DNA of 64,000 bases. It comes from Bifidobacterium boum. Its GTDB lineage: Bacteria; Actinomycetota; Actinomycetes; Actinomycetales; Bifidobacteriaceae. The position numbers and the translations under genes are program-made. Location of the stretch: contig NZ_JGYQ01000007.1 of NCBI RefSeq assembly GCF_000741535.1, positions 434,001-498,000 of the forward strand, read 5' to 3'. Shown one piece after another: positions 1-64,000 of the stretch (its first letter is position 1; every line of letters begins with the position of its first letter). Under the pieces are notes generated by a model, which worked only from the letters and a program-made list of their open reading frames with translations, was not told the origin of the DNA and did not search any database.

Positions 1-1105
1 CGATGACTCGCGACGGGTATGGGGCTTGCGGATCGAGTCCGTCCATAACCCGCTTGACATCCGCAATATTTTCACATTCCATGAATGCTTTGCGCGTCGA
101 ACCGCCAACCGGGAAGCCTTTGAGATACCACGCGATATGTTTGCGCAAATCATGCACGGCCATCCGCTCGTCACCGTCATAGAACTCGGTAAGCAGGTCA
201 GCATGATGCACAATCACTTGGCATACTTGGCCCAGGTTCGGGTTCGTGCGCTCGTCGCTTCCTTCGAACGCGTGTTTGATGTCAGCGAACAGCCACGGGC
301 GGCCTTGGCATCCACGACCGATGGCCACGCCCGCACAACCGGTCTGCCGGACCATGGCGAGAGCATCATCAGCACCCCAAATATCACCGTTGCCGAATAC
401 CGGGATATCCAGATGTTCCACAAGTTCGCCGATACGGCTCCAATCGGAGTGGCCGCCATAATATTCGGCGGTAGTGCGCGCGTGTAGCGTCACGGCAGCG
501 CACCCCTCCTCCTGCGCGATATGCCCCGCATCGAGGAACGTCTCGTGCTCATGGTCGATGCCGACACGGATTTTCGCGGTCACCGGAATGCCTGCCGGCT
601 CGCACATGGATACGACACGGTGGATGACTTCAGTGAACAGGTCGGTTTTCCATGGGAGTGCCGAGCCGCCGCCGCGACGCGTGACTTTCGGCACCGGACA
701 CCCGAAGTTGAGGTCGACATGGTCGGCCATATGGTTGTCTACGACAATGCGGGCGGCCTGCTCCACGATGGACGGGTCAACCCCATACAGTTGTAAGGAA
801 CGAATCTTCTCGCTGGGAGCAAAACGGCACAGTCGCAACGCTTTGGGATTGCGGGCGACCAGTGCACGGGCGGTGATCATTTCAGCGACGTACAAGCCGT
901 CCGGCCCGTAGCTTTCACAGATGACGCGGAACGGCCAGTTGGTGACCCCCGCCATCGGGGAAAGCATGACCGGGGTTGGCACGTGGATGCGGCCCAGGTT
1001 TACCGGATTGATGCGTACCGGACCGGCGACGGCTGTGGAACGAGGGTCCTCGCCGAGTCGAGAATCGCCGCGCTCGTCGATGATGTCCTCGTCGTGTTTG
1101 CTCAT
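1..1105 (-). CDS. dusB: tRNA-dihydrouridine synthase, C-terminus cut by window start
   Basis: FMN-dependent reduction of uridine to dihydrouridine in tRNA D-loops. I translated the minus strand directly, because the frame runs off the left edge. About 368 codons are present. The FMN-barrel entry motif LSPMAGVTNWPFR lies at about residues 48-60. NFGCPVPK carries the expected catalytic Cys at about 136, and AIGRGCQGRPWLF is the phosphate-binding loop near residue 260. The ATG at 1105 is preceded by AGGACAACGAGGG, an acceptable ribosome site. The reading frame stays open further upstream, so a longer N-terminus cannot be excluded, but the first 40 residues already look like a poorly conserved leader. 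It lies downstream of glyS on the same strand, separated by a strong terminator hairpin, so it probably has its own promoter. Which Dus subfamily it belongs to is not decided by what is visible. Confidence 0.9.
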   Translation of the reverse strand, partial: MSKHDEDIIDERGDSRLGEDPRSTAVAGPVRINPVNLGRIHVPTPVMLSPMAGVTNWPFRVICESYGPDGLYVAEMITARALVARNPKALRLCRFAPSEKIRSLQLYGVDPSIVEQAARIVVDNHMADHVDLNFGCPVPKVTRRGGGSALPWKTDLFTEVIHRVVSMCEPAGIPVTAKIRVGIDHEHETFLDAGHIAQEEGCAAVTLHARTTAEYYGGHSDWSRIGELVEHLDIPVFGNGDIWGADDALAMVRQTGCAGVAIGRGCQGRPWLFADIKHAFEGSDERTNPNLGQVCQVIVHHADLLTEFYDGDERMAVHDLRKHIAWYLKGFPVGGSTRKAFMECENIADVKRVMDGLDPQAPYPSRVI

Positions 1106-1203
1106 ACCCTCGTTGTCCTTGTGTGTTTTGTTCGATGCCTCGCCCGCTACTGCGGCAGAGGCGTGAATACGCGTTTCCCAGTAACACCCCACGGTGTAAC
1201 GTC

Positions 1204-1246
1204 CCGCGGTCTGGTTGCGCTGGATTTCCGGGCAACCAGACCGCGG
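1204..1246 (-). terminator. Perfect 15-bp hairpin after glyS
   Basis: Arms 1204-1218 and 1232-1246 are perfectly complementary (CCGCGGTCTGGTTGC and its complement) around a 13-nt loop. It sits just beyond the glyS stop, where an intrinsic terminator is expected. There is no long U-tract. Confidence 0.75.
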
Positions 1247-1262
1247 TAGCCTATCGGGACGG

Positions 1263-2783
1263 TCAGTACAGGCCGCCGGCTTCGGCGATCTTCACCGGCT
1301 GGGTTTCGTCAATCCCGCTTTCCTTCGAAACGTCCACGCCACCGTCTGCCGCCTTCACGCCAGTCACGCTGGCCGGGCCTTCAGGGTAGCGTACGCGCTT
1401 CTCGCTGACACGGTCCGCCACATAATCGGCGACCTTGTCAAGGCTGACACGCTCCTGTGCCATGGTGTCACGCTCGCGGATGGTGACCGCGTTATCGTCG
1501 ATGGTGTCGAAATCAACGGTGATGCACAGCGGGGTGCCGATTTCGTCTTCACGACGGTAGCGACGGCCGATAGCGCCCGCCTCATCGTAATCAATCATCC
1601 ACTCGTGCTGACGCAGATCGGCGGCAAGATTGTGGGCGATGGTTTGCAGCTGCGGCTTCTTGCTCAACGGCAGGACCGCGGCCTTGACCGGGGCCAGACG
1701 CGGGTCGAGGCGCAGCACCGTGCGCTTGTCCACGCCACCCTTGGTGTTCGGGGCCTCGTCCACGTCGTAGGCGTCCACGAGGAAAGCCATCAGGGAGCGG
1801 GTCAGGCCGGCGGCCGGTTCAATCACGTACGGCACGTATTTTTCGCCGGTAGCTTGGTTGAAGTAGCTCAAGTCTTCGCCGGAATGCTTCGCATGCGCGG
1901 ACAGGTCGAAGTCGGTGCGGTTGGCGATGCCTTCCAGCTCACCCCAATCGGAGCCTTGGAAGCCGAACTTGTATTCGATATCGACCGTGCGCTTCGAATA
2001 GTGTGCGAGCTTCTCCTTCGGATGCTCGTAATGACGCAGGTTCTCCGGCTTGATACCCAAGTCAAGGTACCAGCGGGTACGAGTGTCGATCCAGTACTGA
2101 TGCCAGTCCTCGTCAGTGCCAGGTTCGACGAAGAACTCCATTTCCATCTGCTCGAACTCACGCGTACGGAAGATGAAGTTGCCGGGCGTGATCTCATTAC
2201 GGAAGGACTTGCCCATATTCGCAATACCGAACGGCGGCTTGGAACGGCTCGCCATCATCACGTTCTTGAAGTCCACGAAAATACCCTGCGCGGTTTCCGG
2301 ACGCAGATAGTGCAGGGAGTTCTCGTCCTCGACCGGGCCGAGGTGGGTGCGCAGCATCATGTTGAAGTCACGCGGTTCGGTCCACTGACCGCGCACACCG
2401 CAATCCGGGCACACGATGTCGGCGAGACCGTTCTCCGGCATCTTGTCGCCGTGCTTTTCGGCGTAGGATTCCTGAAGCTTGTCGGCGCGCTGACGCTTGT
2501 GGCAGTTGAGGCATTCGATGAGCGGATCGTTGAACACGGACACGTGACCGGATGCGACCCACACTTCCGGCGGCAGGATGATGGAGGTGTCGACGCCGAC
2601 CACATCGCCGCGCGTGACGACCATGGAACGCCACCACTCGCGCTTGATGTTGTCTTTCAGCGCGACACCAAGCGGGCCGTAATCCCACGCGGAACGGGTG
2701 CCACCGTAGATTTCGCCGGCGGGGAATACGAACCCGCGACGCTTGGCGAGGGAGACGACTTCATCGAGTTTAGAACTAGCCAC
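1263..2783 (-). CDS. glyS: Glycyl-tRNA synthetase, single-chain (alpha2) type
   Basis: Charges tRNA-Gly with glycine in the cytoplasm. The 506-residue chain is the eukaryote/archaeal-like homodimeric form, not the bacterial GlyQ+GlyS heterotetramer. The class II core is clear: [13 protein letters not shown] at about 28-40, [19 protein letters not shown] (motif 2) at 194-212, and [14 protein letters not shown] (motif 3 region) near the C-terminal third. A zinc-knuckle-like pair, CLNC (91-94) and CPDC (125-128), is intact. The start is GTG at 2783, with AGAAGG six bases upstream. It is followed by a terminator and preceded by a 396-bp gene-free stretch, so it is probably monocistronic. Confidence 0.97.
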
Positions 2784-3179
2784 AATGCACCTTCTGGTTT
2801 GACGGTTTTGTTGACGTATTAGGCATGCTTAGTTTACCGGCATACGATGACAGCTTGCGACGGGGGCGCTGTGTGATCGGGCGGGGCGATTTGTGAGCCA
2901 ATCCTCACACGATGACCACCAGACCAGCCTCCAGGCCGAATCCACACCAACCGACCGCCAACGTGTGAGCGAATCCTCACAGGGTGACGGCTGGTGGCGC
3001 GGACAGTCATCCCGACACGGCCGCCCACCCTCAGATGCCCCGGGCATAAAAGATCCGGACGCGTGCCGCCTGTCCATAGGGGGATAAGAAGGGAGGTGGC
3101 ACGCGCCCGGAAGCGTGGAGTGGCGGCCGGCCTGTCGAAGAGGTCCGCGACTGGCCGGCCGGATGGCCGTCAACGCAAC
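2784..3179. other. Gene-free 396-bp stretch with two periodic palindromes
   Basis: No plausible gene. It holds the glyS upstream region, two copies of the TGTGAG palindrome (annotated separately), and two GC-rich hairpins on the side facing the end of the pilus operon: arms 3060-3070/3095-3105 and 3125-3132/3153-3160. The latter may terminate pilO transcription. Confidence 0.6.
2892..2981. repeat. Two TGTGAG-N6-CTCACA palindromes 72 bp apart
   Basis: Copies at 2892-2909 and 2964-2981 (TGTGAGCCAATCCTCACA; the second has CGA in place of CCA). Both are followed two to three bases later by a TGAC element. The start-to-start distance is 72 bp. The same element forms a four-copy array at 43570-43807 with 73-74 bp spacing. 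Function unknown; nearly seven helical turns of spacing would place the copies on one DNA face. Confidence 0.8.
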
Positions 3180-3830
3180 TCAGTTACCTGAGGAGGATGA
3201 CGAAGAGGAGGCCGACGAGTCTGAGCTGACTGAAGCGTTCGCAGAGTGCGAGACTTCGCTTGACAGGAGCGCCCAGATGTAGCTGTTGATGGAGACTGTC
3301 GACTGGTTGGGGTCGTCACCGATGCTGTAGCTCACGTCGGTGGCGAGGTCGATGCGTTCGATGTGCTGGATACCGTTGACGAAGTTTCGCAGCGCATCGT
3401 AGTTGCCGGAAGCGGCAATGGTGACCGGCACTTGCACGAGTCGACCAGTGCTGATGTTGTTGGATGCCTCGGTGGGCAGCTGCGCGTCAACGGCCGAGGA
3501 GAAGCTCACGCTGGAAATGGTCACGCCGGAGTCGGCGGCCGCCTGGTTGAGCGAGGCGATGAACTCGGACTGGTTGTAGGTTGCCGGAATCTGCCGCTGG
3601 ATTTGCGCGAGTCGGCTTTTCTGCAGCTGAATGTTGATGCTTGCGACGCTGAGATCTCTGATTTCGTCGCTGAGCTTCTTGTTCTGCTGTTCGATTTGCG
3701 CGGTTTGCGCGTTGGCTTCGGCGATCTGTTGGCGTCTCGGCGAAACGCCGATGAGCCACATAATCAGCAGCACGACGACGATAGCCGCGGCGAGTACCAT
3801 CCAGATGATCTTATGCTTGTTGATCTTCAT
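3180..3830 (-). CDS. pilO: PilO-like type IV pilus alignment protein
   Basis: Probable membrane alignment subunit that pairs with PilN to couple the cytoplasmic PilM ring to the assembling pilus. At 216 residues it is normal PilO length. It has a short cytoplasmic N-terminus, one membrane helix at about residues 9-27, a coiled-coil segment rich in Q/E/K (about 35-75, including QIEQQNKKLSDEIRDLS), then a ferredoxin-like periplasmic-side domain. It is the last gene of the minus-strand pil operon, separated by 15 bp from pilN. The odd part is a C-terminal tail made almost wholly of Ser (with Ala and Asp) over the last 15-20 residues, mirrored in PilN. The family call rests on topology and position between PilN and the operon end more than on strong motifs. 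Confidence 0.8.
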   Translation of the reverse strand: MKINKHKIIWMVLAAAIVVVLLIMWLIGVSPRRQQIAEANAQTAQIEQQNKKLSDEIRDLSVASINIQLQKSRLAQIQRQIPATYNQSEFIASLNQAAADSGVTISSVSFSSAVDAQLPTEASNNISTGRLVQVPVTIAASGNYDALRNFVNGIQHIERIDLATDVSYSIGDDPNQSTVSINSYIWALLSSEVSHSANASVSSDSSASSSSSSSGN

Positions 3831-3845
3831 CGTTCATGTCCCTTC

Positions 3846-4835
3846 TCACTCGCTGGAGCTGGAGTTCGAACTGCTCGAGCTGCTGGAGCTGGAGCTTTCG
3901 GTCTGGTTGCCACCGGCGAGGTCTTCAAGCTGTTCACGCAGCTGCTTGAGCAGCTCACGGTCGGCCTTGTCTGCGCCTGCGGAGCCGTCGGAACGGTCGG
4001 TGGTGTACGGTTCAAGCTTGAACGACAGGGTGCCGGTGTACGTGTACCCGCTGTCGGCGTCTCCGGAGACAGAGCTGATGTCGCCGGTCACGTATCCGGG
4101 CAGCTGCATGAAGCTGGAGATGAAGGTTTGTGCGGAGATGAAGTCGCCGGATTTGACGGTGAACTGCACTTGGATGGCACCGTTGTTGCCCCACACGCTT
4201 TGTTCGCTTCCGGATCCGCCTGCGCCCGTAGTGGCGTTGTATTCGCTCAGCGAAACGCTCTGGTAGGAGCAGTTGGGCGGCAATGCGCTGTTGAGGTTGT
4301 TGGCCACGTCTGCCCAGTCGACTTCCGCGTACAGGGTGGCGAGCACGGATTGGCGGGTACCGGCGAGCGAGTTGAGGACGTCTTCCACGTCTTTGTATTC
4401 GGCTTTTTTGCGTTGCAGGGACATTTGTTCCTGCTGGGCGTCGACGGTGGCGCTACGTGCACGTCCGACGGCGACTTGCATGCCGATGGTGACGATGATG
4501 GCGACGACAACAACGCCGGCGAGTACGAAGCTCATGATCCGTTGGATGTCGCGGTCACGGTTGAGCGCGATGATCGATTTGGGCATGAGGTCGGCACGGT
4601 AGGTCCACTGGTCTTCCGGCGTGGGCTTGCCGGCGCGGCGGGTTTTGCCGAGTTGTGAAAGGTCCATGTTGAGCCCGGACTTTTTGCCGTGCTCTTTGCT
4701 TGCGCCGCGATTGTTACGGCCTTTGGGTGCGCTTGCCCGTTGGGCTTTGCGTGAGGCGCGCTTCGCGGTGTCGGCTTCTTTCGGGGTGGTGTTGTCTGGC
4801 TGATGGTTGCCTTTTTTATTGTTCAGCAGGCTCAT
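3846..4835 (-). CDS. pilN: PilN-like type IV pilus assembly protein
   Basis: Bitopic protein that links PilM to PilO. At 329 residues it is longer than a typical PilN (about 200). The extra length is a basic, disordered cytoplasmic N-terminus (residues 1-78) and a poly-Ser C-terminal tail. RADLMPKSI (about 80-88) resembles the INLLP peptide by which PilN docks into PilM. A single membrane helix follows at about 101-122, then a coiled coil (130-150) and a PilN/PilO-type domain. The ATG overlaps the pilM stop by 4 bp, indicating translational coupling. The run of about ten serines near the C-terminus, on the outside of the membrane, is unusual. PilO has the same tail. Confidence 0.85.
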   Translation of the reverse strand: MSLLNNKKGNHQPDNTTPKEADTAKRASRKAQRASAPKGRNNRGASKEHGKKSGLNMDLSQLGKTRRAGKPTPEDQWTYRADLMPKSIIALNRDRDIQRIMSFVLAGVVVVAIIVTIGMQVAVGRARSATVDAQQEQMSLQRKKAEYKDVEDVLNSLAGTRQSVLATLYAEVDWADVANNLNSALPPNCSYQSVSLSEYNATTGAGGSGSEQSVWGNNGAIQVQFTVKSGDFISAQTFISSFMQLPGYVTGDISSVSGDADSGYTYTGTLSFKLEPYTTDRSDGSAGADKADRELLKQLREQLEDLAGGNQTESSSSSSSSSSNSSSSE

Positions 4836-5878
4836 CGCGGTCTCCTTCCGAGCGCGAGTCCCAGCACGACGGCATAGTCGGCCGCGTGCACGGTCATGTT
4901 CTGGTCCTTGGCTTCTTGGGACAGTTCGAATGGTGCGAACGGGTCGGCGATTTTGACGACTTTGCCGATCGAGCTGGCCAGTACCGGCGGTAGGCCGACG
5001 AGTACGGAGCCGGGGCCGGTGAGGAGGACTTCGGTGACTGGGGATTGTGCGTGCTGCTGGTCGTAGGAGTTGAGGGTGTTCCTGATGCCGACGACGAGCT
5101 GGGCGATGGTTTCGCGGATGGCTTCCTCGGCTTTTTCGAGTCGAGCGTCGCCGACCACGTTCTGCAGGCCGATGTGGCGTTTGATTTCGAGCGCTTGCTC
5201 GTAGGTGACGCCGATGGAGTTGGAGATGGCGTCGGTGACGTCGTCTCCGCCTGACGGTACGACGCGCATGTAGGCGAGTCGCGTGTGGTCGATGATGACG
5301 ACGTCAGTGCTGTTGCCGCCGATGTTGACGACTGCGACCGCATGGTCGACGGCTTGCCCGCTGAACAGGCGGGCGAGTGAAAATGCGCTTGCGTCGATGG
5401 ATTCGATGGTGACGCCTGCTTCTTCGACGGCTTGCGCGGTGTGTTCGACGCCGTTGCTGAGGGTGGCGACGATGAGCCCGTGGAGGAACGCTCCGCCTTG
5501 GGTTTCTTCACGCCGGATGGGTACGAAGTCGAGCAGGGATTCGTTGACGGGCAACGCGATCTTGTCTTTTGCCTGGAACGGCAGGGTTTCGCGCAGCTCC
5601 GGCAGCGGCATTTCCGGGAAGCTTGCTTCGCGGAAAATCATGCGTCGGCTGGAATACACCATGTAGACGTCTTCTTTGGGCAAGTCGCCGTATTTGACCA
5701 TGTTTTTGATGAGTCCGGTGACGGCGTTGCGGTTGGTTGCCTCGCCGTCGACGACTGCCCCGTGCGGCAGCGGTAGCATCTTGTATTTTTTGATGACCGG
5801 TTTGCTGGTGAATGGCTCCGCTATGGTTGCCGCACATATGGAGTCATTCGATATGGTCAGTGCCCCTATGGACTTCAT
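4832..5878 (-). CDS. pilM: PilM-like actin-fold ATPase of the pilus machine
   Basis: Cytoplasmic actin/FtsA-like protein that forms the ring under PilN/PilO. Its 348 residues match the PilM family. The N-terminal ASKHA strand is MKSIGALTISNDSICAA, and the phosphate-2 loop is NIGGNSTDVVIID at about 185-197. LLTGPGSVLVGLP near 290 is the adenosine-side motif. Helix-rich segments between them match the 1C subdomain. The start is ATG at 5878 with AGGAGGGACT directly upstream, one of the best ribosome sites in the window. It overlaps pilN by 4 bp and lies 24 bp downstream of pilD, so the operon reads pilD-pilM-pilN-pilO. Confidence 0.9.
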   Translation of the reverse strand: MKSIGALTISNDSICAATIAEPFTSKPVIKKYKMLPLPHGAVVDGEATNRNAVTGLIKNMVKYGDLPKEDVYMVYSSRRMIFREASFPEMPLPELRETLPFQAKDKIALPVNESLLDFVPIRREETQGGAFLHGLIVATLSNGVEHTAQAVEEAGVTIESIDASAFSLARLFSGQAVDHAVAVVNIGGNSTDVVIIDHTRLAYMRVVPSGGDDVTDAISNSIGVTYEQALEIKRHIGLQNVVGDARLEKAEEAIRETIAQLVVGIRNTLNSYDQQHAQSPVTEVLLTGPGSVLVGLPPVLASSIGKVVKIADPFAPFELSQEAKDQNMTVHAADYAVVLGLALGRRPR

Positions 5879-5902
5879 AGTCCCTCCTGTGTTCTCTTCC
5901 TT

Positions 5903-6793
5903 TTACGCGAGTCCGACCGTTTGCAGGTAGGCTTGCGCTATCGGCATGCCGAACAGTATGCCGATCCAGGCTCCGATGACCATGGACGGTCCGAATGGTA
6001 TGCCGCCATGGATGGTTACGCGCTTCGTTGCGAGTAGTATGCCGCTGATTGCACCTCCGATGATGAATGCGGCGAATCCGCCGACGATGAGTTGTTGCCA
6101 GCCGAGCCATCCGAGGTTGAGTCCGATGAGCACGGCAAGTTTGACGTCTCCCATTCCCATGCCGCCTGGCCAGAGGAATCCGAGGAGCAGATAGAACAGT
6201 GCGAGCACTACTCCGGCGATGGCCGCCCGTCCGAGGGCCGGCCATAAGCCGGTCCCCCATGAGGCGAGGACCAGCAGGAGGAGTGTGACGATGATGGACG
6301 GGTAGATGATGACGTTGAGGATCTTGTGGAAGTCGAAGTCGATGAACGCGACGACGATGGACAACCACGCGAAGAACAGGAGGTCCGGCAGCATCCACAA
6401 CGGGTAGGCGTGCCATGCGCCGCCGAGTACGACGGCGAGGGCGGCGAGCCCGCCGAGCAGTTCGACCGCCGGGTAGCGCCCGGAGATCGGCTGGTGGCAG
6501 TGGCGGCATTTGGCGCGCAATACGAGCCACGAGATGATGGGAATGTTGTCATACCACACAATCTGCGCTTTGCAGTTCGGGCAGAAGCTGCGCTTGGGGT
6601 TGACCAGGCTGATATGGTTCGGCACCCGCCAGATGACCACGTTGAGGAACGAGCCGATCACGCAGCCGAGCACGAACGTGACCACGGCGGCCACCACCGT
6701 GGTCACGGTATCACCGTAGGCGAGGGTACTCTCCCCCACGCTTTGCACAGATACCGCGAGCACACGGAATGATGTTGCAAATACCGGAGCCAT
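5903..6793 (-). CDS. pilD: Type IV prepilin peptidase / N-methyltransferase
   Basis: Integral membrane aspartyl protease that cleaves class III leader peptides after Gly and methylates the new N-terminus. Bifunctional form: the cytoplasmic loop carries two CxxC pairs (C71/C74 and C96/C99) within the N-terminal methylase domain. The peptidase aspartates are in AFIDFDF (D152/D154) and GMGDVK (D216), the A24 signature. Seven to eight hydrophobic segments fill the 296 residues, normal for the family. The start overlaps the stop of the upstream 854-residue gene by one base. Its substrates are presumably the four or five prepilins encoded upstream in this locus. Confidence 0.95.
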   Translation of the reverse strand: MAPVFATSFRVLAVSVQSVGESTLAYGDTVTTVVAAVVTFVLGCVIGSFLNVVIWRVPNHISLVNPKRSFCPNCKAQIVWYDNIPIISWLVLRAKCRHCHQPISGRYPAVELLGGLAALAVVLGGAWHAYPLWMLPDLLFFAWLSIVVAFIDFDFHKILNVIIYPSIIVTLLLLVLASWGTGLWPALGRAAIAGVVLALFYLLLGFLWPGGMGMGDVKLAVLIGLNLGWLGWQQLIVGGFAAFIIGGAISGILLATKRVTIHGGIPFGPSMVIGAWIGILFGMPIAQAYLQTVGLA

Positions 6794-9357
6794 CAGATGC
6801 TCCCGTCCCTGGTGAGCTCACGGGTAAAGATGAAACCGTTGGAGCCTGCGGTGGTCGGCCCGGGAACGACGGTGGTGGTGCCACCACTGCCGCCGCTAGG
6901 GCCTGACGAGCTGAATGCGACATCCGCGTTCCAAATCTGGGACTTGATGGCACGGCCGCGATAATCCTTGACGATGTAATCGGTACCAGCTGTGGCGCAC
7001 TGTACAAGGGCGACAGCGGTACGACCGTCTTTTCTTGGATACGCTGCAGTGCCGTTGATGGTGTCGCCGGGGTAAATTTCCGTCAGGCACTTACCACTGG
7101 CCGTTTGCAGGGTTCCTTTCTTGTACTGGTCGGATGCCTTGCTGCTGTATCGTGTGAAGTGCGTCGCAGCGGCCTCTGAATCGACGAGCTTCGGAGCGGT
7201 AAAACGACCGGACGATGACCATTCGGAGAACTGGTAGTACTTTTTCACTGCATTACCGTCATTGCCGACCCAGGTCCACAAGGTTGTCGGCACACCGTTG
7301 CCGTCAGGATCCTCGTTGTATTGCACAGCATCGTTCTTCCATGGGAAGGCATCCAGACCATGGTTGTTATGCCTATTGCGGGCTGTTCCGACATTGGCAT
7401 CGGTTTCTTGGATTGCAGTAGCGCAGCCCGTTGCCTGCTTGGTATCCTTATCACCAACCTTGTTGACGAATTCGGAGACATAGCAATATGGGTTCCAATC
7501 GCCGGTTCCCACGTAGCAGGTGTCGCTGTACGCATCATTGCCGTCGTTCGTGGCCATGAGGCAGTACCCTGATGTTTCACTGACCAACTGATTGGTTGCC
7601 CGTCCGGACTCTCCTGCCTGACCGAAGGATGCGGTAGCGTCTTCGGTAGCACCACCGTAATCCCACCAGCCGGTGCCGGTCAGATCATTGTGTCCCCATC
7701 CACTAGACATGAGATAGTGATAAGAACCGCTGGCGAAGCTAGGGTTGAAGCCACTGATATTACCACCGCTGAAGCCACCGTCGGCATATAGCTTATTATT
7801 GGCATTCGAAAGATACAGATACTGCACTTTCGTATCGCCATCGCCGGATTGTGAATCCTGGATTCCGCCAAGCGAATATCCGGATGCCTCAGGCAAGCTG
7901 TCGAAAGAGCTTAGTTGATCAGCAGTAAGTTTCGACTTGAATTGCGAAATATAATCACTCTTCTTCTTTACATTGTCGTTGAGATATCCAGCATTGATGA
8001 ATCCGTTGTAGAACACCCACTTCTGATACTTATTGAGCAGGCTCTTTGGATCGGCTTTCTCGGCAATCTGCGCCTTATGGTCAGGATCAGTGTAATAATC
8101 GGACTGGTTATTCGGACCGTACGAATTACCGCACTTTTCCAGACGGGCAGGCATCTTGGACGAGGCGATATCCACACCGGTCACACACAAATCCAGACGC
8201 GAAGTTGGGCGAATGCTGTTGTCTTTCCAATACACCCAATTGTTGAGGTTCTTATATGCGCCACCCGACTGGCACTGTTCGGTATAGGTGTATACGTCTT
8301 TGCCGTCTCTGGCCCCAGACACGTAGGCCTGTGGCAGAATGAGAAGGATTGAGCCTTCCTTGGGAAGCGGGTCAGGGTCGGAGAGGTTCACGATGTCGTT
8401 GAGCGACAGATTGTCATTCAAGTTGAGGTCTCCTCGCGTCGTAGCCACCATGCAGGTTTGGTTGGCGGGATTCATGACGCTGGAACCATTCAGCTCGTGC
8501 GAGGTGTTTTCATTCACAGCATTGGAGAATGCCACTTCCCCGGACAGTACGGCATCGGCAGCAGTGCCGCTGCTGATGGCAACATTGCCCCAGATCGGCT
8601 GCGTTTCCCTGCCGAATGTGCTGAACGGCGCTGCAGCGTAGAAGCCCATGCCGAGGCGGCCGCCGCCACCGCCGCTAATAGACGGCGTGGTGGTAGTGGT
8701 GGTGCTACTGACACCGAACTGGTAGACGGCCCACATCACGCGAATCGGCTTGACGCTTGTAGTGCGGCCGCTTCCGTAGCGGTCGAAATATGCACGAGAG
8801 GTCACGGCAGCGTAATTGATATCACTGCCGCTTCTCACTTGGCCTTCGGTGAGTGGGGCGGCAGACGTGGTGGTGGCGGGATTGTCTTTGTAGAACTGGA
8901 TGGTGACGCTGTAGGTCCAGTTGCGGGTGGTGTAGTCGGCGGTTGATGCGGTGGATGTGGTTGAGGTGGTGTCGGACGCGTTGTTCAGCACGACTTTCAC
9001 ACCACTCGATGATGTGGTGTCAACCGTGTACTCATCGTCCTGGGATGCTTTGCTCAGATCTGTTGTTGTTGACGGCAGCAGGCTGGAAGCCCCGGTTTCA
9101 GCTTCACGCAGGTAGCTCAGGCCGCTTTGCAAACCGTTCTCGGCCACTACGGCCGCCTGAGCGTTCTGCGTGTTCCTGCGGTACGGCGCGAATTGAGCGA
9201 TGAGCACGCTCGCCACGAGCGTGGTGGTCACGATGAGGATCACCACGAAAATCAGCGCCATGAGCATGGCGACACCGGTTTCATTGCCGCGCATCATGCG
9301 CCGCACCCGGTCGCCGACCCGTGATTCAACGTGCTTCCATAGCCATGACTGCTTCAT
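6793..9357 (-). CDS. Giant PilX-like minor pilin with lectin-like patches, candidate pilus-tip adhesin
   Basis: 854 residues. After a basic leader, GNETG precedes a long hydrophobic helix (about 29-56), continuing into an amphipathic helix QNAQAAVVAENGLQSG, as in PilX_N-type minor pilins; the Glu at +5 is absent. The rest is an extracellular Ser/Thr/Asn/Gly-rich body with many cysteines. Two stretches resemble ricin-type (QxW) repeats. One is LDLCVTG, then ARLEKCG, then YQKWVF at about 385-447. The other is GKCLTE, then VALVQC, then SQIWN at about 755-807. CLMATNDG near 600 may be a third. It sits between pilC and pilD in the assembly operon and ends in coupling with pilD. Inference: a modular minor pilin carrying a carbohydrate-binding head at the pilus tip. 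It is far longer than PilX or PilK (about 200-300). The lectin reading is tentative; the minor-pilin reading is firmer. Confidence 0.7.
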   Translation of the reverse strand: MKQSWLWKHVESRVGDRVRRMMRGNETGVAMLMALIFVVILIVTTTLVASVLIAQFAPYRRNTQNAQAAVVAENGLQSGLSYLREAETGASSLLPSTTTDLSKASQDDEYTVDTTSSSGVKVVLNNASDTTSTTSTASTADYTTRNWTYSVTIQFYKDNPATTTSAAPLTEGQVRSGSDINYAAVTSRAYFDRYGSGRTTSVKPIRVMWAVYQFGVSSTTTTTTPSISGGGGGRLGMGFYAAAPFSTFGRETQPIWGNVAISSGTAADAVLSGEVAFSNAVNENTSHELNGSSVMNPANQTCMVATTRGDLNLNDNLSLNDIVNLSDPDPLPKEGSILLILPQAYVSGARDGKDVYTYTEQCQSGGAYKNLNNWVYWKDNSIRPTSRLDLCVTGVDIASSKMPARLEKCGNSYGPNNQSDYYTDPDHKAQIAEKADPKSLLNKYQKWVFYNGFINAGYLNDNVKKKSDYISQFKSKLTADQLSSFDSLPEASGYSLGGIQDSQSGDGDTKVQYLYLSNANNKLYADGGFSGGNISGFNPSFASGSYHYLMSSGWGHNDLTGTGWWDYGGATEDATASFGQAGESGRATNQLVSETSGYCLMATNDGNDAYSDTCYVGTGDWNPYCYVSEFVNKVGDKDTKQATGCATAIQETDANVGTARNRHNNHGLDAFPWKNDAVQYNEDPDGNGVPTTLWTWVGNDGNAVKKYYQFSEWSSSGRFTAPKLVDSEAAATHFTRYSSKASDQYKKGTLQTASGKCLTEIYPGDTINGTAAYPRKDGRTAVALVQCATAGTDYIVKDYRGRAIKSQIWNADVAFSSSGPSGGSGGTTTVVPGPTTAGSNGFIFTRELTRDGSI

Positions 9358-9455
9358 TGCCGCGGTCCTTCCCTGGGGTTCCTCGTATTTCTCGTGTAGT
9401 GGTTCGTTTGCTTATCGTGGGGTGGTTCAGCTAGCCTGTGCGCCGCCGTGCAGGG

Positions 9456-10715
9456 TCAGGATGCCATGCTGTTCATGGCGTCGAACATGTGGAACATCGG
9501 CAGGTACAGGGCAACGACCATGAAGCCGACAACAACACCAAGAATGCAGATCATGATTGGTTCGAGCAGCGAGGTGAGCTGCTTGGCGATGCTCTGGACT
9601 TCGTCCTCGTAGGCTTTGCCGGCGCTTTCCACCATCTGGTCGATGGCACCGGAATCCTCGCCGATGGAAACCATTTGCACGAGCATCTGCGGGAACACCG
9701 GTTCCCTACCCATGCTGTCTGCCAAACGGTAGCCTTTCTCCACGTCTGCGGAAATACGGATGGAGGCGGTTTCGATGGCGTAGTTGCCGGACGTCTTACC
9801 GACAATGTTGAGCGCCTCGAGGATTGGTACGCCGGATCGCAGCATGGAGGAGAAGTTGCGGCAGAAGCGGCTCAATGCGACCGCCGTGTTCAACTGGCCG
9901 AACACGGGAACGCGCAGTTTGAACGGCTCCCACCAGCTGCGGATGTAATCCTTGTTGCGGTTCTGCCGCCAATAGATCGAAAATCCGAAGATTGCGACAA
10001 GCAACAGCGGAATGACGATTGGCGCGGCCTTGCCCATCGCAACCAACACCAGGGTCAGGGCCGGCAGTTGGGCACCCATGGACTCATACATGGAAGCGAA
10101 GCTCGGCACGATGGTGAGCAGCATAACGCCGACCAGGATGAACGCGATGACGAGCACGATGACCGGGTATGCCATAGCGGATTTGATCTGGCCTTGGAGC
10201 CGGACGTCGGATTCGAAGTTGTCGGCCACGGTTTTCAGCGAGTCGTCCAGGAAGCCGCCGGCTTCACCGGCGCTGACCATGTGGATCATGATGGGCGGGA
10301 AAATGTCGCCGCTCTGACTCATGGCGTCGGAGAAGGAGCTACCGCTTTCGATGAGGCTCGCGCAGGAGCGGAGCGCGTCGCGCAACTGCTGGTTGCGGGT
10401 CTGCTCGGTGACGATATTAAGGGCGCGAATCAAAGAGACGCCCGCGCCGACCATGGTGGCGAGCTGGCGCGCCATGACGGCGAAGTCTTTTTTCGACGGG
10501 TAACGTTTGAAGCCTGGAATTTCGAGGTTCTTGTTCAAACCTGACGCTTGGGTGGGATCGACCACGTTGAGTGGGACCAGCCCGAGTTTCTGGATGCGCC
10601 CGATCGCCTGGTCGAGTGTCATCGCCTCGACAGTGCCTTTGGTTTTCGTAGTGCCATCAACACTGATGGCCTCATACTTCCACTGCACCGGTTTTGCTGC
10701 AACTTCTGCTGGCAT
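9456..10715 (-). CDS. pilC: PilC-like platform protein (T2SSF family)
   Basis: Polytopic inner-membrane platform on which the PilB and PilT motors act. At 419 residues it is family-typical. The N-terminal segment WKYEAISVDG with GTVEAMTLDQAIGRIQKLG is the usual cytoplasmic start. Two T2SSF repeats follow (about 80-205 and 285-405): the first opens KKDFAVMARQLATMVGAGV, and the second has RFCRNFSSMLRSGVPILEAL. Membrane helices are at about 170-225 and 380-405. The start ATG at 10715 lies after a GGGAG-like site. It is the first gene after the pilin terminator hairpin, so pilC, the giant minor pilin, pilD, pilM, pilN and pilO can be one transcript separate from pilin 1. Confidence 0.95.
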   Translation of the reverse strand: MPAEVAAKPVQWKYEAISVDGTTKTKGTVEAMTLDQAIGRIQKLGLVPLNVVDPTQASGLNKNLEIPGFKRYPSKKDFAVMARQLATMVGAGVSLIRALNIVTEQTRNQQLRDALRSCASLIESGSSFSDAMSQSGDIFPPIMIHMVSAGEAGGFLDDSLKTVADNFESDVRLQGQIKSAMAYPVIVLVIAFILVGVMLLTIVPSFASMYESMGAQLPALTLVLVAMGKAAPIVIPLLLVAIFGFSIYWRQNRNKDYIRSWWEPFKLRVPVFGQLNTAVALSRFCRNFSSMLRSGVPILEALNIVGKTSGNYAIETASIRISADVEKGYRLADSMGREPVFPQMLVQMVSIGEDSGAIDQMVESAGKAYEDEVQSIAKQLTSLLEPIMICILGVVVGFMVVALYLPMFHMFDAMNSMAS

Positions 10716-10820
10716 CGGTACTCCCTTGTTCGGCTTCGATACGCGTCAGTCCGGCCCGCCCCGCGGTACCGGCACATCCAGATTCGTACGTGTTATGTGA
10801 TGAGTGATGAATGGAAACGT

Positions 10821-10865
10821 GTAAGCGGTCTGTGCGGACCTGCTTGGTCTGCACAGACCGCTTAC
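10821..10865 (-). terminator. 20-bp hairpin between pilin 1 and pilC
   Basis: Arms 10821-10840 and 10846-10865 pair at 19 of 20 positions around a 5-nt loop (TGCTT). It lies 53 bases after the pilin 1 stop and isolates the pilin mRNA from the downstream assembly genes. Confidence 0.8.
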
Positions 10866-10917
10866 TACATGGTGAGCCTCAGACTAGTCAGCGGCTATAC
10901 CGCCAACTGTTCTATGC

Positions 10918-11367
10918 TCAGTTGTGAGAAACGTTGCCCACGTTAGAATCATAGAAGTAGGTCTTCAGAGAACTATCATTTGCATTCGTACCCGTGATGA
11001 CATACCCGTTATCAGTGAAGGTAAAAGCAAGTGTTACCCCCTTCGACAGATTAACCTGGTTGCCGGCGATGTCGCAAGCCGGAGCCGCCGTATCGGTAAG
11101 CGCGTAAGTGCATGTCTTCGCGTTGCTTGTTACAAGCCCGGTATACTTTCCGCCGTTTGTTGTAGCTGCCGATTCAACCACGAGGCTGGCGTTCTTGACG
11201 TCGGACTCGGTGGTGCCGTTCCAAGCGGACTTGCGCTGGTTGAGGTAAATCGGGACAGCGATGGCGGCGAGGATGCCAAGGATGATGACGACGACGAGAA
11301 GCTCGACCAAGGTGAAGCCCTTTTCACCATCTGCGCGACGCTTCAAAGCCTTCTGTACGCTCTTCAT
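10918..11367 (-). CDS. pilA: Type IV pilin 1, probable major subunit
   Basis: Structural pilin. A 17-residue basic leader (MKSVQKALKRRADGEKG) is followed by FTLVELLVVVIILGIL, the class III cleavage site, with Glu at +5. NQRKSAW and a short globular head follow. Two Cys (CTYALTDTAAPAC) can form a small disulfide loop. I start at 11367 rather than at the longest frame, because GGAAGGA lies eight bases upstream and the leader then has normal length. The mature protein is about 132 residues. It is flanked by its own promoter (extended -10 at 11485) and strong hairpins on both sides, so it can be expressed at a higher level than the assembly genes. A paralogue with a near-identical N-terminus lies at 13375. 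Confidence 0.95.
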   Translation of the reverse strand: MKSVQKALKRRADGEKGFTLVELLVVVIILGILAAIAVPIYLNQRKSAWNGTTESDVKNASLVVESAATTNGGKYTGLVTSNAKTCTYALTDTAAPACDIAGNQVNLSKGVTLAFTFTDNGYVITGTNANDSSLKTYFYDSNVGNVSHN

Positions 11368-11386
11368 TGTGTGTTCCTTCCACTCC

Positions 11387-11404
11387 GGCTGCCACCTGGC
11401 AGCC
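11387..11404 (-). other. Small hairpin in the pilin 1 leader
   Basis: GGCTGCC-AGGT-GGCAGCC lies just upstream of the pilin ribosome site (7-bp perfect stem, 4-nt loop). It could stabilise the 5' end of a highly abundant mRNA or modulate translation. Confidence 0.5.
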
Positions 11405-11484
11405 ACTTTTGGACTGCGCAGACCCAACGTTGGATATGCGCTCCGGGCTCTCGCCCGTTCAGCTCGTCAGTGCTGATGGTTATG

Positions 11485-11490
11485 AATATA
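11485..11490 (-). promoter_or_regulatory. Extended -10 element for pilin 1
   Basis: Minus-strand reading TGC-TATATT, a good extended -10 about 118 bases before the pilin 1 start codon. The -35 is poor, as is usual with extended -10 promoters. It lies inside the otherwise gene-free 302 bp between pilin 1 and the PilW-like gene. Confidence 0.55.
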
Positions 11491-11600
11491 GCAGTTTTGC
11501 AAACGATGTCATCGGCGTGTCGCACATCGAACGTTTGACGTTTTCCTTTTCAACCACCTTTCGGCGTGTCTTTCCGGCCAGTTTCGCAAACACCCAGACA

Positions 11601-11644
11601 TAGCGCGTCCCCGTCTACGGCATTTTGCAGACGGGGACGCGCTA
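11601..11644 (-). terminator. 16-bp hairpin after the PilW-like gene
   Basis: Perfect arms 11601-11616 and 11629-11644 (TAGCGCGTCCCCGTCT and its complement), with a 12-nt loop, 25 bases after the stop of the minor prepilin gene. Confidence 0.8.
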
Positions 11645-11669
11645 TGCGAGAAAGCGTTGTCACTTACGA

Positions 11670-12356
11670 TCACGGACAATGCTTGGCAATCGTCCAATCA
11701 GGATCAGCACCGGCATTGCCTACGGGGAACCGGCTCACAGTATTGCTGGTCAGCGCCTGTCCGCCAGCATAGCCTCCGACAACAGGCGCAAAGGTAACGG
11801 TATTGGTTGCTGAGTCCAACGCGAACATCTTCTGCCGGTAAATGCCGGATGCAGATGTCGGAGCCGCACTCTCATTATTGAACAAGGATGACAGGAGCGC
11901 GCCACGATCAGTGAACGCACTGACTGTCTCGTCACGCGACTGCCATTTCAACGTACCGTAAGTGTTCACAGTGTCTCCGGACCATGTGGCAGGTGTGTAA
12001 GTCAAGGCGATACACTGACCTACCCCCGTAGTGCCCACATTGGCTTTGGTCGCCGCTTCACCGGGAATATAGAGTGTCAAGATATCCCCAGACGGGTCGA
12101 CCGCAGCGTCGGATGCGTACCGCACCATGCGCTCTATACGTTGAGAAGCGGTTGTCATGGAGCTGCTCGAAACCGACCTCAGCCGGCTTGCGGTTGTCGC
12201 ACGCGTAAAAGAAACCACCGAAGCGACGAACATCGAGGAGAACAGCATGAAAATACCCAAAGACACCATCATCTCAACCAAAGTCATACCGCTCTCGCCC
12301 CGGTTGACCCTCCGCACATGGATGCGCAGCAATGATGCCAGACTTCGCTTACCCAT
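11670..12356 (-). CDS. Minor prepilin, PilW/GspJ-like
   Basis: Prepilin with a 23-residue basic leader (MGKRSLASLLRIHVRRVNRG, then ESG), cleaved before MTLVEMMVSLGIFML; Glu at +5 is present. 228 residues with a Ser/Thr/Asp-rich globular part, in the range of PilW/GspJ minor pilins that form the tip complex and prime assembly. The start is 12356 because GGAGGG lies six bases upstream. An ATG eight codons further up (12380) lacks such a site. It directly follows the PilV-like gene (stop at 12381), so the pair is co-transcribed. Assignment as PilW-like rests on size, a Met at +1 and operon position next to a PilV-like prepilin. Confidence 0.8.
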   Translation of the reverse strand: MGKRSLASLLRIHVRRVNRGESGMTLVEMMVSLGIFMLFSSMFVASVVSFTRATTASRLRSVSSSSMTTASQRIERMVRYASDAAVDPSGDILTLYIPGEAATKANVGTTGVGQCIALTYTPATWSGDTVNTYGTLKWQSRDETVSAFTDRGALLSSLFNNESAAPTSASGIYRQKMFALDSATNTVTFAPVVGGYAGGQALTSNTVSRFPVGNAGADPDWTIAKHCP

Positions 12357-12380
12357 GGCTTTCCCTCCATTCGCATTCAT

Positions 12381-13139
12381 TCAGATCGCCTTATCTTCAT
12401 TCGGGTCAATCAGTCGGGACGTCGCGTAGACGCAGGTTTTTGTCGAACCACCGACGTCAGGCCAGGTGACCGCGACCATCACCCGCAGCATAGGAATATA
12501 CTTAACTGTGCCATTGTTGAATGGTGCGATCGGCATATCGGTATTCGACCACACTTGCGACGACACATCGGCAGAGCCGGATCGCAGACCACCGGTCGGC
12601 AATCCCAACGCACTGGCGGACTTGCACGCCGCCGTGCCCTGCTTGCGATAGCACTTGCCCAGCACGGTGTACACGGTGAAGGTACCGCTACGGGATTCCT
12701 CAGGTTGCGCCGTGCGTTTGACTGTTACGCCACCGGTATCGGACGTGGAATCCGACTGGTAGAACAGATCCATATCGTCAGCGGACACCGCACCCAAATC
12801 TGAGACGGCCTTCCACGCTGCTTTGGATTCGCTCTCCTTGACACCTTTGACCAAGGTCTGGGCATAATCCTGAGGTTTATTCGACCCCAACAACGCTTCA
12901 GCCTGTTCCAGCGAGCCGTTGGCGATATTCACTGCGGCAGCGCGTTGCTGCTGAGCGTGAGAGGTGTGAATGGCAGTGATGGTGAACTGCGCTGCAGCCA
13001 GACCGGCTACCAATACCAAGGCGATCGATACAATGACCTCAATCAGAGTGAAGCCCCGCTCATTCCGCCACCGTTTGCAGGCACGTCTGCCGAGTGTCCT
13101 GATTCTGGATATCGATGACGACTGCTGATTCATCACCAT
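12381..13139 (-). CDS. Minor prepilin, PilV/GspI-like
   Basis: Class III leader of about 29 residues ending KRWRNERG, then FTLIEVIVSIALVLVAGLAAAQF; Glu +5 is present. The mature part is about 220 residues, with Cys pairs late in the chain (KCYRKQGTAACKS and KTCVYATSR). I chose ATG at 13139 (MVMNQQ): AGAGGAGA lies just upstream, and the longer frame would give an unusually long leader. It is immediately followed by the PilW-like gene. Together they look like the tip-initiating minor pilins found next to PilA in many type IVa clusters. Confidence 0.82.
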   Translation of the reverse strand: MVMNQQSSSISRIRTLGRRACKRWRNERGFTLIEVIVSIALVLVAGLAAAQFTITAIHTSHAQQQRAAAVNIANGSLEQAEALLGSNKPQDYAQTLVKGVKESESKAAWKAVSDLGAVSADDMDLFYQSDSTSDTGGVTVKRTAQPEESRSGTFTVYTVLGKCYRKQGTAACKSASALGLPTGGLRSGSADVSSQVWSNTDMPIAPFNNGTVKYIPMLRVMVAVTWPDVGGSTKTCVYATSRLIDPNEDKAI

Positions 13140-13310
13140 AGGTTCTCCTCTGTTTCGCCGACTCTGGACTCCGTGGCCGGCGCCTATGCGTGCCACAGAA
13201 TATAGCCCTGAACGTCATTATATCGACAGGTTTTCCGCACCCCAGCGCCAAGCAACGAAACCATGACATTCCCCGCACCACATGGTGTAACGTTTGACCC
13301 CACAACGCAC

Positions 13311-13354
13311 AAGGCCCGCGCAGCAACGCCTGACAGCATTCCCGCGCGGGTCTT
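13311..13354 (-). terminator. Hairpin after pilin 2
   Basis: Arms 13311-13321 and 13344-13354 (AAGGCCCGCGC against GCGCGGGTCTT, one G-U pair) lie just beyond the pilin 2 stop. The minus-strand 3' side reads CTT. Confidence 0.6.
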
Positions 13355-13374
13355 GACACGACACGCCGAAAATA

Positions 13375-13848
13375 TCACGGCCTGGTCGGACGCCACTCCG
13401 TGGTTCCCGTTGAATCGTAATAATAATACTTGTATTTCCCATCGAATCCTACATTCGTTCCCCACGCCTCCATGCGCTTTGACGTAGCATTCACCTGCAC
13501 GGTAATCTCATTACCATTGGAAATCGTAACCGTATTCTTACCGATTTTCCCTGTGTTACCTTCGGTGAACGTGCATTCGGTGTTGTTGCAACCCGTTTTT
13601 CCGCCTGTCATGGTGATTTTACTATAGTCGCCCTTCTCATCGGCGAGCGCCGTTTCCATCACCATCGAGATATTGCGCACATCCGACTCCACCGAGCTCC
13701 GCCAAGCCGCCTTGCGCTGGTTCAAGTAGATCGGCACCGCAATGGCAGCCAGAATACCGAGAATAATAACCACAACCAGCAGCTCAACCAGGGAAAAACC
13801 TAACTCGCCGCGGCTTCTGCGTCGCAACGCCTGTTTCACGCACCGCAC
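13375..13848 (-). CDS. Type IV pilin 2, paralogue of pilin 1
   Basis: Second major-type pilin. The 17-residue leader ends RRRSRGELG, and FSLVELLVVVIILGILAAIA follows; the next 12 residues match pilin 1 closely (VPIYLNQRKAAW). About 157 residues in total. The head has a tight Cys pair (CNNTEC) and diverges from pilin 1. The start is GTG at 13848, because GGAGG sits eight bases upstream; the first in-frame GTG (13857) abuts the GGAGG and cannot use it. First gene of the minus-strand pil genes, reading away from pilB. Whether pilins 1 and 2 coassemble or alternate cannot be told from sequence. Confidence 0.92.
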   Translation of the reverse strand: MRCVKQALRRRSRGELGFSLVELLVVVIILGILAAIAVPIYLNQRKAAWRSSVESDVRNISMVMETALADEKGDYSKITMTGGKTGCNNTECTFTEGNTGKIGKNTVTISNGNEITVQVNATSKRMEAWGTNVGFDGKYKYYYYDSTGTTEWRPTRP

Positions 13849-13940
13849 CGTGAACACCTCCGAAACTCACCGCCCTGTGTATGTAGTCAGGGCAACAACA
13901 CCACCCTCCGCTACCGTTGGACGGGGGTATGAACTCTTTC

Positions 13941-13946
13941 AGTATA
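13941..13946 (-). promoter_or_regulatory. Candidate -10 for pilin 2
   Basis: Minus-strand TATACT lies 93 bases before the GTG start of pilin 2, in the divergent region between pilin 2 and pilB. A matching TATAGT at 14051-14056 on the plus strand could serve pilB. Neither has a convincing -35, so both are candidates only. Confidence 0.4.
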
Positions 13947-14134
13947 GGTCACGACACACCGCGTGCAGCCACGCATGAGCTTCTCACCGAGAGTAGAACC
14001 TTTGACGTTCACCAAATCGCCGGAAAAGTCGAACAACACAACACGTATGAGCTATAGTGAAAGTGAATCAGTCGGCACGGTATTTCCGCATCCCCATGCA
14101 GTGGCGTATGGGGCACAGCAGAGGGAGAGAAGTC

Positions 14135-15895
14135 ATGAGCGCCTCAGGTGGATTCTTCTCATTCGGACGAAAGAACAACGAGGACGACCATACCCCCGAA
14201 CCAACCTCCAACATCGGGGCAACCTATGGCAACACCCCGGCCCCCAACACTCCGGGCACCAACACGGTATTCACGCCGAGCACGCCGCGGCACGCCGCCA
14301 CCAGCCCGGACTCCCCCGACGACACCGAGAGCGAAGAAACCGGTGTTGTCGACGAGCAGACCGAGCGTGACAAGGCGATGGATCTTGCGCGGCATATGAG
14401 CCTGCCGTTCGTTGACTTGGACGAATACCAGGTCGATCCAAGCGTTGTCAACATGGTGCCCGACGATTTATGCCGCCGCAGCAAGCTGCTGCCGATCTCC
14501 ATCATCAATGGGCGGCTCGCCCTCGCCATGGCCAAGCCGAACGACTTCGCCGCCATCGACGACATTTCCGCGTCCACCGGCATGCAAGTCATCCCCATGG
14601 TCGCCACCGCGTCGCAAGTCCAAGCAGCCATCAACCGGTTCCTGCGCGCCAACGCCGAGCTCAACGAAATCTCGCACGAAGTGGCGGCCAGCGCCAAGAA
14701 AATCGTCGACACTTCAAACGATGAGGAAGAAGACGTCTCCCCCGTCGCCAGGTTCGTCAACCTGCTCATCAACCAGGCCATCGACGACAACTGCTCCGAT
14801 ATCCATATCGAACCGCAGGAAGACGGCCTCGAAGTACGCTACCGTATCGACGGCGTGCTCCACGTGTTCCAGAAAGCCCCGAAAGCCATGATCCAAGGCG
14901 TCATCAGCCGTATCAAAGTCATGGCCGACCTTGATATCGGCGAGCGCCGCAAACCACAGGACGGTCGTATTACCGTGCGCCATGCGGGCAAGAGCGTGGA
15001 TTTGCGTGTGGCCACGCTGCCGACTGTGTGGGGCGAAACAGTGGTCATGCGTATTCTCTCCACGCCTGCAGGAAACCTCAAAGTGGAGGATCTGAACTTC
15101 TCGAAGCGTAATTTCGAGGTGTTCCAGAAAGCGTATAGCAGGCCGTACGGCATGGTATTGGTCACCGGTCCGACCGGTTCCGGTAAGTCCACCACCCTGT
15201 ATGCGACGTTGGGTGATGTGGCGAAGCCGGAAATCAACATCATCACCGTTGAAGACCCGGTGGAATTCCGTATGCGCGGCATCAACCAGGTGCAGGTGAA
15301 CAACAAGGCCGGACTGACCTTCGCCGCGGCATTGCGTTCCATTCTGCGTGCCGACCCGGATGTGGTGCTTATCGGCGAGATTCGAGACCAGGAGACCGCA
15401 ACCATTGCTATTGAAGCGTCGCTGACTGGCCATTTGGTGTTGTCCACGCTGCACACCAATGATGCGCCGAGTGCCGTGACACGACTCAGCGAAATGGGTG
15501 TGGAGCCGTTCCTGGTGAGCTCGTCTCTGGCCGCGGTGATGGCCCAGCGTTTGGCACGCCGCTTGTGCAAGCGGTGCCGCAAGGAAGACAAAGCCACCCC
15601 GGCTGAGCTTGCCATGATGGGTATTCCGTACAAGCCGGGTGACGAACTGCCGACCGTGTGGCGGCCGGTCGGATGCCGTGAATGTTCCAACACCGGGTAT
15701 AAGGGCCGTGTAGCCATCCAGCAGGTGATGGGCGTGGACACCACCATGGAAGAGCTCATCGCCAAGGGCGCCACCTCATTGGAAATCGAGGAGGCTGCCA
15801 AGGCGAACGGCATGACCAGTTTGCGTGAAGACGGTTGGGCGAAAGCCCTGGCGGGCATCACCTCAGTGGAAGAGGTGTTGCGCGTTACCGTATGA
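14135..15895 (+). CDS. pilB: PilB/GspE-type pilus extension ATPase
   Basis: Cytoplasmic hexameric motor that drives pilin polymerisation through PilC. 586 residues. A disordered N-terminal 75 residues (Asn/Thr/Pro-rich) precede an MshEN-type domain (about 85-185, with LPFVDLDEYQVDP and LCRRSKLLPI). Then comes the catalytic half: Walker A GPTGSGKSTT at about 345, Asp box, Walker B and His box. A four-Cys zinc site (CKRCRKE, then GCRECSNTGYKGR, about 475-520) is typical of PilB and absent from PilT. Start at ATG 14135 after AGAGGGAGAGAAGTC; an ATG at 14057 lacks a ribosome site. It diverges from the pilin genes and is followed 97 bp later by pilT. Confidence 0.95.
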   Translation: MSASGGFFSFGRKNNEDDHTPEPTSNIGATYGNTPAPNTPGTNTVFTPSTPRHAATSPDSPDDTESEETGVVDEQTERDKAMDLARHMSLPFVDLDEYQVDPSVVNMVPDDLCRRSKLLPISIINGRLALAMAKPNDFAAIDDISASTGMQVIPMVATASQVQAAINRFLRANAELNEISHEVAASAKKIVDTSNDEEEDVSPVARFVNLLINQAIDDNCSDIHIEPQEDGLEVRYRIDGVLHVFQKAPKAMIQGVISRIKVMADLDIGERRKPQDGRITVRHAGKSVDLRVATLPTVWGETVVMRILSTPAGNLKVEDLNFSKRNFEVFQKAYSRPYGMVLVTGPTGSGKSTTLYATLGDVAKPEINIITVEDPVEFRMRGINQVQVNNKAGLTFAAALRSILRADPDVVLIGEIRDQETATIAIEASLTGHLVLSTLHTNDAPSAVTRLSEMGVEPFLVSSSLAAVMAQRLARRLCKRCRKEDKATPAELAMMGIPYKPGDELPTVWRPVGCRECSNTGYKGRVAIQQVMGVDTTMEELIAKGATSLEIEEAAKANGMTSLREDGWAKALAGITSVEEVLRVTV

Positions 15896-15992
15896 CCGTA
15901 TGATTGTATGGCCGCCCGCCTGTTGCCACGAGCGCCAGACGGGCGGCCCGAAGACTTCATCCTCTCAATTACACTGACGTAAAGGACCGGAC

Positions 15993-18347
15993 ATGACCGA
16001 TGACAATAACACCAACCCCACGTGGGATGAGTATTCAGGTGAAGACAGCGGGTATCTCGCCGATCTCAAAGGCGTGACCTTCCCCAGCACCGCCCCCGAT
16101 TTCAGCGACGATCCCAAGCGGGGACGCCACTCTTCCGACGAGGACGCTTTACAAGCCACCGACCCGCAGATGCAAAGCATTTTCAGCGTATTGAACACGC
16201 CCGATCATGTGATGCATGTGACAGAAAACGACTTGCCGCAATCCATCAGGGATGATGAACGCAAACGCAAAGAAGAGGAAGAGAAAGCACGCGCCGAAGC
16301 CCAAGCCCAAGCGGAAGCCGAGCGGGAAGCGCAGGAGGCGGCAGCCGCGGAAGCACGAGCGCAGGCAGTCCGCGAAGCGGAAGCCGCCCGAGCTGCACAG
16401 CGCGAAGCTGAACTGCAACGGCAGAAAGAAGCCGAACTCGCTGCGTCACGCGGACAAGCCCGTCAGCAGGAACAAGCACGCGAAGCGGCATTACGCCAGC
16501 GTCAAGCCGAAGAGCAGGCTGCGGCACAAGCAGCTGCTCGAGCCGCAGCACAGGAGGAGGAACGCCGCAAGCGGCAACTGCAAGCCGAATCCCCGTATCC
16601 TGAGAAAACCGCGGAATCCGGGTTCCTTGGCAATGACACCGCTTTGAAAGCGCGGCAAAGCTACTCGCAAACCGCGCCCACCGCGCAGGACGTGCACAGC
16701 GCCCAGAATGCACAGGGCAACACCCAAAGCGCTCAGACCAATCACCGTGACGACACCGCTGCGGCAGAGCATACCCACGCCGCAAACCAAGGGGGACACC
16801 AACCGCTGTTCGCCAATCCAGCGAAGGAACAAGCGAACGCTGACAACGGGCACTCCCCCGCGTCGAACCCAACACCGCAACAAGCCGAACAAGCAAGGAA
16901 CAGCACCATGAATCGCTCCTTCTGGCATCAGCGTGACGCGCGCAAAGTCGCACCCGCCGAACCTGACCCGCGTACTGCACAAACCCAAACCATGCCGCGT
17001 GTGACAGCCGCCGCAGCATCCCCCAACCTGATGTCCGGCATGCCGCGGCAAGCGGAATCCATCGGACTGCGCCAACCGGCCGCACCAGGAGCGTACGGGC
17101 GTCCGACAGACCCCAACCCCATCGGGGAAGCAACCATGCGAGTCGCACGGCCAGCCAACCCGAACCAGCCAACCTTCATTGTTCCGCAAACCAACGGCAA
17201 AGACGGCAAACCCACCTCCACCAAAGAGCAGAAGGAGCGGGCCGCACTCGTCGCGAAAACCATGCGCGAAGAATACCCGGACGCTGACGAAGAGTTCGTG
17301 GCCGCTGTCGAACAGCTGGTCGAACTGAAAGCATCCGACTTGCACCTAGTGGTCGGCGACCATCCGATGCTCCGCGTGGACGGCAAACTCCAGCCCGCAC
17401 AGCACACCAGTGTGTGGGACAAAGAGCATACGCTCGCCGCCACACGCGTCATCACCACCGACGAGGAGCTCTCCCGCTTCGAACGCGACCTGGAACTCGA
17501 CGTGTCCTTCTCCATCGGCGAGCTGGTGCGATTCCGTGTCAACGTGTATCAGGACCGTTCCGGCGTAAGCATCGCCCTGCGAACCATTCCGCTGGAAATT
17601 AAGGATGCGCAGCAGCTCGGCCTCGACCCGCGCATCGCCAACCTCGCCTTGCTGCCGCGTGGCCTCGTGCTGGTGTGCGGCCCTACCGGTTCCGGTAAGT
17701 CCACCACCCTTGCGGCAATCGTGGACAAGGCGAACCGTGAGCGGCACGACCACATCATCACCATCGAAGACCCGATCGAATTCGTACACCACCACAAGAA
17801 CTGCATCGTCAGCCAGCGTGAAGTCGGCACCGATACGCTGAGCTTCGCCGAAGCGCTCAAACACGCGCTTCGTGAAGACCCTGACATCATCATGGTCGGC
17901 GAGCTTCGAGACCTCGAAACCATCTCCACCGCACTGACCGCAGTGGAAACCGGCCACTTGGTGTTCGCCACCCTGCACACGCAGGACGCGGCCAGCACCG
18001 TCGACCGTCTCATCGACGTGTACCCGGAAAACCAGCAACAACAAATCCGCGTACAGGTGGCATCCACCCTGCAGGCCGTCATCGTGCAAACCCTGCTGCC
18101 TCGCGCCGAAGGCCGTGGCCGCGTGCCCGCCACCGAAGTCATGTACGCCACGCCCGCCATCGCGGCACTGATTCGCGGCGAGAAAGCCTACCAAATTCGC
18201 AGCCAGCTGCAGTCCGGAGCCGACAAGGGCATGCACACGCTTGATCAGGATCTTGCGCGTCTGGTCAACGAAGGCAAAGTCAAGTACGAGGACGCCCTGA
18301 CCCGCGTACAGGTCAAGGAAGACTTCGACAAGATGACCACGCACTGA
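15993..18347 (+). CDS. pilT: PilT-like retraction ATPase with a 400-residue N-terminal extension
   Basis: The C-terminal 360 residues (about 425-784) are a full PilT: EQLVELKASDLHLVVGD at the start of the core, Walker A GPTGSGKSTT at about 562, HTQDAASTVDRLIDVYP, and the retraction-specific AIAALIRGEKAYQI near the end. There are no PilB zinc cysteines. The first 420 residues are unlike any PilT I know: an acidic start, a charged Ala/Glu/Gln/Arg coiled coil (about 85-195), then a low-complexity Gln/Asn/Thr/Pro linker. Total 784 versus about 350 for standard PilT. Role: pilus disassembly, hence twitching or DNA uptake. The extension may tether or regulate the motor. It follows pilB with 97 bp between. 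Start ATG 15993 after AAAGGACCGGAC. Confidence 0.9.
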   Translation: MTDDNNTNPTWDEYSGEDSGYLADLKGVTFPSTAPDFSDDPKRGRHSSDEDALQATDPQMQSIFSVLNTPDHVMHVTENDLPQSIRDDERKRKEEEEKARAEAQAQAEAEREAQEAAAAEARAQAVREAEAARAAQREAELQRQKEAELAASRGQARQQEQAREAALRQRQAEEQAAAQAAARAAAQEEERRKRQLQAESPYPEKTAESGFLGNDTALKARQSYSQTAPTAQDVHSAQNAQGNTQSAQTNHRDDTAAAEHTHAANQGGHQPLFANPAKEQANADNGHSPASNPTPQQAEQARNSTMNRSFWHQRDARKVAPAEPDPRTAQTQTMPRVTAAAASPNLMSGMPRQAESIGLRQPAAPGAYGRPTDPNPIGEATMRVARPANPNQPTFIVPQTNGKDGKPTSTKEQKERAALVAKTMREEYPDADEEFVAAVEQLVELKASDLHLVVGDHPMLRVDGKLQPAQHTSVWDKEHTLAATRVITTDEELSRFERDLELDVSFSIGELVRFRVNVYQDRSGVSIALRTIPLEIKDAQQLGLDPRIANLALLPRGLVLVCGPTGSGKSTTLAAIVDKANRERHDHIITIEDPIEFVHHHKNCIVSQREVGTDTLSFAEALKHALREDPDIIMVGELRDLETISTALTAVETGHLVFATLHTQDAASTVDRLIDVYPENQQQQIRVQVASTLQAVIVQTLLPRAEGRGRVPATEVMYATPAIAALIRGEKAYQIRSQLQSGADKGMHTLDQDLARLVNEGKVKYEDALTRVQVKEDFDKMTTH

Positions 18348-18365
18348 TTTTCCTACGAATTGGGG

Positions 18366-18401
18366 GTTTCGCCGTTTGCACCAATCGTCAAGCGGCGAAA
18401 C
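18366..18401 (+). terminator. Hairpin after pilT
   Basis: GTTTCGCCG (18366-18374) pairs perfectly with CGGCGAAAC (18393-18401), shortly after the pilT stop. Confidence 0.55.
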
Positions 18402-18411
18402 TTCCAAAAAA

Positions 18412-18465
18412 ATACGCAACACTGGTGATGCTGAGCACATGTTCAACGTCACCAGTGTTGCGTAT
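18412..18465 (-). terminator. 17-bp hairpin with U-tract for the minus-strand pair
   Basis: Perfect arms 18412-18428 and 18449-18465. On the minus strand it is followed by a run of seven T, so it is a canonical terminator for the convergent glycosyltransferase gene. Confidence 0.85.
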
Positions 18466-18517
18466 AAGAAACCGTGTTGTGTGGGCACACCACCACGGCG
18501 CGCCCACACACAGCCGG

Positions 18518-20395
18518 CTATCCCCTCGGAGCTCCCGGATGATTCGCCCACACGGAATCATCGATGCCGGAAGCCGGCGGATCCTTATGGAAAATTTTCT
18601 TGTAGATGTCCTTGCGGATGTAAATCTCGACTTCTCCGCGATGCCAGGTATCCTTCCATGGAGAGACTGTAGTGGTAATGTAATACTTCACATAATCATT
18701 GCGGTCATAGCCGAGTGTCGTGAAATAAAACGGCTCATATACCGTGTCATAAAACTCCGGCTCAGGCTTGGAACGCCAGTCGGCAATATCCTGCGCTGCG
18801 CGTTGCTTCTGGTCAATCATCCACTCCCACGACATATACGTACGTCCACGATAGGGATTACCTATCAGATTGCTATCAAAATACGGGTTTGCAACCATCA
18901 ACGATCCGCCTGACCACGATGTGAAATCCGCACACTTTTCCGTCTTACTCGCACAGTACACATTCCCGTTCTGTGCCTTGTACCACTGACTGAAGGAACT
19001 ATTCGGAACCTTCGAGGATATTCGGCTCCACCCGGTCATCCAACGGTAATGCTCCAAATGGTATCGTTCGATGAACGAAGCCATGGCGCGGGAACTGCTA
19101 TAGTTATATCGAATATCGCAGATGCTTGAATATGCGGTCCAATACACGCCAATCAACAACGGCAGCACGACCAGCACCGAACACGCACGAGCGCATCGAC
19201 GAGCATAACGCTCCCCACGCCGCTCCGCAACAGCCTTCATTCCAGCATCCCAACGAGAACCCAGCCACTGAGGGATATCGTCACGAGACAACGGCCGCCG
19301 GGCGCAACACATCGTAAGCACCATAAGCAAATAACCAAGGACTACACCAATATGATGTGGATACGCATGCGAGCAGAACACCACACTCAGCACCGCATAC
19401 GGAATAAACAACTCAGCCAGCAAACCACGCTTGCGTGCAATCCAAGCCATCACCACCCACATGAGCAGAGACACCACAGCGGCATACACTAAATCAGTCC
19501 ACGCCGGGCGCATAAACATGATATTGATATCGTCAGTAAATGAAGTGAACAGCGTATCCGAAGGAAAGAACAACCATACGTATCCCCAACGTTGCACCCA
19601 TGGAACTATCGGGGCATTCACATCAAGAATACCGTGGTACACGTTCTTCGCCGGCAGCACGTCCAACAGCAAGGCCACCGCGACCACAAGCAGCGTCAGC
19701 CATGCCGCGAACCTTGCAGGAGATGATACCAGATTCCGCATCATCGCATGTATACCGCCGCCTCTCGCGGAAAACAGCGCGTCAAACACCCACACCATGG
19801 CGAGACCGGCACAAATCGCCAAACCATACGAGCTAGTCAAGCACATCAACATCATACTCAGCACAACCGGCCAGGGACGCTTATTCCGCTGCTCCCAAGT
19901 CATGCCCACCAATAGCATCGCAGCGATAATCAACGCGTACGGGCGGGAAATTACACCGTACTGATAGCACAGAAAATACGTGAACGGCAGCACGACTTTC
20001 AGTATTTCAGGCAACGCCGTACGGAACACCAGCAGCCAAATCATCAGCGTGGCAGTCAACAACTGCACACCCTTCAAACCGATCTCATATGGGACACCCG
20101 TCTTCGCGGGAATCGCCAGCAGCGTCCACCACAGCGGAGGATGCCCCTCGTAATGGGTACGCGAGAACAGCAAATCATGCCATGAGCAATCACGGGCGAT
20201 CAGCCATGATTGGGCTTCATCAAACCACGGCTCATGGAAGCACATCACCGTGATCACCACGGCAAGATACGCCACCAACACCCCAAGATGAAGCAGATTC
20301 TTTGGGACAGCCAGCCACTTGCGAATACGGTACATACAACGCTCATCAGCAGACCGCCGCGAGGTCGAGATGCTCATTCCAACAGCGTTACTCAT
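18518..20395 (-). CDS. GT-C-fold membrane glycosyltransferase (GT39/ArnT-like)
   Basis: About 625 residues with roughly ten hydrophobic helices. The N-terminal luminal loop motif HEPWFDEAQSW (acidic DE pair) followed by YEGHPPLWW is the signature arrangement of GT-C sugar transferases that use polyprenyl-phosphate sugars. The C-terminal 170 residues form a soluble extracytoplasmic domain with Trp/Tyr-rich segments. Start ATG 20395 with AGAAGG upstream; a GTG three codons earlier is possible. It overlaps the preceding acyltransferase gene by 8 bp. Base composition is visibly more AT-rich than the flanking loci, suggesting acquisition. Acceptor unknown: cell-wall glycan, exopolysaccharide or the adjacent pilus are all possible. 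Confidence 0.75.
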   Translation of the reverse strand: MSNAVGMSISTSRRSADERCMYRIRKWLAVPKNLLHLGVLVAYLAVVITVMCFHEPWFDEAQSWLIARDCSWHDLLFSRTHYEGHPPLWWTLLAIPAKTGVPYEIGLKGVQLLTATLMIWLLVFRTALPEILKVVLPFTYFLCYQYGVISRPYALIIAAMLLVGMTWEQRNKRPWPVVLSMMLMCLTSSYGLAICAGLAMVWVFDALFSARGGGIHAMMRNLVSSPARFAAWLTLLVVAVALLLDVLPAKNVYHGILDVNAPIVPWVQRWGYVWLFFPSDTLFTSFTDDINIMFMRPAWTDLVYAAVVSLLMWVVMAWIARKRGLLAELFIPYAVLSVVFCSHAYPHHIGVVLGYLLMVLTMCCARRPLSRDDIPQWLGSRWDAGMKAVAERRGERYARRCARACSVLVVLPLLIGVYWTAYSSICDIRYNYSSSRAMASFIERYHLEHYRWMTGWSRISSKVPNSSFSQWYKAQNGNVYCASKTEKCADFTSWSGGSLMVANPYFDSNLIGNPYRGRTYMSWEWMIDQKQRAAQDIADWRSKPEPEFYDTVYEPFYFTTLGYDRNDYVKYYITTTVSPWKDTWHRGEVEIYIRKDIYKKIFHKDPPASGIDDSVWANHPGAPRG

Positions 20396-21704
20396 GATGT
20401 TCACCCTTCTGTGTCGTCCACGAACCCTTCACCGGTTGAAGCGACGCACGCAACCACTGCGCAAGCCTGCAGCCGCACAGCCAACGATACGCCGCATCAA
20501 ACCAAGTATTGAAATGCTTATCAATAGTCATTGCAAACAACAGCTGCCGAAGAATGTCAACAATGGTGCCGAACACAACAATACACACAATGGCAACGAT
20601 GAGCATGGCGATAGGAGCACGCCAAGTTCTAACCTGCTTCAAAGGGAACATCTCCGACCACAACAGGTCGTTCAACACAACATTTTCATGCAACACATAG
20701 ACACCAAACATCGCCGACGCCACGGCGTTGATTCCGATAATGCGTCGATGACACCGAACAGCCAACGATACAAGGCCAAACGCCACCAGCAGCACAGGAA
20801 GCTTGCCTTCCCCGGTCAAAAACAGATGATCTATGTTCGTATAGCTGTGGTTTCCCGTATACCGGAATGCAAGAACGCAAGAAGTGATATGGACAACAAG
20901 GATTACACACCCTGCTGCAACCATCAGCCAAGCCGTGGAAGGTGTTATCTCACGCAAATACCAGCGATAATACGACAACAAGATATATAAATATATGAAA
21001 TAAATGAAGCTTAATGTCGGAAACTCCCACGTCGCGTACCGTGTCAAACCATATGCAATACCCCAAACCGCAAACAACACCAACGCCAAACGAGCGTGCA
21101 TACTCTGGCCGATAGCATGCAACGCCGCCGTGACAAACGGGTATAGCAACAGGAACATAATGTACGCCGTCACATACCACAAAGCATTCGAAGAAATCGG
21201 GAACAGATTTTTTACGATATCGCCTACCGATAGCAAGGCGTTTGGCACGAGAATATGATATTCTGAAAACAGAATAATGTTATACATCAGCACTTCAAGC
21301 GCAAGATAACAAGCTTTTCTCAATGACGAGCGGAAGGTGGGCGCTTCACGTTCGCATAAATACCAGGCAGTGATAAGAAAGAAGATGGCAACACCGGTTT
21401 TCCCCAACGGACTCAGGGACAACGCCCAGAGATCAAACGCCGACGATCCAAGAGCAACGTCATGTACTGCCGTACTATTCCAGCATGAGTGATACGCAAC
21501 AATCATCACCATGGCTATGATGCGCAAGCCCTCAACACCTGACTCGCGGCTCCTCCACCGTCGTATTACGGGGCTGAACGGTGAGGATGAAGAAGTATCG
21601 CGCGATGATGAACGTAATCCCTCGCAGATCTCCGAAGCGTGGATTCCAGCACGGCTTTCAGAATCTGCGGATGCCATCGTTTGCACATTATCTGCTGGAT
21701 TCAA
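20388..21704 (-). CDS. Acyltransferase 3 family membrane protein
   Basis: 438 residues with ten or so membrane helices. GLRIIAMVMIVAYHSCW at about residues 57-73 contains the conserved His of the acyltransferase-3/OafA family. The GKTGVAIFFLITAWYLCERE segment matches the second conserved block. These enzymes O-acetylate or succinylate surface sugars. The start is TTG at 21704, with AAGGG six bases upstream. An in-frame ATG at codon 10 is the alternative. It overlaps the following GT-C gene, so the two act as a module: sugar transfer plus acyl modification. It shares the AT-rich composition of its partner, including an A/T-dense stretch near 20980-21010. Confidence 0.85.
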   Translation of the reverse strand: MNPADNVQTMASADSESRAGIHASEICEGLRSSSRDTSSSSPFSPVIRRWRSRESGVEGLRIIAMVMIVAYHSCWNSTAVHDVALGSSAFDLWALSLSPLGKTGVAIFFLITAWYLCEREAPTFRSSLRKACYLALEVLMYNIILFSEYHILVPNALLSVGDIVKNLFPISSNALWYVTAYIMFLLLYPFVTAALHAIGQSMHARLALVLFAVWGIAYGLTRYATWEFPTLSFIYFIYLYILLSYYRWYLREITPSTAWLMVAAGCVILVVHITSCVLAFRYTGNHSYTNIDHLFLTGEGKLPVLLVAFGLVSLAVRCHRRIIGINAVASAMFGVYVLHENVVLNDLLWSEMFPLKQVRTWRAPIAMLIVAIVCIVVFGTIVDILRQLLFAMTIDKHFNTWFDAAYRWLCGCRLAQWLRASLQPVKGSWTTQKGEHHE

Positions 21705-22195
21705 CGCAATCCCTTATCTCTTATTCTCTAGCTCTCTCTAGGGCGGCACGCTCTACCACGTTGGAATCGCGTGCCATGCTGTGTCCAACGACGGCAATCC
21801 CGACATTAGGATGCAATCGCTGTCATTGTTTCACACTGTACAACATGCTGCCAACCGTGGACGGAATGTATCATTCGGTGGAACGGAGCAAAGCGTGGGC
21901 CGGAGCGGGTTCTCAGTGCTGGACGGGCTCTTCGGTTCCACAGCGGGCAGTTGCGCGGGTGATTCGCGTGGTGTGGAAAAGCAACCATGGAACAAGATGA
22001 TCTGGCGGATTGGGCAGCAATGCCTCATCGTTGATATTCCGCGGTTCTGTGATATGCGAGGATGGCGAGCGCCGCACGATGCCACCGCCAAGACCTCCAT
22101 ACCCGCAATATCGCATACCGAAATGCGCTGTACGGAACGGGAGCCGAAGCAAGGCGCCGTGTCCACGGCGAACCCTAGCATGGCACCCGTAATGC
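21705..22195. other. Gene-free stretch upstream of the thiamine riboswitch
   Basis: About 490 bp between the divergent acyltransferase and thiM. Open frames here show no recognisable protein features, and no repeat of the other families is visible. It must contain the thi promoter; a TAGCAT about 20 bp before the riboswitch is a weak -10 candidate. Confidence 0.5.
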
Positions 22196-22285
22196 AGTGC
22201 AGGGGAGCCGAACCGGAAGGCTAGGCTGAGAAAGGCATGACGCCTGACCCTTAGAACCTGTTGGTTAGAACCATCGTAGGGAGCA
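22196..22285 (+). promoter_or_regulatory. TPP riboswitch (THI element)
   Basis: The conserved core is present in order: GGGGAGCC at 22202, GCTGAGA at 22224, GACCCTTAGAACCTG around 22247-22260, then the P1-side CGTAGGGAG at 22275-22283. The final GGGAG is also the thiM ribosome site, ending six bases before the ATG. No terminator lies between, so control is most likely at translation initiation: TPP binding hides the ribosome site. It governs thiM and probably the following thi genes. Confidence 0.95.
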
Positions 22286-22289
22286 GCAC

Positions 22290-23324
22290 ATGAGCGTGAA
22301 CGTCTCATCTGACCAGTCATATCAGCCATACCATTGTGTCGCCGCACCCATTGGTATGGGCGGATCATCACCGACCCCACCCGCGACAGCGCCAGTCGTT
22401 CCAACACAAAACACCGCAGCATCACAGTCCGGTGCAGCCCAACCGCATATCGATGACCTGCGCCACCGGATCGAAACAGCAACCACGCGAGTACGCGACA
22501 CCACTCCGCTCGCGCAATCCTTCACGAACTTCGTGACCATCAACCTGGTCGCCAACGCGCAGCTGGCATCCGGCGGAACCGCAGCCATGAGCTTCCTGCC
22601 TGACGACGTGATCGACACGGCCGCCATCGCCGGCTCCACTTATATCAACGTGGGTACGCTCCTTCCGTTCTTCAAGGATGCCCTCACGCAAATCGCCCAC
22701 CGATTCCACGAGATGAAGCATCCGTGGGTGCTGGACCCGGTCGCCGCCGGCATCGGCGCCACACGAACCGCCATTCTCACCGGGTTCAAAGCCGCTCCCC
22801 CAACCATCGTGCGCGGTAACGCATCTGAAATCATCGCGCTTGCCGACATGTGGAATCTCAATACCAACACCGTCATCGGCGGTGCCAATACCACCGAACC
22901 CAGCACGCGACCGGCAGGCGTGGAAGCCGTTGACGACGTCGATTCGGCGCAGAATGCCGCGGTCCAGCTCGCCCGATACCTGCGTGACCATAACGGGCTC
23001 GGCCATGCCGCAGTGGCCGTATCCGGCGCAACCGACCTGGTCACCGACGGCGACACCGTCTACCGGCTGCCCGGCGGCAGCGCCATGATGACCAAAATCA
23101 CCGGCGCAGGATGCTCCCTCGGCGGCGTCACCGCCACGTATCTTGCCGTCACCGACCCGCTGACCGCGGCAGTCGGCGCATCCGCCCTTTACAACCGTGC
23201 CAGCGAGCAGGCCGAACGCGTCAGCCACGGTCCGGGCAGTTTCCAAACCGCGTTCCTTGACGCCCTGTGGAGCACAAGCGCGCAAACAGTCGCCCAGTCC
23301 ACAATCACCGCGAGCGCAGCCTGA
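22290..23324 (+). CDS. thiM: Hydroxyethylthiazole kinase
   Basis: Phosphorylates 5-(2-hydroxyethyl)-4-methylthiazole, letting the cell reuse the thiazole half of thiamine. 344 residues, longer than the usual 270 because of an N-terminal extension of about 60 residues. Ribokinase-like core: FTNFVTINLVANAQLASGGTAAMSF at the N-terminus, DPVAAGIGATR, RGNASEI, and the C-terminal anion-hole GAGCSLGG. First gene after the TPP riboswitch, and its ribosome site lies inside the switch. Since no thiG, thiH, thiS or thiF is seen nearby, thiazole is probably obtained by salvage. Confidence 0.95.
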   Translation: MSVNVSSDQSYQPYHCVAAPIGMGGSSPTPPATAPVVPTQNTAASQSGAAQPHIDDLRHRIETATTRVRDTTPLAQSFTNFVTINLVANAQLASGGTAAMSFLPDDVIDTAAIAGSTYINVGTLLPFFKDALTQIAHRFHEMKHPWVLDPVAAGIGATRTAILTGFKAAPPTIVRGNASEIIALADMWNLNTNTVIGGANTTEPSTRPAGVEAVDDVDSAQNAAVQLARYLRDHNGLGHAAVAVSGATDLVTDGDTVYRLPGGSAMMTKITGAGCSLGGVTATYLAVTDPLTAAVGASALYNRASEQAERVSHGPGSFQTAFLDALWSTSAQTVAQSTITASAA

Positions 23325-23452
23325 CATAACGTACCGCACATCCATCGGCTCACCCGTTTCACTTGGCCTGTCAACCCAGCAACGTGGCGCTCCGGTGATA
23401 AGCGGATACACAACCGCCGTATCGCGGCGTTGCTAAGCAAACGTAATCATGA

Positions 23453-27138
<3,686 letters not shown>

Positions 27139-27253
27139 CATCCGTGCAACGGCGGGCATGCATGCTCGTCATCGTGCATGATGATAATCGGAAGTGATAC
27201 TGCAAGCCCTTGCAACAATCGTTTCAAGAAAACTCTATGAGGAAGGATGAACT

Positions 27254-27637
27254 ATGACCCTCGATCGTAATGCGGAACGGCAGGAAGTGCCGGTCGACCC
27301 CGAAACCGGCAAGCCATACATCAACACGCTCGCCGCCGTAGCTATCAGCCCGGCAGGGGCAAGCCCTGAAAAGTCAACATACGTGGCGCAGGCAGTTGAC
27401 GTGATCCGTCAATCCGGACTACCGAACGAAACCAACGCCATGTTCACCAATATCGAAGGTGATCTCGACCAAGTGCTCGCCACCATTCGCGACGCGACCA
27501 TGAAGCTCGCCGGCCAAGGCTACCGCACTGATGTGGTCATCCGGCTGGACATCAGGCCGGGATTCAGCGGGCAGATCCACGCCAAGCAGGAGCTTGTCGA
27601 CGAAATCCTCGACGGGAAGGCCGACCAAGGCGAGTGA
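27254..27637 (+). CDS. Thiamine-binding protein, MTH1187/YkoF-like
   Basis: 127 residues of the small ferredoxin-like MTH1187/YkoF fold (AVAISPAG, then IEGDLDQVLATIRDATMKLAGQG, then VIRLDIRPG). Family members bind thiamine or its HMP moiety and often sit with thi genes, as here, 115 bp after thiD. Start ATG 27254 with AGGAAGGA upstream. Probably a cytosolic thiamine or HMP binding factor; exact ligand unknown. A palindromic array begins 9 bp after its stop. Confidence 0.85.
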   Translation: MTLDRNAERQEVPVDPETGKPYINTLAAVAISPAGASPEKSTYVAQAVDVIRQSGLPNETNAMFTNIEGDLDQVLATIRDATMKLAGQGYRTDVVIRLDIRPGFSGQIHAKQELVDEILDGKADQGE

Positions 27638-27645
27638 CGGCGGCT

Positions 27646-27902
27646 GCTATCTTGCCGCGGTATGATCACACCGCGGCAAGATAGCAGCGGATACAGAGGC
27701 CCGACGCAAGATATCAGGCCGCCGTGCGACACAACAGTCACACCGCAACCAGATACCGCAACGAATCCGGGACGCAACCGGGGGTATCTGCCAGCCGTGC
27801 GACGCAACAGTCACACCACAACCAGATACCCGCAGGGCAACAGGCAAAACCGCCAGTATCGCCCCGTGGTGTGATGATGCAGTCACACCGCGGGGCGATA
27901 CC
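27646..27902. repeat. Four-unit array of a 48-bp nested palindrome, 72-bp period
   Basis: Units at 27646-27685, 27710-27757, 27783-27830 and 27855-27902. Each full unit reads GGTATC, 8 nt, GTGYGA, 8 nt, TCRCAC, 8 nt, GATACC (ends vary slightly). The first unit is the same with the central 8 nt exactly missing. Its outer arms are perfectly complementary. Gaps between units are 24, 25 and 24 bp, with unrelated sequence. No ORF of interest. The same unit occurs twice at 51652-51771. Function unknown. Confidence 0.85.
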
Positions 27903-28023
27903 ATTACGGGGGTGTCCGCTACACCCACCCCCCTTCCATGATTTACCCAGTTATTACTGAAGTTTCGCTGTTTTTGTTCACATCTACAGCTGAATCTTTA
28001 GTACAATGGGGGGTATGGTCACC
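27903..28023 (+). promoter_or_regulatory. LacI-gene upstream region with candidate -10
   Basis: TACAAT lies just upstream of the start region (around 28000-28005), preceded by T-rich DNA. No clear -35 at the proper distance. It is the only AT-rich stretch between the palindrome array and the regulator gene. Confidence 0.35.
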
Positions 28024-29151
28024 ATGAAGGATATTGCAGCAAAGGCGTGCGTATCAATCTCCACAGTCTCGTTGGTCATCAACCACCGCGACAAAGGTCG
28101 CGTCAAACCCGACATTGCGGCGACTATTTGGAAAGTCGCCGAAGAACTCGGATATCATCCGAACGCCATGGCCCGCTCATTACGCAGCGGCCGGACACAC
28201 ACCATCGCTTTTATCAGTGACCAAGTCGCCACCACCCCGTACGCGGGCGAAATCATTCACGGTGCCGAAGACGCAGCCCGCCAACTCGGGTATATGATGT
28301 TCATCATCGATGCCGATGACGAACGCGACATCAGCGGCGACATCGACCGCATGCTCAGCTGGGGCGTAGACGGCTACATTTACGCCAAATTCGCCAACCG
28401 ATACATCAGCGTGCCGCCGACACTCGACGATCTGCAGGTCGTCGTCGTCAACGCCGAGGAGCGCACCGTCATCCACCCGCGAATCGAGCCGGACGAATTC
28501 TCAATCGGATACGACGCCACAGCACGACTGATCCACGCCGGATGCCGCCGCATCGCATACATCGGCTGCGATGAGCCCGCCATCGCCCAAGTCGGACGGT
28601 TCAAAGGGTATCGTCAGGCGCTGAAAGACGCGGGAATACCATTCGACAAGCGGCTGACCAACAGAGTCTCCCACGGTCGCCCCGCCCTCGAAGCCGTGTG
28701 CAAACTGCTGGACGACACGCATCCGGACGGCGTGTTCGCGTTCAACGACGCGCGTGCGGTCTACGTGTATGATTACGCGTTCCAGCATGGGCTGACCATC
28801 GGCGAGGACCTGTCAGTCATCGGCGTGGACAATCATGAAGTCATCTGCGATACTACCGTACCGGCGTTAACCAGCGTGGAACTGCCCCACTACGAAATGG
28901 GCTTCTGGGGAGCGTGCAAAATCATCTCCATGATCGAAGGCACCGACCCGATCGCGCAGAATCGTGTCACCCCCGCATACAATGCCGCCCCCACGCCGCC
29001 GCTGGACAATGACGGCCCCACACTTATCCGCTGCGCGATCATCGAGAAAAAATCCATCGTCGGCGGACCGCTCAAAGACAAGGATTCCACGCCGGCGCAA
29101 GCCGAGGAAACCTCGGAGCAGACCACTGCCGCTGCCGTCGCCACGGCATAG
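28024..29151 (+). CDS. LacI-family transcriptional regulator
   Basis: Sugar-responsive repressor type. The N-terminal HTH MKDIAAKACVSISTVSLVINH and hinge NAMARSLRSGRTHTIAFI are canonical, followed by a periplasmic-binding-protein-like effector domain (about 60-335) with GVFAFNDARAVYVYD and VIGVDNHE. About 375 residues plus an Ala/Glu/Thr-rich tail of 20 residues. I start at ATG 28024 because GGGGGG lies about ten bases upstream and family members begin at this Met; ATGs at 28006 and 28015 are alternatives. No transporter or glycosidase is adjacent, so the target and effector cannot be read from context. Ends in a strong bidirectional terminator. Confidence 0.9.
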   Translation: MKDIAAKACVSISTVSLVINHRDKGRVKPDIAATIWKVAEELGYHPNAMARSLRSGRTHTIAFISDQVATTPYAGEIIHGAEDAARQLGYMMFIIDADDERDISGDIDRMLSWGVDGYIYAKFANRYISVPPTLDDLQVVVVNAEERTVIHPRIEPDEFSIGYDATARLIHAGCRRIAYIGCDEPAIAQVGRFKGYRQALKDAGIPFDKRLTNRVSHGRPALEAVCKLLDDTHPDGVFAFNDARAVYVYDYAFQHGLTIGEDLSVIGVDNHEVICDTTVPALTSVELPHYEMGFWGACKIISMIEGTDPIAQNRVTPAYNAAPTPPLDNDGPTLIRCAIIEKKSIVGGPLKDKDSTPAQAEETSEQTTAAAVATA

Positions 29152-29172
29152 GCCACATCCGACCGACAGCCA

Positions 29173-29218
29173 GGCGTGTGCGGGGCCGGCGATACTCTTC
29201 ACCGGTCCCGCACACGCC
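29173..29218. terminator. 17-bp bidirectional hairpin between the LacI gene and uppS
   Basis: Arms 29173-29189 and 29202-29218 pair with one G-U. It lies between convergent genes and can stop transcription from both sides. Confidence 0.85.
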
Positions 29219-29223
29219 GAATC

Positions 29224-30015
29224 CTACTTCTTCACCCCGCCGAACCTGCGGTCGCGATGGATGTAATGGTCGATCGAACGCCAGAACACCTCACGCCCAT
29301 AATCGGGGAACAGTTCAGGCACGAAATCATACTCCGCGTAAGCGGCCTCCCATGCCAGGAAATTCGACGTGCGCTGCTCACCCGACGTGCGGATCACCAG
29401 ATCGCAATCAGGAATATCCGGGTTATACAAGTGCTCGGCAATCATCTTCTCCGTGACACGATCGCCTTTGATCCTGCCCTCACGCACCTCACGCGCAATA
29501 TCCGCGCACGCGTCCGCAATCTCCGCACGACCACCATAATTGATGCAAAACACCACATCAATCACCTTGTTGTTCTTCGTACGTTCCATTGCGGATTCAA
29601 GCTCATCAATCACCGACTTCCACAATTTGGGACGACGGCCAGCCCAACGCACGCGCACACCCCACTCATCCATCTGCGCGACACGCCGCCGGATGATATC
29701 ACGCGAAAAGCCCATCAGGAAACGCACCTCCTGCGGCGAGCGCTTCCAATTCTCCGTCGAAAACGTGTACAAGCTCAAATACCGGACCCCCGCCTCAATC
29801 GCAGCGGCAATCGTGTCAAACACCACCGGTTCAGCAGCCTGATGGCCTTCAGTGCGGATCATGCCACGCTGTTTGGCCCAACGGCCATTGCCATCCATAA
29901 TGACACCCACGTGGCGCGGCACTTTATCCTTCGGAAAATCCGGGATGATGGAAGGATCGGAAAAAGGTGCCGCCGGCACGTCCAACGACTGGTAATCCAC
30001 ATGTTCAAAAGCCAT
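29224..30015 (-). CDS. uppS: Isoprenyl (undecaprenyl-type) diphosphate synthase
   Basis: cis-Prenyltransferase making the polyprenyl carrier for peptidoglycan and wall glycans. 264 residues. GVIMDGNGRWAKQRG holds the catalytic Asp and FPP-binding residues; SFLAWEAAYAEYDF and DYGREVFWRSI near the end contain the IPP-site and Mg-site residues. The start is ATG 30015, two bases after the recO stop; longer frames run into recO. It is the last gene of dxr-ispG-hydrolase-recO-uppS, so carrier-lipid synthesis shares a transcript with the MEP-pathway genes feeding it. Confidence 0.95.
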   Translation of the reverse strand: MAFEHVDYQSLDVPAAPFSDPSIIPDFPKDKVPRHVGVIMDGNGRWAKQRGMIRTEGHQAAEPVVFDTIAAAIEAGVRYLSLYTFSTENWKRSPQEVRFLMGFSRDIIRRRVAQMDEWGVRVRWAGRRPKLWKSVIDELESAMERTKNNKVIDVVFCINYGGRAEIADACADIAREVREGRIKGDRVTEKMIAEHLYNPDIPDCDLVIRTSGEQRTSNFLAWEAAYAEYDFVPELFPDYGREVFWRSIDHYIHRDRRFGGVKK

Positions 30016-30017
30016 AG

Positions 30018-30740
30018 CTACGAATCTAACAAGCGCAGCGAACGAATCGGCCGCTCCATGTAGTATTCGCCCCATTCCTCGACAAGTTTGCGCGTGTCGG
30101 GGCGTTCCGGCGCGGCATCCAGAATCGTCCAATCCCCCTCAACCAAAGCCTGCAACTGTTCACGCGTATCCAGCGTGATCCGCCGAGAGCCCGGCACATG
30201 ATCCTTCGCACACATCACACCACCCGACGGCACGGAGAAAAACTCCAGCCGGTCGCGCCCGCCACACACGACACACGCGTCCAGGCGCGGCGTCCAACCG
30301 GCGAGCGCCAACGCGCGCAACACGTACGAGTCGCCGATGGTGTGCGCCGGGTGGGCGTGCCGGGCCAGAGCGTTCAACGCGCCGGCAAGCAGCAAGTATT
30401 GGGCGGGCGCAGGCTCGTTTTCCGTGGAAATCAGCCGGTCGGCGGTTTCCACGATTTCACAGGCCGCCGCGTACGCGTCAAAATCGCCGACAATACCCGC
30501 AGCATACGCGGAAATCGAAGCCGCTTGCGAAACAACATCAAGCGAGCGGCCTTCAGCGATCAGCAGGTCGTCACGCATGAACGGTTCAAGACGCCCTCCG
30601 AAGCGTGATTTGACGCGGCGCACACCCTTGGCGACCGCGCGAATCTTGCCATGGTCGCGCGTGAGAATCGTGACGATGCGGTCCGCTTCGCCAAGTTTGA
30701 TTGTGCGCAACACCACGCCTTCATCACGATACAGCGGCAT
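30018..30740 (-). CDS. recO: DNA repair protein RecO
   Basis: RecFOR mediator that loads RecA on gapped DNA. 240 residues: N-terminal OB fold (MPLYRDEGVVLRTIKLGEADRIVTILTRDHG), helical middle, and a zinc-site remnant CVVCGG with a further Cys (GGVMCAKDH) in the C-terminal half. Located one base after the upstream hydrolase stop and two bases before uppS, the recO-uppS pairing common in Actinobacteria. Confidence 0.97.
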   Translation of the reverse strand: MPLYRDEGVVLRTIKLGEADRIVTILTRDHGKIRAVAKGVRRVKSRFGGRLEPFMRDDLLIAEGRSLDVVSQAASISAYAAGIVGDFDAYAAACEIVETADRLISTENEPAPAQYLLLAGALNALARHAHPAHTIGDSYVLRALALAGWTPRLDACVVCGGRDRLEFFSVPSGGVMCAKDHVPGSRRITLDTREQLQALVEGDWTILDAAPERPDTRKLVEEWGEYYMERPIRSLRLLDS

Positions 30741-30741
30741 G

Positions 30742-32478
30742 TCAGTACAGGAACAAGCCCCAGAACGCGAAGAACAGGAGCACGTGGAACATGGCGAACG
30801 CGGTCACCCAGAACAGGACGCGGGCCAGCCGCGTGGACGCGAGCACAGGCTCCCGGCCACTGACCACATCATTGATTGCGCCTTTCCGCGGCGGAAGCTG
30901 CGCGATACCACGGGTTTGTGCAACCTCAATGAGTCGCGTGAACACGCGTGACCACGCCCACACCACCAGCGTGCACACCACTTGAATAACCGGCCAGCTC
31001 CAATACATCATGCCCGGATCCTCAGCGGGAGCACCACCCCACGCAAGCTGGACGATACCCATAATCACCTGGCCAAGCCCGCCGCCGAACAGGAGCAGCG
31101 TTGCCAGCGTAGTAATCGTCAAACTCAGCAAGGCGCCGCCGAAACCGTATTTGAAGCCGAGAGCCGGGCCTTTACGGCGAACAAGAAACACGATTTTCTT
31201 GACCAGCGCGACGGCTGCGACAATCAGCGTGAGCAGCAGGGTGACCACCATGGCCAGATGAACCCACGCACCATACACGGTGAGTGCTCGATCCGCATGC
31301 AAATCCTTCGGCACGGCAATCGACTGGTAGAGCGTCGAACCGGCGGCACGCTCGCTGGTTTGGTTGAGTCCGGCCGCCGTACCGACCATCCACGTGACCA
31401 TGTCGTTGACATAGTCGTCGGCGAAACCGGTGCCGGCATCCGCCTCATTGCCCAAACGCAACACGTGGTTCGCCACCGGGTAGCTGCGGATGGTCACATC
31501 CCAGTTGCCGGCCTGATGAGCCAAATCAAGGATTTTGCGCGTACCTTCAACCTGCGCGGTCATCACATCCTTCGACCCGTAGGCGACAAACGTGGGGATA
31601 CGGTACGCCGCGGGCCGCTCGATATCGAGGTCGAAGTTCTTCAAGCCGAACATCGTCCCATCCATATCGAAAACACGGCGGACAATCGACTGGTAGCCGC
31701 TGTGCGCACCGACCAGCGTGAAATCCTGGGAAGCGAGGAAACCCAAGGATTGCCTCGGAGAGAACACCATCGGGCTGAGCAGCACTTGGAACGCGACCTT
31801 CGGATCCTGCTGCAGCAGGTATGAGCTGATCCACGTGCTTTCGGATGTGGCGTAAATCCCGACATTCTTGGCGTTGACCTGGTTGAGGGAGCGCAGATAG
31901 TTGATGGCCTGATCGTAGATGGTCGCGGAAGCCGGATAATCACGGGTGATGTCGTTGGTGGACCAGACCGGTTTGTCGATAACCGCGGTGACGAAACCGG
32001 CGGACGACAGTGCGTACGCGACATCGCCGAAGGAGTTGTCGCACGTGCCGTATCCGGCGCCATGCATGAACACGACACCCGGACGGTTCGCCCCCGCGCC
32101 TTTGGGCTCGCGGATCAGCATGCGGATCTTCTGGATTTCACCCGTCGATGGGCGTTTCGCGGTGATGGTGGTATACCGTTGCGTCACTTTGTACGTGTTG
32201 AGCGTCGGCAGCGTGCTACCGGCGTGGGTGCGGAAGGCGACGGAGGTGTCGCCGGTCAGCATCGCCATGGTTTGGCCTGTCGGCTGGATATCGGCGCTGA
32301 CGGCCGTAATATGCGAAACGCCAACAAGCATGCCGAGCAGGATAATGAAAATGGGGACACTTACCGCAAGCCGATGACCACGCGACCATGCGCCCAGCGT
32401 CTGCTGCTGTGATATCTGCCGCTCCTGCTGCGCAGGACGAGCGGCGGTATGCTCTTCCTGATTCGACACATCGTTCAT
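30742..32478 (-). CDS. Membrane-anchored alpha/beta hydrolase with C-terminal helices
   Basis: About 578 residues. Cytoplasmic N-terminus, one helix (about 45-65), then an extracytoplasmic dienelactone-hydrolase-like domain (about 95-385). That domain has the oxyanion motif FMHGAGYG, a nucleophile elbow-like ATSESTW, AYGSKD with the acid, and PVANHVL with the His. Four to five membrane helices fill the last 190 residues. Start taken at ATG 32478; the ribosome site is weak, and a GTG five codons earlier is possible. It sits between ispG and recO in a run of tightly spaced genes. Substrate unknown; an ester of the envelope or a lipid is plausible. The elbow is ATSES, not the textbook GxSxG. Confidence 0.75.
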   Translation of the reverse strand: MNDVSNQEEHTAARPAQQERQISQQQTLGAWSRGHRLAVSVPIFIILLGMLVGVSHITAVSADIQPTGQTMAMLTGDTSVAFRTHAGSTLPTLNTYKVTQRYTTITAKRPSTGEIQKIRMLIREPKGAGANRPGVVFMHGAGYGTCDNSFGDVAYALSSAGFVTAVIDKPVWSTNDITRDYPASATIYDQAINYLRSLNQVNAKNVGIYATSESTWISSYLLQQDPKVAFQVLLSPMVFSPRQSLGFLASQDFTLVGAHSGYQSIVRRVFDMDGTMFGLKNFDLDIERPAAYRIPTFVAYGSKDVMTAQVEGTRKILDLAHQAGNWDVTIRSYPVANHVLRLGNEADAGTGFADDYVNDMVTWMVGTAAGLNQTSERAAGSTLYQSIAVPKDLHADRALTVYGAWVHLAMVVTLLLTLIVAAVALVKKIVFLVRRKGPALGFKYGFGGALLSLTITTLATLLLFGGGLGQVIMGIVQLAWGGAPAEDPGMMYWSWPVIQVVCTLVVWAWSRVFTRLIEVAQTRGIAQLPPRKGAINDVVSGREPVLASTRLARVLFWVTAFAMFHVLLFFAFWGLFLY

Positions 32479-32587
32479 TCTAACGACAACCACGACCGTT
32501 CAGCCCGCCGCAAGAATCCCGTATGCACGCCGCAACATCCCGACCCGCCTGACCGCGACCGTCCCCGTCAACAACCCGCTCCCCCTG

Positions 32588-32679
32588 CTTCTGCCGACGC
32601 TCACCGAACCCGCAGCGTCGGCAGAAGGTCGGATTGCTGCTTCCACCGACACTCACCGACCCGTCAGCGTCGGCAGAAG
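32588..32679. repeat. Two tandem imperfect palindromes after ispG
   Basis: First palindrome 32588-32627 (CTTCTGCCGACGCT and its complement, 12-nt loop). The second, 32640-32679, has an identical right arm, while the left arm has drifted (CTTCCACCGACACT). Period 52 bp. Located between ispG and the hydrolase gene, so it could attenuate or process the operon transcript. Confidence 0.7.
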
Positions 32680-32697
32680 GTTGGGGATGGAGTGGGG

Positions 32698-33951
32698 TTA
32701 GCGGGCGGGGTGGGTGCCGTCACCGGTGATGGGGACGACGACGGGGCCGCTTTGTGGGGTGACTGTGCCGTTGGCGGCGTTCTCACGTTCGAGACGGTCC
32801 GCGATCTCATGCGCATGCTCAAGCAGCGTGGGGACGATACGATCCTCCGGGACAGTCTCGATAACCTTGCCTTTGATGAAAATCTGCCCTTTACCGTTGC
32901 CTGAAGCCACACCCAAGTCAGCTTCACGCGCCTCGCCCGGGCCGTTGACGATGCAGCCCATAACTGCCACGCGGATCGGAGCTTTGATATCCTTCAACCC
33001 GTCGGTCACCTGTTTGGCGAGCTCAATCACATCAACCTGCGCACGACCGCAGCTCGGGCAGGAAATAATATCGAAATGCCGCTGGCGAAGACCCAAATAT
33101 TCAAGAATCTTGCAGCCGACCTTCACCTCCTCAACAGGAGGCGCAGACAGGGACACGCGAATCGTGTCGCCAATACCCTCAGCCAGCAGCGCACCGAACG
33201 CCAGACACGATTTGATCGTCCCCTGCCACGCCGGACCGGCCTCGGTCACACCCAAATGCAGCGGCCAATCCCCCTTGCTCGCAAGCAGACGATACGTCTG
33301 CACCATAGTGACCGGATCGTGGTGCTTGACAGAAATCTTGAAATCATGGAAGCCGACATCCTCGAACATGCGGGCTTCCTTCAACGCCGAAGCGACCAGC
33401 GCCTCAGGGGTCGGACCACCATACTTCGCGTACAGTTCCTTATCAAGCGAGCCGGCGTTCACGCCGATACGCAACGAAATGCCCGCATCCGTGGCCGCCT
33501 TGCAAATCGACGGGCCAACCTCGTCGAACTTGCGGATATTGCCCGGGTTGACACGCACCGCGGCACACCCGGCATCAATCGCCTGAAACACGTATTTGCT
33601 TTGGAAATGGATGTCCGCAATCACCGGAAGCGGTGATTTCGCGACAATCGCAGGCAACGCGTCCGCATCATCCTGACTGGGCACCGCGACGCGGACAATA
33701 TCGCAACCGGCCTGTGCGAGCTCACCAATCTGGCGGAGCGTAGCGTTCACATCCACTGTCGGCGTGTTGGTCATCGATTGCACGGAAATCGGCGCACCAC
33801 CGCCAACCGGCACCGGACCGACCATAATACGGCGGGATTTGCGCCTCGGATGCAACGGGCTTTCACTGATATCAGGGGTTCCTGTCTTACGGAACCCCGC
33901 CTCGGCGCCCGCGGTCAATTCATCGTCTTGAATGCTGATGCTTTCCTTCAC
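32698..33951 (-). CDS. ispG: HMB-PP synthase (GcpE)
   Basis: 4Fe-4S enzyme of the MEP pathway converting MEcPP to HMBPP. 417 residues. TIM-barrel start [23 protein letters not shown]; the cluster ligands are in [10 protein letters not shown] and [11 protein letters not shown] near the C-terminus. The first 35 residues are a non-conserved extension. ATG overlaps the dxr stop by 4 bp, giving a coupled dxr-ispG pair for successive parts of the same pathway. Ends 19 bp before a palindrome pair. Confidence 0.97.
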
Positions 33952-35135
33952 ACTTGCTTGTTTATCAAAACATCAGCACGTTGGCGCGCTTCACGCTCAA
34001 CTTGCCCCATTTCCTCCACGGATGCGAACAGCGGATTGCCGCGAAGCTCGGCATCCATGTGGTCGATGACGGCTTTGACCGTGTCCACGATACCCAGATA
34101 CGGCAGACGGCCGTCGAGGAACGCGTGAACCGCCTGCTCGTTCGCAGCGTTCAATACCGCCGTATGCTTCTCGGACGCGGCAAGGCACTGCCGGGCGAGC
34201 GAAACCGCAGGGAACGCCTCGTTGTCAAGAGGTTCGAAGGTCCATTGCGCGGCTTGCGTCCAATCGCACGCAGCAGCCACGTTTCCAAGCCGCTCGGGCG
34301 CAGACAAACCGAGCGCGATCGGCAGACGCATATCAGGCGGTGACATTTGTCCGATAGTCGCGCCATCGCGGAATTCCACCATCGAATGCACAATCGACTG
34401 CGGGTGGACCGTCACCTCGATACGCTCCGGAGGAATATCAAACAGGCGGCTCGCCTCAATAACCTCCAACCCCTTGTTCATCAGCGTAGACGAATTGATC
34501 GTGACCACCGGTCCCATATGCCACGTGGGATGGTTCAACGCTTGCGCGGGCGTGATGTCAGTCATCTCGTCGCGGCGCATCCCGCGGAACGGGCCGCCTG
34601 AAGCCGTGACAATCAGTTTCGCGACCTCGCCGTGGCGGCCGGAACGCAGCGACTGCCAAATCGCGGAATGCTCGGAATCCACCGGGTTGATCTGCTGGTC
34701 ACGCACCTGAGCACTGAACAGCAGGTGTCCGCCGGCGACCACCGACTCCTTATTCGCCAACGCCAGCTGGGAACCCGCCTGAAGCGCGGCAATCGACGGT
34801 TCAAGACCGATAGAGCCGGTGATACCGTTCAGTACCATGTCCGCACCGCAACCAGCCAAAGCGACCACCGCCTGGCGGCCTGCATGGATCGCGGTGTTCG
34901 ACGCTCCGGCCTGATTGAGAGCCTCACGAAGCGCCCCGACCTTGGACTCATCGGCAATCGCAACCTGCGGTACGTGGAACAATGCCGCCTGTTGGGCGAG
35001 CAAATCAACATGGCCGCCGCCAGCAGCGAGCCCGGTTACCGTGAACCGGTCAGGATGACGGGCGATGACATCAAGTCCTTGCGTGCCGATCGACCCGGTC
35101 GATCCCAGCACGATAACAGTGGATTGTCTGATCAC
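33948..35135 (-). CDS. dxr: 1-deoxy-D-xylulose 5-phosphate reductoisomerase
   Basis: NADPH-dependent first committed MEP step, DXP to MEP. 395 residues, family length. [18 protein letters not shown] is the Rossmann motif; [21 protein letters not shown] and TASGGPFRG are the Mg and substrate loops. GTG start at 35135 with AGGAAG eight bases upstream. Coupled to ispG. Products feed IPP for uppS in the same run. Confidence 0.97.
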
Positions 35136-35356
35136 AGTGGATGCTTCCTACTTCTTGCGGTTGTCCGGCGCAACGCCCGGCAGCCTTCCGGTACCGTATG
35201 CGCGTATCAGGAAGTGCGGGCACTCCCCTTGGCCCGGTTCACATGATACACGCGGCGGATTCGAGCAACGTGCCAAACGACTACACGATACGGCGGTCGG
35301 CTGCTTGACACGTGTACGACTCCCCGTCTCGCAGTATCGGACGGAACCGTGCGGCA

Positions 35357-37105
35357 TCACTTGCCGGACGAATTGTCGTCATTCCACGTGGGGAACGACA
35401 AATCCGGGATATCGAAACCGAAACCGGAGCCAGCGGCAGGATTCGCTTCGGGGAACAATCCGGCCGACGTGGGTTTCGCGGTCTTCTGGCGGTCCGGCGT
35501 CTGCTGCTGTGCGGCGGACGTGGTGTCCGCAGCGGCAGCGGCCGTCGAGGAATCCGTAGTGGCTGGCGCGGACGGCTGCGATTGCGGAGCGACTGGAGCT
35601 ACCGGCTCCTGGACAGCTTGAGCTGAAGCATCAGCGCTGAAGGGGGATGCGAATGCGGCGGTCGGCGCGGAATCGAACGAAGCCGGGGGAACACTGGATT
35701 CGGTGGAAACCGGGGAGACCGGAACCGCCGGAGTGTCCGGAGTGAATGCGGATGACGGTGCGGGAGCGTACACGCCCGGGATTTCGCCCAACTTCTGGCG
35801 TGGCTGTGTGCTACCGGATTCCTGAGCGAGTCCTGAACCGAATGACGGGGTGATGGACGGCGAAGACGCAGCGGCAGACTCGCCGGTTCCAAACGACGGG
35901 GTGACCGACGGGGTTGCGGCGGCAGACGCCGGCGTGGACGCATGGCTGCCGGCGAGCGCCGCCAGTGAAGGGCTGCCGTGCAGGCTTTCCTGTGCCGCGC
36001 GAATCGCCGAATCGGAGGATGGGGCGAATGACGGCAGGTCGGTGGCCTGCTGGGTGGGAATCGTCTGCTGGTTCACGGCAGCCGCATCGAAGGACGGAAC
36101 CGATGATACCGGTGAATACGCGGTGCCGGTTGGCGGAACCGGAGCGACCGGCGTGGACTGGTCGAACAGGCTGGTTGTCTCGGATGCCGGCTGGTCAGGC
36201 TGGCCGAACACCGACGGGTTTTGCGACTGCGTCTGGGTGAAAATCGCTTGTTCTGCTTCGTGGAGCGCGTCGAAGGATTGTGTGGCTTCGGCGGCAGGAA
36301 CCGTTGAGGCGGCAGCGGATGCCGCTGCGAGTGACGCCGCTGCCGATCCGGGAGCGAATTGCGGGAGTTCCTGATCTTGACCGGAATGCTGGCCGGACTG
36401 GGCGAACAGCGGCTTGACACCGTTATCGGCGTGCTGTTGGGCGGCTTGCTCATCAGGGGTGCCGACATAATCGGCCACGCGGGCGTATGATTCGATGCGG
36501 CTGAGCAGTTGGACGCACGCGTTGATGTAGTAGTCGACCTGACGTTCGTCATACCCGCGATGGCCGCGACGCTGCGTGAAAATCACATTCGACACGCGTT
36601 GGGCGTTCAAATCGATGTCCTTTTTCGCATGGTCCTGATCTGCTCCCCCGATACCAAGTTCGGCGGCGGCTTTATCAACGATCTGGTCGACCAGACGATC
36701 GACCTGCTTGCGGTCGTATGACGGCTGCTTGCCGGTTCCAGCGGCGAACCGCTTGCGCTGCGGGCGCTTGGCGTGTTCGGCGATCTGACGGTACAGTTCC
36801 TCGGTCTGGGCTTTCCACGCCACGCGTCCATGCTGCGTGATCTCCCACGTGGTTTGCTTGTCGACCACCGCACGCTCCAAGCGTGTCAATGCGGCGTCGA
36901 CCTGGGCGATGGCGTACCCGCCCTTGCGCATGTCGAAGGACACGTTTTGGATGTCCTTTTGCGTCAGCTGCATGCCTTCACTGTCGTACAGCTCGTGCGC
37001 GTGCTCAAGAAACTTGTCGACCTGGGGCACGTCATAGCCCCATTTGCGCTTGCTGACAAGCGCAATACCTGACGCACCCTGCTCGGTTTCAGGTTTCTTA
37101 GCCAT
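35357..37105 (-). CDS. Protein with four DivIVA-type repeats and a long disordered tail
   Basis: 582 residues. The N-terminal 200 contain four copies of a DivI1A-like motif: WGYDVPQVDKFLEHAHELY, FDMRKGGYAIAQVDAALTRLE, SYDRKQVDRLVDQI and RGHRGYDERQVDYYINACVQLL. Such motifs occur in actinobacterial polar-growth and septum proteins. From about 215 onward it is a Pro/Ser/Ala/Thr-rich linker ending in a small hydrophobic-acidic terminus (GFDIPDLSFPTWND). Start ATG 37105 with GGAGGTCGG upstream. Predicted cytoplasmic scaffold for cell-pole or septum functions. It is not a classic Wag31: the repeats are clustered and no long coiled coil follows. Confidence 0.75.
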   Translation of the reverse strand: MAKKPETEQGASGIALVSKRKWGYDVPQVDKFLEHAHELYDSEGMQLTQKDIQNVSFDMRKGGYAIAQVDAALTRLERAVVDKQTTWEITQHGRVAWKAQTEELYRQIAEHAKRPQRKRFAAGTGKQPSYDRKQVDRLVDQIVDKAAAELGIGGADQDHAKKDIDLNAQRVSNVIFTQRRGHRGYDERQVDYYINACVQLLSRIESYARVADYVGTPDEQAAQQHADNGVKPLFAQSGQHSGQDQELPQFAPGSAAASLAAASAAASTVPAAEATQSFDALHEAEQAIFTQTQSQNPSVFGQPDQPASETTSLFDQSTPVAPVPPTGTAYSPVSSVPSFDAAAVNQQTIPTQQATDLPSFAPSSDSAIRAAQESLHGSPSLAALAGSHASTPASAAATPSVTPSFGTGESAAASSPSITPSFGSGLAQESGSTQPRQKLGEIPGVYAPAPSSAFTPDTPAVPVSPVSTESSVPPASFDSAPTAAFASPFSADASAQAVQEPVAPVAPQSQPSAPATTDSSTAAAAADTTSAAQQQTPDRQKTAKPTSAGLFPEANPAAGSGFGFDIPDLSFPTWNDDNSSGK

Positions 37106-37285
37106 TGGCTACCGACCTCCTAGACATATGTTCTGATGGCTCAACTCTACGTGACTGTTTAGACTCTTCGGCTGGGAAAATACATAAACCGCACGGTATT
37201 GGCACGCCGTCCGGGTGTGCGTTGACGAGTGAACACGCCGGTATGCGACGGGTTCGACGCGACATGCGGTAGAGTGGAATGTCGC

Positions 37286-37359
37286 GGGCGATTAGCTCAG
37301 TTGGCTAGAGCGCCACCTTTACACGGTGGATGTCGGGGGTTCGAATCCCTCATCGCCCA
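37286..37359 (+). tRNA. tRNA-Val (anticodon TAC)
   Basis: 74-nt cloverleaf without encoded CCA. Acceptor GGGCGAT pairs with ATCGCCC (37352-37358), discriminator A. D-arm TTAGCTCAGTTGGCTAGAG, anticodon stem CCACC/GGTGG with loop TTTACAC, T-arm GGGGGTTCGAATCCC. A TAGAGT at 37270-37275 is a likely -10. Confidence 0.97.
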
Positions 37360-37991
37360 CTTGATACGTGGTGCATACGTGGTGCCGCAAAACATTGTTT
37401 TGCGTGTGATGCGCGGCGCCGACACAGCATCAAAATCAAGGCGGTCTTTTGGCCTCAGGCGCCATGTTCGCGGCGATTGTTTGAACACACACCCACTTGA
37501 TTCGTCGGCCTTTGTGTGGGAGAATTTGGCGATTTCCTGATTCGGCGCTGTTCTCCCGCGATCGGCGTGGGAGGTTATCGAGATTCCGTGCCGTCGCGAC
37601 AGTTCTCCCAACGGGAACGTTGAAATCGCGCGGTTCTTGGATTGCGCCTGTGAAGCCGTTTTCGGGAGGATGTCGCGCGATCCGCCAATCAGCGATAAAC
37701 TCCCACGAAACCACGGGACTTTATCCCCGATGCAGCCTAATCGCAGTAATCTCCCGCATCAGTGCGGGAAGTTATTCGGCATCAGGCGTATACGGTACAA
37801 ATTCCCCGTCGCATTTGCGCGGGAATCCACCATACGCCACGCACTGCCTTGCCAAATCGGTTACGCCGGAATCAATCCCCGCGTAACCGATCGCAGGAAG
37901 ATGAAAATGACATCGGCCGGTATTGACGCAAACCCGTACGCCCGACATGCCAGCCGGACGACACCGCCAGCCGACTCAGTCCGTCAACCGG
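37360..37991. other. 632-bp gene-free stretch after tRNA-Val
   Basis: Contains repeat copy A and two extra hairpins (37785-37838; 37857-37890, 9-bp perfect TCGGTTACG stem). No gene recognised on either strand. Confidence 0.6.
37515..37756 (+). repeat. Hairpin-rich dispersed repeat, copy A
   Basis: About 240 bp, almost identical to the reverse complement of 43265-43505. Built from short hairpins of the CTCCC...GGGAG type (around 37552-37574, 37606-37616, 37700-37716, 37751-37769). Differences between the copies tend to keep pairing: a G-U in copy A is G-C in copy B. No credible ORF; frames through it share protein text only because the DNA is conserved. Further hairpins continue beyond it at 37785-37838 and 37857-37890. 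Type of element unknown; a structured RNA or mobile non-coding repeat. Confidence 0.8.
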
Positions 37992-38414
37992 TCAGTGCGC
38001 CGAACCTTTGCCGAAGGCACGCAGCTGGATACCGTTCCAATCCTTGCTCACCGTCAACGGCGTGGCGGCATTCATGCCGGCGGTCTGCGCAGCGGACTGC
38101 ACAGTACTCGCATTCGGAGCCCCCTCACGACCGGGCTTCGGGCACAACACCCACATCGGGCCGTCATCGCCCAACACCGCATACGCATCAACGATAGTGT
38201 CGGCGAGCTCATCCTCGTCATCGCCGTCACGCCACCAAATGATGACCCCATCGACGGCGGAATCATAATCCTCGTCAACGAGTTCCTCGCCCGTCAACGT
38301 TTCGATCTTCTCGCGGATCGAATCATCGACGTCATCATCCCACAGCCATTCCTGCACGATGTCCCCGGAGCGGAAACCGAACTCTTCAGCGTTTTGAAAT
38401 GCCGTTTCAATCAC
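37992..38414 (-). CDS. DUF3052 family protein
   Basis: About 140 residues, a small acidic actinobacterial protein of unknown biochemical role. The family pattern is clear: QEWLWDDDVDDSIREKIE, then GEELVDEDYDSAVDGVIIWWRDGD, then GPMWVLCPKPGR. I place the start at GTG 38414. A good extended -10 (TGC-TATATT) lies only seven bases upstream, so the mRNA is probably leaderless and any longer N-terminus would be untranscribed. Fourteen extra codons are open upstream (to a TTG at 38456) but lack a ribosome site. Confidence 0.85.
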   Translation of the reverse strand: MIETAFQNAEEFGFRSGDIVQEWLWDDDVDDSIREKIETLTGEELVDEDYDSAVDGVIIWWRDGDDEDELADTIVDAYAVLGDDGPMWVLCPKPGREGAPNASTVQSAAQTAGMNAATPLTVSKDWNGIQLRAFGKGSAH

Positions 38415-38421
38415 GTTGCAC

Positions 38422-38427
38422 AATATA
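38422..38427 (-). promoter_or_regulatory. Extended -10 of a probable leaderless promoter (DUF3052)
   Basis: Minus-strand TGC-TATATT, 7 nt before the GTG at 38414. No Shine-Dalgarno sequence exists between them. The -35 region is poor, which fits an extended -10 promoter. Confidence 0.6.
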
Positions 38428-38518
38428 GCAAGACACGCGAACTTATGTGTTACCAAGCCCTATGCGTGGACATCGCGTGCAGCCGCACACCCATCGCACG
38501 CCAAACGCAAGCCCCGAT

Positions 38519-39376
38519 TCACACCGTGCAGTGCGGCAGCTTCTCCCCCTTGCCTTGCCCGATAGCCACCAGCGCCTGATACGCCTCATCAAGCGTGGAC
38601 ACTTTCACGTCCCGCAAGCCGGATGGCACGTGGCCGACAACCTCATCACAGTTGGACGCGGGAGCAAGGAACCATGCGGCGCCATCACGCTTCGCTCCAA
38701 GCATTTTCAGCCGAATACCGCCAATCGCGCCGACTTTGCCACCGTTTTCCATCGTCCCCGTACCGGCGATGATCTTACCGCCGGTCTCATCACGCGCCGT
38801 GAGCTTACTGATCGTACCAAGCGTGTACATCATGCCCGCGGACGGACCGCCAATATCATCAATATGCATACGCACGCGCACGCCACTGGTATCCACACCA
38901 AGCCGTTTCGCATACGCGAGCGCCTGCTTGGTGGCGGATTTCTGCGATCCGGACATCTCATGATGAGACTCCTTGTCGTAGTCCTCCGAACTTTGACCGG
39001 GCGGGAATACCGCTTCGCTGGGCAGTACGGTGGTGTCCGAACGCATATACATGGCAAGCGTCTCAATATTGGGCATCGCATACCCGGGGACGCCTGCGGC
39101 GTTGACCGTCACCATGAGCAGTTGCCCGGACTGCTTATGCGTCGCCACCCCTGAAATCGCGATGATCTGCTTGCCGTCCGACGTACCGAGCACGTTGCGC
39201 GTGGGGCCGGGGGTTTCAACAACGTACGGGCTGGGCATGATCAGCACCAGAACACACAACAGAACACAAAACGCCCCGGCATAGTAGCCGAGACTACGAC
39301 GGTTGAAATCGCTACGGGCGCGGCGCAAAGATGCCACGGTGGCGCGGCGGATACGTGTCAAGCTCATACCCGCCAT
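38519..39376 (-). CDS. Membrane-anchored Lon-like serine protease (YlbL type) lacking a PDZ domain
   Basis: About 285 residues: one N-terminal helix (YYAGAFCVLLCVLVLIMPSPY), then YVVETPGPTRNVLG, and a C-terminal S16 (Lon) protease domain. Catalytic Ser is in GGPSAGMMYTLG, Lys in GGIRLKMLGAKRDGA. In YlbL relatives a PDZ domain separates the helix region and protease; here only about 50 residues lie in that place, so it seems absent. No AAA module. Extracytoplasmic processing protease by inference. Start is either MAG (39376, used) or MSL (39367); neither has a strong ribosome site. Confidence 0.85.
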   Translation of the reverse strand: MAGMSLTRIRRATVASLRRARSDFNRRSLGYYAGAFCVLLCVLVLIMPSPYVVETPGPTRNVLGTSDGKQIIAISGVATHKQSGQLLMVTVNAAGVPGYAMPNIETLAMYMRSDTTVLPSEAVFPPGQSSEDYDKESHHEMSGSQKSATKQALAYAKRLGVDTSGVRVRMHIDDIGGPSAGMMYTLGTISKLTARDETGGKIIAGTGTMENGGKVGAIGGIRLKMLGAKRDGAAWFLAPASNCDEVVGHVPSGLRDVKVSTLDEAYQALVAIGQGKGEKLPHCTV

Positions 39377-39534
39377 ACTAGCCAGCACACCTGTCGAAGC
39401 GTCGCCGGCGATACGCCGCTGTAAGAGCTTGGCACCGGTTTCCTCACCTTGAGCGAACACGGGCGCAAAGGACTGTAGTATTGGGGATACTTAAGGCAAT
39501 AACCGCGGCACATGCATGCAAAGGATGACAGGTC

Positions 39535-41199
39535 ATGGACGAAAACGCGATACACCAATGGCTCATCGATTGTTTCGGCCAAATCCAAGGGGAAATGGCC
39601 TGGCAGCAGCTTTCCCAGCTTCCGCAGGAGGTGCGCGACCAGCTGGCGCAACAGAATCCGGACAACCTGCCCAAACCCGATGAAGTACGCGCGATGATGA
39701 AAGCCTTCACCGAAGGCGGTCTCAACTCGCTGATGGATATGCAGCAGGCAGTCGACCGCGGGCCGATCAACGTGAAACTCGCCAGCACCATCGCGCTGGA
39801 GCGCGCCAACGATGAGGAATCCTGGCATACCGTCAACGCGCAGGATGCTGCAAGCGTCCGCCGTGCGGCAAGCGAAGCGAACCTGTGGCTTGACAGCGCG
39901 TGCGCTTTCGACCCGGCTCCCGGCGAACCCGACGTGCTGACGCGAGCCGATTGGGTCAACGGGACACTCAACTCATGGGCGACATTCGCGGCACCAGTCG
40001 CCTCGGCGATGAATGAGGCACTCGCCTCGGTTGTCTCCGAACGATTGGGCGACACGTTCGGCGGGGAAATCGCCGGCGTGTACGCAGGCCCCATTCCGAT
40101 ACCGATTCCTGACAATCTCAAGGATCCAGGCCAAATCGTCAAACTGCTGGCCAACACCTCATTCGCCATGCAGCTCGGCCACGCCGCTGGCGATCTGTCT
40201 CACGAAGTACGCGGCAGTTTCGATCAAAGCGTGCCGCTGCTCGGCAATCCGGCAGGCGGAATCATCGCGCAAAACGCCATTGAATATGCGCGCTCACTGG
40301 ACATCGACCAAAGTGAAGTGCTCGCGTTCCTCGCTTTGCAGGAGGAAGCACACGCACGCCTGTTCGCGGCCGTCCCATGGCTCATGCCACGTTTTGAAGC
40401 ACTGATCGGCAAGTATGCGCGTGGCACCCGCATCGACTTGGATGCGATGGAAGAACAGCTGCGTGACGCGCAAATCATGAATCCTGACTCCTTCTCCGGG
40501 GCTGTGAACCTGACCAACGTGGCCATTCCGGACACTCCGGAACAGCGTGAAGCGCTGTCAAGCCTCGAACGACTGCTCGCCGCAGTGGAAGGCTGGGTGG
40601 ATTGCGTCACGTGGAAAGCCGGCATGGCGCACCTGCCGCATCTTGACCAGTTGCGTGAGATGATGCGTCGTGAACGTGCCGTCGGCGGGGTTGCGCAACG
40701 CAGTTTCGAATCGCTGCTCGGCTTGCAGTTGCGCCCCAAGCGGCTGCGTGAGGCGGCTGACTTGTGGGCAAGTATCGACGCGCAATCCGGTATGGAGGAG
40801 CGCGACGCAAGATGGTCGCATCCTGATCTGTTGCCGCAACTGCCGAGCGAAACAGCAGCCCCGCACGCGGCATCGTCACACAGCGATACGCCCGCCGATA
40901 CGGCGACCGACGACACGCAGACCGCGTCCAGCATTGATTGGGATGCTGAATTGTCCAAACTGCTCGATGAGGATGCCCGGCAGCATGCAGAGTCCGAAAC
41001 CGGTGACAGCGCCAATGCCGGCGGCAGTGATGCCAGTGATATCAAAGCCAGCGATGCCAAAGCCGGCGGCAATACTCCGGCGCATGATGCCGGGAATTTG
41101 CGCAGCTCAGGCGATGCCGACAACACGAACGGCGGCGACGACGGCAAGCCCGGGCAGGAAGGTGAAACCGGCGCGGACGAGCCAGGCGAAAGCCGGTAG
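39535..41199 (+). CDS. DUF2342-family zinc-metalloprotease-like protein
   Basis: 554 residues. The actinobacterial DUF2342 core covers about 1-430, with GDLSHEVRGSFD and the motif LALQEEAHARLFAAVPWL. In place of HExxH it has QEEAH, as in the hydrolase branch of the family, where the first His is often replaced. The C-terminal 110 residues are acidic, Ala/Asp/Ser-rich and disordered. Start ATG 39535, AGG seven bases upstream. It ends in a strong hairpin shared with the convergent helicase gene. Biochemical activity not established for the family. Confidence 0.8.
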   Translation: MDENAIHQWLIDCFGQIQGEMAWQQLSQLPQEVRDQLAQQNPDNLPKPDEVRAMMKAFTEGGLNSLMDMQQAVDRGPINVKLASTIALERANDEESWHTVNAQDAASVRRAASEANLWLDSACAFDPAPGEPDVLTRADWVNGTLNSWATFAAPVASAMNEALASVVSERLGDTFGGEIAGVYAGPIPIPIPDNLKDPGQIVKLLANTSFAMQLGHAAGDLSHEVRGSFDQSVPLLGNPAGGIIAQNAIEYARSLDIDQSEVLAFLALQEEAHARLFAAVPWLMPRFEALIGKYARGTRIDLDAMEEQLRDAQIMNPDSFSGAVNLTNVAIPDTPEQREALSSLERLLAAVEGWVDCVTWKAGMAHLPHLDQLREMMRRERAVGGVAQRSFESLLGLQLRPKRLREAADLWASIDAQSGMEERDARWSHPDLLPQLPSETAAPHAASSHSDTPADTATDDTQTASSIDWDAELSKLLDEDARQHAESETGDSANAGGSDASDIKASDAKAGGNTPAHDAGNLRSSGDADNTNGGDDGKPGQEGETGADEPGESR

Positions 41200-41257
41200 T
41201 ACCGGCAATCCCCGGTAATTACGGCAGTTGACAGTACCGTACAGCCGACCATCCCAC

Positions 41258-41289
41258 AAGGCGCAGGGCACCATGATGCCCTGCGCCTT
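41258..41289. terminator. 13-bp bidirectional hairpin
   Basis: AAGGCGCAGGGCA (41258-41270) pairs perfectly with 41277-41289; 6-nt loop. Between convergent genes, with A and T on either flank. Confidence 0.85.
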
Positions 41290-41296
41290 CAGTATG

Positions 41297-42817
41297 TCAC
41301 GCAAGGAACCGGCTGGGGCGACGCCTCACCCCGCTGCCATTGGACTGACGGTCCGCGAATGACAAGTGCAGCGTATCCTCCGCACGCGTCACCCCCACAT
41401 ACATCAATCGACGCTCCTCCTCAAGCGCCTCCCCCGGCGCCGGCGAACCATACGGCAGCAGTCCCTCGGAACATCCGATAAGAAACACATGCTTGAACTC
41501 CAAACCCTTCGACGCATGAATCGTGGACACGGTCACCGCACCCTTCGTGCCCGCAATCCCCAGCGCTTCAAGCATCGCCGCCTTCTCCTGAGCGTCATCG
41601 GCAAGCGAAGAAGCCTGCCAGCCCGCGTCACGACGGACACGAAAACGGACACCCTGCGCACGCAACGCCGCACACACCGGCTGCTGCTGCGCGTTGATCC
41701 TGGACAGGACCGCGATATCCGACGCCGGTACGCCTTGGGCGATCAGCCGGGCGATACGCGTGGCAACCCCCTGCGCCTCCTGCTCATCATCAGCATATCG
41801 CGTGCTCGCCACACGTGAACCGTCACCACGGCCGGATTCCAAGCGCAAATAATCCCCACGCTCCGGCGAAGCGGCAAGCACACGGCTGGCATATCCGACA
41901 ATCTGCGGCGTAGAACGGTAATCCGTACGCAAACTGATATCAGCGGCGACCGGAGCGAACTCCCGTGTGAAATGCAGCAGATCATAGCTACTTGCCCCGG
42001 CGAACGAGTAAATCGTCTGCGCAGGATCGCCCACCACACAAATATTGCGGTTATCCCCCAGCCAGCGGGTCAACAGGCGATGCTGCAACGGTGAGACATC
42101 CTGGTATTCGTCAACCGTCAGCCAGCGGATCGACGAGCGGATGATGCGAGCAGCATCAGCATCATCATCAATGACATGGCACACCATGAGCAGGATATCG
42201 TTGAAATCAATCTCCCCTTTCGAAGATTTTTCAATCTCATACGCGGTATACACGTCGGCAAACTGTCCGGCCTCCAAACCGATAGGCGGGCGGCGGCCGA
42301 CCGCGGCGCACACTCGTGCATAATCGTCCGGAGCGACAAGCTGAACCTTACACCAGTTGATTTCAGCAAGCACATCACGCACTGCGGCGGACCCCGTCTG
42401 AGACGGGTCAAGCCCTTCAGGATTAATCGTGCGGCGCAACGCATTCGCCGTCAGCTCGTGGGGACGATTGGTGACATGCGGGAACGGAGCCTCACCGCAC
42501 ACGTCAGGCCACACCCGACGAAGCTGGTGGAGAGCCGCCGAATGAAACGTCGCGGCAGTGACCTGATCGCCCACCCCGAGAGAAGCAAGTCTGGCGCGCA
42601 TTTCAGCCGCCGCCTTGACCGAGAAGGTGACCGCGAGCACGCCGCGGGCATCCCACACACCCGACGTGCACGCATACGCGATACGCCGGGTGATGGTGCG
42701 CGTCTTACCGGCGCCAGCGCATGCCACAATCCGTACAGGCCCCTCAAGTGTCGTCGCGGCTTGACGCTGCGCGTCATCCAACCCGGCAAGCACATCATCG
42801 TCAACCGTCTCATCCAT
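41297..42817 (-). CDS. UvrD/Rep-family DNA helicase, short form
   Basis: SF1A 3'-5' helicase. 506 residues: Q-motif LDDAQRQAAT, Walker A ACAGAGKTRT (about 33-42), motif Ia TFSVKAAAEMRARL, Walker B/motif II TVDEYQDVSPLQ, motif III GDPAQTIYSFAGA, motif IV region LRTDYRSTPQIV, motif V VSTIHASKGLEFKHVFLIG, motif VI YVGVTRAEDTLHLSF. Complete motor, but shorter than UvrD (about 700), with trimmed 1B/2B insertions and no HRDC domain as found in actinobacterial UvrD2. Start ATG 42817, no obvious ribosome site. Cysteines are few, so no FeS. Role in repair inferred. Confidence 0.92.
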   Translation of the reverse strand: MDETVDDDVLAGLDDAQRQAATTLEGPVRIVACAGAGKTRTITRRIAYACTSGVWDARGVLAVTFSVKAAAEMRARLASLGVGDQVTAATFHSAALHQLRRVWPDVCGEAPFPHVTNRPHELTANALRRTINPEGLDPSQTGSAAVRDVLAEINWCKVQLVAPDDYARVCAAVGRRPPIGLEAGQFADVYTAYEIEKSSKGEIDFNDILLMVCHVIDDDADAARIIRSSIRWLTVDEYQDVSPLQHRLLTRWLGDNRNICVVGDPAQTIYSFAGASSYDLLHFTREFAPVAADISLRTDYRSTPQIVGYASRVLAASPERGDYLRLESGRGDGSRVASTRYADDEQEAQGVATRIARLIAQGVPASDIAVLSRINAQQQPVCAALRAQGVRFRVRRDAGWQASSLADDAQEKAAMLEALGIAGTKGAVTVSTIHASKGLEFKHVFLIGCSEGLLPYGSPAPGEALEEERRLMYVGVTRAEDTLHLSFADRQSNGSGVRRRPSRFLA

Positions 42818-42869
42818 ATTTCGCTATTGTGTCAGCCGGCACGGCTTGACGCAAACCGGCTGAAGGTCC

Positions 42870-43130
42870 GTGGGAAGCGGGCGGGAGGGGTGCAGTGGGG
42901 GTGCGGGGTAGACGGGAGCACGTGAGGTATGAGAGAAGCGGGAGATGAGGGAGGTGAGGTGAGGAATAGGGGGTGTGAGAGGTGTGCAGAGTGCGCGGGT
43001 GCAGAGCGTGGGATGCGGAGTGTGAGGAGTGTTGAGGGGGTGAGGGGTGGGAGGAGGGGGGTGAGGATGCGGGGTGTGAAGAGTGAGAGGATGTGCGTGG
43101 TGTGGGGCAAGTGGGAACGAATGCTTGGGA
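42870..43130 (+). repeat. G-rich, C-poor strand with quadruplex motif
   Basis: Plus strand is dominated by G with A and T; I count about 13 C in 42901-43100. Recurrent GAGG/GTGAGG words. At 43036-43061 four G-runs (5, 4, 3 and 6) are separated by 3, 1 and 4 bases, a strong G-quadruplex pattern. Minus-strand RNA would be C-rich and G-poor, like a Rho entry site. Confidence 0.75.
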
Positions 43131-43264
43131 TGCGCGAATCGTACTTGACGGCGTGTCGCGTATGACAGCTGCTGTGCGTGGGATTTCTGTGCTTGAGGCT
43201 TCCGTATGCGGGATTGCCGCTTAAACACGGGGTCGCCGTGCGCGGGCTTCCGTGCCGATCGCGG

Positions 43265-43505
43265 GAGATTACTGCGAACGGGTTGTATCGAGAATAAAGT
43301 CCCGTGGTTTCACGGGAGTTTATCGCCGATTGGCGGATTGCGCGACATCCTCCCGAAAACGGCTTCACAGGCGCAATCCAAGAACCGCGCGATTTCAACG
43401 TTCCCGTTGGGAGAACTGTCGCGACGGCACGGAATCTCGATAACCTCCCGCGCAGATTGCGGAAGAACAGCGCCGAATCAGGAAATCGCCAAATTCTCCC
43501 ACATA
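43265..43505 (-). repeat. Hairpin-rich dispersed repeat, copy B (inverted)
   Basis: Reverse complement of copy A (37515-37756) with scattered substitutions. The third hairpin is complete here (TCCCGTG with CACGGGA), whereas copy A has a mismatch. The two copies face each other 5.5 kb apart. Confidence 0.8.
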
Positions 43506-43569
43506 AACGCCACCATACAAGCCGCTCCATTCGGGCTCCCGTTCACACCCGACACCTAACAGCCCGATG

Positions 43570-43807
43570 TGTGAGCCAAACCTCACAAAACGATACCTCG
43601 ACCCGCCAAAAACACCGATCCCGGCCACCACACCCGCCACCGTGTGAGCCAATCCTCACAAACCGACACCCACACCGACCGAATCGGCGCACGCACCACA
43701 ACCCAACCCGCCACCGTGTGGGCCAAACCTCACAAAGTGACGGTCGGCCAGACCGAACCACCGCCACAGGAACGTCACAACCGCCACCGTGTGAGCCAAA
43801 CCTCACA
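43570..43807. repeat. Four-copy TGTGAG-N6-CTCACA array, 73-74 bp period
   Basis: Cores at 43570, 43643, 43717 and 43790 (18 bp each; the third has TGTGGG). The last three share a longer left flank CCGCCACCG, and most are followed by GTGAC or GAC, giving a unit of about 35 bp and intervals of about 38 bp of unrelated sequence. Related pair at 2892-2981. Located just upstream of the phosphotransferase-like gene. Repeats are too diverged and no cas genes exist here, so I do not call CRISPR. Confidence 0.8.
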
Positions 43808-43944
43808 GGTGACCCATCGGGCAGTGGCGCAACCATGCATCGGGATTTCTTTCTGCACGGAATACGCTCGCGAGAAGCGACACTGACATCCCGAAATACC
43901 GTGTACGGCTCGATTCAGGCGAATCCCTGTATTACTGTGGAACT

Positions 43945-45909
43945 GTGAATCAGCGAAGCGATCTTATGCTGGCGGCCTTGGCATCAGCCGTCATGCCGGA
44001 CATTTCCGTGGCGGGCGTACGAGCCAGCGACCAGGGCAATGCCACCGATGAAACCAGAGGTATCGACCATGCCGTTGTTCAAGACGCCTCCGGGCGTTTG
44101 TACGACGTCCATGCCAGCGACACTGATGCCGGACGCAAGCATCTACGCGGACGCATCAAAGCAGCGCAAGCGTTGCAGCGGGCGAAGGAGCCTGCCGCCC
44201 TGGGCTTCGCCATCGACCAGGTTCTCGCCAGTTCAGCCGGCGACGACCCGCACGGTCCGACCGGAACCACCGCGGTCATGATCGCGCCCCACCGCGAAGG
44301 CACCGCCCGTCCACTGGATTTGCTGACTTTGGATGATTGCGCGAGCATCGGCACGGCCATCGGGGCGATTCACCGACTCAACCCGGCGTTCATCCAGCGC
44401 GAACACTACCCCGTGTATGCAACCGGACAGATCAGAGCCCAACTGGTCGCCTGGATCAAACGGCTGCGTCAAGCCGGGCATATCCCGCCGGAAATCACAT
44501 CCAGCTGGACCGCAGTGTTGGATACTGACGGATTATGGTCGTTCTCCACATGTCTGGTCCACGGTGGTTTCCATGACGGTGACGTCCTGTTCTCCGGTTC
44601 AACCATTACCGCAGTCACCAACTGGCAGGACATGCAAATCAATGATCCTGCGCGTGATCTCGCGTGGATTTTCAGCAAACTCGACGAATCGCATCGCAAC
44701 GCGGTACTGTCGGCGTACGGGCGCATGCTCGGTTCACGCCTTGACGACCTGATCATGCTGCGCGCCAACCTGTGGCTGCAAATGGAGCAGGTCGGTGAGT
44801 TCATCCAAGCGTTGAGTGACGCAGACAGCCAGAAAATCATCCAGTTCAAAGCCCAGGTCGAGCGTCTCGCCCACCAGCTGAGCCTTGCCACGGATTCCCG
44901 TTCAACCGCGGCGTCCATGCACCGCTCGGGAGCCAAGCCGCCAAGCACCATCACCGTAGGCACGCTGCTGGATGCCGGTGAGCGGCGCAATGCGCAACGC
45001 CGTGAAGAGGAGCGTCGCCAAGCGACTGAACGTCAGGGCAGTGATGACACCAACGCCGGGGCGTCCGATCAGACCAATGAAACCGATCGCACCGGTTCCG
45101 CCAACATCGCGCAGGCTGGTCACCGTGAGGGCGTGGAGGCTGATGATTCAACGGCAAGCCGCCCGGTGCAAGCCCATGCCGGCGACCATCATGATGAGCC
45201 GACAATTGCGATCAAACCGCCAAGTTTCAGCATTCGCGGTATCCATCTGGGTCGTGGTCGCGTCTCGCAGGATGCTGCGGATGGACGTGACGATACGAAG
45301 AGTTCGACGATTGCCGCGGCTTCGGAGCGTTCCGGGCATCCACAAAGGCAGGATGGGCATCCGATTCCACGAACCGCGCAATCGGCGCAATTCCCGGTCC
45401 AACAGCTCACCTCTCCCGCACGTGAGGGGGTGCGTCAGACCGATGCCGCATCATCTCAGACGCATAGCGCCGCCACCGCGGATACCGCCACGAAGAATGA
45501 TGCCACGCATGGGCAGGCGTATATCGAAGCGCAAGTCAGAGTAAAAGCCGAAGGTCGTGACGAGGCGGAAGCGTTCCAGGATAGTGAGGCGGAAACCGTC
45601 GCGTTCCGGGCGACGCAGCATACCGACGGTCATGATGATGGAGCCGGCACCGAGCATGCGCCGGAAACCATTCTGATTCCACTGCTTGAGCGTGAGGAGC
45701 AGGCGATGCGGGATGCGCGCAAGAACTTGGAAGCGTCGAAGCATCAGAGCGAAACGCATGATACGCGCGATGCGCAAGCCACTGATGCTGCTCACGCGGA
45801 CGCTGGCGGGACCGGTTCCGCCAGCGACACTGACACCGACGCGAACGGTGATACGAACGCCACCGAGCAACCCGGCGAGCAGCCCGATGACACCACGCCG
45901 AAAGCGTAA
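43945..45909 (+). CDS. Phosphotransferase (APH)-fold protein with degenerate active site and acidic tail
   Basis: 654 residues. The first 310 follow the aminoglycoside-phosphotransferase layout: VVQDASGRLYDVHASD (N-lobe), IGTAIGAIHRLNP, then the catalytic-loop equivalent VHGGFHDGDVLF and metal-loop equivalent AVTNWQDMQINDPARDLAW. In active kinases these read HGDxHxxN and D-(W/F)-x. Here the catalytic Asp is Gly, the Asn is Asp and the metal Asp is Asn, so catalysis is doubtful. The rest is a long Thr/Asp/Ala/Glu/His-rich disordered tail. GTG at 43945 may be leaderless (TATTAC nine bases upstream); ATG seven codons in is an alternative. Possible pseudokinase-type regulator or binding protein. 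Confidence 0.75.
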   Translation: MNQRSDLMLAALASAVMPDISVAGVRASDQGNATDETRGIDHAVVQDASGRLYDVHASDTDAGRKHLRGRIKAAQALQRAKEPAALGFAIDQVLASSAGDDPHGPTGTTAVMIAPHREGTARPLDLLTLDDCASIGTAIGAIHRLNPAFIQREHYPVYATGQIRAQLVAWIKRLRQAGHIPPEITSSWTAVLDTDGLWSFSTCLVHGGFHDGDVLFSGSTITAVTNWQDMQINDPARDLAWIFSKLDESHRNAVLSAYGRMLGSRLDDLIMLRANLWLQMEQVGEFIQALSDADSQKIIQFKAQVERLAHQLSLATDSRSTAASMHRSGAKPPSTITVGTLLDAGERRNAQRREEERRQATERQGSDDTNAGASDQTNETDRTGSANIAQAGHREGVEADDSTASRPVQAHAGDHHDEPTIAIKPPSFSIRGIHLGRGRVSQDAADGRDDTKSSTIAAASERSGHPQRQDGHPIPRTAQSAQFPVQQLTSPAREGVRQTDAASSQTHSAATADTATKNDATHGQAYIEAQVRVKAEGRDEAEAFQDSEAETVAFRATQHTDGHDDGAGTEHAPETILIPLLEREEQAMRDARKNLEASKHQSETHDTRDAQATDAAHADAGGTGSASDTDTDANGDTNATEQPGEQPDDTTPKA

Positions 45910-46017
45910 CACGCATCCGGTGGGCACAATAGAAACATCGATTCAGCAGACACACGCCGTGCATACGATTGCACACGCATCGCCCGCACGGCACAGCCTC
46001 TAACGACAGGAGCAACA

Positions 46018-46242
46018 ATGGATATCGAGCTGGGAATCCAGAACGTGGCGCGTCCGGTGAGCTTCACCTCCGACGACACCGCCGAACATGTCAGCGCCAT
46101 CATCGATGACGCGGTGGCGAATGGCAAAATCATCGACTTGGTGGATACCAAGGGACGGCATATCGTCGTCCCCGGTGCAGCACTCGGCTACGCGCTGATC
46201 GGTTCGGAAACCAAGCATGCGGTCGGATTCGGCGCGCTGTGA
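46018..46242 (+). CDS. DUF3107 family protein
   Basis: 74-residue actinobacterial protein of unknown function. Pattern MDIELGIQNVARPVSF, then SAIIDDAVANG, then LVDTKGRHIVVPGAALGYALIG. Good ribosome site (CAGGAG) before ATG 46018. Followed by a hairpin terminator. Confidence 0.92.
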   Translation: MDIELGIQNVARPVSFTSDDTAEHVSAIIDDAVANGKIIDLVDTKGRHIVVPGAALGYALIGSETKHAVGFGAL

Positions 46243-46281
46243 GCCACTAACCGCGTGAATCCGCGACGGTAATACATACAA

Positions 46282-46316
46282 AACGCCCGGCTACTGGTGA
46301 TACCAGACCGGGCGTT
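46282..46316. terminator. Nested hairpin between convergent genes
   Basis: AACGCCCGG (46282-46290) pairs with CCGGGCGTT (46308-46316), with an inner CTGGT/ACCAG stem. Confidence 0.8.
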
Positions 46317-46398
46317 GCCGTATCCGCCAGCATGCCGCCGGACGCGTCGCATCGTATGTCCCGACGCACGACGCGACGCGATCGCCGGCATGGCGGTG

Positions 46399-47292
46399 TC
46401 AGCGTGGCAGAATCGGCGGGATGGCGCCCCGTTCGATAATGCATGCGACGGTGTCATCATCAGTCAGATTCTCACCCAACTTGTTCGGTTTGCCTCCCTT
46501 GCCATGCCAGTCAGACCCGCCGGTGACCAGCAGGTTATGGCGGCGGGCGAGCGCGAGCAAACGTTCACGCTGCTGCGGCGGATTGCCGCGATGCCACACT
46601 TCCAAACCGTCAAGCCCAGCATCAATCAACGTTTCGATGTCCGCGTCAGACAGCAGCCTGCGATTGCGGCTCGGATCACCGGCATGGGCGATAACGCTCA
46701 CTCCCCCGGCCTGACGAAACGCACGCACCACATCAGCGGCATCCGGCGACGGGGTCGGAATGTAATACGGGCTACGAGAGCCGACTGCCCCGGCAAACGC
46801 GGCGGAACGATCCGGGTAGGCGCCGGCGGCGACCAGCGCATCAGCGATATGCGGACGACCGACCGTCGTCTCATCGCCTTCGCGAATCTGCGCGAGCACA
46901 TCATCCCACGTAATCGGATAATCCTTCGAAATCAGTTCGACCATGCGTTTGGTGCGTGCGAGACGGGCAGCACGCAGCGAAGCGAACAAGTCGACGATAC
47001 GCGCATCGCACGGATCATACTGGTAGGCAAGCATGTGCACGGATATGCCGGAAGCGTCCGCGGTCACTTCAGTGCCGCGAATCAACGGCAACCGATATCG
47101 TTCGGCCGCCTTCACGGCATCGGCCCATCCTGCGGTCGTGTCATGGTCAGCGATGGCCACTCCGTGCAGGCCGCACTCGTAGGCTTCACGAACCATATCA
47201 TCAGGCGTCTGGCGGCCATCGGAGAACACCGTGTGGCAGTGCAAATCCCATCCGGCGGACGGCGGAGCATCGGGAATACGCGCAAGAGTCAT
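46399..47292 (-). CDS. PHP-domain phosphoesterase
   Basis: 297 residues. WDLHCHTVFSDGRQTPDDMV gives the HxH motif and D; GVAIADHDTTAGW, RGTEVTAD, and the C-terminal GLEVWHRGNPPQQ and VTGGSDWHGKG supply the remaining metal ligands. This is the PHP branch that includes nucleoside 3',5'-bisphosphate phosphatase/5'-3' exonuclease RNase AM. The insertion after TVGRPHIADALV is typical. Start ATG 47292 is fixed by a leaderless-type promoter six bases upstream. The longer frame to 47523 would overlap the divergent VKOR gene. Confidence 0.9.
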   Translation of the reverse strand: MTLARIPDAPPSAGWDLHCHTVFSDGRQTPDDMVREAYECGLHGVAIADHDTTAGWADAVKAAERYRLPLIRGTEVTADASGISVHMLAYQYDPCDARIVDLFASLRAARLARTKRMVELISKDYPITWDDVLAQIREGDETTVGRPHIADALVAAGAYPDRSAAFAGAVGSRSPYYIPTPSPDAADVVRAFRQAGGVSVIAHAGDPSRNRRLLSDADIETLIDAGLDGLEVWHRGNPPQQRERLLALARRHNLLVTGGSDWHGKGGKPNKLGENLTDDDTVACIIERGAIPPILPR

Positions 47293-47298
47293 ACGACC

Positions 47299-47328
47299 AT
47301 CGTAAGCTGATTCAAGAACACCGGTCAA
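47299..47328 (-). promoter_or_regulatory. Leaderless promoter of the PHP gene
   Basis: On the minus strand TTGACC (-35), 18 bp, TACGAT (-10), 6 nt, ATG. Transcription would start at or within a base of the ATG. No Shine-Dalgarno. Confidence 0.75.
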
Positions 47329-47420
47329 CGACACGCGCAGAGGCGTGGCACGAGGCGGCGGAAATACACCGCCCGGCTCGGACACCGGCGTCGGCATGAT
47401 TTGGCTAGAAAGGCAGCATC

Positions 47421-48101
47421 GTGAGCGAACGTACACCAGCAGACACCACACCACCGCAGACAAGCCAGCAGCGACAAAACGCCTCAGACCCGGCGCTTCC
47501 CGGCTGGCGACACGGCAGCACATGGACCTACCTGATTATGCTGCTCGCCTCTGCGGCGGCTCTGTTTGTCTCATTCATGCTGTCTGCGGAAACGCTTCGC
47601 CTGGCACGCAAACCGAACCAGCTGCTCGCCTGCGATATCAACAGTGTGCTCTCCTGCTCCGATGTCGCCAAATCCTGGCAGGCGGAACTCGTGAAACTCG
47701 GCGATTTGAGTTTCCCGAACGCGTTCTTCGGTATTGCGGCGGAAAGCGTGTTCGTCACCATCGCGGTGATCGGGCTCGCACGAGTGCGCGTACCCCGGTG
47801 GTTCGCCACCTGCACGTGGCTTGGTGGGTTTGCCGCGCTGCTGTTCTCCTATTGGCTGACCGTGCAATCCCTGTTCGTTATCAGGGCGTTGTGCCCGTGG
47901 TGCTTGGGACTGATGTTCTCGACCACCATCCAGTTCATGGCGTTGAGCCACGCGACCGTCACCGTGCAGGATATTGCGCATGACCGCCGCGGCCTGCGCA
48001 CGTATTACCGGTTGAATTACGATCTGATGGTCGATGTTGTGTGGCTGCTCGCCATTATCGCCGTGATCCTGGTGAAGGACGGCAGCGCGATCTTCCAGTG
48101 A
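47421..48101 (+). CDS. Vitamin K epoxide reductase (VKOR) family protein
   Basis: Membrane quinone-linked thiol oxidase, the actinobacterial counterpart of DsbB. 226 residues with four to five helices. Loop cysteines C71 and C79 (CDINSVLSC), active-site CPWC at 158-161, and the conserved Ser/Thr in LSFPNAFFG. The N-terminal 30 residues are disordered. GTG start at 47421 with AAAGG eight bases upstream. A DsbA-type partner is not encoded next to it. The disulfide-containing pilins of this window are plausible clients of such a pathway. Confidence 0.93.
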   Translation: MSERTPADTTPPQTSQQRQNASDPALPGWRHGSTWTYLIMLLASAAALFVSFMLSAETLRLARKPNQLLACDINSVLSCSDVAKSWQAELVKLGDLSFPNAFFGIAAESVFVTIAVIGLARVRVPRWFATCTWLGGFAALLFSYWLTVQSLFVIRALCPWCLGLMFSTTIQFMALSHATVTVQDIAHDRRGLRTYYRLNYDLMVDVVWLLAIIAVILVKDGSAIFQ

Positions 48102-48270
48102 TCGTCCAAGTCCCGTCGCCGTGTCTACACGCCGTCCGTTTTCCCGCCGCCTGTCCACGCTCAGCAGATGCTCAGCAAATGCTCAACATAGACAGGCAGT
48201 CAACGTAGACAGGCGATGTGCGAGAGACAACCGCGAGAATCACGGAACCACCAGGCGGCGTGGCGGCGAA

Positions 48271-49170
48271 TCAGAGCAATTCGACGCGGCCGACAAGGGT
48301 CGCCGAACCGGTGAGGAACACGCGGTCGTCGCTGACATCCACCAACAGCGTGCCGCCGCGCACCGTAATCGTCCAATGATGGATACCGGTTTTGGCCAGC
48401 AGCGTGACGCCCGTAGCGCACAAGCCGGTACCGCATGACAGGGTTTCCCCGACACCACGCTCATTGACCCGCATGGTGGCGCTGCCATGGTCGGACGCCT
48501 CATCGGTCGCATCGATACGGACGAATTCGGCGTTCTGGTCGGACTCCAACACCGGGTTGACCACCGGTTTGACCACAAGATTCAGCTCGTCGACCGCAGG
48601 CAAGGATGAGACGCCGTCGCCGATGACACTGACCACGTGCGGGTTTCCCATGTCAACGAACGTGCCGCGCGCCGAACCGTCAGTACCCGGAATCGTCACA
48701 GTGAACGCGTCCGTCTCGCCACGCTTCCACTCCCCCATATCAACGCGGAACACGTCATGGCCGCAAGGAGTGACATCACCAAGCGATACCAGCGTTTTCA
48801 CGCCGGCACGCGTACCTAGCCGCAATGGCTCGCCACCAACGCCGTCGGCATATCCGAGCCGCTGGGCGAACAATGCGGTGGCACGCGTACCATTGCCGCA
48901 CATTTCCGCCAAAGAACCGTCAGCATTACGGTAATCCATGAACCATTCGGCACCGTCCGACTCCAGCCGTGCGACCGTATCGGCATCAAGATCGCTGACG
49001 AAACGCGGGTGGGTCAAACGCAACAGCCCATCGCCGCCAATACCGAAATGCCGGTCGCACAGGAACCGCACCTCATCCGGCGTCGGTTCGAACGTGTCGT
49101 CCGGATCCGCGTAGATAACAAAATCGTTGCCGGTGGCGTGCGCCTTGACAACCGTCTGTGGAATGCTCAT
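48271..49170 (-). CDS. dapF: Diaminopimelate epimerase
   Basis: Epimerises LL-DAP to meso-DAP using two Cys. 299 residues. VVKAHATGNDFVIYADPDD at the N-terminus, EMCGNGTRATALF with the first catalytic Cys (near residue 90), and TLSCGTGLCATGV with the second (near 250). Start ATG 49170. Many bifidobacteria use Lys or Orn rather than DAP in the wall, so the main use may be lysine synthesis. Confidence 0.97.
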   Translation of the reverse strand: MSIPQTVVKAHATGNDFVIYADPDDTFEPTPDEVRFLCDRHFGIGGDGLLRLTHPRFVSDLDADTVARLESDGAEWFMDYRNADGSLAEMCGNGTRATALFAQRLGYADGVGGEPLRLGTRAGVKTLVSLGDVTPCGHDVFRVDMGEWKRGETDAFTVTIPGTDGSARGTFVDMGNPHVVSVIGDGVSSLPAVDELNLVVKPVVNPVLESDQNAEFVRIDATDEASDHGSATMRVNERGVGETLSCGTGLCATGVTLLAKTGIHHWTITVRGGTLLVDVSDDRVFLTGSATLVGRVELL

Positions 49171-49274
49171 GCCCCGAGTCTACCCATGCGCGGGGAGGAA
49201 TCGCCGAGCGCGAACCGGATAGCGGGACAGCGGGTACGACGCCGATACAATCAGCGCAATCCCCAAACATGCGA

Positions 49275-49330
49275 CTATCCCCGCACCGACGACGCTGACG
49301 AACTGTCAGGCGTCACCGAAGCGGGGATAG
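49275..49330 (-). terminator. Long nested hairpin after the surface-protein gene
   Basis: CTATCCCCGC (49275-49284) pairs with GCGGGGATAG (49321-49330), with an inner stem GACGC-TGAC/GTCA-GGCGTC. Confidence 0.8.
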
Positions 49331-49350
49331 CGATTGGCCGAAGCGTGAAG

Positions 49351-50466
49351 TCACTCGGCGTCGGCTGCAGCCTCGGAAGCCTTACTGGCGGAATACATCG
49401 ACCAGATGCGACGCACATACAGGACAGCGGGAACCGCCGCAACCAGCGCACATGCCGCGGCAATCAGCGCGGTCGGGCTGATACCGGTTTTGGCGAGCGC
49501 CCCGGCGATACCGCCCTGCCGGGGCGTGGCGTGGGACGCGGAAGTGTCGGATTGTGCCGTTGTGGATGCAGGGGCTGCGCTGTTCTTCTGGCTTGCGGCG
49601 TTCTTCGCGGTTGCGGTGGCGGTCGACGCCTGCTTGCCGTCAGTCGAAGTGGCGGCAGTCTTGCCGGTGGAATGTTCGGCCGTGTTCGACTGATGGTCAG
49701 CGTCGGTATTGCTTGCGTTGTTCACTGTGTCGTCAGCCACCTTGTTGCCGACCGCTTCAGCCAAATCAAGCTTCGCTTTGGTGAACGCGGCTTTGGCGGT
49801 GGCCACGTCCGCGGCGGACTGGACGAGCGTTGCATCCGCTTGGACTTTCGCCTGCGTGGCGGCAGCGAACTCCTCACCCGCTTTCACACGCGCCGGGGCA
49901 TCCGCGTCAGCCTGCTCATCGGCGTGACGTTTGGCTTCAAGCGCCGCGACATTGGCTTGGCGTGCGGCATCCCGCGTCTGCTTGGCCTGATTGAGCCGGG
50001 CATCCGCCTGTTTGACGGCATCACTATCAGCAGGATTGTGCAGTCTTGCGGATACATCATTCGCATACGCGTCCGCAACGACGTTCTCCGCGCTTTTGAG
50101 CGCTTTAGCGGCAGCGATGGCTTCAGTTCCGGCAGCGACCGCTTGCCGTTTGCTTGCTCTGGCCGTATTGAGCGCCGACGTGGCGGCGACAAGCCGTTGC
50201 GTGGCCGACCGGCTGGCGTTCTGGGCGTTCTTGTGATTCGCAACGGCTTGACGGTACGCGTTCTGCGCCGCCGTGTAATCAGCTTTCGCGCTCTGATACA
50301 TGTCATCAGCCGACGTTTTGGTGCTGCTGGAATCGGTGTTGTTGGAAGACGCGGCGACAGTGGACGGGCTGGCGGCAGGTTGCGCCGCGTTCGCCACGAT
50401 TGCCGAGCCGGGTGCAAGCAGCATCGCCGCGGCAATCAAGATACCGACATACTTCGGATTGCTCAT
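49351..50466 (-). CDS. Sortase-anchored (LAKTG) coiled-coil surface protein
   Basis: 371 residues. Signal peptide (MSNPKYVGILIAAAMLLAPG, cleavage near ANAA-QP), then a Ser/Thr/Asn-rich segment, then about 200 residues of Ala/Lys/Asp/Gln helical heptads (60-260), a Thr/Ala/Ser-rich stalk, and the sortase motif LAKTG at 324-328 followed by a helix. Unusual: about 20 residues (RRIWSMYSASKASEAAADAE) follow the helix, longer and more acidic than the usual short basic tail. Ala in place of Pro in LPxTG is seen in actinobacterial substrates. No sortase gene is adjacent. Ends in a strong hairpin. Confidence 0.85.
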   Translation of the reverse strand: MSNPKYVGILIAAAMLLAPGSAIVANAAQPAASPSTVAASSNNTDSSSTKTSADDMYQSAKADYTAAQNAYRQAVANHKNAQNASRSATQRLVAATSALNTARASKRQAVAAGTEAIAAAKALKSAENVVADAYANDVSARLHNPADSDAVKQADARLNQAKQTRDAARQANVAALEAKRHADEQADADAPARVKAGEEFAAATQAKVQADATLVQSAADVATAKAAFTKAKLDLAEAVGNKVADDTVNNASNTDADHQSNTAEHSTGKTAATSTDGKQASTATATAKNAASQKNSAAPASTTAQSDTSASHATPRQGGIAGALAKTGISPTALIAAACALVAAVPAVLYVRRIWSMYSASKASEAAADAE

Positions 50467-50802
50467 ATCGTCCCCTTAACTCCACAGCGTATCGTCCGTG
50501 ACAGTCCGGTACGCCACCCGCGGTGCGGCACGCTCACGCCACCGCATCCACGGTGATGGTCAGTTCTATCTGTATTATCGGTCACAACTTACGACATCGA
50601 CTACCGGTTATTCGACACATGCTCACGACACGCCCAACACGCCAACGGGATTTCACCATGCACGGAGCGCGTATGCGGCATTTCACGCCGGTACGCTGAT
50701 GGACGGACGGCAAGACGCGGATGGTGTTACTATCACGGTAGCCAATCAATACAGGCTCGTACTATGAGGCCCGCAATCGCGACAGCCTGACAAGGAGGAT
50801 CA
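50467..50802. other. 336-bp divergent region between the surface-protein gene and murI
   Basis: No gene. TACTAT around 50728 is a candidate -10 for murI. No repeat of the described families seen. Confidence 0.45.
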
Positions 50803-51579
50803 ATGACTTCCACTGCACCAATCGGCGTGTTTGATTCCGGCTTGGGCGGCATCTCAGTGGTACGCGAACTGGTGAAGGATCTGCCGGACGAGCAGGTCCT
50901 GTACTTCGGAGATTCCGCGAATGCGCCCTACGGTACGAAAACCCCGGAAGAGGTGCGCCGTCTCGCGTTCGCGATTGTCAACGATTTCGTGCGCGAAGGC
51001 GTCAAAGCCGTGGTCATCGCCTGCAATACGGCGACTTCGGCGGCGGTGGACGCGCTGCGTGAACAGTTCAGCATCCCGATTATCGGCATGGAACCGGCGT
51101 TGAAAGTCGCGTGCGACCGTGGGCATGGCGTTCCCCAGCATGTCATCGTCGCCGCGACCCCATTGACGTTACGTGAGCGGAAATTCGCTAAGCTCATGGC
51201 CAGATTCAACGCGGATAACGTGATTTACAAGCAGCCTTGCCCGGCGCTGGTGGAAATCGTGGAACACGGGCAGCTTGACGACCGCGAACTGGTTGAACGC
51301 ACCCTGCACGGGTATTTCGACCAGTATGATCTTGAAACCATTGATTCCGTAGTACTCGGTTGCACGCATTTCCCGTTCTTCCGCGAGTATTTCCGCCGTC
51401 TCATGCCCAGCAGCACCGCCATCATCGACGGTAATGAAGGAACCGTACGTCACTTACGCGTGGTGTTGGAAGCACTGGGCAAACTCGCACCGGAAGGAGC
51501 GGCAGGCGGTGTTTCGCTGTCCAATTCCGACACCAGCGAACGTATGGCCACGCTGATGAAGCAGTTGCTGACACGGTGA
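50803..51579 (+). CDS. murI: Glutamate racemase
   Basis: Supplies D-Glu for peptidoglycan. 258 residues. [23 protein letters not shown], the first catalytic Cys in [14 protein letters not shown] (near residue 70) and the second in [10 protein letters not shown] (near 185). ATG preceded by AAGGAGGATCA, an excellent ribosome site. Ends at 51579, 72 bp before a palindromic repeat pair. Confidence 0.97.
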
Positions 51580-51651
51580 GCGGCTGGCGGCCAGCGGGTG
51601 ACGGCCAGCGGGTGACGGCATGTGACGGGGATCTGCCTGCCAAGTACGCGA

Positions 51652-51771
51652 GGTATCGGCTTGTCGTGTGACCGGACCGTCGCACCACAGGCGGATAGCT
51701 CCAGGAATCAGCTGTTCCGGCCTGGTATCGGCCTACTGTGTAACGATTCGGGTACACTGAAGACGGATAGC
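51652..51771. repeat. Two units of the 48-bp nested palindrome, 72-bp period
   Basis: Units 51652-51699 and 51724-51771 share the exact layout of the array at 27646-27902: GGTATC, 8, GTGTGA, 8, TCGCAC, 8, GATAGC; the second has GTGTAA and GTACAC in the centre. Gap 24 bp. They fill the 318-bp space between murI and the patatin gene together with unremarkable sequence. Confidence 0.85.
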
Positions 51772-51897
51772 GGCGAGCATTGTTCGACATCCGAATATCA
51801 TCTGTCTGATTTTTGCGCGGTTGTCCACGTGTGGCCCGTAAGCTCGCCGTAAGTGCGCATCGGCACACTACGGATGCGCTCACGTGAGGGAGACAAC

Positions 51898-52743
51898 ATG
51901 GCACGAACAGCATTGATCGATGTCGGCGGCGGCTACCGGGCGATTTTCGGAGCCGGAGTCATGGACAGGCTCATGGAAATGCGCATCGACTTCGACCACT
52001 GCTACGGCGTCTCCGCAGGAAGCGCCAACATGGTCGGCTATATCGCCCATCAACCCTACCGCAGCCACAAGTTCTACACCGAATACGCCAACCGCAAGGA
52101 ATACGCAAGCGTCCAGAACTTCAGAAAACACCATAACTTCGTCGGGCTCGACTATGTCTACAGCACACTGTCGAACCACGACGGCGAATACCCGGTCGAT
52201 TTCGACGCGTTCGAAGCGAACCCGACCGGATTCACAGTCGTCGCTTGCAATGCCGAAACCGGGCAACCCAAATACTTCGACAAGTCGGACGTCCACTACG
52301 ATGATTTCGACATTATGAAGGCATCATCCGCTGTGCCGGTCGCCTGCGAACCGTATGTGATCGACGGCATCCCTTACTTCGACGGCGGCATCGCCGATCC
52401 TGTCCCCGTGCAGAAAGCGCTTGACGACGGGTATGACAGGGTTGTGCTCATCCTGACCAGGCTCAAGGACGTGCTGCGCGAACAGAAGAAAGACATCATG
52501 CCCGCGCGCATCCTCGAACGCACGTACCCGGCTGCGGCCGACCGTCTGCTCAACCGGTATCAGACCTATAACGATGAGGTGGCGCTCGCCAAGCAGTACG
52601 AGCAGGAAGGCAAAGCGCTGATCATCGCGCCGGAATCCCTGTACGGGCTGTCCACGTTGACCAAGAAGTTCGAGGGGCTGGAGCGCATGTACCGCGCGGG
52701 GTACGCTGCGGCCGAGGCGATTCCCGAGTTCTTGGAAAGCTGA
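51898..52743 (+). CDS. Patatin-like phospholipase (RssA-type)
   Basis: 281 residues. The oxyanion loop is DVGGGYRAIFGAGV (GGGxR), the nucleophile elbow is GVSAGSAN with Ser39, and the dyad Asp is in YFDGGIADPVP near 165. Cytosolic Ser-Asp lipase or acyl hydrolase; substrate unknown. Start ATG 51898 with GAGGGAGA upstream; the 15 extra upstream codons lack support. Ends 38 bp before a hairpin. Confidence 0.92.
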   Translation: MARTALIDVGGGYRAIFGAGVMDRLMEMRIDFDHCYGVSAGSANMVGYIAHQPYRSHKFYTEYANRKEYASVQNFRKHHNFVGLDYVYSTLSNHDGEYPVDFDAFEANPTGFTVVACNAETGQPKYFDKSDVHYDDFDIMKASSAVPVACEPYVIDGIPYFDGGIADPVPVQKALDDGYDRVVLILTRLKDVLREQKKDIMPARILERTYPAAADRLLNRYQTYNDEVALAKQYEQEGKALIIAPESLYGLSTLTKKFEGLERMYRAGYAAAEAIPEFLES

Positions 52744-52780
52744 GCGCGACTCCCGACTTCCTGCCTCTTGGCTGATTCGA

Positions 52781-52812
52781 CGAGTTGGTGAGGGACAAGT
52801 CTTACCAACTCG
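52781..52812 (+). terminator. Hairpin after the patatin gene
   Basis: CGAGTTGGT (52781-52789) pairs perfectly with ACCAACTCG (52804-52812). Confidence 0.7.
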
Positions 52813-52970
52813 TGATGATGCATGGCATGGGCAGCTGGTCATCTTGATGCTTGCTGATTCTTGGCGGCACGTAGGTTCACGTAGGTTATAGAACGAAATA
52901 CAGCACTGCGCCGGCATGTAGCTTATCGTTGCTCTACCTTAACGGCAGCATGTGAAAGAGGAACGTCACC

Positions 52971-53110
52971 ATGGCAGGAGCGATTTTCGACTCACGAACA
53001 GCGGTGTCACTCGAAAAGCCGCCGAGCATCTTGGGCTGTCCGAACACAGTGCACGCAAATATGCGGATGAGCTGTCCCGGTATGGATTGATTGATTTCAC
53101 GCATCGCTGA
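52971..53110 (+). pseudogene. Remnant of a winged-helix domain
   Basis: An ATG at 52971 opens a short frame that does not continue into the recognisable part. In the neighbouring frame 53000-53110 encodes SGVTRKAAEHLGLSEH, then SARKYADELSRYGLIDFTHR and stop. That is typical recognition-helix text of Fic/ATPase-associated winged helices. The start in one frame and the domain end in another suggest a frameshifted or internally deleted gene end. Confidence 0.5.
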
Positions 53111-53247
53111 CCATTACGGTTCAAAGCGTCCTAGACCGTCATACGCAATCTGGAAGGCGAACCCGCGGAATCAACAGCCACGGTACGGGTCACCGTATGA
53201 GTCTGAGCGCTGTACGGTGTCAGCCCGGTACACCGGCAGCCAAAGCA

Positions 53248-53292
53248 AGTGGCGGGTTTTCAGACATCTGGTATGTCTGAAAACCCGCCACT
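53248..53292. terminator. Perfect 20-bp palindrome
   Basis: Arms 53248-53267 and 53273-53292 with a 5-nt loop. The minus-strand left arm contains a CAGAC-A4-CCCGCC layout. Lies 126 bp downstream of the SPFH gene end. Could terminate either strand. Confidence 0.65.
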
Positions 53293-53417
53293 GCGTAGCA
53301 CTATGCGGCAATCCAGGCGTTCGTCAGAGTCCAGGCGGGAAAGCGGGGTCTTCCTCCCTTCTCCTTCCCCGACATTGCACGGAGACGAGTGTCAGTCGCC
53401 ACCAAGCGTCCAATCGC

Positions 53418-54368
53418 TCAGCGCAATCCGGACGGGCGGTCAGGCGCTGGAGATGCGAACGCCGCGGAAGCAGCCGCGTCGGACGGGATCTCACTGGCAG
53501 TGAGCATGGCCTTGGTAACCTGCTCGTACAAATCCTGATACCCGCCAGGCGTGGAAGCTGGCAGCACCACGGTCTTCGCGTTGCGGGACTCGGACAGCGA
53601 GCGCATCACGTCGAGGTACTGGTTGAACAGGACCACATTGTTGACATCGGCGATATTCATGCCGACGGCCTGCAGGCTCTTGATCTGGTCGACGATGCCG
53701 TTGGCGATTTCACGACGGTAGTTCGCCTGGCCCTCGCCCTGCAGGCGGGTCTTCTCAGCTTCTGCTGCGGCTTGGGTTTCGATCTGGATGCGCTGTGCTT
53801 CGGCGCGCTGGCGGGTGGCTTCCTTCTCACGCTGGGCGGCGTTAATGGAGTCCATCGCGTTCTTGACCTGCGGGCTCGGGTCAATCGCGGTGATGAGGGT
53901 CTTGACGACGGTGAAGCCGAAGCGGCTCATTTCCGTGCCGACGGTCTTCTGCACGTCGGCGGCGACATCGTCCTTGCGGGCGAATGCGTCATCAAGGGTG
54001 AGCGCCGGTATTGCGGAACGCAGGGCGTCCTCCATGTAGCTGCGCAGCTGGCCGGCCGGATCTTGCAGCTCATAGTATGCCGTGGCGACGGATGCCGGAG
54101 CCACGCGGAACTGTGTGGAGGCGACCACGGTGACGAACACGTTGTCAAGGGTCTTGGTTTCCAGCTTCACATTCAGCTGGCTGACCCGCATATTCGTTTT
54201 CATGGCGATGCGGTCGACAAACGGGATTTTCATACGCAGGCCCGCATACTGCACCTTATGGAACTTACCGAATCGTTCGATGATATAGGCCTGCTGCTGC
54301 GGGACCACGTACAGCGCCGAGCACAGCAAAAGCAGCACGATGACAATCAAAGCGATAGCAAACGGCAT
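53418..54368 (-). CDS. SPFH/band-7 (stomatin/QmcA-like) membrane protein
   Basis: 316 residues: N-terminal helix (PFAIALIVIVLLLLCSALYVV), then VPQQQAYIIERFGKF and an SPFH domain to about 185, an Ala/Glu/Arg/Gln coiled coil (190-240), and a C-terminal NIADVNNVVLFNQYLDVM segment. Scaffolds membrane microdomains or modulates membrane proteases. Start ATG 54368 with AAAGGA upstream. No NfeD partner gene is adjacent. Confidence 0.92.
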   Translation of the reverse strand: MPFAIALIVIVLLLLCSALYVVPQQQAYIIERFGKFHKVQYAGLRMKIPFVDRIAMKTNMRVSQLNVKLETKTLDNVFVTVVASTQFRVAPASVATAYYELQDPAGQLRSYMEDALRSAIPALTLDDAFARKDDVAADVQKTVGTEMSRFGFTVVKTLITAIDPSPQVKNAMDSINAAQREKEATRQRAEAQRIQIETQAAAEAEKTRLQGEGQANYRREIANGIVDQIKSLQAVGMNIADVNNVVLFNQYLDVMRSLSESRNAKTVVLPASTPGGYQDLYEQVTKAMLTASEIPSDAAASAAFASPAPDRPSGLR

Positions 54369-54684
54369 GGGGGGATTCCTTTCATCCGATTCCGCGCAAT
54401 CTTTGCGCGAACAGCCGTCTCCATCGTATCAGAAACTGAACAGAATGCCGGAATCCGGCCATTTTCAAGACACGCTTCCCAAAAGCTGAGAGCCGGCTAT
54501 CGATTTTTGCGAACGCAACGCCACCACACGAAAGCGTGCAGGTTGTTAGGGTCAAAGACAATCAACGCATTCACACTGACTGCAGCCATCTGCGGTCACA
54601 CAGCCCTACAGCACTGCCGGATGCGGCGCGCACAACCGCGCCGCGACACCGGCACGCCGCATGTCCCATCCAAGGAGGTTCCGC
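54369..54684. other. 316-bp divergent promoter region
   Basis: Between the SPFH gene and the Ldh_2 gene. No T-box, SAM riboswitch or repeat recognised. Confidence 0.4.
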
Positions 54685-55893
54685 ATGCCACGTATCTTCC
54701 AGGTCAGCGTTCCGTCCCTGCGGGTCACGCTGTCCTCCATTTTCCGCAAGCAAGGCTTCAATTCGACTGACGCCTTGTATCTGGCCGGCACGCTCATCGA
54801 CGCCGACCAGAGGGGGATCAGCTCGCACGGCACGCAGCGCATGGCCATGTACGACGCGAAAATCAGACATCGGATCATTGACCCGCACGCACGCCCCGGC
54901 ATCGTGCGCAGCAAAGGGGCTAGCCTGCTCATCGACGCCCACGCGGCCATGGGGCAGCTCGCCATGCGTGAGGCAACCAATCTGGCCATCGGACTGGCGC
55001 AATCGCACGGTGTAGGCCTGGTGACCGTGCGCAATTCAAACCATTTCGGCACCGCCGGGCAATACGCGCGCAAAGCCGCCGATTCCGGATTCGTTGGCAT
55101 CGTCTCGACGAATTCCAACCCGATTGTCGCACCAACGCACACCGCCGTCCCCGCGCTGGGGAGCAATCCGATAGCCGTGGCGGCAGGCTATGGGAATGAC
55201 CAGCTGGATTTCGACGCGGCGACCAGCACCGTGTCCCTTGGCAAGGTTGAAGTCCATGAGAAGACGCAGTCGCTTATCGCCGCCGATTGGGCGGTCGATG
55301 CGCATGGTGATGTCGAACATGACCCCGTCGCCATCATGAATGCCATTCGTTCCAAACCGCGACGCGCCGCCTTGACTCCGCTTGGCGGGCCGGGCGAGAA
55401 CGGCGGCGGATACAAAGGGTACGGGCTCGGCTTGGCTGTGGAACTACTCACCGGACTCCTCGGCGACGCCCCCGCATCCATCGATTTGAACGGCACGCGC
55501 ATCAGCCACAGCATCTTGGCGATCTCCCCCGAAGCCTACGGCGGCAGTGACGCGCTCGCCGCGCGGGTCTCCCAACTCGCAAAACGTCTGCGTTCCCTGC
55601 CGTCAAGCGATGGGCATCCGGTCCTGTTTCCCGGTGACAAGGAGCGCGCTGCCCTGGCCCAGCATCACGACACCGTGCCGATTGACGAAGTGACCTACAA
55701 GCAAGTGCGGGACATCGCTTGGGGGCTTGATATCGACGAGCCGCAGATTGTGCGGATTGACGATGGAGATAGCGCGATCGCGACCGGCAACGGAAAAACT
55801 GACGATACACCGCACGAAACCACCAATATTGGCGAGACAACCAGTACGACAGCCTACGCCAATACACCCATCATCACCCAGACATCGAGGTGA
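54685..55893 (+). CDS. Ldh_2-family NAD(P)H-dependent 2-oxoacid dehydrogenase
   Basis: 402 residues of the malate/L-lactate/ureidoglycolate/sulfolactate dehydrogenase superfamily (not the Rossmann LDH). RGISSHGTQRM with the catalytic His, VTVRNSNHFGTAGQYA, STNSNPIVAP, LGSNPIAVA, and GGGYKGYGLGLAVE are diagnostic. The exact substrate is not readable. Start ATG 54685, preceded by AAGGAGG. The stop is one base before the next gene's ATG. The last 60 residues are Thr/Asp-rich, beyond the conserved domain. Confidence 0.92.
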   Translation: MPRIFQVSVPSLRVTLSSIFRKQGFNSTDALYLAGTLIDADQRGISSHGTQRMAMYDAKIRHRIIDPHARPGIVRSKGASLLIDAHAAMGQLAMREATNLAIGLAQSHGVGLVTVRNSNHFGTAGQYARKAADSGFVGIVSTNSNPIVAPTHTAVPALGSNPIAVAAGYGNDQLDFDAATSTVSLGKVEVHEKTQSLIAADWAVDAHGDVEHDPVAIMNAIRSKPRRAALTPLGGPGENGGGYKGYGLGLAVELLTGLLGDAPASIDLNGTRISHSILAISPEAYGGSDALAARVSQLAKRLRSLPSSDGHPVLFPGDKERAALAQHHDTVPIDEVTYKQVRDIAWGLDIDEPQIVRIDDGDSAIATGNGKTDDTPHETTNIGETTSTTAYANTPIITQTSR

Positions 55894-55894
55894 A

Positions 55895-57151
55895 ATGACT
55901 ACATCAACCGATTCCACAACACGCACACCATCAACGGCAATCCACACTCACGATCCGGCGAGCCGCCCATCCCCCGACCGGGTGATTCCGCAGGCAATCG
56001 CACGTCTGGCGCCATCCGCCATTCGTGCCTTTGACGCGGAAGTCTCCCAAATCCCCGGCATTATCAAGCTGACGTTGGGCGAACCGGACTTCCCTACCCC
56101 GGAATTCATCAAACGGGCGGCGGCACGTGCATTGGACGCCAACCGCACCCATTACGCGCCCAATGCGGGAACTGAAGGCTTGAGAACAGCCATCAGCGCG
56201 TATCTGGCACGGCGGCGAGGATTGGCCATATCTTCGGATCGTATCATCGTGACCACAGGTGCCAGCGAAGCGCTCAGCAGCACGCTCGGCACATTGCTGG
56301 CAGTACCGGGGGCGGAACTCATCGAATTCACGCCGGCATTCGGGCAGTACGCGTCACTGGCACGCATCCATGGAGCGAAGCTCACCGCCATCGACACCAC
56401 CGGCAACGGGTTCCATCCTGATCCGACAGCCCTTGACAGGGCGCTTGGCCACGCTCATGGGCCGGCTGTCGTTATTCTGAATTCACCGTCCAACCCGACC
56501 GGCACCGTCGCGAGCGAAGATGAGCTGCGCGATTTGGCGCGCATCATCGACCGGCATGATGCCATCGCAGTCAGCGACGAAGTGTATGCGGAAATCAGCT
56601 TCGAACCCAGGCCAGCGCCCTCAATCGCCAAGTTCATCCCGGAGCGTACCGTCGTCATCGACAGCGCCTCGAAGACCTACGCGATGACCGGGTGGCGTCT
56701 CGGCTGGCTTGCAGCTCCCGCATGGCTTGCACCTGCCATTCTCAAGTACCACCAGCTCGCAGTCTCCTGTGCCGCGACGTTCAGCATGGATGCCGCACAG
56801 GAAGCGTACGAACATGGGGATGCCGCAATCGAGACCATGGTCGATGAATACCGGGCTCGTCGCGATTTCCTGGCCGGGGCACTCAACGCCGCCGGGTACC
56901 AGACGGCGAACCCCCAAGGCGCGTTCTACCTGTATGTCAAAGCCCCTGAACGATATGCGGACGGTTTGGCATTCGCCCGCGACCTAGCCCAACATGCCAA
57001 AGTCGCAGCAATCCCCGGAACCGCCTTCGCCTCCGGTCCCTCGCCATATGTGCGGTTCAGCTACGCGGCAGCTTTGGACACCCTGCGGCAAGCCGCAGAG
57101 CGAATCCGCACGTTCACCGACAGCAGGGGCAACAATCACAACGGCCAGTAG
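55895..57151 (+). CDS. PLP-dependent aminotransferase class I/II
   Basis: 418 residues. LGEPDFPTPEFIKRAA, THYAPNAGTEGLRTAI, NSPSNPTGTV, AVSDEVYAEI, the Schiff-base Lys in SASKTYAMTGWRLGW (near 260), and RFSYAAALDTL close to the C-terminus. AspC/PatA-like subgroup Ib; amino donor unknown. The N-terminal 30 residues are disordered. Start ATG 55895 directly after the Ldh_2 stop (TGAA-ATG), so the two are coupled. Confidence 0.95.
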   Translation: MTTSTDSTTRTPSTAIHTHDPASRPSPDRVIPQAIARLAPSAIRAFDAEVSQIPGIIKLTLGEPDFPTPEFIKRAAARALDANRTHYAPNAGTEGLRTAISAYLARRRGLAISSDRIIVTTGASEALSSTLGTLLAVPGAELIEFTPAFGQYASLARIHGAKLTAIDTTGNGFHPDPTALDRALGHAHGPAVVILNSPSNPTGTVASEDELRDLARIIDRHDAIAVSDEVYAEISFEPRPAPSIAKFIPERTVVIDSASKTYAMTGWRLGWLAAPAWLAPAILKYHQLAVSCAATFSMDAAQEAYEHGDAAIETMVDEYRARRDFLAGALNAAGYQTANPQGAFYLYVKAPERYADGLAFARDLAQHAKVAAIPGTAFASGPSPYVRFSYAAALDTLRQAAERIRTFTDSRGNNHNGQ

Positions 57152-57265
57152 CCGAAGCGCGAACCGGGCACACCCCATGATCTGCCTGCAGCCCCTTCAA
57201 CATGCCGAATGGCCGCAAGGCCACCGGCAACACACAACATATCAACCTTAAACCGAAAGATCATC

Positions 57266-58273
57266 ATGACATCCATCGCCTTCTACCACACCCTGCCCGA
57301 AGAGCAGCCCTTCGCCGAACAGTGGGCCGAGCAACACCACGTCGACGTCACGTGCTTCCCCTTCGAACTGACCGACGAGACGCTGCACACCGTCAAAGGC
57401 TTCGACGGAATCTCTTACAAGCAGCGCTTCCGTCCCAGCAACGACCCAGACTTCTACCGCCGACTGCACGATGAATACGGCATACGCCAAATCGCGCTGC
57501 GCTCCGCAGGCATCGACTCCATCGACGTGAAAGCCGCGCATGAACACGGCATACGCATCACCAACGTCCCCTCCTATTCCCCCAGTGCGGTTGCCCAGCT
57601 CGCCCTCACCCACATCCTGCAATTGCTCAGGCACGTCCCCCAGTACCGTGAACGCAATGCGCATCAGGATTTCGCCGCCACCGGTCTGATGTCCCGGGAA
57701 CTGGGCGAGTTGACGGTCGGCATCATCGGCGTGGGGCGTATCGGCTCGACGCTTGCACGTATGTTGCACGCGCTCGGCGTGACCGTACTAGGCAACGATA
57801 TCCGCGAACGCGACGACCTTGACGGCATCGTCACCTACACCAGCAAAGACGATTTGCTGGCACGCGCCGATGTGGTCAGCATGCACACATATCTGGACGA
57901 GACCACCTACCATCTCATGGACGCCCACAGATTCGCACAGATGAAACCGACTGCCATCTTCATCAATGCTTCGCGCGGTCCCATCGTGGACACGCAGGCG
58001 TTGATCACGGCTCTGCAACACCATGAGATAGCAGCCGCCGGGCTCGATGTGATCGAAGGTGAAGCGACATTGTTCGGCCATACGTTCACCCCGGGGGCAC
58101 CGACCGGCAACCCGGCATACGACACGCTCGTCGCGATGCCGAATGTCGTCATCACTCCACATGTCGCGTTCTTCACCGACATCGCCGTACGCAATATGGC
58201 CCAGCAGTCCCTTGATGACGCGCTCACCATCATCCAAGGCGGCACAAGCGACCATGAAATACGCCTCGACTGA
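57266..58273 (+). CDS. D-2-hydroxyacid dehydrogenase (D-lactate dehydrogenase type)
   Basis: 335 residues. IRQIALRSAGIDSIDV and TNVPSYSPSAVAQLAL; Rossmann GIIGVGRIGS near 150; catalytic Arg in NASRGPIVDTQ, Glu in DVIEGEATLF, His in ITPHVAFFTD. Reduces a 2-oxoacid to its D-2-hydroxyacid. Start ATG 57266 (GAAAGATC upstream); the 19 codons above lack a ribosome site. Third gene of the run; a paralogous activity to the Ldh_2 gene but with opposite stereochemistry expected. Confidence 0.93.
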   Translation: MTSIAFYHTLPEEQPFAEQWAEQHHVDVTCFPFELTDETLHTVKGFDGISYKQRFRPSNDPDFYRRLHDEYGIRQIALRSAGIDSIDVKAAHEHGIRITNVPSYSPSAVAQLALTHILQLLRHVPQYRERNAHQDFAATGLMSRELGELTVGIIGVGRIGSTLARMLHALGVTVLGNDIRERDDLDGIVTYTSKDDLLARADVVSMHTYLDETTYHLMDAHRFAQMKPTAIFINASRGPIVDTQALITALQHHEIAAAGLDVIEGEATLFGHTFTPGAPTGNPAYDTLVAMPNVVITPHVAFFTDIAVRNMAQQSLDDALTIIQGGTSDHEIRLD

Positions 58274-58342
58274 CCGTTCCATACCGGCAGGCACCACACC
58301 CAGCCGGCAACACACCAGTTCAGCAATCAGAAAGAGATATCA

Positions 58343-58804
58343 ATGACCGACACCGCTGATAGCACAACAACCGACAACACAACATGGCGAATCCGCCGCA
58401 TGACCCCGGAGGATTACGACGACGCATACGCATTATGGAGCCGCACCCCCGGCATGCATTTGCATTCGTTGAACAACACGTACGGGGGAATCGTGCGATT
58501 GCTTGATGCCAATCCCAACACCTGTCTAGTGGCTGTCGACGCACAAGGCACTCTCATCGCGACAGCGCTCGGTGCGACCGACGGGCGCAAAGGTTACCTG
58601 TACCATATCGCCGTTGATGAGCACTGGCGCGGCAGAAGCATCGGCAGCACGCTCGTCCACCGCATCGAAGACGCCTTTCAAGCGGTCGGCATCGTCAAAG
58701 TCGGTATTCTCGTTGTAGCTGACAATGAGGATGGCAAGCGGTTCTGGAAACACCAAGGATGGAACACACGCCCCGACGTGGTGTACTTCGACCACGATCT
58801 ATAA
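58343..58804 (+). CDS. GNAT-family N-acetyltransferase
   Basis: 153 residues: WRIRRMTPEDYDDAYALW, LYHIAVDEHWRGRSIGSTLVHRIEDAF (acetyl-CoA loop RGRSIG), GILVVADNEDGKRFWKHQGW. Ribosome site AGAGATATCA. Amine or peptide substrate unknown; position suggests use on an amino acid or derivative of the same pathway. Followed by a perfect hairpin that ends the operon. Confidence 0.92.
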   Translation: MTDTADSTTTDNTTWRIRRMTPEDYDDAYALWSRTPGMHLHSLNNTYGGIVRLLDANPNTCLVAVDAQGTLIATALGATDGRKGYLYHIAVDEHWRGRSIGSTLVHRIEDAFQAVGIVKVGILVVADNEDGKRFWKHQGWNTRPDVVYFDHDL

Positions 58805-58832
58805 GCGATTCCATCAGCAATCAGAATCAACA

Positions 58833-58864
58833 CGCGCGACACCGGCATCTGTCGGTGTCGCGCG
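58833..58864 (+). terminator. 12-bp perfect hairpin after the GNAT gene
   Basis: CGCGCGACACCG (58833-58844) and its complement (58853-58864), 8-nt loop. The rest of the 322-bp gap to metN holds no gene or riboswitch that I recognise. Confidence 0.8.
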
Positions 58865-59126
58865 TTCGCGTTGCCGCCGCCACGCATATGTGCATAGTCG
58901 CGTAGACATGCCATCCCATCGCGCAACACACTCGCGATAACCACGGTCAATACCCCCTGACGACCTACAACCACGTCACATTGCAACCGGCGATAAACGA
59001 CACCGATAGCAAACCCGCAAACCCCTGTGCAATAAGCCAATACACTCACAGCAATACCGCATCCAACGACATCGCAGCTCGCCACAACTGCGACACCACC
59101 TGCATCAAGCCGAAAAGGAGGTACCA

Positions 59127-60230
59127 GTGGGCAACGCAATCATCGAAATCACCCAACTGAGCAAACGCTACGACACCCCCGAAGGCGCATACACCGCATT
59201 GCATGACGTCAATCTGAACATCGAAGAAGGTTCGATATTCGGAATCATCGGGTTAAGCGGAGCCGGAAAATCAACGCTCGTCAGATGCATCAACGGGCTC
59301 GAGCCCATCTCCGGGGGAACGATCAACGTCCTCGGCCAGTCCATCCCGGACCTGTCAGCCAAGGAACTACGGCAACTACGCAAATCCATCAGCATGGTCT
59401 TCCAACAGTACAATCTCATGCCTTCACGCACCGTCGAAGGCAATGTAGCGCTTGCATTGCGCCATTCAGGTCTTAGTTCTGCCGAAAAGCGCGACAAAAC
59501 ACGCAAGCTGCTCAGCCTGGTCGGTCTTGAACAACACGCGCAATCCCATCCGTCACAATTGTCCGGAGGGCAACAGCAACGTGTCGCCATCGCCCGTGCA
59601 CTCGCCAACAATCCGCGAATCCTGCTGTTGGATGAAGCGACCAGCGCGCTCGACCCGGACACCACCAAGACAATTCTCGAACTGGTCAAACGACTCAATC
59701 GGGAGTTGCACCTGACTATCATCGTCGTCACACACCAGATGGACGTAGTCAAATCCATTTGCACGCATGTCGCCGTCATCGACCACGGGACCATCGTCGA
59801 ACAGGGCGAAGCGTTCGACGTCTTCGCCAACCCGCAAGCCGAACTCACCCGGCGATTCGTCGGCGACTACACGGGATTGAGCCACGTCATCGACGTTCTT
59901 CGCTCAGGCGGTGCAGCGGCAGGACTCGACCCGGATGGACAACTCATCCACATGAGCTACGCGAATAAAACCGTCGCCGAAGGTCTGGTTTCCGCAGTCA
60001 CCGAACAATTCCACGTCACCGTCAATATCCTGTTCGCCTCGCTTGACATCGTCGACGGCTACCCGCTCGGCAGTATCGTAGCCCAGTATTCTGGCGATCC
60101 GGAGCATATCAAGCAGGCGCTGGACTACTTGCGAGGCAAAGGCATACGCATCGCCACCGTCCATCCCGAAAGCAAAGCAAGCGCCTCCACGAACGCAGCC
60201 GCATCCATCACCAAGGAGCACATCGCATGA
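59127..60230 (+). CDS. metN: Methionine ABC transporter, ATP-binding subunit
   Basis: 367 residues. Walker A GLSGAGKST near 38, Q-loop, signature LSGGQQQRVAIARAL, Walker B RILLLDEATSALD, H-loop VVTHQ. The C-terminal NIL domain (about 265-345: FHVTVNILFASLDIV) senses methionine and marks it as MetN. GTG start with AGGAGG nine bases upstream. Overlaps metI by 4 bp. Confidence 0.96.
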   Translation: MGNAIIEITQLSKRYDTPEGAYTALHDVNLNIEEGSIFGIIGLSGAGKSTLVRCINGLEPISGGTINVLGQSIPDLSAKELRQLRKSISMVFQQYNLMPSRTVEGNVALALRHSGLSSAEKRDKTRKLLSLVGLEQHAQSHPSQLSGGQQQRVAIARALANNPRILLLDEATSALDPDTTKTILELVKRLNRELHLTIIVVTHQMDVVKSICTHVAVIDHGTIVEQGEAFDVFANPQAELTRRFVGDYTGLSHVIDVLRSGGAAAGLDPDGQLIHMSYANKTVAEGLVSAVTEQFHVTVNILFASLDIVDGYPLGSIVAQYSGDPEHIKQALDYLRGKGIRIATVHPESKASASTNAAASITKEHIA

Positions 60231-60904
60231 CCATTCTCGAGCATTTGTTCCCGCACGTCGTCGAAAACCCGGACGTCTTCGTTCAATCCATCCTCGAAAC
60301 CCTGCAGATGTTCCTCATCGCGACACCGGAATGGTTTATTCTCGGCATCATCTTCGGGCTGACCCTTGCAATCACCAAGCCCGGCGGCATGTGGGAAAAC
60401 CGTGCGGTATTCCAATTCCTTGACAAACTGACAAACCTGTGCCGATCCATTCCATTCGTCATCATGATCGCACTGCTCTTCCCGCTGACCCGGCTGATCA
60501 GCGGCACCGCAATCGGCGTGAGAGGCGCAATCTTCCCGCTCATTGTCGGCATCACCCCCTTCTTCTCCAGACAAGTTGAATCCGTGTTCAACGGGCTCAA
60601 CCCCATGCTCATCGAGTCCGCGCAGGCGATGGGACTCGGCCCATGGTCGATCATCTGGAGCGTCTACCTGCGTGAAAGCATTTCCGCGCTCGCCAGGGTC
60701 ACCACCATCACCTGCATCAGCTTCAACTCCGAAATTGCCGTCATCGGCGCCATCGGAGCGGGAGGGCTCGGCGACTATGCCAACCGGTATGGATTCGAAC
60801 GCAATCAGCTCGACATCACCGTCGCCGCCGTCATCACGCTGTTGGTCTTCATCACCATCATCCAGACCATCGGCACCATCATAGGGAGGAAGAATGAACA
60901 CTGA
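60227..60904 (+). CDS. metI: Methionine ABC transporter, permease
   Basis: 225 residues, five helices. EAA-like coupling motif in LIESAQAMGLGPWSIIWSVYLRE. RSIPFVIMIALLFP and SEIAVIGAIGAGGLGDYA are typical MetI text. Overlaps metN and metQ. Confidence 0.95.
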   Translation: MTILEHLFPHVVENPDVFVQSILETLQMFLIATPEWFILGIIFGLTLAITKPGGMWENRAVFQFLDKLTNLCRSIPFVIMIALLFPLTRLISGTAIGVRGAIFPLIVGITPFFSRQVESVFNGLNPMLIESAQAMGLGPWSIIWSVYLRESISALARVTTITCISFNSEIAVIGAIGAGGLGDYANRYGFERNQLDITVAAVITLLVFITIIQTIGTIIGRKNEH

Positions 60905-61760
60905 ACACCGCATCCGCCGCAAGGCGATCGCCGCGATTCTCGCTGTAGTCTCCGCTGCTGGCCTAGCCGTTTCCACAAGTGCCTGCGGATCGTCATCCGC
61001 GGGCACCACGACCGTCAAAGTCGCGTTGACCACCGCCACCGATGAACCGCTGTGGAAGCTGGTCAACCAGAATCTTGAGAAATCCGGGTCGAAGGTCCGT
61101 GTGAAGACCGTGGCCATGAAAAGCGCGGTACTCGGCAATCAGGCTCTTGCCTCGGGCGATGTCGATCTGAGCGCCCAACAGCATTATGCCTTCCTCAACG
61201 GCGAAATCAAATCCAAAAAATACAAGTTCACGGTAATCGGCGAATCATATATCAGCCCGCTGAACATCTATTCGAATTCGATTAAGAAAATCTCGCAGCT
61301 GAAGAAAGACGACAAGGTCCTCATCCCCAATGATGTCACCAACGGCGGCAGGGCGCTCATCGTACTGCAGGAAGCCGGAGTGATCAAAATCGCCCCCAAG
61401 AAGAACGATCCGGCGAACGGCGTGTACCCGGCACAAGAAGACATCATCTCGAATCCGAAGAACATCCAGATCGTGCCCACCGACCGTAATCTGATCATGA
61501 GCTCTCTGGATGACGCGGCGGCTGGCATCGCGAATGCGAACGCCGTTGTGGATTACGGCAAGAGTATCAGCGATGCGATTTTCGCCGTGAACCCTGATCC
61601 AAAGAAGTCGATCAACAAGCCTTGGATTAACGTGATCGTCGCCAGGACCGCGGACAAGGACAATGCGAACTACAAGGCGATTCTCAAGGCGTATCAGCAG
61701 GCAAATGTGCGATCCTACATGAAGAAGGATTCCAAGGGCGCTGAGATCCCTGTGTGGTGA
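60894..61760 (+). CDS. metQ: Methionine-binding lipoprotein (NlpA family)
   Basis: 288 residues. Lipoprotein signal peptide ending VSTSAC (slightly atypical lipobox), then a mature NlpA domain: KVALTTATDEPLWKLVNQ, NQALASGDVDLSAQQHYAFLNG, LIPNDVTNGGRALIVLQEAGVI. Its ATG lies 11 bp inside metI. Ends in a strong terminator. Ligand could be D- or L-Met or a related oxoacid or peptide; the linked oxoacid enzymes make this worth testing. Confidence 0.93.
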   Translation: MNTEHRIRRKAIAAILAVVSAAGLAVSTSACGSSSAGTTTVKVALTTATDEPLWKLVNQNLEKSGSKVRVKTVAMKSAVLGNQALASGDVDLSAQQHYAFLNGEIKSKKYKFTVIGESYISPLNIYSNSIKKISQLKKDDKVLIPNDVTNGGRALIVLQEAGVIKIAPKKNDPANGVYPAQEDIISNPKNIQIVPTDRNLIMSSLDDAAAGIANANAVVDYGKSISDAIFAVNPDPKKSINKPWINVIVARTADKDNANYKAILKAYQQANVRSYMKKDSKGAEIPVW

Positions 61761-61786
61761 GCTTCGGTAAGTGCTCGGAATCCGCA

Positions 61787-61833
61787 CATCATGGGGGTGC
61801 CGTTGAGATGTACTCAGCGGCACCCCCATGATG
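61787..61833 (+). terminator. 16-bp hairpin plus T-tract after metQ
   Basis: CATCATGGGGGTGCCG (61787-61802) pairs with 61818-61833, followed by TTTGTTT. Confidence 0.9.
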
Positions 61834-62891
61834 TTTGTTTGCGCAGTGTTGGTCGGGGTTGATGCGGTATGCAGGTGTGGGATGGCGTGGGATATGAGGG
61901 TGCGTGGCGTACCGACGTGTGCAGGCATGGCGCGGTACACCGGAATACCCTGTGCGCAGTGTCTTTCTGCGGTATCTGTAGTACCCGCCCAAGGGTATCT
62001 CGCATATGTGTGTACTTCGATGCCTGATACCGTGAGCAGTGTTGTTGGAATTTCGCGGGGCGTACTCGCAGTCTCGGGTATATTCGCACCCTGACAACGC
62101 ACATGCAGTCCGGGAAATACTACAGTCAAACGAGATACACGCTCTCCGATGCCACAGACAGGCAAGATACCGGTATCAGCCCCGGTACGAACCGCGGATG
62201 ATCACGATCGGCACGCTTGCATCCGATCCAGTCATACGCCTGCACTCTCGATATCATCTATTGCACTGAACCGCACAGACCCGCTGCATCCCAAGGTATG
62301 GGCGCGATTCGAATGTGCCGGATCCTGTATGCCAAGACATGCGCCACATGCCGGATGGGAGACATATTGCCTTGCGCATTCGCCGACCTTTGCACAGATG
62401 TATGCCCGGACATGCATAAGTCGCCAGATGCTGGACGGCGCCTTCGTTATGCAGCTTCATCCCCCGGATTACGCAGACCACGACATACGGAACGCTCCGA
62501 ATGCCATGGCGTTATGCCAGTGTTCGGCGCATTCCGCAGGATTGTGTATGCCACGGCATACAGAACAGACAGGGCACCAAACGCCGGCTCAATCCCGCGC
62601 AGCACCGCCGCACACACAGTATTCAATAACCGAAACCCCGCATCCGGCAGAGATATCATTCCGCTGTTCGGGATACGGGGCACTGGACACGGCCGACGGC
62701 CGGCATCTCTCACATTCAACGGCTGCTACAGTCACCGTTCATTTCCGCCGACGGCGTCGAAGATGAACATATCGATGACAGCGCTGATACCGAGAATGCC
62801 GAATATCCGGCGCTTGCTCCGCCGTGTCGGGCGCGAGGCTCGGCTCGAGACTTGGCGGAGCGCGAACCGAGCCTCGCTGATGCGTTCACAT
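61834..62891. other. About 1.05 kb without a recognisable gene
   Basis: Several open frames on both strands give Cys/His/Pro/Arg-rich text with no domain pattern, so I call none. Short direct repeats of the form GTATGCCA-N-G-N-CAT occur (near 62328 and 62549), and GGTATC/GATACC words are dense at 61970-62030, but the 72-bp unit layout is not met. Possibly decayed DNA. Confidence 0.55.
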
Positions 62892-63311
62892 TCAGTGGTG
62901 GCAGCAATCGCCGTCCATATCCATTGATGATGAAGACGCAGACGGGGATGCCGAAGCATCTGGCGATGCACTGGATGAAGGCTGCCCGCTTCCGCCATGC
63001 ATATTGTCCATGGAGCTGTCCGGAGCCTTCGCGGCGGTGTCCGAGTCAGTGCCGTCTTCTGGTTGTGACGATTCGCTTGCAGAATCAGCGGCATCATTCG
63101 CTTCGTGCCCGCTCTGTGTAGCGGACTGGCTCGTCGAACCGCCCGCATTCCCATCCAGGACAACCGCGCTGTCCGCGGAACCGCAGCCTGCCACCGTTGC
63201 CAGCGATATGCTGCACAGGGCCGATACGGTAATCCGAACCGCCCACCGGCCCTTCAGGCCACGCCGATCCCTTGATATCAACCGCACTTGAGTTTGCGAG
63301 GGTGTTGTCAT
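62892..63311 (-). CDS. Small Ser/Asp-rich lipoprotein
   Basis: About 139 residues. A long signal segment (RRGLKGRWAVRITVSALCSISLATVAGC) ends in a good lipobox VAGC, so the mature protein of about 95 residues is membrane-anchored. The mature part is low complexity (Ser, Ala, Asp, Gln, Gly) and ends MDMDGDCCHH, a compact Cys-Cys-His-His terminus that could bind metal. Start at the second ATG (63311), placing GGAG seven bases upstream; the first (63314) is also possible. Family not recognised. It lies 77 bp after the M20 peptidase gene. Confidence 0.7.
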   Translation of the reverse strand: MTTPSQTQVRLISRDRRGLKGRWAVRITVSALCSISLATVAGCGSADSAVVLDGNAGGSTSQSATQSGHEANDAADSASESSQPEDGTDSDTAAKAPDSSMDNMHGGSGQPSSSASPDASASPSASSSSMDMDGDCCHH

Positions 63312-63391
63312 CATTTCTCTCCTTGCTCGCCAATCACATTGAGTCCCGTCACAAGCGTGCAGATATAATCCGCAAACGCTCGCCCGAATTC

Positions 63392-64000
63392 CTAGAACGT
63401 GCTGATGAACTGTTGCAATACGCCTTGCCCGAATTTCAAAGCATCGACCGGCACATGCTCATCCACACCGTGGAAGTTCCCGATGACGTCGAAGCCCTCC
63501 GGCACCCGCAATGGGATGAACCCGCACACCTCGATATCCGGATTGATCTTCAATACCGCCTTGCTATCCGTGCCCCCCGACGACAGGAACGGCACGACTA
63601 CAGCATCCGGATCAACTTGCTGCAACGTGTGTTCAATCGCTGTGAACAACTCGCCGTGCACATCGGTCACGTACCCGCGGCTGCGATGGATTTTCTCCAC
63701 GCTCACGTCAGGCCCGGCAAGCTCACGCAACCGTTGCAGCAGCGTGTCCTCCTGCCCCGGCAGCGCTCTTCCGTCAATCAGAGCGGTCGCCTTCGCCGGC
63801 ACGATATTGACCGTGCTTCCGGCATCGATCGACGTGACGTTGAACGTGTTGCGCACCGAAGACGCAACCCACGGCCTGGACGGGCCGGTGCGGTCAATCA
63901 GTGCAGCCGTATCGTATTCCTCCTGCCGGCCTTCCGCTGATTGGACGATATCCTGCAGACGATTCACCAGCAGTCGTCCGACTTGACCGGCATCGGCTGG
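63392..64000 (-). CDS. M20-family metallopeptidase, N-terminus beyond window
   Basis: The frame is open to the last base; the 203 visible codons are the C-terminal part. SIDAGSTVNIVPAKATALIDGRALPGQED is the dimerisation-domain strand, and VPFLSSGGTDSKAV and GFIPLRVPEG are the family's C-terminal metal and active-site region, ending NFHGVDEHVPVDALKFGQGVLQQFI with the last His. Dipeptidase, carboxypeptidase or desuccinylase cannot be distinguished without the N-terminus. Confidence 0.93.
   Translation of the reverse strand, partial: PADAGQVGRLLVNRLQDIVQSAEGRQEEYDTAALIDRTGPSRPWVASSVRNTFNVTSIDAGSTVNIVPAKATALIDGRALPGQEDTLLQRLRELAGPDVSVEKIHRSRGYVTDVHGELFTAIEHTLQQVDPDAVVVPFLSSGGTDSKAVLKINPDIEVCGFIPLRVPEGFDVIGNFHGVDEHVPVDALKFGQGVLQQFISTF

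Follow-up and report, generated by a model that had tools for sequence, protein, structure and literature searches.

A clade-specific family of phased, mostly intergenic four-hexamer dyads in Bifidobacterium boum and its close relatives

The window analysed here is a 64,000-bp stretch of the B. boum genome (G000:C7:434001-498000), and coordinates without a contig name refer to it. Between a gene for a thiamine-binding protein (27254-27637; PF01910) and a LacI-family gene (28006-29151; PF00356) lies an array of four palindromic units separated by 24, 25 and 24 bp, at the positions (27646-27902) given in the first-pass annotation. Unit 1 (27646-27685) is only 40 nt long and, like the three spacers, carries no strand assignment. 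It is followed by spacer 1 (27686-27709, 24 nt), unit 2 (27710-27757, 48 nt, minus strand, 60.8 bits), spacer 2 (27758-27782, 25 nt), unit 3 (27783-27830, 48 nt, minus strand, 61.6 bits), spacer 3 (27831-27854, 24 nt) and unit 4 (27855-27902, 48 nt, 48.0 bits), a near-perfect palindrome whose minus-strand orientation is a weak call. The strand given is the T/G-richer one, on which the G.T wobbles of a unit gather. A second array, absent from the earlier list, occupies 51652-51771 and is flanked by an Asp/Glu-racemase-family gene (PF01177) and a patatin-like gene (PF01734). Its first unit (51652-51699, plus strand, 54.8 bits) is followed, 72 bp after its start, by a degenerate one (51724-51771, 35.8 bits, weakly called as minus strand). 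The window also holds a TPP riboswitch upstream of thiamine genes (22191-22299; RF00059, 54.6 bits against a cut-off of 54.3) and a 948-aa ORF (23459-26305) in which two thiamine-synthesis enzymes are fused, as a TMP-synthase domain (PF02581) and a ThiC domain (PF01964).

A full unit contains two outer and two inner hexamers at 8-nt intervals, with an 8-mer inside each arm and a centre between the arms. Unit 1 had been described as lacking precisely the central 8 nt, a description that comparison with B. thermophilum JCM 1207 (G101) corrects. The counterpart in that genome is a full 48 nt, and the 8 nt lost in the window comprise the left inner hexamer, GTGCGA, and 2 further nt; the centre's own GTATGA now occupies the former GTGCGA place. 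Because the gap relative to G101 falls between two CGGT direct repeats, the shortening looks like a slippage-type deletion rather than an exact central loss. The G101 locus has three units, not four, which by eye are window units 1, 2 and 4; no counterpart of unit 3 was seen there, and unit 3 resembles unit 2 (89% over 46 nt).

The hexamer pattern, allowing up to 3 mismatches, matched the window four times and 100 shuffled versions of it never; these matches do not include the shortened unit 1, the fourth being array 2 at 51652. The first-pass annotation had proposed extending this search to the genome, and had taken copies confined to the one array, with no conservation in sister species, as the outcome that would speak against its observation. 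Many copies were found in B. boum (37 places at up to 3 mismatches, with none for the reversed control) and more in three sister genomes; the family is genome-wide and its arrays are kept within the clade, which also includes B. thermophilum and B. apri. With 2 mismatches allowed, the pattern matched 4 of 112 genomes of the genus. These carriers are B. boum itself (G000), B. thermophilum JCM 1207 (G101), B. apri DSM 100238 (G008) and a record labelled B. thermophilum DSM 20210 (G100). A covariance model at E <= 0.01 matched 8 of the 112, with many matches in each of the four carriers; the other four genomes had one weak match apiece when scanned alone, one of these being read on both strands, and were not counted as members. 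In one of these four non-carriers (G033) the match is a lone 40-nt perfect palindrome (L145, about 1501-1540) that starts with GGTATCG and ends with CGATACC, resembling the shortened unit 1. When the exact skeleton was compared with 84,980 species, one genome each, in a collection that may omit the B. boum genome itself, matches were confined to two B. thermophilum records and B. apri. Two exact matches on viral contigs represent one shared sequence whose variable parts are unlike the consensus, and were taken as chance. At the end of the dgt gene, identity to B. boum is 95% for G101, 85% for G100 and 84% for G008, and the long matches of other genomes reach at most 73%.

A position matrix built from 43 units of these four species found, at 8 bits or more, 79 units in the B. 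boum stretches examined, 81 in G101, 42 in G008 and 32 in G100; 524,591 reversed positions gave no hit at this threshold. Another 9 units, at 3 places, came from twenty additional 20-kb stretches of B. boum. For the stretches examined in this genome this makes a total of at least 88 full units, to which the shortened unit 1 is added, in 27 + 3 clusters. Counts of at least 133, 140, 98 and 86 from a separate scan, in which no more than 150 candidates were scored, include both strands. Half-sites with at most one mismatch number 68 in B. boum, of which 63 are inside known units. The five outside (G000:C6:20630, C7:116786, C15:74837, C3:15373 and C15:201013) may in part mark further arrays. The open literature searched (titles and the beginnings of abstracts, with subscription papers mostly outside its scope) yielded no description of this repeat family and nothing with a dyad of four hexamers set on a seven-turn lattice. 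The units form a real, clade-specific, phased and mostly intergenic family of sites.

The phasing is strict. Of 158 pairs of neighbouring units, 140 are spaced at 72 or 73 bp, and the 148 pairs at 70-74 bp have a mean spacing of 72.24 bp, equal to 10.3 bp per turn over seven turns. Ten of the 158 spacings fall outside 70-74 bp; those of 62, 63 and 83 bp resemble shifts by one helical turn, but there are too few of them for any conclusion. Adjacent units average 64% identity. Identity between adjacent spacers is 36% (79 pairs), compared with 28% for spacers from different loci; spacer length is kept while most of the sequence similarity is gone. Orientation is common to 127 of the 158 neighbours, a figure that includes weak orientation calls for near-symmetric units.

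Sequence constraint within the arrays was assessed by comparing B. boum with G101, using the 21 of 27 B. boum clusters that had a paired G101 stretch and units defined in B. boum alone. Substitutions were found at 66/1176 hexamer positions (5.6%), 95/783 8-mer positions (12.1%), 65/402 centre positions (16.2%) and 84/712 spacer positions (11.8%), and at 208/4671 positions (4.5%, coding included) just outside the arrays. The hexamers change less than the spacers (p = 3e-6) and do not differ from the DNA outside (p = 0.10), so the hexamer constraint emerges in comparison with the array interior but not with the flanks. Unit positions 3, 6, 16, 17, 29 and 32 show no changes among 49-51 comparisons each. 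Gap columns number 21 in the hexamers, none in the 8-mers or centre, 7 in the spacers and 39 outside. An earlier best-match pairing of 41 of the 79 units gave 4.5% for hexamers against 16.6% for flanks, by a method that favours similar pairs. Relative to the array interior, the arrays thus show what a double-stranded DNA binding site should show, with specific bases conserved and the rest free.

The number of units is less stable than their spacing. At the dgt-dnaG locus B. boum has 5 units, G101 has 1, G100 has 1 and G008 has 2; none were found in 26 non-carrier loci fetched with dgt, in 23 of which the start of dnaG was located. Because unit number varies between close species, no single array seems to be needed in full. 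Comparison of B. boum with its 95%-identical sister in this region (L091-L094) shows a difference of four units and divergence in the left half of their common last unit, as if recombination had taken place within that unit. Variation in unit number between corresponding arrays, together with the common orientation of most neighbours, would suit ordinary functionless tandem repeats of the MIRU/VNTR kind, maintained by nothing but slippage and unequal crossing-over. We consider this very unlikely, as the spacers have mostly diverged while 140 of 158 distances stay at 72 or 73 bp, and the hexamers evolve more slowly than the rest of the array. Gains and losses of whole units, and a geometry of inverted arms around a variable crossover region of 6-8 bp, would also be expected of core sites for a tyrosine or serine recombinase. 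However, about 90 or more such sites per genome should be unstable, and arms of ~20 bp with two sub-sites are longer than those of known core sites; we give this explanation almost no weight.

The palindromic units could alternatively act as hairpins. Trains of 20-bp stems joined by 24-nt linkers, in RNA or single-stranded DNA, might stabilize or end transcripts or be cut by RNase. Predicted folding of the units is strong (-21.4 kcal/mol, compared with -13.2 for shuffles) and on both strands better than that of arm-swapped chimeras (-21.4 versus -20.7 and -15.5 versus -14.8 kcal/mol), with none of 60 chimeric sets as stable. Pairing between arms was examined in 154 non-redundant units, after 74 of 228 had been dropped at 80% identity. 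Watson-Crick pairing of the arms was 0.594, compared with 0.604 after random re-pairing of all arms; since left and right arms are pooled there and strand skew enters, that control is biased against hairpins, and re-pairing of left with right arms only is the fairer test. By this test the whole stem shows no significant excess (0.594 versus 0.588; 62 of 500 sets as high), nor is there any excess in the inner (0.755 versus 0.763) or outer hexamers (0.584 versus 0.598), which lacked it in the all-arm test as well. The 8-mers do have a small but significant excess (0.480 versus 0.448; 1 of 500 as high), and the unit centre has a deficit. Pairs changed on both sides numbered 11, compared with 8.5 in shuffles (23 of 500 as high), and covariation over the whole stem was marginal (81.3% versus 80.2% paired; 58 of 500 as high, with the strand of each unit chosen by wobble count). 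A run of at least five T followed units in none of 456 flanks, and of at least four in 9, compared with 5 after shuffling; at the window locus no intrinsic terminator was found and no Rfam family at gathering scores. Thus, the hairpin effects are minor but not nil, because the hexamer arms do not co-vary while the 8-mers show their small pairing excess. Rare events of quasipalindrome correction, or weak selection for hairpins, could be the source of that excess; neither explains the hexamers or the lattice. An RNA hairpin as the main explanation was rejected after tests by pair counts, arm re-pairing and chimera folding. The gathering of G.T wobbles on one strand would fit hairpin trains, but unit orientation follows the leading strand rather than transcription, and overall we regard them as an unlikely explanation.

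The origin on contig C15 is marked by dnaA at 214 kb, with parS-like sites near it at 219.6 and 221.5 kb, and unit orientation switches across it, with 24 of 30 units on the minus strand to the left of dnaA and, to the right, a single array of three units on the plus strand. Further parS-like clusters lie on the same contig far from the dnaA-linked ones (G000:C15:59884-59971 and 117827-117982), and similar ones occur on contigs C5 and C10 of G101. With the leading strand taken from fourfold-site skew on C6, C7 (where it is weak) and C16, and from dnaA on C15, orientation agrees with it for 54 of the 67 units assigned; units on C2 and C13, which show no clear skew, were left out. The exceptions are L030 (0 of 2 units) and L037 (5 of 9). 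The sign of GC+TA skew agrees with orientation in 15/22, 17/21, 7/10 and 6/8 loci, with rank correlations that are non-significant in three of the four genomes. Orientation probably tracks the leading strand through mutational bias; C-to-T change on the leading strand would produce just these base differences, such bias is enough, and we therefore claim no selected polarity. The strand asymmetry was rejected as a transcription signal because array 1 of the window is antisense to both neighbouring genes and other arrays are mixed.

The 27 B. boum clusters lie between tandem (15), divergent (5) or convergent genes (4), or overlap an ORF (3), as judged by a crude gene caller. By the same crude calls, clusters are clear of ORFs in 24/27 cases in B. 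boum, 21/25 in G101, 12/14 in G008 and 10/10 in G100. Some neighbours, recognised by eye, are putative housekeeping genes (purF-, dnaE-, dnaG- and zwf-like), and no single regulon is apparent among them.

High copy number, mostly intergenic placement, clustering and restriction to one clade could also be the mark of a selfish palindromic family, REP/BIME- or MITE-like, that spread in an ancestor of the clade. The copies would then be old, the transposase lost or acting elsewhere, and the hexamers its former recognition sites. REPs and BIMEs share these features (PMC2817692). However, the Y1_Tnp/RAYT transposase domain (PF01797) occurs in none of the four carriers though present in 7 of the 112 genomes of the genus, and a link to RAYTs was ruled out on this ground. 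Corresponding arrays of B. boum and G101 match over long stretches, but among the 76 arrays compared a same-genome match longer than 60 bp at more than 90% identity occurs just once (96% over 93 bp, between G101 arrays about 2 kb apart); the few other long same-genome matches cover 64-115 bp at 75-80%. In old copies that evolve neutrally, moreover, hexamers would not be expected to be better preserved than spacers between species; the spacers, too, hold their length and not their sequence. We consider a selfish family doubtful as an explanation of the arrays. Recent mobility is not supported, given that none of the carriers has Y1_Tnp and that loci hardly ever share long near-identical copies; an old mobile origin is possible. 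To judge from their sequences, the arrays appear to sit at old positions, gaining and losing whole units and apparently not jumping now.

Among the suggestions of the first-pass annotation were an ordered protein array and a mobile palindromic element. The second is not borne out for recent times, given the lack of Y1_Tnp/RAYT, the loci shared across species and the single long near-identical pair. The first fits best with the strict 72/73-bp lattice, the poorly related spacers, the independence of the hexamer arms and the conservation of hexamers above the array interior. We put it at close to an even chance that the units are phased double-stranded DNA sites for a putative DNA-binding protein, about seven helical turns apart. 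Each unit would comprise two inverted arms of ~20 bp (5'-GGTATC-8-GTGYGAC and its reverse complement) flanking a variable centre of 6-8 bp, and the 72-73 bp spacing would place equivalent sites on the same face of the helix. A sequence-specific protein, clade-specific or recruited, may bind each unit as a dyad and contact each arm at two sub-sites 14 bp apart. Cooperative binding of neighbouring units could then give rise to an ordered complex at each of about 30 or more loci. Its role may be architectural, for example in nucleoid packing, insulation or anchoring of supercoils, as with gyrase at BIME-2. Because arrays occur in all gene arrangements and beside unrelated genes, such a role seems likelier than control of one regulon. 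A bolder proposal, possible but in our judgement somewhat unlikely, is that a clade-specific protein on this seven-turn, four-hexamer lattice at ~30 or more loci constitutes a bacterial chromatin with its own DNA code, coherent with the direction of replication. If one protein does bind the lattice, the system would be a compact one (a short code, about 30 loci, four carriers and roughly a hundred non-carriers in the genus) in which to ask how a new factor that organises or insulates the chromosome arises in bacteria. A repeat family that conserves linker length over linker sequence is, in any case, easily missed by similarity-based repeat searches.

Several known systems can be set beside these arrays. 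CRISPR arrays differ in that their repeats are near-identical, whereas adjacent units here average 64%, and the lack of both a T-run after the stem and an Rfam match separates the arrays from intrinsic terminators and Rfam RNAs. The CRP-type operator is TGTGA-N6-TCACA, which the inner dyad GTGTGA..TCACAC resembles, but the inner spacing here is 8, the outer hexamers are conserved and the units form 72-bp periodic arrays. Mycobacterial MIRU/VNTR loci, likewise actinobacterial, contain tandem units between genes, some tens of bp long, that vary in number, as do the units at the dgt-dnaG locus (5, 1, 1 and 2). Here, however, adjacent units average only 64% identity and it is mainly the four hexamers that persist, and the whole period including the spacer is not repeated as in a tandem repeat (spacer identity 36% versus 28%). 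Site arrays of other nucleoid proteins consist of multiple phased extragenic sites.

REP, BIME and REPIN families with their RAYTs are numerous extragenic palindromes that are clustered, often regularly spaced and species-specific, and BIMEs bind gyrase and IHF (PMC2817692, PMC3116915). The present family is likewise extragenic and of many copies (at least 88 full units in B. boum), but its four carriers lack Y1_Tnp. Stenotrophomonas inter-REP segments show substantial length variation, and REP palindromy is kept by complementary changes (PMC2817692); linkers here are constant in length and not in sequence, and the hexamer arms do not co-vary, although the 8-mers and the folding show a small excess of pairing. 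REPs alternate in orientation within BIMEs, whereas 127 of 158 neighbours here share it, with weak calls for near-symmetric units. With arrays of nucleoid-protein or gyrase sites, such as BIME-2 (PMC2817692), the present arrays have in common multiple phased sites that lie outside genes and are suited to cooperative binding.
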